48,095 nt of DNA from Planctomycetaceae bacterium (GTDB lineage Bacteria; Planctomycetota; Planctomycetia; Planctomycetales; Planctomycetaceae), in assembly GCA_020426515.1 (NCBI GenBank), contig JAGQPW010000022.1:1-48095 (forward strand), in the 5' to 3' direction. Below the pieces are notes generated by a model. The model searched no databases. It had not been told where the DNA came from and worked only from the letters and a program-made list of their open reading frames with translations. Positions 1-48,095 of the stretch are shown here, piece by piece; positions within the stretch are counted from its first letter, which is position 1, and each line of letters starts with the position of its first letter. The position numbers were made by a program, and so were the translations under genes.

Positions 1-537
1 TCAACGACCATCGGTTTTCCGCATGGCGGGCATACCACGGCCATCAAACAGGCTGAAGCCGTCCGCGCTGTGGCTGACGGTTGCGAGGAACTGGACATGG
101 TGATCAACATCTCCAAGGCGATCAGCGGCGACTGGGACTACGTCCGCCAGGACATTCAGGCCGTCATCGATGTGGCTCACGATGCCGGACAAAAGGTCAA
201 GGTGATCTTTGAGAACTGCTATCTGAACGAGACTCAGAAAATTCACCTGTGCGAAATCTGCACCGAGTTGCAGGCCGACTGGGTCAAGACATCGACGGGG
301 TACGGCACGGGCGGGGCAACGCATGAGGATCTGAAGCTGATGCGGCAATATTCCGGGGAACAGGTTCAGGTTAAGGCGGCGGGGGGCGTCCGCACTTTTG
401 ATGACCTGCTGTCCGTCCGTGCGTTGGGGGTCACTCGTTGTGGAGCAAGTCGCACGAAGGAAATTCTTGATGTCTGCCGTGAGCGACTTCAGTTGACTCC
501 AATCGACGTCACCGCATCAGGGGCATCTGCATATTAG
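1..537 (+). CDS. deoC: Deoxyribose-phosphate aldolase, 5' end missing
   Basis: The reading frame is open from base 1, so the N-terminus lies outside the window. It would catalyse reversible cleavage of 2-deoxyribose 5-phosphate to glyceraldehyde 3-phosphate and acetaldehyde in deoxynucleoside catabolism. The visible part begins STTIGFPHGGHTT, then DMVINI, then VKTSTGYGTGGAT, whose lysine forms the Schiff base in this class I aldolase family, and ends with the phosphate-binding KAAGGVRTFDD and GASRT region. The stop is TAG at 535-537. It is followed by almost 600 bp without a gene, so it is probably the last gene of its transcript. Family identity is secure; only the N-terminus cannot be judged. 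Confidence 0.95.
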   Translation, partial: STTIGFPHGGHTTAIKQAEAVRAVADGCEELDMVINISKAISGDWDYVRQDIQAVIDVAHDAGQKVKVIFENCYLNETQKIHLCEICTELQADWVKTSTGYGTGGATHEDLKLMRQYSGEQVQVKAAGGVRTFDDLLSVRALGVTRCGASRTKEILDVCRERLQLTPIDVTASGASAY

Positions 538-1126
538 CGTTTCGGCGATCACAGGCTGACGACTGCCGATCCGTATCTCCGCGAACACGGAGGGGGCGAT
601 CGACGTGCGCGTTTCAAACGGCGTTCGCCCCCACTGCAGCCGTTCCCGGAGGTCGCATATTCGGCTGCGGCTCGAGAATTGGGCATACCTGTAGTGTCTG
701 TGCACGTTGCCGAATGGCAACAGTGTTCTGCGCAGCGGCAATGCGCCTCGCCACCCGCAGAATCCTCCGGGTCGCTGCATTGGGAATGACATGAGCACTG
801 CATCGGGAGAAGGTTGCGTTCCATAGCCCTCTTCCGTGAATTTCGTCCTAGAGTGAAACAGACATTCGTCCTTGAAGACGAATTCAATTGAGACGCAGTG
901 CAGCAAAATCTGGCCGCTTCGAAAGATGGAAGCTGCCGGCAGGCTTCCTCCCTCAGTGCTTAGACGCCACGCCCTCCGACATCAAACCATCCCCAATTGA
1001 TTCGCTACCGCGAGAAGACGTCTGTTCCTTGACCGAAATCAATGAACTTGTCCTTACAGCTCCAGCAATCTGTCGTGAATTGAATTCTGATTGCCTGCTC
1101 TTCACGACACCATTCGGGAGGGTCCC
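538..1126. other. Intergenic region, 589 bp, no gene seen
   Basis: Short open frames exist on both strands, but none has a plausible start with a ribosome binding site and none resembles a known family. Visible structure is the 592-632 hairpin and a second perfect 7-bp inverted repeat, ATTCGTC (864-870) and GACGAAT (877-883). The region should hold the promoter of the kinase gene at 1127. Confidence 0.5.
592..632 (+). terminator. GC-rich hairpin downstream of deoC
   Basis: The arms GGGGGCGA (592-599) and TCGCCCCC (625-632) are perfect complements around a 25-nt loop. It lies 55 bp after the deoC stop. No T-run follows, so it could be a Rho-assisted end or an mRNA-stabilising hairpin rather than an intrinsic terminator. 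Confidence 0.35.
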
Positions 1127-2578
1127 GTGTCCGACTGTTCATTTCGAGCGTTGATCGTTGATGACGATCCAACAACTCACCACCTGTTGCCACTCGCCTT
1201 TGGGCGAGAAGGATTCCTCTGCGATGTGGCCACAAGTGGAGCACAGGCGCTGGATCTGTGTCGCGAACGACGGTATGACGTGGTCGTGACGGACCTGGAC
1301 GTTCCCGATATGAATGGTCGGCGACTGGTGCGGGAACTGTTGTCCTGCATGTCGGGCAGCCGCATTATCGTTCACACTGCGGAGATCGCTCCGAAAATCG
1401 CCCGAGAACTCATCGCTGAAGGCGTGGACGATATTGTCTGCAAACCTCTCGACTACGCCCTGTTCGCCAGCAAGATCTGGGCGGTTCTCGTGCGGAACCA
1501 TCAGAAAGCCACGTATCAACCTTCAGACTGCGGAACTCAATTTGCAACGGGAAATCCGCTGGCATCGCAGGCACTGGGAGAACCGGATCGTGAGCGGGTT
1601 GGCAGCTTCCAGTTGAAACGCCAACTGGGGGCCGGTGCCATGGGCGAGGTGTACGAAGCCGAACAGTTTCCGCTGGGCCGCCCCTGCGCGATCAAACTCA
1701 TGAAAGCCAGTCTTTCTTCGGACTCGGTCGCCCGTGCCCGTTTCGAGCGTGAGGCACGTGCGGTCGCCGGGTTGTCGCACTGGAACACGGTTCGCGTGTT
1801 TGATTTCGGAGCCACATCTCATGGTCGGTTCTACTACGCGATGGAACTCGTCCCGGGCGAGTCACTTGAAGACATTGTTGCGGTCAGCGGTCCGCTTCCT
1901 CCGGAGCGGGTGATTCATCTGCTGCTGCAAACGTGTGATGCACTCCACGAAGCCCATCAGGTGGGGCTCATTCATCGGGATCTGAAACCGTCCAACATCA
2001 TGGCGGTTCGGGATCCGGGCCGATACGACGTGGTCAAAGTCGTCGACTTTGGTCTCGCCAAGGAATGTCTGTGCAAGAACCTCAACGATGTGACTGTGCT
2101 GACCCAGTCGGGGTCGATTTGCGGCTCCCCAGGGTACATGGCTCCAGAGCAAGTGCTGGAAAGTACCACGCTGGATCACCGCGTGGACATTTACTCGCTG
2201 GGAATCACGGCCTTCTTTCTGACAACCGGACGGCTGCCGTTTCCAGAGACCGCAACCGTTCGAACGCTGATGGCACATGTGAACGACAAAGTGCCGCATC
2301 CATCCACGATCAATCTCGACCTGCCGAAAGACCTGGAATGCGTGATTCTGAAGTGCCTGGAGAAGGCTCCGGAAGACCGCTTCGAGAGCGTTCAAAAACT
2401 TCGACAGGCCCTGGAACGGTGTGAGAGCGCCATGAAATGGACGCAGCGACAGGCCAAGCACTGGTGGGAGCAGGTTTACAGGGAAGACGCCGCTCGCGCA
2501 CGCTTCTGGCAAGACGACACATCACTCGTTCTGGCTTCGGAAATCCCTGTCGACAACGATCAGCTCGTTAAAGCATGA
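1127..2578 (+). CDS. Response-regulator receiver domain fused to a Ser/Thr protein kinase
   Basis: Start chosen as GTG 1127 because GGGAGGG lies 4 nt upstream (1116-1122); a TTG 36 bp earlier has no such site. Residues ~7-120 form a CheY-like receiver with the acidic pocket DDD, the phosphoacceptor in TDLDVPD (about D56) and K in VCKPL (about K106). After a ~40-residue linker comes a Hanks-type kinase with glycine loop LGAGAMGEVYEAE, lysine in AIKLMK, catalytic HRDLKPSN, DFG, and SPGYMAPEQ of the activation segment. All catalytic residues are present, so it should be an active soluble kinase gated by aspartate phosphorylation; no transmembrane segment or PASTA domain is seen. No histidine kinase is adjacent, so its phosphodonor is unknown. 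It converges on dxs, with 52 bp between stops. Confidence 0.92.
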   Translation: MSDCSFRALIVDDDPTTHHLLPLAFGREGFLCDVATSGAQALDLCRERRYDVVVTDLDVPDMNGRRLVRELLSCMSGSRIIVHTAEIAPKIARELIAEGVDDIVCKPLDYALFASKIWAVLVRNHQKATYQPSDCGTQFATGNPLASQALGEPDRERVGSFQLKRQLGAGAMGEVYEAEQFPLGRPCAIKLMKASLSSDSVARARFEREARAVAGLSHWNTVRVFDFGATSHGRFYYAMELVPGESLEDIVAVSGPLPPERVIHLLLQTCDALHEAHQVGLIHRDLKPSNIMAVRDPGRYDVVKVVDFGLAKECLCKNLNDVTVLTQSGSICGSPGYMAPEQVLESTTLDHRVDIYSLGITAFFLTTGRLPFPETATVRTLMAHVNDKVPHPSTINLDLPKDLECVILKCLEKAPEDRFESVQKLRQALERCESAMKWTQRQAKHWWEQVYREDAARARFWQDDTSLVLASEIPVDNDQLVKA

Positions 2579-2630
2579 AGCCTTCGGGAAACGAGCATTC
2601 TGTCAGATTGTTGCAGCTGACCACCGCGAA

Positions 2631-4535
<1,905 letters not shown>

Positions 4536-4682
4536 GGCCGTTCCATCGAATCGTGGGCGTATTCCGGACGCAACCTTGAATATTACTCAAACACAGCAAC
4601 CGTTGTCAGCTACATGGCTGGCATTTTCAGTGGCCACGCTGAATACCGGAAACTTCAGTGGCCACAGAGAACCGCGAAGACT

Positions 4683-5570
4683 TCAATGGTCTCGATGAAT
4701 CACGTAGGAGGCGATCTCACGCAGATACTTTGCCTGGTCGCCCAGCACTTCCAGTGCCCCAACGGCCCGGTCGATGAGTTCCACTGCCCGCTGACGGCTC
4801 GCTTCCAGTCCCAGCAGCGCCGGGTATGTCAGCTTGCCGTGCGAGGCGTCCTTGCGAACTCCTTTGCCCATCTTTTGCTCATCACCGACCTCGTCCAGTA
4901 AGTCATCCGCAATCTGAAAGGCCAGTCCAACAGATTCTCCGTAAATTCTCAGTCGTTCGAGGACTTCGGGCGATGCTCCGGCGATGCGGCCTCCCATCGT
5001 CAGAGAGGCACACAACAATCGTCCTGTCTTGCGGCGGTGAATTGCTTCCAGGTGGTCGATGTCACGAACACCAGCCGTCTCGGCTTCCAGATCTGCCTGC
5101 TGTCCCCCCACCATACCTTCCGGACCGGCTGCATTGGCCAGATCAACACAACACGCCGCAGCGACGGCCTTGTCGTCGAGGCCGCCGGCCAGCACCTCAA
5201 ATGCACGGGTCAGCAAGCCATCGCCAGCGAGAATGGCGGTCGCCTCGCCAAACTTGATGTGGCTGGTTGGCTGGCCGCGCCGCAAGTCGTCGTCATCCAT
5301 GGCGGGCAGATCGTCATGGATCAGGGAATACGTGTGAATCATTTCGATCGCGCAAGCCGCTGGGATGGCCTGCTTCCACGAACCGCCACACGCTTCACAC
5401 GCCAGGAGAACCAGCACCGGTCGCAGTCGCTTGCCACCGGCAAGGAGGCTGTACTGCATGGCCAGAGCGAGCTGTTCGGGGCAGGTTTCTGGCAGTTCGA
5501 GCGACTGTTTGAGAGTCTGTTCAAGATGCTCACGCAGGGACTGCAGATGTTGACTGGTCTCGGGGGACAT
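4683..5570 (-). CDS. ispA: Polyprenyl (farnesyl/geranylgeranyl) diphosphate synthase
   Basis: Short-chain trans-prenyltransferase of about 295 residues that elongates allylic diphosphates with isopentenyl diphosphate. It has GGKRLRPVL, the first aspartate-rich motif HDDLPAMDDDDLRRG with the two extra residues typical of bacterial FPP/GGPP synthases, the KTG motif in HRRKTGRL, and the second motif FQIADDLLDE. The ATG at 5570 starts at MSPETSQHLQ and gives the usual family length; the frame stays open 24 codons further upstream but with no recognisable protein. It precedes dxs on the same strand, making an isoprenoid precursor pair. Product chain length cannot be told from sequence alone. Confidence 0.92.
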   Translation of the reverse strand: MSPETSQHLQSLREHLEQTLKQSLELPETCPEQLALAMQYSLLAGGKRLRPVLVLLACEACGGSWKQAIPAACAIEMIHTYSLIHDDLPAMDDDDLRRGQPTSHIKFGEATAILAGDGLLTRAFEVLAGGLDDKAVAAACCVDLANAAGPEGMVGGQQADLEAETAGVRDIDHLEAIHRRKTGRLLCASLTMGGRIAGASPEVLERLRIYGESVGLAFQIADDLLDEVGDEQKMGKGVRKDASHGKLTYPALLGLEASRQRAVELIDRAVGALEVLGDQAKYLREIASYVIHRDH

Positions 5571-5809
5571 ACCTGATCGTGTCGTGACGGGAATGCGGGC
5601 GGGCGGTGTGCAGATTGAAACGGATTCGCCAGGGGATCGCAATGGACCGAGACAGCGCTCTCTTCGTCGTGGTGCCTGCAGATTTCGCGAATACCGAAGG
5701 CATCACAGGCGTCATGGGCGTTTGGTAAACTCATCCAGATCGGACCGTTGGCCCCCGCAGGCATGCGGGACATTCGGTCAGCAACTGTTGTATTCGTGGG
5801 AGATTCGAA

Positions 5810-6505
5810 GTGCAGGGCAGAGTTGTTTCGATTCAGGTGGGCAGGGTACAAGCGATGGTGTCGAGTGATCCCGGTCGTCCCGCATGGAATTCCGGAATCA
5901 TCAAGACCGCGGTAGCAGGTGACATCGAAGTTCGTGAGTTGGGACTGGTCGGGGATGAACAGGCGGATCTCGTTCACCATGGTGGTTCGGATAAAGCGAT
6001 CCTGGGATACGCGATCGATCATTATCCCGTCTGGAACGCAGAGCATCCGGACGCGGGCTTTGCTCCAGGAGGGTTTGGTGAGAATCTCACCATCGCCGGG
6101 CAGGACGAATCAACCTGCTGTATCGGGGACATTTACCGCATCGGAACCTGTCTGCTCCAGATCTCTCAGCCGCGACAACCCTGCTGGAAGCTGTCTCGAC
6201 GGTGGGGCCTGCCTCAACTCGCCGCTGATGTCCAGCGAAGCGGGCGGACGGGCTGGTACTTCCGAGTTTTGCAGCAGGGCCACATTGCGGCCGGGCAGAA
6301 TATTGAACTGGTGGATCGTCCGCATGCGGACATTTCGGTGACTTGGGCCAGTCGCGTGATGCACTCCAAGCCTCATGATCTTGCAAGTGACAAAATCCTC
6401 TGCGATTGTGCTGCCCTTTCCGAATCTTGGAAGTTAACATTGGCCAAACGTATTGGCGGGCACGCACTGAATGATGAGCCGCGACTCTTGGGGCCGAATC
6501 ACTAG
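5810..6505 (+). CDS. MOSC domain protein (YiiM-like)
   Basis: A 231-residue protein beginning at GTG 5810, with GGGAG about 7 nt upstream. It shows the MOSC pattern: GLVGDEQADLVHHGG near residue 46, GGFGENLTI around residue 95, and QPRQPCWKL containing the conserved cysteine proposed to carry sulfur for molybdenum-cofactor delivery. The family covers YiiM-like detoxifying reductase subunits and MOCO sulfurase C-terminal domains; the substrate here is unknown. It is transcribed divergently from ispA with a 239-bp shared upstream region. No molybdenum cofactor gene is nearby. Confidence 0.9.
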   Translation: MQGRVVSIQVGRVQAMVSSDPGRPAWNSGIIKTAVAGDIEVRELGLVGDEQADLVHHGGSDKAILGYAIDHYPVWNAEHPDAGFAPGGFGENLTIAGQDESTCCIGDIYRIGTCLLQISQPRQPCWKLSRRWGLPQLAADVQRSGRTGWYFRVLQQGHIAAGQNIELVDRPHADISVTWASRVMHSKPHDLASDKILCDCAALSESWKLTLAKRIGGHALNDEPRLLGPNH

Positions 6506-6576
6506 ATTAGTCTCTTGAAGGATCGTGCTAAAGCGCGTTCCCGCGCCTGATTCAGCGCAATATATTGAGGTCAGCT

Positions 6577-6984
6577 GTGGATTCATTGGCTCCAAAGCAG
6601 CAGTTTCTTGCCAGTCTCGATCGTTGTACCCAGTCGGCAGAATTCCTGACCGAGTTCTACGAGCATTTCATCAACTCGTCACAAGAAGTTCGGATCCACT
6701 TTGCGGGCACGAACATCGAGAAGCAAAGCCAGATGTTGCGGCGCTCTCTGCAATTGACGGCAGCAGCGACCACTGGAGACGCCACCGGATTGCGTGAACT
6801 GCGAGCCCGGGCTGAATCCCACGACCGCGATCACCTGAATGTTCGCCCCAAATTGTACGAACTGTGGCGGGTCAGCTTAATTGAAACGGCCCGCAGGTTT
6901 GACGATGCATGGGATCACGACGTGGAAGACGCGTGGAATCGCATTCTCGGCTACGTCATTAATCACATGACGCGACATTATTAG
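6577..6984 (+). CDS. Single-domain globin-like protein
   Basis: Start chosen as GTG 6577 because GAGGT lies 5 nt upstream (6567-6571). The 135-residue product is one all-helical globin domain. It has FLTEFYEHFINSS in the B helix region, the putative proximal histidine in ESHDRDHLNVRP followed by LYELW, and a C-terminal G/H helix region. The pattern HLNVRP-x-LYELW resembles small bacterial haemoglobins and the haem domain of flavohaemoglobins. No reductase or sensor output domain is attached. Likely role is binding of oxygen or nitric oxide, an inference from family. It lies 71 bp after the MOSC gene on the same strand and may be co-transcribed with it. Confidence 0.8.
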   Translation: MDSLAPKQQFLASLDRCTQSAEFLTEFYEHFINSSQEVRIHFAGTNIEKQSQMLRRSLQLTAAATTGDATGLRELRARAESHDRDHLNVRPKLYELWRVSLIETARRFDDAWDHDVEDAWNRILGYVINHMTRHY

Positions 6985-7069
6985 ACGTTGCTGAGAGCCC
7001 AGAGACGCGGGCGTAGCGGTACCGTGATGGGGTTTGCCCCCCAAGAACCTGCGGTACGGCCAATCGAGG

Positions 7070-7261
7070 TTACTCGATGACAGCTGCCGCTGCGGCGAGT
7101 TGCTGCCGCGCTTCGCTGAGTCGTGTGAGGCGTACCTGGTCGGCCTGCCGCACAGAGCATTGCGGATGCACCCCTGAACGGGAGTAGCTGTTTTCACCGC
7201 AAACGGGACAACGGGTGTGCCGTTGGCGCGGAATCAGAGGTTGTGGTTTCCGTGAAGACAT
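7070..7261 (-). CDS. Small CxxC (zinc-ribbon-like) protein
   Basis: A 63-residue basic protein with one metal-binding-like knuckle, CPVCGENSYSRSGVHPQC, and a helical alanine-rich tail. Function unknown. Start is ambiguous: ATG 7261 has AGGAG 11 nt upstream, whereas an in-frame GTG at 7267 has ideal 5-nt spacing and would add two residues. It is the last of four minus-strand genes (helicase, basic protein, cold-shock protein, this one) and is separated from the cold-shock gene by a strong perfect hairpin. Confidence 0.65.
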   Translation of the reverse strand: MSSRKPQPLIPRQRHTRCPVCGENSYSRSGVHPQCSVRQADQVRLTRLSEARQQLAAAAAVIE

Positions 7262-7317
7262 CGACACGACCACTCCTGTTTTGAAGTTGGGACTTCAGCA
7301 GCCCCGGTGATCGGTGT

Positions 7318-7347
7318 GGCCCGGAATTCCTGGAGGAATTCCGGGCC
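7318..7347 (-). terminator. Perfect 13-bp stem, 4-nt loop hairpin after the cold-shock gene
   Basis: The arms GGCCCGGAATTCC (7318-7330) and GGAATTCCGGGCC (7335-7347) are perfectly complementary around TGGA. It begins 25 bp beyond the cold-shock gene stop. There is no T-run on either strand, so it may act as a 3' stability hairpin or partial terminator between the cold-shock gene and the small CxxC gene. Confidence 0.55.
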
Positions 7348-7372
7348 GCCGATTCCAACTCGAGTCGGTGCG

Positions 7373-7570
7373 TCAAATGCGACGCACGTTCTCTGCGCGA
7401 GGTCCCTTAGGGCCGTTACCGGCGTTGTAGGAGACTCGCTGTCCTTCGCGCAGTTCTTCGAACCGAGCGCCTTCCACATTGGAGCTGTGGAAGAACATGT
7501 CTTTGCCCGATCCATCGTCGATGAATCCAAAGCCCTTATCCGTAATTCGCTTAATCGTGCCTTCTGCCAT
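7373..7570 (-). CDS. Cold-shock domain protein (CspA family)
   Basis: A 65-residue single cold-shock domain beginning MAEGTIKRI. RNP1-like KGFGFIDD and RNP2-like DMFFHSS carry the aromatic residues that stack on single-stranded RNA or DNA, and the end is GPKGPRAENVRRI. Length matches the family. The frame has an ATG four codons earlier (7582), so a four-residue longer start is possible; 7570 matches family N-termini. Likely an RNA chaperone in cold or growth-transition adaptation. The neighbours upstream, a DEAD-box RNA helicase and a small basic protein on the same strand, fit that role. Confidence 0.93.
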   Translation of the reverse strand: MAEGTIKRITDKGFGFIDDGSGKDMFFHSSNVEGARFEELREGQRVSYNAGNGPKGPRAENVRRI

Positions 7571-7702
7571 CAGTCGTTCCATTACTCTCAAGAACGTGCG
7601 GGTGACCCCCGTACCTGAAACACTCAGGTCCCGTTGATCACACATCAATATAAGTTCCACGTCGAAGGATCAGTCGACGCCTTTGCATTCGTTGCCAAAT
7701 GC

Positions 7703-7885
7703 TCACTCGCCGGAGACGTTGCGAGCATTCAAATCAGGTCGTAACTGCGGAACTGCGGGACCGAGCGAGGAAGAGTTCGGACCGTCCGACTTCCGTTGCT
7801 CGCGACGCGCCTGTTTTTCGCGCGCCTTGTCCTTCTTTTCCATTTCACGTTTGCGTTTGGCGTAGGTGTTCTGATTCTTCGCGAT
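7703..7885 (-). CDS. Small lysine/arginine-rich protein with an apparent AUC start codon
   Basis: The frame encodes 60 residues beginning (M)AKNQNTYAKRKREMEKK and continuing with a highly charged helix, then a proline-containing tail ending NVSGE before TGA (7703-7705). AKNxNTxAKRxREMEKK is, from memory, the start of a conserved small basic protein often found near cold-shock or helicase genes in planctomycetes and myxobacteria. The codon at the expected initiator is ATC (7885-7883), preceded by AGGAG (7893-7897) with 7-nt spacing. No in-frame ATG, GTG or TTG fits: the only in-frame ATG is 14 codons inside, and an upstream CTG (7912) has no ribosome site. It lies 63 bp after the helicase and 132 bp before the cold-shock gene. 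Confidence 0.7.
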   Translation of the reverse strand: MAKNQNTYAKRKREMEKKDKAREKQARREQRKSDGPNSSSLGPAVPQLRPDLNARNVSGE

Positions 7886-7948
7886 GGGTTTTCTCCTGAA
7901 AAAACAAGTCAGTTTTACAGTTCATCAATGGGACATCGAGCCCCAACC

Positions 7949-9352
7949 TTAGTCCTGTTTCGCAGCCCGCTGCCGTGGTGCCATCCCCTTGGGACGACGC
8001 TTGGCCTTCGGGCGAGAAGGTCGGCCTGCACTGGCGGTACTGCCGGCAGCAGGCTTTCCATTTCCGCTTCCACTTCCGTTGCTATGCCCAGAGCCAGAGC
8101 GTGGGCCGGAAGGCTTGCCGCCGCCCGAATAGGGACTGCGACCACGTGGTCCAGGGCGACGATTCGAAGCGGCAGCTTTGTGCCCGTACGACTTGGACGC
8201 CGGGTGTTCTTCGCGGGGAGGAGGTTCCGGCTGATTGGCAGCCAATGGAATCTTCTGTCCGATGAGTTGCTCAATTGCCCGCAGTTCGCGACGTTCGCTG
8301 GAACTGCAGAACGAAACGGCCATTCCGGATGCCCCGGCCCGTCCCGTTCGACCGATGCGGTGCACGTAGCTTTCCGGTTCATCGGGGATATCAAAGTTGA
8401 CGACGTGCGTGACACCGTCAACGTCGATTCCGCGAGCGGCCACATCGGTTGCGACGAGCACCTGAACGTGCTTGCGACGAAAAGCGTCGAGAGCCTTCTG
8501 GCGAGCTCCCTGCGACTTATTGCCGTGAATTGCCGTCGCTCGAAAGCCGCTGCGTTCGAGTTGTTCGGCCAGAGTGTTCGCTCCGCGTTTGGTGCGGGTG
8601 AAGACAACGGCCCGGTCGACACCTTCGCCGGTCAGCAGGTCTCGCAGGTAACCCTGCTTCGCACCCCGTTCGACAAACACAACCCGCTGATCAATCAGAT
8701 CGACGCTACGTGTTTCTGGCGTCACATTGACGGTCACTGGATCTTGAAGCAGGCTCTCAGAGAGTTCTGTGATTTTTGGTGGCAGAGTCGCAGAGAAAAA
8801 CAGTGACTGCCGATTCTGTGGCAGTTGTTTGATGATCCGCTTCAAATCGGGAAGGAACCCCATGTCCAGCATGCGGTCCGCTTCGTCGAGTACGAACACT
8901 TCGAGCTGGTCGAGCTGAATGTGTCCCTGATTCATCAGATCGAGCAGCCGGCCGGGAGTTGCCACAAGAATGTGGGCTCCGCGACTCAACATTCGAACCT
9001 GGTTTCCCTGTCCAACGCCACCATAGACAAGGGCTTGCCGCAGTCGCAGGTGGCGACCGTAGGTGGCAAAGCTCTCGCCGATCTGAATGGCCAGTTCCCG
9101 GGTGGGGGCCAGGATCAGTGCGTTGGGGCGATTGGGAACCGCTTTGCGGTTCTGTTTGCCCAGTCGATTCAGAATGGGCAGGGCGAACGCGGCTGTTTTG
9201 CCGGTCCCTGTCTGGGCGCTTCCCAGAATATCGCGACCTGCAATTGCAGGAGGCACAGTCTGTGCCTGAATTGGCGTGGGTGTGACGTAATTTTCTTCGG
9301 CCAGTGCACGTTGCAACGGGGCGATCAGTTCAAGTTCCGCAAAAGTCTTCAA
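7949..9352 (-). CDS. DEAD-box ATP-dependent RNA helicase (RhlE-like)
   Basis: Start chosen as TTG 9352 (LKTFAELELI), with AGGA 6 nt upstream, giving 467 residues. Motifs in order: Q motif with PTPIQAQ, Walker A AQTGTGKT, PTRELAIQ, TPGRLLDL, DEAD in VLDEADRMLDMGF, SAT, then ARGIDV and HRIGRTGRAG. The last ~100 residues are a low-complexity tail rich in Arg, Gly, Ser, Pro and Lys, as in RhlE/CsdA-type helicases, where it helps bind RNA. The likely role is unwinding structured RNA in ribosome assembly or cold adaptation, supported by the cold-shock gene downstream. Non-ATG starts recur in this cluster. Confidence 0.93.
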   Translation of the reverse strand: MKTFAELELIAPLQRALAEENYVTPTPIQAQTVPPAIAGRDILGSAQTGTGKTAAFALPILNRLGKQNRKAVPNRPNALILAPTRELAIQIGESFATYGRHLRLRQALVYGGVGQGNQVRMLSRGAHILVATPGRLLDLMNQGHIQLDQLEVFVLDEADRMLDMGFLPDLKRIIKQLPQNRQSLFFSATLPPKITELSESLLQDPVTVNVTPETRSVDLIDQRVVFVERGAKQGYLRDLLTGEGVDRAVVFTRTKRGANTLAEQLERSGFRATAIHGNKSQGARQKALDAFRRKHVQVLVATDVAARGIDVDGVTHVVNFDIPDEPESYVHRIGRTGRAGASGMAVSFCSSSERRELRAIEQLIGQKIPLAANQPEPPPREEHPASKSYGHKAAASNRRPGPRGRSPYSGGGKPSGPRSGSGHSNGSGSGNGKPAAGSTASAGRPSRPKAKRRPKGMAPRQRAAKQD

Positions 9353-10079
9353 TGGTGTTCCTAAAAATATTGTCAATGTCAGTCTCCCGACCACAGTCGA
9401 CCGCACAACGGTCCGCTGGTCGGAATGACACACGGTGAGCCCGGTGATCCCGATGCGGGAGAGAAGTTGGTTCTATCGCCCAAAGACAATGTGAGGCAGT
9501 CGAGACGACCTCGCTCTATCTGCAAGCGAAAGCAATCGCACCCCGATTGAGGTGCCGGGAATATGGCGAATCACTTCGACAGTTCCTCTGGAGTTCGCCG
9601 AGCTCGACCAGGCAGTACGCCCATCCGAAAAGCAAACGCCGCTAATGGGAATTCCGGACAAACAAGAAGGTCACAGAATTCATTGCGTCATAGACGCGAG
9701 CGGCTTTCCGATGCGGTTAACGAAACCGATGGTTGGCAGCACTTGGGTTACGGCGACATGCCGACTCAGGTGATACAGGGGACAGCGATGGCTCCAATTT
9801 TGGCCGTCTACCCCGCTTGGTCAGAGAACACAGCCAATTTATATGCTGCGCTTGCTTCTTCTCGACCAGATCGACAAGGCATCCCTGAGAAAAGGCCATG
9901 TCGAGACCTACTATACTTCAAGTCGACTGTGCCGCCTAGTCACATTCATGTGATTCGCGGGGCATCAGTCAGAATATCTGTACCGTTTGGACTCATTCGC
10001 TGCATAAGCCCGACAAGCGGGCAGGCCACGCCCCATGTACGCTGCCTGCCCCGCCCATCGTTGCGCGATCGGCTTCACA
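9353..10079. other. Long non-coding stretch upstream of the RNA helicase, 727 bp
   Basis: No convincing gene on either strand. A 62-codon minus-strand frame at 9473-9661 starts at TTG without a ribosome site, and a plus-strand frame at 9563-10219 runs into cysK and looks like chance. The stretch lies upstream of the helicase and downstream of cysK, so it must contain the cysK end and the helicase promoter, perhaps with a long 5' untranslated leader. GCCCG (10008-10012) and CGGGC (10018-10022) form a small hairpin 58 bp beyond the cysK stop. Confidence 0.5.
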
Positions 10080-11012
10080 CTACCCGCGAATGGAATCAAA
10101 CAGCGGGGTGGAGAGGTACCGTTCACCGGAATCGGGGAGTACCACCACAATGGTCTTCCCTTCGCTCTCTGGTCGAGCCGCGACCTTTAATGCGGCGGCC
10201 ATGGCGGCTCCACAGCTGATTCCGCAGGAAATTCCCTCTTCGCTCGCCAGGCGAGGGGCCATTTCAAAGGCCTCATCGTCGGTGACCTGGACCACTTCGT
10301 CGACCAGACTCATGTCGAGAGTGTCTGGAATGAAGCCTGCTCCGAGCCCCTGAATTTTGTGCTTGCCTGGCGACCCGCCGGAAAGGACGGGGCTGCCAGC
10401 AGGTTCCACGGCAATGGAGTGCAGGGCCTTCCCTTTGCCCTGTTCCCAAAATCGTGAGATTCCCGTGATTGTCCCGCCTGTCCCTACTCCGGAAACCAGA
10501 ATATCGACGTTTCCATCGGTGTCGTTCCAGATTTCCGGGCCTGTGGTCCGGGCATGGATGTCAGGATTGGCCGGGTTCTTAAACTGTTGCGGCAGGAAGA
10601 AATTGGGGTCCTGGGCCATCTCTTCCGCCTTGGCGATCGCACCCTTCATTCCATCGGCTCCCGGAGTCAGCAGCAGATTCGCTCCGTACGATCGCAGCAT
10701 CATGCGTCGCTCAACCGACATGGTGTCCGGCATAATCAGTGTCAACTGGTAGCCTCGGGCGGCACACACAAAGGCCAGTGCGATCCCTGTATTTCCACTG
10801 GTCGGTTCGACCACCTGCATGCCGGGCTTGAGGACTCCGCGTTTCTCGGCGTCCCAGATCATGGCCGCTCCAATGCGACACTTGACCGAGTAGGCGGGGT
10901 TTCGCCCTTCCACCTTGGCCAGCACGGTGGCCTTCAGACCTTTGGTCAGGTGATTGATCCGGACCAGAGGTGTCCGACCAATTGTCTCCGCATTGTCGTT
11001 ATAGATGGGCAT
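10080..11012 (-). CDS. cysK: Cysteine synthase A (O-acetylserine sulfhydrylase)
   Basis: Start chosen as ATG 11012 ([10 protein letters not shown]), with GGAG 5-6 nt upstream; product 310 residues. This PLP enzyme makes cysteine from O-acetylserine and sulfide. The PLP lysine is in [16 protein letters not shown], very close to the enterobacterial CysK pattern. The substrate loop is [10 protein letters not shown], the phosphate-binding loop GTGGTITG, and the C-terminus [13 protein letters not shown]. The usual length and all catalytic residues are present. It is a single gene with no serine acetyltransferase beside it. Confidence 0.96.
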
Positions 11013-11307
11013 TTGGGGCTCCTTCCAACTGTGTGATTCCTGGACGATGGAGCGTCTGCGATCCATCGCGCTGGTGATTATGGGTCAATCGCTTCCCGAG
11101 AGGCAACTGCGAATTGCCAACCGGCAGGTTTTGCTGGGTGTCGGCAACTTGTTTTCAATGCAGACGGATTGCTCTTGATTCCCTTTCAACCAATGATCGG
11201 AATTTTGACTCAGCTTGTCGTAGGGACTTTGACGATTATTCCCTCTACGACTGCTGCTGCACAGGACGTTCGGTCTGCGAGTTCGGTGGTCGGTCCTGGG
11301 GGGGAAC

Positions 11308-12303
11308 ATGATCCGTACGCGCCTGATCCATTGGATCACGAATGCACTGTCAGCAGCAGTTGTTTTAATTTCCGCACCTGTCTTTGCCCAAGACCTGGTC
11401 AGCGAAGACGCCGCGATTGTCGATGCGTCGGTTATTACCGTCGCGGGTCACGTACAGTCGGGCGAAAGCACACTGGAAGTGGAAACGCTCCAGGAAGGGT
11501 CTTCATCTCGAGGTGTCAGAGCTGAGGCGATGCAGGCTCTGCCATTGCAGCAGTTGCCCGAAGAACACCTGGTCGAGGTGCAGAAAATTCTGGACAACAC
11601 CAGTCTGTATCGACGACTGCCACAGATTCGCGTCGATGCCGATCGCCGCGTGTATGAGTATTTCACCAGAAACCCCGATGTCGCCATCAGCATCTGGCGG
11701 GTGATGCAGATTTCCGAGGTGGAAATGCTCCGCATTCGTCCCGGTGTCTACGATGCTGACACCAAAGATGGGTCCATGGGGCGGGTTCATGTGCTGCATC
11801 AGTCGGAAAAAAGCACTTTGATTCTGTGTGATGGCCAGTTCCGCAGTCCGGCCACCCGTCGATCGATTCGTGCCTCTGCACTGATGCATCTGCAGCCTCG
11901 TTTTGAAACAAACGAGGCTGGAGAGTCGCGGGTCACGCACACGCTCGACTTGTTTGTGTCTTTCCCGTCACAGACATTCGAAACTCTCGCCCGGATCGTT
12001 TCGCCCGTGAGCAACCGCATTGCTGACCGGAACTTCGAAGAGGTCAGCCTGTTTATCGAAATGATGGATCTTGCCATGTCCCGCCAGCCTGGTTGGGTGG
12101 AGCGGGTCTCGCAGCAGCTCAACGGCGTCGAGCCAGATGCTCCCAACTCACTGCTGCAGGTCACTGCCGAGGTCTATGTGGATGCACAACGTCGCTTGAG
12201 CCTGCAGCATGGCGTCACGCCGAGTGTCTATCAGATCACCGCTCCGGATGCTTCCGTCAAGCGAGTTTCTGCGTCCGAGTCAGTGCCGCCGCCGCGCCGC
12301 TGA
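11308..12303 (+). CDS. Exported protein of unknown function
   Basis: A 331-residue protein from ATG 11308, with a G-rich ribosome site (GGGGGG) 3 nt upstream. The N-terminus is a classic Sec signal: basic IRTR, a hydrophobic stretch, and cleavage after APVFA-Q. The mature part has no motif I recognise. It is mixed alpha/beta with segments such as YEYFTRNPDVAISIWRVM and TLDLFVSFPSQTFETLARIV, and ends in a disordered Ser/Pro/Arg tail. It is followed by a clear intrinsic terminator, so it is probably transcribed alone. Likely a conserved periplasmic protein; I cannot assign a role. Confidence 0.75.
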   Translation: MIRTRLIHWITNALSAAVVLISAPVFAQDLVSEDAAIVDASVITVAGHVQSGESTLEVETLQEGSSSRGVRAEAMQALPLQQLPEEHLVEVQKILDNTSLYRRLPQIRVDADRRVYEYFTRNPDVAISIWRVMQISEVEMLRIRPGVYDADTKDGSMGRVHVLHQSEKSTLILCDGQFRSPATRRSIRASALMHLQPRFETNEAGESRVTHTLDLFVSFPSQTFETLARIVSPVSNRIADRNFEEVSLFIEMMDLAMSRQPGWVERVSQQLNGVEPDAPNSLLQVTAEVYVDAQRRLSLQHGVTPSVYQITAPDASVKRVSASESVPPPRR

Positions 12304-12392
12304 TCGACCTGCGGGACAAATCCAACGGTCTGGGTTGATGTGACAACGGGGCACCTTCTACAAGTTGTCACAGGAGATCCTGTTTCAAACCT

Positions 12393-12420
12393 CCTCACTC
12401 ACCTGTTGAGTGAGGTTTTT
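12393..12420 (+). terminator. Intrinsic terminator after the exported protein
   Basis: A perfect 9-bp stem, CCTCACTCA (12393-12401) and TGAGTGAGG (12407-12415), with a 5-nt loop, followed by five T residues. A second perfect 9-bp inverted repeat, TGTGACAAC (12339-12347) with GTTGTCACA (12364-12372), lies just upstream in the same 3' region. Confidence 0.88.
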
Positions 12421-12546
12421 CGTTGAGTGACTGCGCCTGGCGCTCTCCTCAACCCGCCTGCCTCATCTCGCGGCAGGAGGCTTTGGAACAGCATCTGGCC
12501 AGCCTGTTGACTCCGCATCGATTGACGCTCACGGAAAGCCCCGCCC

Positions 12547-14016
12547 ATGAAGGTCTCTGGACTCATACTCTGCTGTGTCGCTTTGATGTCCACGTTGGCC
12601 GTAGCCGACGATTCGCCCAAAGAAGCCGATTACTACCCGCTGGTGCAGTTCCAGATTCCGGATGGCGTAGTCCTTGAAGGCAGCTCCTGCCAGATGATGC
12701 CCGATGGCAAACTCGCCGTCGCCTCTCGGCGCGGCGAAATCTGGATGGTGACCGATCCCTTCACTCCCGAAGTGAAACCCGCTCAGTTCAAACGCTTCGC
12801 CAGCGGACTGCATGAGGTCCTCAGCATGGCCGAGAAAGATGGCTGGTTGTACATCGTGCAGCGGACCGATGTTTCCCGCCTGAAAGACACCAATGGCGAT
12901 GGCGAAGCCGACCAGTTCGAAATCGTCAACGGCGACTGGGAAGTCAGTGCCGACTACCACGAATACGCCTTCGGCTCCAAGTTCGATGCCAATGGCGACC
13001 TGTGGGTCACGCTCTGCCTGACTGGCTCCTTCAGCAGTGCTGTCAAGTACCGGGGCTGGTGCGTCCGCATCACTCCCGAGGGAGAGCTCGTCCCCACATG
13101 CAGCGGCATTCGCTCACCGGGCGGCATGGGAGCCAATGCGGCGGGGGACATCTTTTACACCGACAATCAGGGCCCCTGGAATGGCACCTGTGAACTCAAG
13201 CATCTCATCCCCGGGAAATTCATGGGCCACCCCGGAGGATGGAAATGGTACGAGGAACCCGCTGCCGTCGCCGCGATGGGCAAGCAGCCTCAAGAGCCCC
13301 TTTCCGGCAGCCGGTTCATGACGGAGGCGAAGAAGATCCCGGAGTACGAGCCTCCCTGCATTCTGTTCCCGTATAAGAAGATGGGCCAGTCGGCCAGCGG
13401 CATCTGCTGCGACACCACCGGCGGCAAGTTCGGCCCGTTTCAGAACCAGCTGTTCGTGGGTGATGTCACCTTCAGCACGATCATGCGTGTTGACCTCGAA
13501 CAGGTGCAGGGCCACTACCAGGGCGCCTGCTTCCCGTTCCGCGAAGGACTCGCCTCCGGCACGCTCGGCCTGGAAATGACGCCTCAAGGTGCGATGTTCG
13601 TCGCGGAGACCAACCGAGGCTGGGGCTCACGCGGTAACAAGCCCTTCGCGGTGGAGCGTCTCAACTGGACTGGCAAGACCCCTTTCGAAATCCTGCACAT
13701 GAAGGCGGTTCCGAGCGGCTTTGAACTGGAATTCACCGAGCCCGTCGACCCCGCCACCGCCAGCGATCCCAAGAGCTACGAAATCCAGACGTACACGTAC
13801 ATCTACCAGTCCAGCTACGGTAGCCCCGAAGTCGACCACACTCAGCCCAAAATCACCTCGCTCAAAGTGTCCGAAGACAACCGCAAAGTGACCCTGCTCC
13901 TCGACGCAGTCCAGGAAGGCCACGTCCACGAACTCCACGCCAACGGAGTCCGCTCTGCCAGCAATCTGCCACTGCTGCACAAGGAAGCGTACTACACGCT
14001 GAATTATCTGCCGTAG
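12547..14016 (+). CDS. Secreted beta-propeller protein (glucose/sorbosone dehydrogenase-like)
   Basis: A 489-residue protein with a Sec signal ending near LAVA-DD. The body has repeated propeller-like strands such as [40 protein letters not shown] and [10 protein letters not shown], as in the soluble quinoprotein glucose/sorbosone dehydrogenase fold common in planctomycete membrane-bound dehydrogenase proteins. DTNGDGEAD near residue 118 is a calcium-binding-type loop. The last ~110 residues (from [10 protein letters not shown]) look like a separate beta-sandwich ending in [10 protein letters not shown]. No haem CXXCH motif is present, so this is not a cytochrome fusion. Ribosome site weak. 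Substrate and cofactor unknown. Confidence 0.75.
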
Positions 14017-14256
14017 GGAGCGATTGGCCGTTGAGGCGGGCAAAACTTAGACTGCGGTGAGCGGCCCGGTGGCATTGTCGCCGGGAGGAATTCAAGGCAT
14101 GGCACCCCTCATTACCATGCCACCTGGCGGGATCACCTCGGTTGCGGGGGCAGGCAACGAAGCCGTTAAGAATGAGCTCCTTGATGAGGTGCACGTTGCG
14201 ACGGCACAATTGAGGCCGGACAGGGAATACATCTCGCGAAGTGAAACGGCCTGCCT

Positions 14257-15762
14257 TTGACGCGAGTTCTCTGGCAGCCGTCACCCACACATTCCATTCC
14301 CTCATCAGACGTGTTTCATCGAAACTGGACAATTGCTGCTCTTCGGTCATCGCCCCGGCGCGTTGCGGTGGTGGGGTTCGCCGTGCTGCTCATTCTGTTG
14401 ACCTCGTGGCGGTTGAACCGTTTGCAATATGCGTCGGATGCAGAAACGCAGCTTCAGGACGCAGGCGTGCGCCTGCAACAGAGTGACAACGCCCTGGGGC
14501 GGCTCCTGCCACCGGCGGTCAGCCGCTGGCTTCCGCTGCGGCTCTCAACGTCGATTACCCATGCCGAGCTTCCGCGCGGAACCAAGGGGCCTCGTCTGTT
14601 GCAACTCTGTGGTCGACTGAGAACGCTGACATCATTGCATGCGGCGTATTGCGGGTTGAGTGATGATGACCTTTCAACACTGAGGCAGCTTCGCAAGTTG
14701 CGGTCCCTGTGGCTGGATGGCAACGAACTTACGAATGCGGCGATGCCAGAACTCGCAGCACTCCCGGATCTCAATTACTTGTCGATCGACTGCCCCCGCA
14801 TCACCTGGTCCGGGTTGGAGCAGTTGGGCCAACTCTCTCGCAAGCCTCAGCTGATCGAGGGGACGGCACTCCGCCGTCTGGCAGGGACAGAGGGATTGAC
14901 AGTTCACTCCTACGCGACCTCCTGGGTTCCGTATGGGCAGTTTGCGGCACCGCAGCGTCTGCAGATCTCCACCACGCAAGGCGAACCACTCACTGCAATG
15001 CAACTGTCACCGCTGCGTTACCTCACTCGCATACAAGAACTCAGCGTGCTGTGTTCTCTGGAACCCGACGCCTACCGCCTGATGACATCTCTTCCTGAAC
15101 TGAATGCCTTGACGCTCAAGGATCAAGACTTCAACGGAGAGGCACTTCAGATGATTGCCAGAACCTGTTCACTAAACAAACTGGCTGTCGAGTCTCCCCG
15201 TCTCGACGATGAGGATCTGGCACAACTCGGGACGATGACAACACTGACCAGCCTGTCTCTCGATCTGAGGTCTGATCTCGTTGGAAGAGGACTGGTGTCG
15301 CTCAGGAACTTGACGCAGCTGCGGCGCGTGGAACTGTGGTTTCGCTTTCCGTCTTCACAAGACAACATCGCCTTGGCCAGTTCCGATGAATTGCGGTCCG
15401 CGCGCATTCAGCTTGGCCAGATTCTTGGAGGGCTCCCGGATCTGCAACGATGTGAACTCTCCGGCTCCGGCGTTCTGTTGGTGGTGCCCGGCCTGACGAG
15501 TTCCCGATCGCTTCGACAACTCTCCTTGCACACGCCCGGGATCGATGTGGAAACGATCGAAGCGCTGGCGAATTGTCCCCACCTGACGCGACTCGATCTG
15601 TTTGTTGATGCACCTCCCACAGAACTGCCCGTGCTCCTGACGCAACATCGTGCACTGGAAGCTCTTCATGTCTCCTGTCCTAAAGCGGCCCAACTCGACT
15701 GGAGTCTGTTTCGTCGACAGCACCCGGGCTGCAAACTGACGCTGGCGAACCCGTCCCCATGA
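14257..15762 (+). CDS. Leucine-rich-repeat protein with an N-terminal membrane anchor
   Basis: About 500 residues. A short basic N-terminus is followed by one transmembrane helix (AVVGFAVLLILL, roughly residues 37-48), then degenerate leucine-rich repeats of the kind L-x-x-L-x-x-L-x-L, for example LRTLTSLHAAYCGLSDDDL, LRKLRSLWLDGNELT and LPDLNYLSI, and again in the C-terminal half. Repeat spacing is irregular in the middle. The start is uncertain: TTG 14257 opens the frame but has no ribosome site, and a GTG at 14311 would keep the membrane helix. The repeats should face the periplasm; the binding partner is unknown. Confidence 0.75.
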   Translation: MTRVLWQPSPTHSIPSSDVFHRNWTIAALRSSPRRVAVVGFAVLLILLTSWRLNRLQYASDAETQLQDAGVRLQQSDNALGRLLPPAVSRWLPLRLSTSITHAELPRGTKGPRLLQLCGRLRTLTSLHAAYCGLSDDDLSTLRQLRKLRSLWLDGNELTNAAMPELAALPDLNYLSIDCPRITWSGLEQLGQLSRKPQLIEGTALRRLAGTEGLTVHSYATSWVPYGQFAAPQRLQISTTQGEPLTAMQLSPLRYLTRIQELSVLCSLEPDAYRLMTSLPELNALTLKDQDFNGEALQMIARTCSLNKLAVESPRLDDEDLAQLGTMTTLTSLSLDLRSDLVGRGLVSLRNLTQLRRVELWFRFPSSQDNIALASSDELRSARIQLGQILGGLPDLQRCELSGSGVLLVVPGLTSSRSLRQLSLHTPGIDVETIEALANCPHLTRLDLFVDAPPTELPVLLTQHRALEALHVSCPKAAQLDWSLFRRQHPGCKLTLANPSP

Positions 15763-16194
15763 CGGCGGTCCCGAGTCGTAAACGGCGGGGCGCTGAAGAC
15801 ACTTGGCAGATTGCACGTCCCTCGACCAGAACGGTTCTGCTTCTGATCAGCAAACTTTGAGTGGGGACAAACAGCGATCGGAATTGACTGTCGCAGTGGG
15901 TCCGTGGTGAGTTTACTGGATCAGCTCACGCGTCGATGGGAGCGGAGATGATTCCGGGGGCCGCACGGCTCATGGCCACGGCCTCACCCACACTCAGTAT
16001 TTCCGGGAGTCTCCCTCAGTTGGTGAAGGCCCGCCCGGAAACGGACAGGCACGCACGATTGACCCGCAGGCACCGGCAAGGAAAACTGTAGGACCTCCCC
16101 GGGCTGAACCTGTCGCATGTCCCTTTGGAATCAGGTGGTGGAACGACCCGCAGGTGGAAGGCCGAGGGACACTGCAAGTAAAAGTCTTTAGATC
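15763..16194. other. Intergenic region, 432 bp, with possible RNA structure
   Basis: No gene seen. The 3' part contains GTCTCCCTC (16009-16017) opposite GAGGGACAC (16164-16172), pairing at 8 of 9 positions across about 146 nt; a direct repeat GACCCGCAGG at 16061-16070 and 16145-16154; and a small hairpin ACCTG/CAGGT around 16108-16136. I compared it by eye with 6S RNA, RNase P RNA, tmRNA, SRP RNA, and TPP and cobalamin riboswitches and found no match to conserved cores. Confidence 0.35.
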
Positions 16195-16968
16195 ATGGCG
16201 ACCACCTATTGTTACCGTCTGTGTGAATCTCAGTTTGGGCCCGTTGGATTTCGAGAGCTGGTCCAACTGGTGCGAGAAGGGACGCTCGGCACGGACGATC
16301 TGGTCAAGGCGGACTGGGAGCCGGAATGGCATCCGGCCGCGGAGACCATCGGCCTGTTCCATATGGCGGGCCGTGCTGATGTTCTGGAAAAGTGGGAAGC
16401 GGAACGGAAAGCCCGGGCAACGGGTGTCGGCGACGAGATCGATCTGGATGAGCTGCTTGCTCGGGCTGATGCCGATACCGACGACGAGGAGTCGCCCGCG
16501 TGGCAGGTGCGCTGGAAGAAAGTCCAGGAACAGCAGGCATTGCTCGATGCTGCGAAAGACGAGCAGCGACGGCAAGAACTTGGCGAGGTTCGGACCCAAC
16601 AGCAGATCGAAGCGGCCATCACAGCGGCGGGAGCGGAGTTCGATCAACGCGAGACCCGTCGGCGTCCGGGACGTTTGCAGCGCTGGAAAGACGCCCTTTT
16701 TTCGCCATCCTCAATACATCGCCTGTTTCGCTACGGGATGGCGTTCGCGTCGGCCAATCTGGTCGCGTTCGGGATTATTACCTGGTCCGAGGTCGAGGCA
16801 CAGAGATTTCCGCAGCGTGGAGCCACGACGGCACGGCATCAGAACTTCCCGCTGTGGGGGAAATGTTCTTCCACGGAATATCTGTTTCTTCTAGTCGACG
16901 CCATGATTTTGAGCGGCGTGGCCGGTTACGGTGGAGCACGGGTGCTGGAATCGATGGCCGAGGATTGA
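16195..16968 (+). CDS. GYF-like domain membrane protein
   Basis: A 257-residue protein. Residues 1-55 match the GYF_2 pattern of bacterial proteins: YCYRLCESQFGPVGFRELVQ, then EGTLGTDDLV and a Trp-containing segment WEPEWHPA. Residues ~85-160 are strongly charged and helical, probably coiled coil. Two hydrophobic helices follow (around FASANLVAFGIITW and LFLLVDAMILSGVAGYGG), so the GYF-like domain should be cytoplasmic and tethered to the membrane. The role of such proteins is unknown; they are common in planctomycetes. ATG 16195 has no clear ribosome site. A DUF1559 gene follows after 93 bp. Confidence 0.75.
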   Translation: MATTYCYRLCESQFGPVGFRELVQLVREGTLGTDDLVKADWEPEWHPAAETIGLFHMAGRADVLEKWEAERKARATGVGDEIDLDELLARADADTDDEESPAWQVRWKKVQEQQALLDAAKDEQRRQELGEVRTQQQIEAAITAAGAEFDQRETRRRPGRLQRWKDALFSPSSIHRLFRYGMAFASANLVAFGIITWSEVEAQRFPQRGATTARHQNFPLWGKCSSTEYLFLLVDAMILSGVAGYGGARVLESMAED

Positions 16969-17061
16969 ACAAGCCGATGATTTCGTCAATCCCTCAAGAG
17001 CTGCGTCAACGGCTCCATTTCCCATTCGATCGGATAACTCATCCCTCTGGCTGAACAGCAC

Positions 17062-17802
17062 ATGCGCTCTCACATCGAAGCAACAATCGCTCCTCAATCA
17101 CGAAGTCAGCGGACAGGCTTCTCACTCGTAGAACTGCTGGTGGTTATCGCGGTGATCGGGATTCTACTGGCAGTTGGTCTGCCAGCTGTGCAGCGGACTC
17201 GCGAGGCGGCCCGGATGACGCAGTGCAAGAATCATCTCAAGCAGATTGGGCTCGCACTGCAGCACCATCAAAGCCAGTTCGGGCACCTGCCGGTGGATGG
17301 AACGAACGGTTGGGGGTTCGGCGTGTTTCTGCTTCCACAGCTCGACCAGGCTTCGTTGTATGAACAGCTCAAACCCATTTCAGGCAACCTGCCTTCGGAG
17401 AGCCAGGCGAACGACAACACCACGGGAGTGAATCTGGTGGTCTTTCGCTGCCCGACATCTCGCGCCACCGACCGGATCGAGCCGTTCGGGTTTGGTCGAT
17501 CAAACTACCTTGGCACATCGGAACTCCTAGCGAGGAGAATGTCGCTTACCGACGTTTATGACGGAGAGAGCAATACGATCGCCGTGGGAGAGACAACGTC
17601 AGACCACGCGTGGGCCACACCCGGAACCGGCACCAGCAGCAATCTGCCCAACAGTGGTGGCTCTTATGGAAGTGAGCATATCGGAGGAGCCAATTTCGTG
17701 ATGTGCGATGGATCGGTTCGCTTCATTGCCGATCACACCGATATCAGAACATTCCAGGCCCTGTGCACACCGGCCGGACGGGAGTCGGTGCCCAGTCTGT
17801 GA
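17062..17802 (+). CDS. DUF1559 protein with type IV pilin-like N-terminus (short form)
   Basis: A 246-residue protein. The N-terminus has the prepilin peptidase motif [12 protein letters not shown] followed by a long hydrophobic helix ending in [12 protein letters not shown], then [15 protein letters not shown], the DUF1559 hallmark. The C-terminal end has the H[16 protein letters not shown] motif. It is about 80 residues shorter than the other two copies and ends in [12 protein letters not shown] rather than GEF. The family is greatly expanded in planctomycetes and is probably exported as pseudopilin-like surface proteins, but its function is unknown. The gene stands alone with no lipoprotein partner. 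Confidence 0.9.
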
Positions 17803-17989
17803 CAAGCATCCAGTTCAAAGCGGCGGCCACTTCATTCGAGCAGCATCTGAAGGAATCCGAGGCAACCGCTCTCAGTGACCCCGGCAAGTAGCGCTCAACG
17901 CAGACGGTCGTTGCTGTTCAATGGCCACTGACGCCGTCAGCAGTCACTTCCGTCGCCGCCAGCCGGATTGTCCGTGCTGCCAGTTGTTC

Positions 17990-18772
17990 TTACTGCAGCC
18001 GATATTCCGCCTCAGCGATGGCCGTCAGCTCAGCGACGAGTTTTCCGACTTCAGCGAAACGTGCTTTCGGAATACGTGATGCGGGAGCAGCCACGGTGAT
18101 CGCCCCGACTGGATATCCGTGTCGATCCCGAATTGGTGCAGCCACGCAGTGAATGCCTTCGAGTCCTTCTGATTGATCGACGGCATACCCGCAGTCAACA
18201 ATTCGCTTCATCTCTTGTCGGAATGCTTTCGCAGTTGTGATGGTCGTGGGCGTATACGCCTTGAACTTTAGCCGCCCGATCAGTTCCTGTTGCTCATCGT
18301 CCGGCAGGTGTGCGATTAAAATCTTTCCGGGAGCACAACTGTAGGCCGGACAACTCGCGCCAATTTGGGCTGAGTATTTGAAGGCATGCGTCGCAATCAG
18401 TTGCTCGATAATGACCATGCGTGTGTCGACCAGACAACACAACTGAGTGGTTTCACCTGTCTCCCGGTTCAGCTGCCTCATCGCCGCCAGGGACGCTTCG
18501 GTGAGCGTCCCGCCGTTCCCCTTGGGCTGCCCCAGCAACAGGAACTTGTTGGTCAGAGAATGCTTCTTTGTCACCGGATCTCGTGAGAGATACCCAAGCT
18601 GCTCAAGTTCCTGGGTGATGCGAAAGATTGATGCCGATGGATACCCAAGCTGCTCCACCAGTTCGGCCGTCGTCGCGGCCTGTTGTCGCCTCGCCAGATG
18701 CTCAAGGATGGCAATCCCGCGTTGAAGCGTCGGCACCGCAGATTTTTCGCGCGTCTTCGTGGCTGCGTTCAT
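17990..18772 (-). CDS. IclR-family transcriptional regulator
   Basis: Start chosen as ATG 18772 (MNAATKTREK); product 260 residues. Residues ~15-75 are the winged helix-turn-helix (TLQRGIAILEHL, TTAELVEQLGYP, SIFRITQELEQLGYL). The rest is the IclR effector domain, with CCLVDTRMVIIEQL, SCAPGKILIAHL and VAAPIRDRHGYPVGAITV. IclR proteins usually repress catabolic genes and respond to small carboxylic acids or sugars; the ligand is not evident. It is divergent from the DUF1559 gene at 18913 with 140 bp between starts, and a palindrome in that interval is a candidate operator. Confidence 0.93.
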   Translation of the reverse strand: MNAATKTREKSAVPTLQRGIAILEHLARRQQAATTAELVEQLGYPSASIFRITQELEQLGYLSRDPVTKKHSLTNKFLLLGQPKGNGGTLTEASLAAMRQLNRETGETTQLCCLVDTRMVIIEQLIATHAFKYSAQIGASCPAYSCAPGKILIAHLPDDEQQELIGRLKFKAYTPTTITTAKAFRQEMKRIVDCGYAVDQSEGLEGIHCVAAPIRDRHGYPVGAITVAAPASRIPKARFAEVGKLVAELTAIAEAEYRLQ

Positions 18773-18812
18773 ATCAGATTCGACTTCGGCGTTAATCTCA
18801 CAAATCGAAACG

Positions 18813-18842
18813 TTCACTGTTGAAATTACATTCACGTGTGAA
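18813..18842. promoter_or_regulatory. Candidate IclR operator (two TTCA...TGAA half-palindromes)
   Basis: TTCACTGTTGAA (18813-18824) and TTCACGTGTGAA (18831-18842) are two imperfect copies of a TTCAc-n-gTGAA palindrome, 18 bp apart centre to centre. They lie 41-70 bp upstream of the IclR start and 71-100 bp upstream of the divergent DUF1559 start. Binding by the adjacent regulator is an inference. Confidence 0.4.
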
Positions 18843-18912
18843 CATACTAACCACAAGTCACCTCTGATGCATCAGCCATCTCACAATCATTTCACAATTC
18901 GAGGTACAACTC

Positions 18913-19863
<951 letters not shown>

Positions 19864-19981
19864 TGACTCGAAATGTCTCCACGATTCCCTTGTGGTCGGT
19901 TGTCCTCCGTACGGCCGGTCATTGGGGAATCGGTCTGGAGGAGAAGGTCATCTGTTGAGAAACCATTCTTCTGGAGTCACG

Positions 19982-20395
19982 ATGAGAAGTATATTGTTGG
20001 TTGCAGTGTTGGGCGTCGTTGGCATCCTGCTGGGGGGATGTGGTGGCGATACCATTCCACGGGTAGAGGTCCAAGGCGAGGTCAAGCTGGATGGTGTGCC
20101 GTTGAATGGCGGGTCGGTCACATTCATCCCCGTGGGCTCGGGACCAGCTGCCGGCGCGACGATCGAGAATGGTCACTACGCGATTACTGAAGACAAGGGC
20201 CCCAGCCCGGGGGAATACCGCGTGGAAATTCGGTCTCCGAAACCGACCGGAAAACAGGTCGTCGGAACCGATGGAGTGACCCTGGAAGAGCAGTTCGAGG
20301 AAGCCGTCCCGGCCCAGTACAACATCAAATCCGAACTGAAGGCCACTTTGGCGTCGGGACAGAAAAATCAGGTCGACTTTGACTTGAAAAAGTAG
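19982..20395 (+). CDS. Small lipoprotein with transthyretin/carboxypeptidase-regulatory-like fold
   Basis: A 137-residue protein. ATG 19982 is preceded by GGAG with 5-nt spacing. The signal peptide ends in the lipobox LLGG-C, so the mature protein is lipid-anchored. The mature part has VEVQGEVKLDGVPLNGGSV and YRVEIRSPKPTGK, matching the small beta-sandwich planctomycete lipoproteins that follow DUF1559 genes. Function unknown. Downstream, before the convergent membrane protein gene, lies a short palindrome TGTCAGC-TG-GCTGACA (20399-20414) without a T-run. Confidence 0.85.
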   Translation: MRSILLVAVLGVVGILLGGCGGDTIPRVEVQGEVKLDGVPLNGGSVTFIPVGSGPAAGATIENGHYAITEDKGPSPGEYRVEIRSPKPTGKQVVGTDGVTLEEQFEEAVPAQYNIKSELKATLASGQKNQVDFDLKK

Positions 20396-20453
20396 CGATG
20401 TCAGCTGGCTGACAGAATTGGCCGGTGGCAGAGTTCAGGCGATTGTATGGCCT

Positions 20454-22235
20454 TCAGCGACGGACAAGTTGCGCGGGCACTTGCCGGTGTCGTGCGACCG
20501 GCACTGCGGGCCATTGGGCAAATCCCACCTGCGGCTGGTCCGTCAGCTGGCGTTCCAGCACTGGGACGTAGCGTGAACTTTGCGGATCATCGAACAGGTC
20601 GCGTCGCCCCCACACCTGAGCCAGGCTGTCTTGATAGAGCAGGACCCAGTCTGCGGACTGCTGAGCCATCAGGTTCGTCGCCGGTTGTTGCTTGCGGCTG
20701 ATCAATATCAGTTCGGGATCTTCGTAGCGCAGTGCCCGCTCGGGATCAACCGGCGGGGAGAGCGGGCTGCGATAGCGAGGATACGTTGTCCCTTTCCCAA
20801 ACAGGAAATCGAAATAGATGTCGATGACCTGCTGCGGATAACAGGTGCGAAAACGTCCATCGAAGGCGACTCGCGATGGCATCTCTGCGGCATCGAAGCA
20901 GCCCAGGGCGTACTGAGCCCAGTTGAATGTCACAATGGTTCTACCCGACAAGTCGTGGTCAGCCATGTACTGCAGGGCGGCTACGGGGTACTCGCCCCGA
21001 TTGACGCGGAGCTCGGTCCATTGGGGCCAGCTGGTGCAGACGACGGTCGCAATCCAGAGTACAAGTCCGCCTTGAATCCACCAGCGGCCACTGGCGGGCG
21101 CCGGTGCACTGCCTGCGGCGATGATGGCCTCTGACTGATGCCGATTCATTTCCGCAACGATGCCGCGTCGCAATTGATCCAGCGGTCCGGCCATCCAGAA
21201 GGCCCAGGCCATTCCCAGCCACGGCAGGTGCCGGATGTGACTGACGCCCTGCCATGTCAGCAGGATCAGCAGCACGGTGTGTGTGAAATCGATTCGCCGC
21301 GTGCGCCAGCTGGCCCAGATGGTGGTCAGCACAATGGTCCAGAAGCCGAGTGCTTCGCCAGTCAGCAGCGGCAACCGTTCCCAGTCGTCAATTTCCGGAC
21401 GGGGAACATTCAGTGCTTCCCACATCCAGAGCGGCAGGCGGGGACCGTATGGATTGAGCAGCGTCGCCAGCAGCAGTGCAGTAGCCATCATTGCGAAACG
21501 TTTCACACGCCCCCATCCGGCTGAGCCCCACATGCAAAAGGCTTCAATGGCCCGCAGGCCAAGATAGGCGACTACAATGCAGGCGCCTGCAACGAAGCTG
21601 CCATGGGTATTCGCCCACACTGCGCCAATGGGAACCAGCCACCAAAGCTGCCGCATTCGGAAGGAAGAGTAGGGGGGGACGGCATCGGTTGGTGTTCGCG
21701 GATCGCGCAGCCACCATGCTCCCGCCCAGCCGGCGAAACACCAGTCGAGCAGCGTCAGTACGATGGCGAACAGTGCGTATCCAAAGACCTGCGGACGAAA
21801 GTGCCAGTGAAAGGCGATGGTTTGTGCCAGTACGAGTACAATGAAGCCAATCGTCAGCGGATGCACTCCGCGAGACAGCAGTCGACCAGTTACCAGGCCC
21901 AGCACAAGCAGGCTTAATGACAGCTTCAGGGCGAGCAGCCCACCGGCACCCGCCCAGTTGTCGGCGGCGGCCAGCGCGAGTTCCGCCAGGTTTTCGTGAT
22001 TGATCCAGCGATAACCAATGGCGGTGTAGTTCCACGAGGACTGCATTTCCAGTTCGCCGCTACGCAGCGCCTCCCGGCCATACAGCACGTGCCCCCACAA
22101 ATCGGGATCGGCCTCGTTCATGGCGAGCAACGACATGGCCGAGACCACGACGGCCACAAGCCACAATGCCCAATCTCGGGTCAGCCAGGCCGTCGTCGTA
22201 GCGGTGGTTTCTGGATTTGATTCGCCGTCAGTCAT
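20454..22235 (-). CDS. Polytopic membrane protein, GT-C glycosyltransferase-like
   Basis: A 593-residue protein with about 10-11 predicted transmembrane helices in residues ~20-430 and a soluble C-terminal region of ~170 residues. Just after the first helix comes NEADPDLWGHVLYG, then a YTAIGYRWINHENLAEL segment. An acidic motif in the first periplasmic loop followed by W and a short downstream NHE is typical of GT-C-type lipid-linked sugar transferases and of related uncharacterised families. The C-terminal region contains TIVTFNWAQYALG and SRVAFDGRFRTCYP. I infer a membrane enzyme acting on lipid-linked sugars but cannot name the substrate. Confidence 0.65.
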   Translation of the reverse strand: MTDGESNPETTATTTAWLTRDWALWLVAVVVSAMSLLAMNEADPDLWGHVLYGREALRSGELEMQSSWNYTAIGYRWINHENLAELALAAADNWAGAGGLLALKLSLSLLVLGLVTGRLLSRGVHPLTIGFIVLVLAQTIAFHWHFRPQVFGYALFAIVLTLLDWCFAGWAGAWWLRDPRTPTDAVPPYSSFRMRQLWWLVPIGAVWANTHGSFVAGACIVVAYLGLRAIEAFCMWGSAGWGRVKRFAMMATALLLATLLNPYGPRLPLWMWEALNVPRPEIDDWERLPLLTGEALGFWTIVLTTIWASWRTRRIDFTHTVLLILLTWQGVSHIRHLPWLGMAWAFWMAGPLDQLRRGIVAEMNRHQSEAIIAAGSAPAPASGRWWIQGGLVLWIATVVCTSWPQWTELRVNRGEYPVAALQYMADHDLSGRTIVTFNWAQYALGCFDAAEMPSRVAFDGRFRTCYPQQVIDIYFDFLFGKGTTYPRYRSPLSPPVDPERALRYEDPELILISRKQQPATNLMAQQSADWVLLYQDSLAQVWGRRDLFDDPQSSRYVPVLERQLTDQPQVGFAQWPAVPVARHRQVPAQLVRR

Positions 22236-22516
22236 CTGCCGAACTCTGGGGGCAAGGGATACGGGTCCGTAAACAATTTAGCTCACGATTTGGCTGCGGC
22301 TGCCAGAATGATGCAGAAAGGCAACATTCGAAGGCCCAAGATCTCCTGTCAGGCGCGCTTTGGGCAGGGCGACTGGAACACGCGTTCACTAGTGGCCTAA
22401 CATCCGCCGTGAATCCGTCTTGTGGCGTTTCCGGGATTCTCCGTAGGATTCCCGGAGTCAGGCCCTTTTCACTGCCAACATGGACCGTTGGCCCTGCTGA
22501 TCTGCGATCTCCACGG

Positions 22517-23014
22517 ATGGAATACAAGTTCCGATCACTCGGGAAACACTGTGCCCAAACTGGTGCCCCACTGCATCCGGGCCAGCAGTGTGTCTCTGTT
22601 CTGCTGGAAGTCAACGGGCAGCTGGAGCGGTTGGACTACAACCTCGATGCGTGGACAGGTCCTCCCGAACAGGCCATTGGCTATTGGCGTTGTCTCGTAC
22701 CGTATCCGGAAGCGCGCCAGGCCAATACCGTCGATGTCGAGGTGCTGATGCAGCTGTTTGAGCAGATGATCGACGAGGAACAGGCTTCACGAGAACGGCT
22801 GCTGTATGTGCTGACGCTGTTTCTGCTGCAACGCCGACGCCTGAAGCTGGAAGACTCCCACGTGGACGACGATGGCCGGGAGTATCTCTCGGTCGTCGGA
22901 TCGCGTGGCGAAGGCCCTTACGAGGTGCTCGATCAACAACTCACGCAGGATGAAGTTCGCGAACTGCAAGAGGCACTCACAGCCCAGCTGAATTCGGAAT
23001 GGGAGGCCGCGTGA
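22517..23014 (+). CDS. Conserved protein with an N-terminal CxxTG...PGxxC knuckle
   Basis: A 165-residue protein. ATG 22517 (MEYKFRSLGKHC) is chosen because recognisable sequence begins there; the frame is open 100 codons further back without protein-like content. The N-terminus has HCAQTGAPLHPGQQC and a later YWRC, suggesting a small metal-binding fold. The middle is helical (VLMQLFEQMIDEEQ, LYVLTLFLLQRRRL) and the C-terminus is acidic. The stop TGA overlaps the ATG of the next gene by one base, so the two are translationally coupled. Function unknown. Confidence 0.8.
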   Translation: MEYKFRSLGKHCAQTGAPLHPGQQCVSVLLEVNGQLERLDYNLDAWTGPPEQAIGYWRCLVPYPEARQANTVDVEVLMQLFEQMIDEEQASRERLLYVLTLFLLQRRRLKLEDSHVDDDGREYLSVVGSRGEGPYEVLDQQLTQDEVRELQEALTAQLNSEWEAA

Positions 23015-24168
23015 TGATTCGCCAGTTGGCTCGTGTCGGCCTGACATGGGGATTTCTGCTGTTCGCCCTGGGGTGCCACACGCCGCAATGGATGCGTCGG
23101 GAAACCTGTGTGCTCGAGCCAGGCGTTTCCAAGTCGGAACTGGTCGGTTATCTCAATCAGAACATCACCGGAACTCAAACACGTGGTGGTCTGGCTTCGT
23201 GGCGCACCAGTAACGCGCGAACATCCATCACCGGTATTCCGGTCTCGCTGCCCACATCAATCGCCGTGGAAGCTCCCCGCAGTTTCCGCCTTCGTGTGTC
23301 TCATCCCATGTCTGGCGGGCAGGAAGCCGACATCGGATCGAACGATGAACGATTCTGGATGTGGTCCAAGGACATGCCGCAAATTATGACGGCCAGTCAC
23401 GAGGATGTCGGCCTGGCGATGAACTACCTGGAACTCCCCGTGCCGATTCAGCCCGACTGGCTGATGGAAGTCTTTGGTGTGATTCCCCTGAATGAACAGG
23501 AGTTTCAGCTCAGCCGGCCCGATCCGATGGCTCCAATCGTTGAACTTGTTGCCAATCGTACAACACCGCAGGGAGAGACGGTTCAGCGGATTATTCGCGT
23601 GAACACCTGTCGCGGACAGATTACCGAGCACCTGCTGCGTCGCGGTGACGGCCACCTGATCGCCCGTGCCGTCATGGAAAACTATCGACTGCATGAAACC
23701 GGAATCTCCATGCCCGGGCTCGTTCGTCTTCAGTGGCCCGATGCCAAGGTTGAAATGCGGCTGGACCTTGGGCGTCCGGAGGTCAACCCGTCTTCTCTTG
23801 CATCAAACAAAGCCCTGTGGGAGATCCCCATTATCCCAAATGTCAGCGTTGTTGACATTGGAGAGATTGCCCGCCGTCGCGCAGGAATTCCGAGTTCGGT
23901 TGCTCAGGTTGGACATGAATGGCGAGAAGGGGCCGCTGGAGTTGCAACAATCCCCTCGGCAGATGCGAACACCGACACATCGCGTCCGGCGCCTCCATTC
24001 GGCAATCCGTGGGGGAACACCGATCCCGCTTTCACCGAGCCGCCGCGACGACGAGACGCACTTGCCGATTCACTTAGCGCTCCGCAGCCCGATCCATCAC
24101 TCCGGGTTCAGCCTGCAAGCAACGCCGTCCGCACCGCATCGCCTGACGCACCAGTGTGGGCTCAATAG
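23014..24168 (+). CDS. Lipoprotein, LolA/LolB-like fold suspected
   Basis: A 384-residue protein from ATG 23014, with GGGAGG upstream (23001-23006), overlapping the previous stop by one base. The signal peptide ends in the lipobox FALG-C. The mature region around VEAPRSFRLRVSHP, DIGSNDERFWMWSK and a downstream PIQPDWLMEVFGV resembles planctomycete proteins with a LolA/LolB-like half-barrel that handles lipids or lipoproteins. The last ~100 residues are Pro/Ser/Ala rich and probably disordered. Coupling to the small cysteine protein suggests joint function. The fold assignment is tentative. Confidence 0.7.
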   Translation: MIRQLARVGLTWGFLLFALGCHTPQWMRRETCVLEPGVSKSELVGYLNQNITGTQTRGGLASWRTSNARTSITGIPVSLPTSIAVEAPRSFRLRVSHPMSGGQEADIGSNDERFWMWSKDMPQIMTASHEDVGLAMNYLELPVPIQPDWLMEVFGVIPLNEQEFQLSRPDPMAPIVELVANRTTPQGETVQRIIRVNTCRGQITEHLLRRGDGHLIARAVMENYRLHETGISMPGLVRLQWPDAKVEMRLDLGRPEVNPSSLASNKALWEIPIIPNVSVVDIGEIARRRAGIPSSVAQVGHEWREGAAGVATIPSADANTDTSRPAPPFGNPWGNTDPAFTEPPRRRDALADSLSAPQPDPSLRVQPASNAVRTASPDAPVWAQ

Positions 24169-24911
24169 CCCTGCGAAATCGAGTCGACATCGCAGTCGTT
24201 TCGGGTTACTGGTCACCTCCAATGGGGCCTGCACAGTCACTCACAAGTGACGCGCCGCTCGAGATCGCAGTTGCTAGTCCGGACGATCGCTTTCCTCGGA
24301 GCGACCAGATGCTGTGGTCGTCTCCGGTCCCGTGTCGCGAACCCAGTCGCACCTGATCGGCGTCCGCGAGATTCGAACGTCGCGAGCTCTGTCGCACATC
24401 ACGCATTCGTGCCGCTGGATGCCAACAGCACGCACAAAACAATCATCGCTGATGTACCAAGCGGTATTGTCTGCCTGTGATTCGCGCGAGTATGCCCTGT
24501 TCCATTGCAGGCGCATACGAATGATTTCTGCCTCCGCGTGAACGACGGCCCTGCCAGGGAATTCTCAAAATAGATGCAGCCCACTCGTGTCGCCCCTCCG
24601 AATGAAGGGGCGACCAAACGCAGAGGCGGCCCCTTGAGTGAGCATTCCGGGGCATGATTCACGCCGTTTCGTGACGGATCCCCTGCGAATAATCAGCCAC
24701 GCTCTACTGAATTGGCGCCGCCGTTCTCCCTCCCGGCCAAGGCGTCGTCCCCGTCGCGAACAGAACCTTCGGCACTGGATTTGCGTATTGCATTTCACAG
24801 CTGAATTCAACGATCGACGATGATTTGCTCGGACTGGATGTCCCTGCACACAGTCGACCGTGAATCGGCTTTCGATCCCTCCCGACTTCCTTCCCGATGG
24901 AGCCTTCCCCC
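24169..24911. other. Intergenic region, 743 bp, no gene seen
   Basis: No open frame here resembles a known protein, although a minus-strand frame at 24274-24516 has HECVMCDRARDVRI. Structure seen: a perfect 8-bp stem TCGCCCCT (24590-24597) and AGGGGCGA (24606-24613) with an 8-nt loop, and GCCCC/GGGGC around 24628-24652. The region must hold the promoter of the DUF1559 gene at 24912. Confidence 0.45.
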
Positions 24912-25922
24912 ATGCATCCCGTGTCACAGCGTCGAACCGGATTCACGTTGATTGAGCTGCTCGTTGTCATTGCCATCATCGCCATTCTGATTGCCTTGCT
25001 GCTTCCCGCCGTCCAACAGGCCCGCGAAGCGGCCCGCCGCACCCAGTGCAAGAACAACATCAAGCAACTTGGCCTCGCACTGCACAACTACCACGACACA
25101 CACGGAGTATTTCCTTACTCAACAATGGGGGATGCTTCTGTCGACGCCACTTCACCGAGCTCACCAACAACACTCGGTATTTCCGGTGTGAACCAGCGAG
25201 GCTGGCTCCACATCCTTCCCTTTATTGATCAGGCAGCGCTCTACAACAAAGCTGACTTCAGCGGAGCGTTTGGCGGTTACAACCGGGGCGGAGCCACCAT
25301 GGCTGGCGACCCGGCGACCAACGGAAACGGGGCTGTGGTGTCTCATCTGGTGACGGCATTCTTGTGTCCATCGGACCCAGGTGACAGGCAGTTCCGCTCA
25401 TCGGATAGTACCTATGCCATCAGTGCCGCTGCTTACTCCGCCGGGATGTACGGATCAAAAACGAGCTACGACTTCTCTGTTCAGCGGTACTCGAGTTCCG
25501 TATCGCTTTGGGCCGCCTCGTCCGGAACAACCCGTCGTTTGTTTGGACCTCACTCCGGATCACGAATCCGCGACGTCACCGATGGAACCAGCAACACCGC
25601 TGCCATTGTCGAAGGAACGCTCGATGTCAAAGACGGCGTTGGCCAGACATGGGGCTACACCAAGTGGGTGGGCAATGGTATCGACCTCGCGGCGAGTGAA
25701 GGCATTAACTTCTGGATTTGCTGCAGCTGGCGTACGCCCCCCAATGCAGACACCCGTGCAGGACGTACGAGCAGTTGGGGAGGGCCTGGCAGCAACCACA
25801 CCGGCGGTGCTCATGTTCTGATGACCGATGGTGCCGTCCGCTTCCTCAGCGAGAACATCTCTTCGGTGACACGTAAAAACCTCGCCTACATTTCCGATGG
25901 CGAGGTCATCGGCGAGTTCTAA
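24912..25922 (+). CDS. DUF1559 protein with type IV pilin-like N-terminus
   Basis: ATG 24912 is chosen because GGAG lies 9 nt upstream (24899-24902); an in-frame ATG at 24897 lacks a ribosome site. The 336-residue product starts [18 protein letters not shown], continues with the hydrophobic helix and [28 protein letters not shown], and ends with HTGGAHVLMTDGAVRFL and GEF. The first ~60 residues are nearly the same as in the copy at 18913, with many synonymous base differences, so this is an old paralogue rather than a recent copy. A lipoprotein gene follows after 159 bp. Confidence 0.93.
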   Translation: MHPVSQRRTGFTLIELLVVIAIIAILIALLLPAVQQAREAARRTQCKNNIKQLGLALHNYHDTHGVFPYSTMGDASVDATSPSSPTTLGISGVNQRGWLHILPFIDQAALYNKADFSGAFGGYNRGGATMAGDPATNGNGAVVSHLVTAFLCPSDPGDRQFRSSDSTYAISAAAYSAGMYGSKTSYDFSVQRYSSSVSLWAASSGTTRRLFGPHSGSRIRDVTDGTSNTAAIVEGTLDVKDGVGQTWGYTKWVGNGIDLAASEGINFWICCSWRTPPNADTRAGRTSSWGGPGSNHTGGAHVLMTDGAVRFLSENISSVTRKNLAYISDGEVIGEF

Positions 25923-25958
25923 ATCGCACACGCCCGTATGCTTGCTGACTTCTTCCGA

Positions 25959-25990
25959 TCCAGCCTCTTTCTCGATGAGAGGAGGCTGGA
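25959..25990 (+). terminator. Hairpin between the DUF1559 gene and its lipoprotein partner
   Basis: TCCAGCCTC (25959-25967) and GAGGCTGGA (25982-25990) form a perfect 9-bp stem around a 14-nt loop that can itself pair CTC with GAG. No T-run follows. It could reduce transcription of, or separate the mRNA ends of, the two genes. Confidence 0.45.
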
Positions 25991-26081
25991 CGTGAGACGG
26001 AGAGCCAGAAACGCAGCATACTCCCTCCCTTTCTTCTGAGCGGGGAAGGGGCCACTCAACACAGTTTCCGGAGCCCGGACA

Positions 26082-26615
26082 ATGACTCCTCCACGAATTC
26101 ACCATTCAAACAGCCTTGCAGTTCGCGAGCCCCGCTCTGCTGCAAAGCCCCGTTCCCAGCGATGGCTGGCTGCCGTTGTGCTGCTGGCGGCCTTTGGCTG
26201 CGGCGGTTCCTCTTCTGAGTTTGACACCTCCGTGCTCGTCCCTGTGACGGGCCGGGTCACCCTGGATGGGAAACCAGCCCAAGGGGTTGCGGTCGTGTTT
26301 CATCCGAAATTGAACACCGTAGGAACCGGGGCATTTGCCGTCACCGATGAAAACGGAAGCTTTACACTCGACCATCGCTCCGGCGAACAGGGCGTGGAAC
26401 CAGGCGGATATGCCGTCACCTTTTCACGATACACACAACCCGACGGCTCTCCCATCCCTCCGGGAGCATCCGCAGCCGACGTCGGTGCCGTCGAATCCAT
26501 GCCCAAACAGTACACCGACGCCACCAACCCCAGGCTCCCGACGCAAGCTGACGTGTCAGCAGTCGGGGGGACTTTCGAGTTCGAGCTCACGAGCCAAAAG
26601 CTCGCCCGCCGGTAA
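26082..26615 (+). CDS. Small lipoprotein, transthyretin/carboxypeptidase-regulatory-like
   Basis: A 177-residue protein from ATG 26082, with GGAG 8 nt upstream. After a basic N-region the signal peptide ends in LAAFG-C. The mature domain has VTGRVTLDGKPAQGVAVVF and GGYAVTFSRY, the same architecture as the lipoprotein at 19982 but only distantly similar in sequence. The order DUF1559 then lipoprotein is repeated, suggesting the two products work together at the cell surface. Function unknown. Confidence 0.85.
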   Translation: MTPPRIHHSNSLAVREPRSAAKPRSQRWLAAVVLLAAFGCGGSSSEFDTSVLVPVTGRVTLDGKPAQGVAVVFHPKLNTVGTGAFAVTDENGSFTLDHRSGEQGVEPGGYAVTFSRYTQPDGSPIPPGASAADVGAVESMPKQYTDATNPRLPTQADVSAVGGTFEFELTSQKLARR

Positions 26616-26686
26616 CCCCAGTCCGACATGCGGACCCGGCCCCGGCATAGAGAACTGGCCGAATCAGCTCGTCGCTATCGTGGCAC

Positions 26687-26722
26687 AAAAAAGCAGCCAC
26701 CACCGTAACCGGTGGCGGCTGC
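26687..26722 (-). terminator. Intrinsic terminator of hisG
   Basis: Read on the minus strand, GCAGCCGCCACCG (26722-26710), a 4-nt loop, then CGGTGGTGGCTGC (26705-26693) pair with one G-T wobble and are followed by six T residues (26692-26687). It begins 25 bp after the hisG stop. Confidence 0.92.
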
Positions 26723-26746
26723 TCGAAGTAAGTTTCGTGTCTCGTC

Positions 26747-27625
26747 TTAGTCGATGATCTTGGAAATCGGGAACTCGACGATTCCCGTCGCTCCGACGTC
26801 GCGCAGCTTGGGAATAATGGTTCGCACGATCGACTCTTCAATGATCGTGTTCACGGCCACCCAATCGGGATCAGACAGTGAGGCGACGGTGGGGTCCTTC
26901 AGGGCAGGCAGCCCGTTCAGAATGCGGGGGAGATCGGCGCGGCGAACGTTCATCATCAGTCCGACCTTCCCTTCTGCAGCGAGGCAGGACTGAAGCATCA
27001 GGGCGATGTTGTCGATCTTCTGCTTCTTCCAGGGATCTTTCAGGGCATCCTTGTTCGCGATGAATCGCGTGGTGCTCTGCAGCACTTCGTCCAGAATTCG
27101 CAGGTTATTGGCCCGCAATGAGGAACCGGTCTCGGTCACTTCGACAATGGCATCGGCAAGACGCGGAGGCTTGACCTCGGTGGCGCCCCACGAGAACTCC
27201 ACATCGGCGGTGACACCATGTTTTTCCAGATAGGCCTTCGTGAGGCCTACCGCTTCGGTCGCGATTCGTTTCCCTTCCAGATCCTTTACCGACTGGATCG
27301 GCGAATCTTCGGGGACGCACAGCACCCAGCGCACTGGTCGGCGGCTGACTTTGGAAAACACCAGTTCGGTGACTTCCTGCACATCAGCCTGTGTTTCGCA
27401 GACCCAGTCGTAGCCGGTAATGCCGGCGTCCAGGATCCCGTTCTCAACGTACCGGGCCATCTCCTGCGCGCGAATCAGCAGGCATTCGATGTTGTCATCG
27501 TCGATTGACGGGTAGTACGACCGCGATGAAAAGGTGATGCGGTAACCCGCCTTCTTGAACAGTTCGGCAGTTGCATCTTGCAGGCTGCCAGCCGGAATCC
27601 CCAGCTTGAGGATGTGATCAGACAT
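26747..27625 (-). CDS. hisG: ATP phosphoribosyltransferase, long form
   Basis: Start chosen as ATG 27625 ([16 protein letters not shown]); product 292 residues. It catalyses the first step of histidine synthesis, joining ATP and [32 protein letters not shown] and the PRPP-binding region [16 protein letters not shown] are visible. The length and the C-terminal ~75 residues, including [17 protein letters not shown], indicate the long HisG with an ACT-like regulatory domain for histidine feedback, so no HisZ is needed. It lies 75 bp after hisI on the same strand and ends at a strong terminator. Confidence 0.95.
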
Positions 27626-27700
27626 TGTGCTTTGAACTCGTGGGTTACGGGATTCGAATGCGCCGACCGGCAACGAGGATGTTGCGGCTTCACTGGCGAA

Positions 27701-28084
27701 CTACTTCTTCTTGTAGACCTCGGCCGGGTCGAACACCCGTTCTCCTTCCACGGAGACCCCGCCGGAAGCCGGGTCGACGCGACGGAAGAAACAGCTCTGG
27801 TAGCCTTCGTGGCAGGCGGCTCCGCCAATCTGGTTGACTTTCACCAGCAGGGTGTCGGCGTCGCAGTCGAAGTACAGCCCCAGCAGTTCCTGGACGTTGC
27901 CGCTCTCTTCCCCTTTACGCCACAGTTTCTTCCGCGAGCGACTGTAGTAGCAGACACGACCGGTCTTGAGCGTTTCTTCGTACGCCTCGCGATTCATGTA
28001 GGCCAGCATCAATACTGTCCCGCTGGCTGCATCCTGAGCGATCACAGGGATGAGTTCCGCCTTTTGAAAATCCGGTCCGTTCAC
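27701..28084 (-). CDS. hisI: Phosphoribosyl-AMP cyclohydrolase
   Basis: A 127-residue protein starting at GTG 28084. It opens the adenine ring of phosphoribosyl-AMP in histidine synthesis. [16 protein letters not shown], the segment [20 protein letters not shown], the Mg-binding [11 protein letters not shown] and the zinc cysteines in [12 protein letters not shown] are all present. The phosphoribosyl-ATP pyrophosphohydrolase domain found fused in some bacteria is absent, so HisE must be encoded elsewhere. It is followed by hisG. Confidence 0.95.
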
Positions 28085-28171
28085 GTTTCTTCAATCGAGT
28101 GAGTACAGAGGAAAAACAAACAGGGGACGATTCGCACCGCCCCCCGACCATGCTCCTGGTGCGACACGAAC

Positions 28172-28744
28172 CTAGTTGGAAAGTTCGTAGTCGACTTCCT
28201 TTTCTTTATCCGCCCCGAAGCTCGTGCGAAATGCATCCACAACGCCAGCGACCGTCTTTTGCGGTCCGGTCACCTTGAGGAAGTAATTGCCCTTGCCTTC
28301 GACCATCAGGATGACGGCCAGCATGCGATAGTTTTCAACCGGAGCCGTCCGCCCCTGAATAGGGGGGCCAACCGGCTTCTTGTAGGTGCCCTGCATGTCG
28401 ACAAGCACATAGTCGCCGTGCGTTGATGCGCCTTTTCGCATCTTGACCTGGCGTCCCTCTCCCTCGAACTGAGTGACCCAGCGAGAAACGTTCTGCTCAA
28501 CGCTGCCACCGAACGGCGGGAACACCACCAGTTCGCTGGTTTCGGTGTCTCCTTCCGCAGAGGGAATCGCAAACTCCGCCAACCGAAGACGGCTGGAAGG
28601 TTGCATCGACTTCCACTCGGCGGGAATCGTCAGTTTCAAATCCTGAAGTTCGACAACCCGAGGTTCTTCGGCCTGCACTGCAGTGGAGACCACGAACAGA
28701 CAACACGCGAGAGCCGTCACGCACCAGAGTCGATATGCAGTCAT
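28172..28744 (-). CDS. Exported protein of unknown function
   Basis: ATG 28744 (MTAYRLWC) is chosen because GGAGG lies 7 nt upstream. The 190-residue product has a signal peptide with likely cleavage after AVQA-EE. The mature part has LKLTIPAEWKSMQPSSRLRL, a VFPPFGGSVEQN segment and GNYFLKVTGPQKTVAGVVDAF, a small alpha/beta domain seen in planctomycete secreted proteins. No catalytic motif is apparent. It precedes hisI by 87 bp on the same strand but is probably unrelated to histidine synthesis. Confidence 0.8.
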   Translation of the reverse strand: MTAYRLWCVTALACCLFVVSTAVQAEEPRVVELQDLKLTIPAEWKSMQPSSRLRLAEFAIPSAEGDTETSELVVFPPFGGSVEQNVSRWVTQFEGEGRQVKMRKGASTHGDYVLVDMQGTYKKPVGPPIQGRTAPVENYRMLAVILMVEGKGNYFLKVTGPQKTVAGVVDAFRTSFGADKEKEVDYELSN

Positions 28745-29008
28745 CACCAAGCCTCCATCAATCAGCTCAGGGCTGACACGAAATATGGTCACAGAACGCC
28801 GATCGGAGCGGGGGCGGCCCGCTCTTTGCCGCAACGGGCAAAGCTGATCAGGTTTGCGACTGGATTGTGAAGTACGCATCGTCGGAATTCAAACGCAAGA
28901 GGCATTCCGTCGGCAACGTCAACCAACTTTGATGGTTTCGGCAAGTCTGCGTTCTGGCAAACTTCGTCCTCGCATCGGTGTGGCAGGCGGTCGGGGACAG
29001 GATTCGCC

Positions 29009-29362
29009 TCACCTCGCATTCCGCACTTCCGGTAGCGGGTATTCGGCAATTGCAATTCCGAGTTCCCGCACCTCCTGTAATCGCCGCCAGGCCCGTGTGA
29101 CCAGTTCTTCACGGGCCGCCACATCGTCGGCGTCAAGCTGATCCTTGGCGAATGCCCCGTTCGCAACAACGGGCGTAAACGACTTGTCGACAATGAATTG
29201 CGTTAGCGTGGGGTTGCATCGCAGGTGACGTTCCGGGGCCGTCATCAGTTGTCGGCCGTCGATCTCTCCGAGGACGTACCTGAGGTACAGGTCGCTGTCG
29301 GTAATGTCATGCACGTACTTTCCGCACACTTCACACACATATCCCTCGTCGCACTTCGCCAT
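29009..29362 (-). CDS. Small conserved CxxC protein
   Basis: A 117-residue protein from ATG 29362, with GGAG 6 nt upstream. The N-terminus MAKCDEGYVCEVCGKYV has three cysteines in a possible metal knuckle, followed by DITDSDLYLRYVLGEI and a PERHLRCNPTLTQFIV segment with a further Cys. The C-terminal half is helical and acidic. I do not recognise a named family, although this arrangement looks like a conserved planctomycete protein. It stands alone. Confidence 0.75.
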   Translation of the reverse strand: MAKCDEGYVCEVCGKYVHDITDSDLYLRYVLGEIDGRQLMTAPERHLRCNPTLTQFIVDKSFTPVVANGAFAKDQLDADDVAAREELVTRAWRRLQEVRELGIAIAEYPLPEVRNAR

Positions 29363-29756
29363 GCTTTTCTCCGACTCTCTGCTGTGGTTGGCCGGTGGAG
29401 ATTCTAACGATTGCGGTGTCGTTTGGCGTACCGGGCAGAGGGCCGCCGGATTACTTGACCGGGCTTCGCCAAGTCCTCCCGTTGACCTGACCGATTATCA
29501 GTCCTAGCATGCGAAGTCTTCGAAGGTTACGAAGATCTGGCAAGCGGATCGGCAGGATCCTTCCGGAATCGGCCAAGATCGGCAGGTTTCTGACGAACCA
29601 CCTGCTAATCAGCCACAATCTGCGCGACTTCCCCTTCGAACTGCAGGACAACTCACCTAAACTCCCCACGGACTGGGCGTTGCATGGTCGACACGACGTC
29701 GACTCGCGAGGTCTCGGTCCTTCCCGGAGAACGGACTTTCCAATCGGTAGCCACAC
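29363..29756. other. Intergenic region upstream of secA, 394 bp
   Basis: No gene seen. It separates a minus-strand small gene from secA and should contain both promoters. The only visible pattern is a repeated ATCGGCAGG element (around 29552-29560 and 29579-29587) flanking ATCCTTCCGGAATCGG. No attenuator of the SecM type and no signal-peptide-encoding leader was found. Confidence 0.4.
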
Positions 29757-33287
<3,531 letters not shown>

Positions 33288-33487
33288 GTCCCACGGACTG
33301 AGCCGACTGTGCTTGTTGTCGAGTTTCCGCAATTGAGACTCTGCGTGAATCGGGTCCCAGCTGCCTGTCCCGGTAGCAATCTGGGAATCGCCCGTTATGA
33401 TTCGGAGAAGACGGGGGTAAGAAGTGTCCGGTCGCCGTGTGTGGCGCCGGGGTTACCATCCCCACGGTTCCGACAACGGACGATCGG

Positions 33488-35131
33488 ATGGCTGATCTGT
33501 TTCATGAATGCGGCATTGCGGCCATCTACCATTACGGAGATGAACGCTCGTCCGTTCTGAAGAGTGTCCCTCCCGAAAAGGCATCCCGACTGATGCCTCG
33601 GATGCTGTTGGATATTCAAAACCGCGGCCAACTGGCGGCGGGAATGACAACATATCGTCCCAATGACACTGAATTGCTCCGCACGCACAAGAACGTCGGA
33701 TCAGTGACGGAGGTCTTTCGCCTCAATCACAAGGCGAAATACAACAACATCATGCGGGAGCACGAAGGCTATGCGGCCATCGGGCATGTCCGTTACGCGA
33801 CCTGCGGCAAGGACGACAAACGCTACGCACAGCCTTTTGAACGCTCGCACCTGGAGAAGCGAAAATGGTTCTCCTTTGGCTTCAATGGTCAGCTGGCGAA
33901 CTACACCGAACTGCGCGATGAAATTCGTTCTCAGGGGGATTTTCACCTCGCCCGCGAGACCGATACAGAAACGCTGATGCATCTCATCAGCCAGGAAATT
34001 TCGCAGCAGGAGCGAGGTGTCAACCTGCCGCAGTTGCTGCGAAACGTGTACGCCCGTCTCGACGGGGCCTGTAACATCGTGTTCCTGAACTCCGTGGGCG
34101 ACATGTTCGTCTCACGAGATGCTCTCGGTTTCCGGCCTCTGTGCTATGCCGATCGGGATGGATGCTTCGCTGCTGCCAGTGAAAGTGTGGCCCTCTCCAA
34201 TCTTGGTTTCGCGCCGGAGGAAATTCACGACCTGGAACCAGGGCACGCCATCATCATTCAGAAGGGGGTATTGCAGAAGATCCGTTTTGCAGAACCCCAC
34301 AAGTTGGCCCACTGCTTCTTCGAATGGATCTACTTTGCCAACGTCTGTAGTCGCCTGGACGATCAGAGCGTGTACATGACGCGCAAGCGACTGGGCGAAG
34401 AACTGGCCGCTCAGGAGCTGGCTCGTCCTGTCGTCGATGTCGCGAATGATGAAAGCGTCATTGTCGTTCCGGTTCCCGACACGGCCAAGGCGGCTGCGGA
34501 AGGGATGGCATTCGATCTCAAACGCCCCTGCCTGGAAGGCCTGATGCGTCACCGGGCTCTGGGACGCACGTTTATCGAAGGCGAAGACCGGGAAGACAAA
34601 GCCCGGATGAAATACATCCCGCTTCCGGAAGTGCTGGAAGGTAAGAAGATTTTCCTCGTGGATGACACGATCGTCCGGTCCACGACAATGAAGGTGCTGA
34701 TTGACCAGCTGCGGAGCAAAGGCAAGGCGTCGGAAGTTCATGTCCGCATTGCCTGCCCGCCAATTATGGCCCCCTGTTTCTACGGCATCGACATGTCGGA
34801 AATCGGGGAATTGTTCGCTCCCGAATTCGCCTCCCCTGGCGTTCCGATCGGTCAGGCCGAAGAAGATCGCATGGCCGCAGCGCTGGGAGCCGACAGCCTC
34901 CGTTACCTGCCGATTGAAGCGATCTCCCGTTCTGTGGGGCGGCCTGAATCACAATTGTGCCAAGCCTGCCTGACCGGAAATTATCCGACACCGGCAGGCA
35001 ACAAGCTCTATGGTCGTTGCCTGGAGAAGGCCGCCGAGCGGAAAGCTCGTGGCGAAACGGGTAGCCGCAACTCACGACAACGCATGATTGAGGATGATGA
35101 ATCGGTGCCGCTGATTCCGGCCCGACTGTAA
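33488..35131 (+). CDS. purF: Amidophosphoribosyltransferase (glutamine PRPP amidotransferase)
   Basis: ATG 33488 gives [15 protein letters not shown]: a short propeptide before the catalytic N-terminal cysteine (residue 8) of the Ntn-hydrolase glutaminase domain; the frame is open 17 codons further back without support. It catalyses the committed step of purine synthesis. RNxGQ-type segment [26 protein letters not shown], then the PRPP motif [13 protein letters not shown]. Cysteines in [17 protein letters not shown] and [11 protein letters not shown] match the four ligands of the Fe-S cluster in B. subtilis-type PurF. The 547-residue length has an extra ~50-residue charged tail. It follows secA by 200 bp. 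Confidence 0.95.
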
Positions 35132-35150
35132 TTCGCCCAGCAGGTTTCCC

Positions 35151-36158
35151 ATGCAAGCGCTGCGCTTCCACTCCTGTGGCGATCCTGCGCAGGTCCTCCG
35201 ACTGGAAGACATCCCCACGCCGCAACCTGGTCCGGGCGAAGTTCTCGTGCGGATGCTCGCCGCACCGGTCAATCCCTCGGACCGGATGTTCATCGCTGGT
35301 ACCTACGGTCAGGCGGCACAGGTCCCTGCCACCGCAGGATTTGAAGGTGTTGGCATCGTCATTGAAAGTGGCGGTGGATGGCTGGGGAGATTTCTCAAAG
35401 GGCGACGTGTTGCGGTTGGTTGTCGATGGGGCGGAACATGGGCCGAACAGCTTGTTCTTCCTGCTCACAACTGCGTCCCCTTGCCTTCCGCGATTGATAA
35501 CCACCAGGGAGCCGTATTCCTGGTCAATCCGGCGACCGCGTACATCCTCACGCGACAACTCCTGAAAGTGCCGCGTCGCGCCTGGCTGATTCAATCGGCG
35601 GGAGCGTCGCACGTCGGGCGGATGGTGGTCCGACTGGGAAAGCACTTTGGCTTTCGAACACTCAGTCTCGTACGCCGGACCGAGCAGGTTGCATTGCTGA
35701 AATCACTCGGTGCGGATGCCGTGGTGCATGTTCCTGACGAGAGGCCTGCGACACTTGCAGCCGCAACGGAGGCTATCGCAGCGCACCTCGCCGGAGCTCC
35801 GCTGCGATACGCGCTTGATCCCGTTGGGGGCCCGATAGGCAGCCTGTTTGTTCCGCTGCTCGATCGTGGCGGTCGACTGATTGTCTATGGAGCACTTTCG
35901 GACCAGCCACTGGAAATCTCACCCCGCGACCTGATCGCAAGAGGGGGAGGCGTGGAATCGTTTTGGCTGGGCCCGTGGATGGATCAACTGCCACTCCTCG
36001 GCAAACTGTCGTTAATTCGCAAGCTCACTGGTCTCGTTCGCAGGGATGTCCTGTCGACGTCGCAATTCGAGACGTATCCTCTCGAGCAGTTTTCCGCGGC
36101 GCTCACTGGACTCAATCACACCAATGGCCAGCGCATTCTGCTGCAGTGCAGCACATGA
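35151..36158 (+). CDS. MDR-family oxidoreductase (enoyl reductase/quinone oxidoreductase-like)
   Basis: A 335-residue protein from ATG 35151, 19 bp after purF. The N-terminal GroES-like domain has PGPGEVLVRMLAAPVNPSDRM and PATAGFEGVGIV; the Rossmann domain has QSAGASHVGRMVVRLGKHFG as the nucleotide-binding turn and LDPVGGPIGSLF later. No zinc-ligand cysteines are seen, so it belongs to the zinc-free NADPH branch. The opening pattern and the APVNPSD segment are closest to mitochondrial trans-2-enoyl-CoA reductase-like (MECR/ETR) enzymes, but substrate cannot be set from sequence. The short gap to purF suggests co-transcription without an evident functional link. Confidence 0.88.
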   Translation: MQALRFHSCGDPAQVLRLEDIPTPQPGPGEVLVRMLAAPVNPSDRMFIAGTYGQAAQVPATAGFEGVGIVIESGGGWLGRFLKGRRVAVGCRWGGTWAEQLVLPAHNCVPLPSAIDNHQGAVFLVNPATAYILTRQLLKVPRRAWLIQSAGASHVGRMVVRLGKHFGFRTLSLVRRTEQVALLKSLGADAVVHVPDERPATLAAATEAIAAHLAGAPLRYALDPVGGPIGSLFVPLLDRGGRLIVYGALSDQPLEISPRDLIARGGGVESFWLGPWMDQLPLLGKLSLIRKLTGLVRRDVLSTSQFETYPLEQFSAALTGLNHTNGQRILLQCST

Positions 36159-36612
36159 ACTTTTCTGCCGGTTCTACCGTTCGAGTGAACCAGGGCGAAC
36201 CACTTTCATTCAATCTCGAATGTAACAGTGACAGGGCAGGGCATCTCCATGGCCTCCAGTCGCTCAAACAGTGCAGCGAGTCATCCGGGGCGTCGAAAAT
36301 CTGCCGAATGAGCGGGATGTAGCGACCACGACATTTGCATGGCCCGGATTCAAGCGGCCTGCGGGCCTATGTCCGGTATATCCGGCTCTTTTGGCCAGTT
36401 TCCCATGCTTGACCAGCAGGACTCGTCGGTCAGACCACGCGATTTCGCGACCGAATTACGGCACTCTCTCAGATCAAGTTCATCGCGTCGGCATTTCGAG
36501 TGCTAGGTTTCAAACGTTCGCGACACGTCCTTCGCCAAGCCAATAGCCAATTCGCATTCCCACTGGGTCCTCCGGGATCAAGCGGGCGAAACCTGAAACC
36601 GGAGCCTCCCCC
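36159..36612. other. Intergenic region, 454 bp, containing a possible gene remnant
   Basis: No intact gene. On the minus strand at 36206-36339 two frames encode protein-like sequence that join if one base is restored near 36277. Otherwise no terminator, repeat or RNA gene was seen. The promoter of the gene at 36613 must lie in its right half. Confidence 0.4.
36206..36339 (-). pseudogene. Possible frameshifted gene remnant
   Basis: Reading leftward, frame A gives CKCRGRYIPLIRQIFDAPDDS. A one-base shift near 36277 then gives AALFERLEAMEMPCPVTVTF and ends EIE-TGA (stop 36208-36206). Adding one G in the GACTCG-CTGCAC segment makes one continuous ~45-residue protein-like end. A TAG 12 codons upstream closes frame A, and there is no start. 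I do not recognise the family. It may be a decayed gene, a sequencing error or chance. Confidence 0.3.
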
Positions 36613-37299
36613 ATGGGATTCCTCAAACGCCGTGATCGAAGCAGCTACCGCGATGCCACCCCGGCTGGCAGTCAGAGCAGCTTCAAGGATATCACCGAAC
36701 AACAGCTCGACGAGCATTTGGGCATTGCCCGCTATGGCAGTTTCCTGCTGACGGATGCCGTGCGCCCGGCATTTGACCTGGCCGTGGTCCCCAGTGCCGG
36801 CTGGCGGCACAACGTGTATCAGGACCAGGAGACCGGCATTAAGGTGCCCGTCATCATGGCCGCACAAACCCGCGAGAAGTTGTTCGATCTGTTCATCGAT
36901 CTGCTTGATCCGCTGGGAGAAGAAGTCGATGTGGTGCTGGAAACCAGCCACGACATGGACCATGAACTGCATAACGATCTCTATCGAGAAGCGTTCGATC
37001 GTCCGATCCTGCAGAGCATTCTGCTTGACTACGAAGACATGCTGCTCAACGACGGCTGCTGCGGCATCGCCGTTCTGAACTCACGGATTCCAATGGAAGT
37101 CCAGTTCGATGAGCACAAGCAACTCATCATGTACGGACACGACCTCGATCCGTTCATCGACATTCTGCACGACCATGGCCTGTACGAAAGTGAAACGCTG
37201 CGCTTCATCAGCGAAGCCGAACACATCCACTCGACCACCGACGACAACGCGGAACTGTTCCGTGAACTGACATACCGCCTGGGCGTTGACCAGGACTAG
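36613..37299 (+). CDS. Conserved protein of unknown function
   Basis: A 228-residue soluble acidic protein from ATG 36613, with GGAG 8 nt upstream. It has no signal peptide or membrane segment. Recognisable pieces are GIARYGSFLLTDAVRPAF, PVIMAAQTREKLFDLFIDLL, a highly acidic TSHDMDHELHNDLYRE and NDGCCGIAVLNSRIPMEVQF. The regular mixture of helices and strands suggests a single alpha/beta domain. I cannot name a family. It is followed after 116 bp by a lipoprotein gene on the same strand. Confidence 0.8.
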   Translation: MGFLKRRDRSSYRDATPAGSQSSFKDITEQQLDEHLGIARYGSFLLTDAVRPAFDLAVVPSAGWRHNVYQDQETGIKVPVIMAAQTREKLFDLFIDLLDPLGEEVDVVLETSHDMDHELHNDLYREAFDRPILQSILLDYEDMLLNDGCCGIAVLNSRIPMEVQFDEHKQLIMYGHDLDPFIDILHDHGLYESETLRFISEAEHIHSTTDDNAELFRELTYRLGVDQD

Positions 37300-37415
37300 T
37301 GCAAGTAAACGTTGGTCAGGCAGCTCCAGAGGAGAGGGTGACTGCCGATGCCAGCCATCAGGGAGCACAGGATGGCTCCTTCCCTCCGGTGCCTTCCGCC
37401 CCTCCGAAGCGACCG

Positions 37416-38855
37416 ATGAATGTACTCCGCTCTATCTGCTGTTTGCTGTTGCTGACTCTCGGCTCAGGTTGCGCCGGTTGGGGCCGTGCCAGCATGTTCC
37501 CGCCTCCCGGAATCGTACCGGCCGAGACCGGCGTCGCGACTCCCAGTCAGGTGACGCCGCAAACCGATCCACTGCGGACCAATAAACCTGCCGAGCCAGC
37601 CCCGGCGGCGACTCCAGATCAGTCCAACGAAACGTTCAAGACTCCGCAGCCAAAGCCGAACTCCTCCTCACCCGTGGTGCCTCAACCGCAGACTTCACCG
37701 GAAGAGCGAGAGTCATCGCCAGTCCCACGCGAAGACAATTGGAGACCCAGCAGTCCTGTTGATCGTGCAGAGCCACCCAGGACAGTCGAGCCGCCTCAAC
37801 GTTCCACGCGCTCACCGGCCCGGGGCAATCCGAGTGATGTCGAACTCGGGCAGCCCGCCCCATTTCCCACTCTGCCGCAGCGCGGAGCCCCTGCAACCAA
37901 GCCCGAAGAACCTGTCGAGGAAGAACGGGGCCGACCGATTGCCCAGGGAATCGCCAATGTCAGTGAGGCTCGACCTGTCGACAAGCCACATCGTCCAACT
38001 GGCTGGGAGTTGACGCTTCAGTCGACCGGACAGCGCCCACTTCAGGTTGCCACGGCCAGTTCGGGGCAGCGTGGAGCACGGGTGTTCCTGACCGGCAGCA
38101 TGTCCGGACTGGAAACGGAAAGCGTCAAGCTGCTGGATGAGTTTGTGGAGCTGCTGACCACCGGGCCACTTCCTCAATCCAGCCTCTCGATTCTGCGTAC
38201 TCCCAACCCGGACGGCATCGCAGAACACACGCGGACGAACCTGAATGGTGTCGATCTCAATCGCAACTTCCCGTCCACTCGATTTACGGCCATTCCGAAT
38301 CAGCTCACAGGACCACACCCGGCCAGCGAGTTGGAAACACAACACGTGATGAGGCTGCTGCGAGACTTCGCTCCCACTCGTGTGATCCATGTGCGGAGCA
38401 GCTTTTCCAGCAAACCACTGGTGATGTTCAACAAGCGAGCCGCCCAGACATTTGCCAAAGGCGATGTTCCCGAAGATGTCGACTACGCCGTGTACGCCGG
38501 GGAGTTCAAGGCCGGATCTCTCGAAGAATTTGCTTCTCTAAGGCTGGACGCAGAGGTCATCACAATTCTGTTGCCGCTGGACGGTTTCCGCTCCCTGCAG
38601 GCCGCTGAACTGCTGAAATTTGTCGACCTGCAGTCCTCGGCAGATGCAACCGGTCCGAGGACCGAGTTGGCGACTGTTCCTGAAAGCAAATCGGAAGCGG
38701 TTGACCCCGCTCAGAGTCAGGCGGCAACCGGTCGACCCGATGGAGAGCTGGGATTCGTCGAGCTCCTCCCACCGCCGCCGCACGTTTCGGCATCGGCGGG
38801 CGGAGAGGTTGAAGACCCGCGGTATTACGAACTCCCTCCACCTCCACTGCAATAG
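37416..38855 (+). CDS. Lipoprotein with a degenerate M14 (zinc carboxypeptidase-like) domain
   Basis: ATG 37416 (MNVLRSICC) gives 479 residues; the signal ends in LTLGSG-C, so it is a lipoprotein. Residues ~25-200 are a Pro/Ser/Glu-rich linker. From about 220 the fold follows MpaA/M14 peptidases: GARVFLTGSMSGLE, LRTPNPDGIAEHTR, and DLNRNFPS with the substrate-binding arginine (R283). However, the first zinc His is Ser230 (SMSGLE in place of the usual MHGDE), the third zinc ligand position holds Arg327 (VIHVRSS) and the catalytic Glu is Leu385 (ITILLP). Only Glu233 and R283 remain, so it is probably a binding protein rather than a peptidase, perhaps for cell-wall peptides. Confidence 0.75.
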   Translation: MNVLRSICCLLLLTLGSGCAGWGRASMFPPPGIVPAETGVATPSQVTPQTDPLRTNKPAEPAPAATPDQSNETFKTPQPKPNSSSPVVPQPQTSPEERESSPVPREDNWRPSSPVDRAEPPRTVEPPQRSTRSPARGNPSDVELGQPAPFPTLPQRGAPATKPEEPVEEERGRPIAQGIANVSEARPVDKPHRPTGWELTLQSTGQRPLQVATASSGQRGARVFLTGSMSGLETESVKLLDEFVELLTTGPLPQSSLSILRTPNPDGIAEHTRTNLNGVDLNRNFPSTRFTAIPNQLTGPHPASELETQHVMRLLRDFAPTRVIHVRSSFSSKPLVMFNKRAAQTFAKGDVPEDVDYAVYAGEFKAGSLEEFASLRLDAEVITILLPLDGFRSLQAAELLKFVDLQSSADATGPRTELATVPESKSEAVDPAQSQAATGRPDGELGFVELLPPPPHVSASAGGEVEDPRYYELPPPPLQ

Positions 38856-39086
38856 TCATCGGCCACCCCGAACCTGACGTGGCGAGACACTGTCCCCTGC
38901 ATGGCGGCGTTCCGCGTCGCCGGGACTCCACTCAAGTCGCCAGTACCATTGAGCCGATTTGTTCCGTCATGCAAACTCTCATCCGCACCAACACGGTCTG
39001 TTGTTGTCCCGAGGCGGCCTCCGCCCCCCGGGAACGTTGCGTGATGTCGACATAGAACGGTCACCACAAGACACAATGATCCCGTC

Positions 39087-39122
39087 AGGGTTGGAAGCCA
39101 TTGTCGCTTCCAACCCTTTTTT
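39087..39122 (+). terminator. Strong intrinsic terminator
   Basis: GGGTTGGAAGC (39088-39098) and GCTTCCAACCC (39106-39116) form a perfect 11-bp stem with a 7-nt loop, followed by six T residues. It lies 230 bp beyond the M14-like gene and 29 bp before the start of the transporter gene, which therefore needs its own promoter very close by or read-through. Confidence 0.92.
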
Positions 39123-39151
39123 CGTGGACTGAAGATACTCGGAGTATGTCA

Positions 39152-40963
39152 ATGGATTTTCTGGACCGCTTAACCACGGATGCCTGGATCACGCTGGGGG
39201 TTGTCGCGTTTTTGTTTCTGGCCCTGTTGAAGAACATTGCGGCCCCCGACCTGCTGTTTCTTGGGGCAGCTGCAGTGCTCGCTTTGTCGGGAATTATTAC
39301 ACCCGAGGAAGCCTTTGCAGGGTTCTCCAATACGGGGATGCTGACTGTCGCTGCGATGTTCGTGGTGGCGGCTGGCCTGCGGGAGACGGGCGTTCTTGAT
39401 TACCTCGGCCACCATTTGCTGGGAGGGGCGAAAACGGAGCGAAGTGTCCTGACACGCCTGGCCGCTGTTGTCATGCCGATGTCGGCCTTTCTGAATAATA
39501 CGCCTATTGTCGCCATGTTCATGCCACTGGTGCTCGACTGGAGCCGCCGGAATCATGTCTCCCCATCGCGACTTCTGATTCCGCTCTCCTACCTCACCAT
39601 TCTGGGAGGTACTTGCACACTGATCGGAACCTCGACGAACCTGGTCATCAGCGGCCTGATGGTAGACGCCGGATTGCCCGAGATGGGACTGTTTGAAATT
39701 GGCTGGGTCGGACTGCCTTACGCTCTCATTGGCATCGCCTATCTGTTTCTTGCGGGCCCCAGACTTCTTCCGGAACGCAAGGAACTGCTGGAGCAGTTGG
39801 GTGAGTCGCGTCGTGAGTATCTGGCCGAAATGCTCGTACAGCCCGGTTGCCGACTCGTTGGAATCTCCGTCGGATTGGCAGGACTGCGTCAACTTCCGGG
39901 ACTGTTCCTCATCGAGATCGACCGCGACGGCGAGATCATCGGCCCGGTGGGCCCCGACGATGTCATTGCCGCTAACGATCGACTGGTCTTCACGGGCATT
40001 GTCAGCAGCATCATCGAACTTGAGAAAATCGTCGGGCTGGTCCCCATCGCCGATCCCGACTACGAAGTCTCGCCGCGGCAACAGCGCAAGCGACGGTTGT
40101 GCGAAGCGGTGATCTCCGAGAATTCCCCGCTGGTCGGGAAGACTGTTCGCGATGCCGAATTTCGGGCCAAATACGGAGCCGCCGTGGTCGCCGTGCATCG
40201 TGGCGGCCATCGCGTCGAAAAGAAGATTGGCGACATCACATTGCGTCCCGGCGACACGCTGCTGCTGCAGGTTGGGCCGCATTTTCTCCGAGCCCACCGT
40301 CACGATCCGGCATTTTACCTCGTCAGCGATGTCGATGACTGGAGGCCATTGCGTCACGACCGGTCATGGATTGCGCTCGTCATCTTTGCCGCGCTCATCG
40401 TGCTTATGTCGACGGGGACCATTCCGATCATTGTCGCCGCGATGCTCTCTGCCGTGGCTATGGTCGTTGCCGGCTGCATCTCAACGGGCGACGCCCGCCG
40501 CAGCATTGAATGGCAGGTTCTTATCACCATCGCGGCTGCATTCGGAGTTGGGACGGCACTGCAAAATTCCGGAGCAGCTACGGCGGTGGCAACGGCGCTC
40601 GTCGAATTGACCCGCGCGGGAGGCCCAATCGCGGCGCTGGCTGTCATCTACCTGCTGGGATCGATTCTCACGGAGTTGATTACAAACAATGCCGTCGCAG
40701 TGCTCATGTTTCCGTTCTGCCTGGAAACGGCCCGGTTGTACCAGGTCGATTCCCGACCGTTCCTGATCGCCCTCGCCCTTTCGGCTTCCGCCAGCTTTAT
40801 GACGCCAATCGGGTATCAGACCAATATGATGGTGTACGGCCCCGGCGGATATCGGTTCTCGGACTTCATGCGCATCGGCACCCCGTTGAACTTCGTCCTG
40901 TGGGTCGTCGCCATCGTGCTGGTCCCCCTCATCTGGCCGTTTGCCGCCATCGTGCCACAGTAG
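39152..40963 (+). CDS. SLC13/DASS-type anion transporter with two TrkA-C (RCK_C) domains
   Basis: ATG 39152 is chosen because GGAG lies 7 nt upstream (39141-39144); another ATG 6 bp earlier is too close to it. The 603-residue inner-membrane protein has two halves of hydrophobic helices. The substrate/sodium motifs are SAFLNNTPIVAMFMPL and GTSTNLVI in the first half and LITNNAVAVLMFP and TPIGYQTNMMVYGPGG in the second. Between them are two TrkA-C domains (around VQPGCRLVGISVG and ISENSPLVGKTVRD). This architecture is common in transporters of sulfate or dicarboxylates, with the TrkA-C parts as likely ligand sensors. The substrate is unknown. Confidence 0.93.
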   Translation: MDFLDRLTTDAWITLGVVAFLFLALLKNIAAPDLLFLGAAAVLALSGIITPEEAFAGFSNTGMLTVAAMFVVAAGLRETGVLDYLGHHLLGGAKTERSVLTRLAAVVMPMSAFLNNTPIVAMFMPLVLDWSRRNHVSPSRLLIPLSYLTILGGTCTLIGTSTNLVISGLMVDAGLPEMGLFEIGWVGLPYALIGIAYLFLAGPRLLPERKELLEQLGESRREYLAEMLVQPGCRLVGISVGLAGLRQLPGLFLIEIDRDGEIIGPVGPDDVIAANDRLVFTGIVSSIIELEKIVGLVPIADPDYEVSPRQQRKRRLCEAVISENSPLVGKTVRDAEFRAKYGAAVVAVHRGGHRVEKKIGDITLRPGDTLLLQVGPHFLRAHRHDPAFYLVSDVDDWRPLRHDRSWIALVIFAALIVLMSTGTIPIIVAAMLSAVAMVVAGCISTGDARRSIEWQVLITIAAAFGVGTALQNSGAATAVATALVELTRAGGPIAALAVIYLLGSILTELITNNAVAVLMFPFCLETARLYQVDSRPFLIALALSASASFMTPIGYQTNMMVYGPGGYRFSDFMRIGTPLNFVLWVVAIVLVPLIWPFAAIVPQ

Positions 40964-41067
40964 GATCGCAAGGGCGAATGCCCTGCGATGTAACTGGAGT
41001 CTTTGGCAGAATGTGCAAAGTTTGCCCAACAGGATTGCCGATCTCTCCCAATGGGGAGGGATGCGCG

Positions 41068-41730
41068 ATGCGATCTGCGCTGCTAATTCTGTTGATGTTG
41101 TCCGGGTGTCAGTGCTGTGGCTTCACCGAGAGCTACCAGGACCACGTTGATCACATTGCGGACCACGAAGGGCACTGGGACCGCTGGTATCGCCCCGGCC
41201 TCGATCTGACGCGTATCGGCCATCGTGACTGGTGCCAGAATCGCATCAATCACTGGCTCTGCCCGTGCCGTTGTGAGCGTCCGACGATGTTGCCCTGTGG
41301 GCATCAGGTTTACACTTCGCAGGTGAACTCGGTCTCGCCGCAGTCTCCACCTGTGGAACCGCCGCCGCTTCCCGCTGAGCCAATGCCGTTCTCGCCGCCG
41401 GAAACCGACTCACTGCCGCTGCCAACGCTTCCCGATCCTCTTCCGGTTCCAGAAGTCGAACCAGCCGTTGAGCCGGCGGTCAAGCCGACGGCATTTGAAG
41501 GCGAACCGGAGGATCTGCTTGTTCCACCCGTTCCATCTTCCGAGCAGGCTCCCAAGGCTTTGCCGAAGGTCGATCAGGAAACGGAGTTGCTCCCGTGGTC
41601 CATCCACAAGCCGGCGACAAGCACTCAGATCAAGACGAAGCCGGTGGCGAAGACTCGCAATGGTCATGTCATTGCCCCGCGACCGGACAACAGTGCCTTG
41701 CCGGAATGGGCTCGGAATCCCAGCCAGTAG
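41068..41730 (+). CDS. Cysteine- and proline-rich lipoprotein of unknown function
   Basis: ATG 41068 has GGGAGGG 7 nt upstream; the longer upstream frame overlaps the transporter and is not coding. The 220-residue product has a short signal with lipobox LMLSG-C and then the cysteine-rich start CQCCGFTES. Residues ~20-75 contain many His, Trp, Arg and Cys (HVDHIADHEGHWDRWYR, LCPCRCERP), possibly a metal-binding module. The remainder is Pro/Glu/Val rich and disordered, typical of planctomycete envelope proteins. No family is recognised. Confidence 0.75.
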   Translation: MRSALLILLMLSGCQCCGFTESYQDHVDHIADHEGHWDRWYRPGLDLTRIGHRDWCQNRINHWLCPCRCERPTMLPCGHQVYTSQVNSVSPQSPPVEPPPLPAEPMPFSPPETDSLPLPTLPDPLPVPEVEPAVEPAVKPTAFEGEPEDLLVPPVPSSEQAPKALPKVDQETELLPWSIHKPATSTQIKTKPVAKTRNGHVIAPRPDNSALPEWARNPSQ

Positions 41731-41739
41731 CACGTCGGA

Positions 41740-42300
41740 TTACGAAGCAGCCGGAACGGCAAACCGGCAGCTGTAATAGTGACACAGGGCAATGGCACTC
41801 GCATCGGCCACATCGTTCGGCTCAAGAATGCGTTCCAGGTTCAGTTCGTGCCGTACCGCATCCTGAATCTGTTCCTTGGAGGCCGTTCCGGAGCCGGTCA
41901 GCAGCTTCTTGACCTGTCGGGGCGTATAGTGAATCACGGAGGCCTGACGTTCGGCAGCGGCAAAGAGGATGGCGCCACGAGCATGGGCCATCAGCACGGC
42001 CGTCTTGGGATTGCGGGTCATCGAAAAAACCTGCTCGATGGCCACGGCTTGAGGCTGGAACTCGGCCAGCAACTCACGCACGCCACTCCCAATTTCATGG
42101 ACACGTTCGGCCAGCGTGAGCTTGGCTGTTGAACGGATCACGCCTCCTTCAATTAGTCGCGGCCCCTTCGGTGTTCGGCGCAAGATTGCATAACCGGTCC
42201 GATTCAGGCCGGGGTCGATTCCCAGATAGACATCGGGCACTGCTCCCGACACCGTATTTCCGATCGCGAACCCCACGTCGCCGATCCTGTTGCGAGACAT
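41740..42300 (-). CDS. ruvC: Crossover junction endodeoxyribonuclease RuvC
   Basis: ATG 42300 (MSRNRIGDVG) is chosen because AGGA lies 7 nt upstream; a longer frame reaches 42435. The 186-residue product carries a ~20-residue N-terminal extension before YLGIDPGLNRTGYA, where the first catalytic Asp sits. The second acidic residue is in AIEQVF, and the last pair is in NDVADASAIALCHY. RuvC resolves Holliday junctions in recombination with RuvAB, which are not in this window. It lies 276 bp downstream of dnaA on the same strand. Confidence 0.94.
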   Translation of the reverse strand: MSRNRIGDVGFAIGNTVSGAVPDVYLGIDPGLNRTGYAILRRTPKGPRLIEGGVIRSTAKLTLAERVHEIGSGVRELLAEFQPQAVAIEQVFSMTRNPKTAVLMAHARGAILFAAAERQASVIHYTPRQVKKLLTGSGTASKEQIQDAVRHELNLERILEPNDVADASAIALCHYYSCRFAVPAAS

Positions 42301-42576
42301 ACGAACATCCTTTTGAAGCATCGCGTGGGAGATGGGGCGAACTTTGTTCAAAGTCTGCTGAATTCCGAGTGGCGGCCAATACGTGAACGATTGTACCGAC
42401 ACGGTTGCCAGCATGGGAGAGGAACTCGCCAGCAATGCTCAAACAGCTGAGGCCCGCTGGATCAGAGTTGGCCGGGTTGCGGCAAAGGTTTGCACGTTGG
42501 GAGAAGGCCGTGCGAGCGGACGTCCAACTCGGGGGAACCATCCATGGTCCCCGAAGTTGACTTGAGGCAGGCTGAC

Positions 42577-43983
42577 TCAGCTTGCGCGGATGCGGTCTTC
42601 CAGTGTCTGCATCAGATCGCTGAGTGGCCAGGTTTCGCCACCGAGACGCACCTGCGTTCCGGATGCGAGTTGAGCGGCCACCTTGCGTTCAGCCGACATG
42701 ACCGTGCTGTGGTTGCGTTTGCCAAAGTGCTCCCCAATTTCGCTGTAGGGAACATTGGCCAGACGCCGAGCGAGGTACATCGCGAGCATCCGGGGTTGCG
42801 TGGAAGCCTGCTTGCGCGACGTGCCCCGCAGATCATTTTCACTCACGCCGAACACATCGCACACCACCTGCTCGACATCCGTGAGACGGATAATCTTGAG
42901 GCAGTCCCGTTCGAGACGACCCAGCACCTCGCGAGCCGCTGATGTCCCCACCTTGCGGTTGTTCATTCGGGACCAGACGGCCAGAACATTCACGGCCCCT
43001 TCCAGTTCACGCACATTGCGTGTGAAGCGGCTGACGATGAACTGCACTGCTCCTGCCGACAGCGTCACGCGCTGGCGCTGAGCATGACGTTGGACAATCT
43101 CGCGTCGAACATCTTCTGAAGGGCCTTCAATCCGACAGACAAGGCCGGCCTGAAAACGTGAAATGAGTTCTTCGGAAGTTCGTGTCAACAGCCGGGGATG
43201 CCGATTGGACGTGACGACAACCTGGCCTCCCTGTTCCTCCAGACGCTTCATCACCTGAAGCAATTCTTCCTGCGTGCCCCGCTTGTTGTCGAGGAAGTCG
43301 ATGTCATCCAGCAACAGGATGTCGATCCCCTGAAATCGGGCGCGAAAGCTGGGCGTGCTGCGGGTCGACATCGCCTGCATGAAGTAACTGGTGAACTGGT
43401 CCGCCGACATCAGCAGTGTCTGCAGTCCCATGTGCGTGCGGCGCAACTCTCGCTGCAGGCCCTCCAGCAGGTGGGTCTTGCCGTTGCCCACATTTGATTG
43501 CAGGTAGATGCAGGACACATCACCGGGTTGATCAACAACCTGGCGTGTGGCCGCCACGGCCAGTTCGTTGCATGGCCCGACGACGAAGTCGCTCAATTTC
43601 GCCAGACAGCGTCCTCGTCCCCGAGTCGATTCGGTTGCGGTCGGCGCAGTCTTGCGAGACACGGACACTGGGGTGACCGTTTTGTCGGCGACGTCTTCCG
43701 GGATTGGCGACAGGACGAGTTGCTGTGCAGTCCCCACGCGACAAGTCAGCCGCAGCGCGGGGCCGAACTGCTCAACGCAGAGTTCCTTCAGCAAGCCACT
43801 GTAGTGACGCTCGATCCAGTTCAGCAGATAGGGGCTGCCCACCTCGACAAGCAGTGCATCTCCTTCGATGGCGAATCGGGCAGCGGTACCAAACCACTGC
43901 TTGTAGCGTCGTGCTCCAATTCGTTGTTCCAGTGCTTTGCGTAATGCATGGAGAGATTGCTCGTCGCGATTTGCGGGCGGCAT
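42577..43983 (-). CDS. dnaA: Chromosomal replication initiator DnaA
   Basis: ATG 43983 (MPPANRDEQSLHALRK) has AAGGG 7 nt upstream; an in-frame ATG at 44007 is less likely. The 468-residue product has domain I (RRYKQWFGTAARF), a poorly conserved linker, an AAA+ domain with Walker A SNVGNGKTHLLEG and Walker B ILLLDDIDFLDNK, a box VII-type SEELISRFQAGLV, and domain IV, whose signature helix reads IGEHFGKRNHSTVMSAERKV. The signature differs a little from the common GGRDHTTVLHA pattern but keeps the core DNA-contacting His-Ser/Thr-Thr-Val. dnaN, recF and gyrB are not nearby. Confidence 0.94.
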   Translation of the reverse strand: MPPANRDEQSLHALRKALEQRIGARRYKQWFGTAARFAIEGDALLVEVGSPYLLNWIERHYSGLLKELCVEQFGPALRLTCRVGTAQQLVLSPIPEDVADKTVTPVSVSRKTAPTATESTRGRGRCLAKLSDFVVGPCNELAVAATRQVVDQPGDVSCIYLQSNVGNGKTHLLEGLQRELRRTHMGLQTLLMSADQFTSYFMQAMSTRSTPSFRARFQGIDILLLDDIDFLDNKRGTQEELLQVMKRLEEQGGQVVVTSNRHPRLLTRTSEELISRFQAGLVCRIEGPSEDVRREIVQRHAQRQRVTLSAGAVQFIVSRFTRNVRELEGAVNVLAVWSRMNNRKVGTSAAREVLGRLERDCLKIIRLTDVEQVVCDVFGVSENDLRGTSRKQASTQPRMLAMYLARRLANVPYSEIGEHFGKRNHSTVMSAERKVAAQLASGTQVRLGGETWPLSDLMQTLEDRIRAS

Positions 43984-44550
43984 CTTGCAACCCTTGGTAC
44001 ATACCATCCCCGCGTCCTAAGCCGTCCCGGCTTGACGGGGTTCACTGTGCAATTGCACTGACTGACGCTCATGCAATGAGCGACAATTTAGAAAGCGCGG
44101 TTGCGGAGATGGAGGGGGGAGCGGAAGCTGTCCTCGGCCCAACACGATTGCCCCACATGGCCCTGACTGCCGACAGGCAGCAGTCAGGTTTTCTCGTGTC
44201 TTCGATCCGTTTCGAGTGACCACCTTGATCGTCTCGATGTGGAAGAGGAACCGTTCCGAGATGTTCGATTCACTGAGGCCGATACTACCTTGGCTGGACA
44301 GTTAGTCAAACGTAAAGAGACGATGAAGCTGCCCGATTTTCATTCCGCCTCGCGTGAGTGCTGATGGCGTCGTGAATTGCGACGTTTCAGATTTTTCCAG
44401 TGACGACCGGCACCCGGCAACACCAGTTTGGAATTGTTGAAAAGGTGTCAATGAACGACTGCGGCTGAAACAAAACCAGATGCCCCTTCGAAATCGATTT
44501 GGATCGGTGTTACCGCATGATTTACCACGTTTTGTGACCTGGCGGCATCG
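43984..44550. other. Intergenic region upstream of dnaA, 567 bp
   Basis: No gene seen. I looked for DnaA boxes (TTATCCACA and close variants) and found none convincing, so there is no visible sign of an origin. It contains CGTCG/CGACG around 44368-44384 as a small hairpin and is somewhat richer in A and T than the surroundings. The dnaA promoter and the 3' end of the PSP1/RicT gene must lie here. Confidence 0.4.
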
Positions 44551-45408
44551 CTACGACGCAGTTGTATCCGAGGCTACGTCGGTTGATGGTCCCCCTGCGC
44601 TCACAACAGTCAGCACATCTTTCGCGTCAATCATGACACGACGATTGTCCTCGTAGGAAATCAGGAGTTTTTGGGCCAGGATCTCTTGCGAAAGTACGCG
44701 CCCTTTGCCCTGCTTGGTCACGACCCATTTGCCGACCTTGGGCAACTCCTTGCGATACGATTCGTAAGTCTCGTATTCGTACCGCAAACAGCACTTCAGA
44801 CGCCCGCAGCGTCCTGAGATCTTGGTCGGATCGAGAGTTGCCTTCTGTGCCTTCACCATCTTCATCGAGACGGGCGGCATTTCTTGAAGATGCGTATTGC
44901 AGCATACGGGCTTTCCGCAATCGCCGTAGTCGGCCAGCAGCTTGGCTTCGTCGCGAATCCCCAGCTGACGCATTTCCACTCGAGAGCCGAAATGCTTGGT
45001 CAGCGTTTTTACCAGTTCGCGGAAATCGACCCGGGATTCGGACAGGTAGTAGATGACAATGCGTTCGCCACCGAACACTTTTTCGACATCAACCACCTGC
45101 ATCGGCAAACCCGATTCGGAAATCAGGCGTTTGCTGTCTGCGAAAATTGTCTGTTCGGCCTGATGGACCTCATCGCGCATCCGTTCGTCTTCTGGAGTTG
45201 CCAGCCGCAGGATCTTTCCGACAACGTCGCTCTTGCCCAGGTATTCGGCGGTGCGGGGAGTGGCCTCGCACAAAATCTCGCCCCATTCCGTGCCCCGATT
45301 GCTGCGAACCATCACCTGCGAACCGCGGCGGAACTCATCGGAACCGCGCGACTGATACTCACCGACGTGACGCATCACGCCGTACCGCACAACAAAACGA
45401 TTGGCCAT
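44551..45408 (-). CDS. PSP1 domain protein (RicT/YaaT-like)
   Basis: ATG 45408 (MANRFVVRYGVMRH) gives 285 residues; the frame is open upstream without support. The PSP1 domain is complete: GEILCEATPRTAEYLG, IFADSKRLISESGLPM, ERIVIYYLSESRVDFREL, and the cysteine cluster DYGDCGKPVCC with ISGRCGRLKCCLRYE. In B. subtilis RicT forms part of the Ric/Y-complex that controls RNase Y-dependent mRNA maturation and can hold Fe-S clusters. No RicA or RicF partner is next to it. It is 23 bp downstream of a sulfatase gene on the same strand. Confidence 0.92.
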   Translation of the reverse strand: MANRFVVRYGVMRHVGEYQSRGSDEFRRGSQVMVRSNRGTEWGEILCEATPRTAEYLGKSDVVGKILRLATPEDERMRDEVHQAEQTIFADSKRLISESGLPMQVVDVEKVFGGERIVIYYLSESRVDFRELVKTLTKHFGSRVEMRQLGIRDEAKLLADYGDCGKPVCCNTHLQEMPPVSMKMVKAQKATLDPTKISGRCGRLKCCLRYEYETYESYRKELPKVGKWVVTKQGKGRVLSQEILAQKLLISYEDNRRVMIDAKDVLTVVSAGGPSTDVASDTTAS

Positions 45409-45431
45409 TAGACCTGTCCCGTTCATCGACC

Positions 45432-46880
45432 TCAGGAGGAGCCAGCCAGCACGGGAAACGCATCCCGCACGTTCAGGGTGTCGCCGGTTTCGTCCTGTAA
45501 CCTGAGAAATCGATGAAACAGTCGCTGGGCACGTTCGAGTTCTTCCGTCTTGGAAGCCAGATCGTGCAATTCGTGCGGGTCGTCGGCCACATGATACAAC
45601 CGCCACACTTTGATCTTGGGGTACAGGATCAACTTGTAGCCTTCATCCACGACCATCCGCTGCAGGTCGATGTACCCACCGTAAATCGCGTCGTAAGGTT
45701 CGACCCGTTCACCACGCAGCAGCGGCATCAGACTTCGGAAATCGACGTGATCTGGTCGGTCCATCCCGGCCAGTTCGAGTGTCGTGGGCATCACATCCTG
45801 CAGGTAAACGGGCGTGTCGATCGTGTGGCCAGCTTCCACTCCCGGCCCCACAACGGTCAGAGGGACACGCACACTGTGATCGTACATGTTCTGCTTGCCA
45901 ATCAGCCCATGCTGGCCAACGGCCAGCCCGTGATCGGCAGTGAACACGATCCACGTTTTGTCCGCCTTGCCTGAGGCATCCAGCGAGGCCAGAATTCGCC
46001 CCACTTGAGCGTCCAGGTGGGTAATGATTGAGAAGTACTCACGGCGATGCACCTTGACGGCATGCTCGGTCCGTGGAAAAGGCGCCAGGTGTTCGTCCCG
46101 CAGCGAGGGACTGCAGCCGATCCCGTCGCGATACGGGTACAAAGGCTGAAAGTTGGCTGGAACGGTCATTCGCTCCAGTGGATACCTGGCCAGATAGTCA
46201 GCGGGAGACTGCCGCGGATCGTGCGGCGCGTTGAACGCAATGTACATAAAGAACGGCTCCGGCCGCTCTTTGGCCTCCTGCAGATAGTCGATGGCGTCGT
46301 CGGCAACCACTTCGCTCCAGTGTTTGCCACCCTCCCAGAAGCCACCAAACTTCGGATCAGCAGGATCCCAAGGATCGGCCTGCCCATCAATCGGACGGTT
46401 GTAACCGGCGTCCGTCTGCTTGGGCATGCCGCCACGCACGTGGCGAGCCACGTCGAAGGCTTTGTCTGCCGGAGCGGCCACGTGCCATTTTCCGGTCATA
46501 TAGGTGCGGTAGCCAGCCTGTTTCAGGTGCTCAGACCAGAATCGCCCGGCCTGCCGCTCCTGTTCACACTGCTGGCTCAATTCGTGGGCACGCCAGATAA
46601 ATCGCCCCGTGTTCAACATGGTTCGACTGGCGACGCAAATGGCCCCGTTCCAGCCTCCCATGTTGTAGCACCGGGAAAAGGTGGTCCCGCGTGCAACCAA
46701 CCGGTCCAGATTCGGCGTGTCAATGTCTTCGTAGCCGTAGGCACGCAACGTCTGAAAGCATTGGTCGTCAGCAAAGATGAAGAGCACGTTGGGCTGCTGC
46801 GCTGCGGATGCAGTCCCTGCGATCAGGCTGCACAACGCCAGCAGATAACTCCAGAGCAGACCAGCCTTCACACGAATCAT
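45432..46880 (-). CDS. Secreted sulfatase (type I, formylglycine-dependent)
   Basis: ATG 46880 (MIRVKAGLLWSYLL) is chosen because AAGG lies 6 nt upstream; a longer frame starts 6 codons earlier. The signal peptide ends near TASA-AQ. The mature 455-residue enzyme begins QPNVLFIFADDQ with metal-binding Asp residues. The active-site cysteine to be oxidised to formylglycine is in ICVASRTMLNTGR (Cys82), a C-x-A-x-R form of the usual C-x-P-x-R. TGKWH, APHDPRQ, FTADHGLAVGQHG and VRVPLTVVGPG complete the catalytic site. Likely substrate is a sulfated polysaccharide or a related sulfate or phosphonate ester; it cannot be specified. Sulfatases are abundant in marine planctomycetes. Confidence 0.93.
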   Translation of the reverse strand: MIRVKAGLLWSYLLALCSLIAGTASAAQQPNVLFIFADDQCFQTLRAYGYEDIDTPNLDRLVARGTTFSRCYNMGGWNGAICVASRTMLNTGRFIWRAHELSQQCEQERQAGRFWSEHLKQAGYRTYMTGKWHVAAPADKAFDVARHVRGGMPKQTDAGYNRPIDGQADPWDPADPKFGGFWEGGKHWSEVVADDAIDYLQEAKERPEPFFMYIAFNAPHDPRQSPADYLARYPLERMTVPANFQPLYPYRDGIGCSPSLRDEHLAPFPRTEHAVKVHRREYFSIITHLDAQVGRILASLDASGKADKTWIVFTADHGLAVGQHGLIGKQNMYDHSVRVPLTVVGPGVEAGHTIDTPVYLQDVMPTTLELAGMDRPDHVDFRSLMPLLRGERVEPYDAIYGGYIDLQRMVVDEGYKLILYPKIKVWRLYHVADDPHELHDLASKTEELERAQRLFHRFLRLQDETGDTLNVRDAFPVLAGSS

Positions 46881-47142
46881 CAACGACCTTTCGGACAATG
46901 GGCAATGGTTCCGTCATGAGTTGTAAGGAGATCGATCGATCGACGCAACCGCGTTGGCCGGACGCCACAGCAACTCCCTCATCGATCCTGCCAACCGGGA
47001 AAAAACGGGCACACCTTGTCGAATTGCCTGCCATCCGCTACCAACTTTTCTCTTGTGCCCGTACCATGCCAGAGCCTGCGCCCGGTGTCGAGTCTGGGTC
47101 TTGCCGTCATTGCATCCCGTTCCATGTTCGAGGCGAAACATC

Positions 47143-48095
47143 ATGTCGGACAGCACACAGTCCATTGAGACGTCCCTGGAGACCTTGAATCGCGCCTACG
47201 GCGACATCAAGGCGCAGATGGCAAAAGTCATTGTGGGGCAGGATGACGTCATTGACCAGTTGCTCATCGCTCTGTTCAGTCGTGGCCACTGCCTGCTGGA
47301 AGGTGTGCCGGGACTGGCGAAAACGCTGATGATCAGCACGCTGGCCCGCTGCCTGTCGATGAGTTTCAGCCGCGTGCAGTTCACTCCCGACCTGATGCCC
47401 GCCGACATCACCGGAACGGAAGTCCTGCGAACGAATCAATCGACCGGTGATCGCGAGTTTCAGTTCCTCTCAGGCCCGCTGTTCTTCAATGTGATTCTCG
47501 CCGACGAAATCAATCGCACACCGCCCAAGACACAAGCCGCCCTGCTGGAAGCCATGCAGGAACGTCAGGTGACGGTCGGCAAGACCCGTCACCAGTTGCC
47601 CGATCCCTTCTTCGTGCTCGCGACGCAGAACCCGATTGAACAGGAAGGAACCTACCAGCTGCCCGAAGCGCAGCAGGACCGGTTCATGTTCAAGGTTTTC
47701 GTGGATTATCCCTCCTATCAGGAGGAAAAACTCATCGCGATGCAGACGACCGGAATCCAGAAGGCCGACATTCAGCCTGTTCTGGATGGGCCGCAAATTC
47801 TGGAGCTGCAGCAAACCGTCCGTCAGGTGACTGTGACGGACCATGTGGCTGACTACGCCCTGGCATTGGTTCGCCAGACCCGCGTTGGCGAACCCGGTGT
47901 GCCCGACTTCGTCACCGAATGGCTTGGCTGGGGTGCTGGTCCCCGAGCCGTGCAGAACCTGCTGCTCGGTGGAAAAACCCGAGCTTTGCTCAATGGCCGA
48001 ACGTACGTTTCCACCGACGACATTGCGGCTCTGGCACCGCCTGTCCTGCGGCATCGCATCGTCACCAACTTCTCGGCGGAGAGCGAAGGCATCAC
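47143..48095 (+). CDS. MoxR-family AAA+ ATPase, 3' end missing
   Basis: The frame opens at ATG 47143 ([10 protein letters not shown]), with GAGG 9 nt upstream, and runs off the window edge after 317 codons. It shows a [13 protein letters not shown] start, Walker [23 protein letters not shown], Walker [21 protein letters not shown], sensor 1 in [23 protein letters not shown], and a C-terminal lid with [18 protein letters not shown]. MoxR proteins are chaperone-like ATPases often followed by a DUF58 and von Willebrand factor A proteins, which would be expected beyond the edge. Confidence 0.94.

Follow-up and report, generated by a model that had tools for sequence, protein, structure and literature searches.

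To our knowledge, only a few bacterial genes keep AUU, AUC or AUA as their start codon. Discrimination against AUU- and AUC-type starts by initiation factor IF3 is a general property of bacteria. IF3 destabilises initiation complexes on non-canonical starts, and the E. coli infC gene, which encodes IF3 and begins with ATT, is thereby autoregulated (PMC5472188). In Streptomyces, infC starts with ATC, and sigR, with a GTC start, is repressed by IF3 (PMC5472188). The conserved starts of cvfC1 (AUU) and ccpN (AUA) in S. aureus give roughly a tenth of the output of AUG (PMC13009471). An inefficient AUU start also limits translation of E. coli pcnB (Binns and Masters 2002, cited by PMC13009471).

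The window, that is, the whole stretch of 48,095 nucleotides of Planctomycetaceae DNA that was analysed, carries a small gene that appears to join this small class of conserved AUH starts, and that is notable for the breadth of its conservation and for the codon it shares with infC. Genes of the class combine a conserved start position with a strong, well-spaced Shine-Dalgarno (SD) sequence, and both features were found here (Table 1). The reverse complement of positions 7703-7885 translates as I-AKNQNTYAKRKREMEKKDKAREKQARREQRK...NVSGE-stop, over 60 codons; a sequence-only reading had delimited the gene correctly without giving a strand, and the frame is on the minus strand. The ATC in the initiator position and the AGGAG with 7-nt spacing that it described were both confirmed. 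It had also noted the lack of a usable ATG, GTG or TTG, and indeed none of the three occurs among the 12 codons that separate the ATC from the upstream in-frame stop. The sole canonical start in the window's frame lies downstream, an ATG at codon 15, and initiation there would remove the conserved N-terminus.

Table 1. Coordinates of the small gene, its putative initiation signals and its neighbours in the window
Feature	Position	Strand	Basis
Small Lys/Arg-rich protein gene, putative AUC start, 60 codons	7703..7885 (stop codon included)	-	Translation, homologues, codon-position divergence
Putative AUC initiation codon	7883..7885	-	Same codon in homologues: ATC 85/119, ATT 4/119 (non-redundant)
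Shine-Dalgarno sequence AGGAG, 7 nt before AUC	7893..7897	-	Window sequence
DEAD-box RNA helicase gene, upstream, 63 nt gap	7949..9433	-	Pfam DEAD and Helicase_C
Cold-shock protein gene, downstream, 132 nt gap, ATG start	7373..7570	-	Pfam CSD

Homologues were pooled from family, class, phylum and pattern-based searches into a non-redundant set of 119 planctomycete sequences, the outgroup members coming from the class and phylum searches. The first search of relatives recovered the small gene from further genera of the family, nearly always with an ATC in the corresponding position. A profile search of the window's family covered 170 genomes in 58 genera and was positive in 80 and 34 of them, respectively; given that about half of the family's genomes are without a match, the small gene would not be needed everywhere in the family. 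The pattern-based scan covered 84,980 species genomes and yielded 56 loci, nearly all titled planctomycetes, the exceptions being two with no title beyond 'bacterium' and one carrying the label Kuenenia, which is itself a planctomycete. Codon 1 in these loci was ATC in 46, ATT in 3 and ATG in 6, with one mis-registered ATC. A tblastn search of plasmids gave no matches to the small gene.

Among the 119 homologues, codon 1 is ATC in 85, ATT in 4, ATG in 23, GTG in 4 and TTG in 2, the last one (L167) being out of register and also ATC. ATC and ATT together account for 89 of them, and canonical starts are located on exactly this codon in 27 of the 29 canonical-start homologues. Counted over the search results, 32 of the 34 genera of the window's family have AUC or AUU in at least one species, complete genomes among them; the two exceptions, with nothing but ATG, are the genera of G094 and G104. 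Differences also occur between sister species, as in G108 (ATC) and G107 (ATG). From the isoleucine codons used in the longest ORF of these loci, about 44 ATC of 73 would be expected, and 70 were observed; the recurrence of ATC/ATT at codon 1 is, as judged from such comparisons, far beyond chance.

Several copies of the small gene were found in some genomes: G104 has three (L148, L160 and L164), all with ATG, and its infC also starts with ATG, and G121 has two (L165 and L166), both with ATC. In a Stieleria-like clade (L049, L058 and L064) the start is ATT and residue 2 is Thr instead of Ala.

The conserved protein block begins directly after the AUC codon, and the pairwise divergence of homologues by codon position (0.19/0.21/0.59) shows the predicted small ORF to be under selection at the protein level. 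Of 86 homologues, 79 carry a motif containing GGAG at 6 to 8 nt ahead of the start codon; the spacing peaks at 7 nt, where 54 of the 86 have a GGAG-type motif. Two AUC/AUU loci, L097 and L011, are devoid of a clear SD. The alignment of homologues suggested by the sequence-only reading placed the ATG of the outgroups at the exact position, with ATC recurring throughout the family. From these comparisons, AUC is well supported as the conserved start position of a real coding gene.

Other explanations of the ATC were weighed against this assignment. A true start at another site (a canonical codon further upstream or the ATG of codon 15), or through frameshifting from another frame, is very improbable. 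Many homologues share the codon-15 ATG with the window copy, and a canonical codon occurs somewhere in the upstream open part in 40 of 87, but the distances of these upstream codons are scattered from 2 to over 100 codons. The upstream stop is at most 5 codons away in 14 AUC/AUU homologues, and in 22 of the 87 there is no canonical start at all between the upstream stop and codon 24, neither upstream nor in codons 2-24. The SD and the protein conservation likewise indicate the AUC, and the outgroup starts fall on that codon. It would also be very surprising if the conserved ATC were an RNA element or regulatory site not involved in initiation. Its third base is C in 81 of 85, compared with a 59% pairwise third-position difference elsewhere, which goes beyond what AUC/AUU equivalence needs. 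Against this, third positions elsewhere vary freely, relatives have ATG, GTG or TTG instead of ATC at the same codon, and a search for conserved RNA structure around the start found none (mean z +0.5 versus shuffles).

An assembly or sequencing error that changed ATG into ATC was considered by the sequence-only reading and is scarcely credible. The window belongs to a fragmented draft genome of 530 contigs, but the ATC is repeated in independent isolates and in single-contig genomes (e.g., CP036272 and CP036526; G002, G005, G077 and G078), and ATC/ATT recurs across genera including complete genomes; this explanation was thus rejected. The recurrence of AUC/AUU at one place in dozens of related species, like its common use in their infC, points to deliberate translational control rather than to sequencing error.

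The infC gene of planctomycetes, whose starts were assigned by inspecting the SD and the alignment, begins with AUC or AUU in 65 of the 79 genomes examined, the window's own (L190, contig C210 of G000) among them. The infC loci (L188-L287) are mostly AUC/AUU, with a few TTG or ATG. The AUC of the small gene belongs to the start class against which IF3 discriminates, the same class as infC in the same genomes, and the infC-type control that had been suggested from the sequence gains support from this, the regulation itself being what we infer. Strict co-variation of the start codons of the small gene and infC was sought across the 79 genomes and not found: 8 genomes combine an AUC/AUU small gene with a canonical infC and 13 show the reverse (table 52/8/13/6; Fisher p = 0.09, with kinship ignored).

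Like infC, which starts with AUU in E. coli, with ATC in Streptomyces and with AUA in S. aureus, the small gene pairs a non-canonical AUH codon with a good SD, and planctomycete infC mostly has the same AUC; infC, however, encodes the regulator itself and forms a closed loop, whereas the product of the small gene is unrelated, small and basic. The S. aureus genes cvfC1 (61 aa) and ccpN also encode a small or regulatory protein and have a conserved non-canonical start and a strong SD (PMC13009471). They are Firmicutes genes with experimentally mapped AUU or AUA starts, whereas the AUC described here is known from sequence comparison, and they are likened to it by start features, not by sequence. 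E. coli pcnB encodes a different protein and is comparable in its inefficient AUH start. Planctomycete genes of the PolyA_pol family, considered as a further AUU-type gene, were discarded, as those checked have mostly ATG, GTG or TTG candidate starts. Streptomyces sigR shows that IF3 can repress a gene with a non-canonical start outside infC (PMC5472188); it differs in having GTC, in encoding a sigma factor and in that its control was demonstrated experimentally, whereas IF3 control of the small gene is proposed.

The explanation favoured here, with a probability of roughly 0.7, is that of a real gene with an AUC start compensated by its SD, an output limited by IF3 as for infC, and a basic RNA- or ribosome-binding product. 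Translation would start at the AUC, presumably with initiator fMet-tRNA, and the good SD would partly offset the weakness of this codon. IF3 would discriminate against the AUC, and the output would be low and track the IF3:30S ratio, by analogy with infC. Non-canonical starts are IF3-sensitive in infC and sigR and lower the output of cvfC1 and ccpN; the simplest account is that the small gene would likewise be kept low and IF3-sensitive.

It is rather unlikely that the AUC, although a real start, serves only to fix a constant low dose, in stoichiometry with the helicase and the cold-shock protein, with no regulation by the level of IF3. Some IF3 sensitivity is to be expected from the generality of IF3 discrimination in bacteria, and infC of the same genomes has the same codon; on the other hand, the small gene and infC show only a loose association in their start codons, and in S. 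aureus weak starts alone cut output about tenfold, the AUU of cvfC1 being without a medium effect (PMC13009471). An extension of the IF3-limited reading, tentative and itself doubtful, is that planctomycetes possess a small IF3-sensing start-codon regulon, composed of infC and the AUC-start gene located by helicase and cold-shock genes, both translated according to free 30S relative to IF3. If true, such a regulon would couple ribosome supply to the RNA-remodelling response.

The predicted structure of the product consists of a single helix (residues 3-34) and a disordered tail (mean pLDDT 74). The mean net charge is about +8.6 for residues 1-36 and -4.9 thereafter. The protein would be a short basic helix with an acidic disordered tail that probably binds RNA or the ribosome. 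Searches of Pfam, NCBIfam, PHROGs and PDB gave neither a family nor a solved structure matching the product, and a search of the open-access literature yielded no article about this protein or about planctomycete AUC starts.

The small gene is preceded by a helicase gene in 40 of 84 AUC/AUU loci vs. 4 of 29 canonical-start homologues, and followed by a cold-shock gene in 43 of 88 vs. 2 of 29; this contrast partly reflects phylogeny, the canonical-start set being largely outgroup. In each of the 33 loci tested, the adjacent cold-shock gene has an ATG start, so the AUC is no general habit of the neighbourhood. In cold-shocked E. coli, initiation factors reportedly rise relative to ribosomes (PMC6511846). 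A link of the small gene with cold adaptation, drawn from this behaviour and from the neighbouring genes, is speculative.

The AUC start of the small gene is kept across dozens of genera, with natural ATC, ATT and ATG variants and with infC mostly using the same codon, and may thus provide a natural data set on why bacteria retain bad start codons. It is also implied that gene callers limited to ATG, GTG and TTG would mis-start or miss both the small gene and infC in many planctomycetes.

In distant homologues with a TTG or ATG start (L177, L179 and L187), the cold-shock gene lies just upstream, not downstream, which suggests a general link of the small gene with cold-shock genes. Elsewhere in the window, an ORF at 6565-6984 of the plus strand weakly matches the globin domain (Pfam PF00042), scoring slightly under the curated cut-off.
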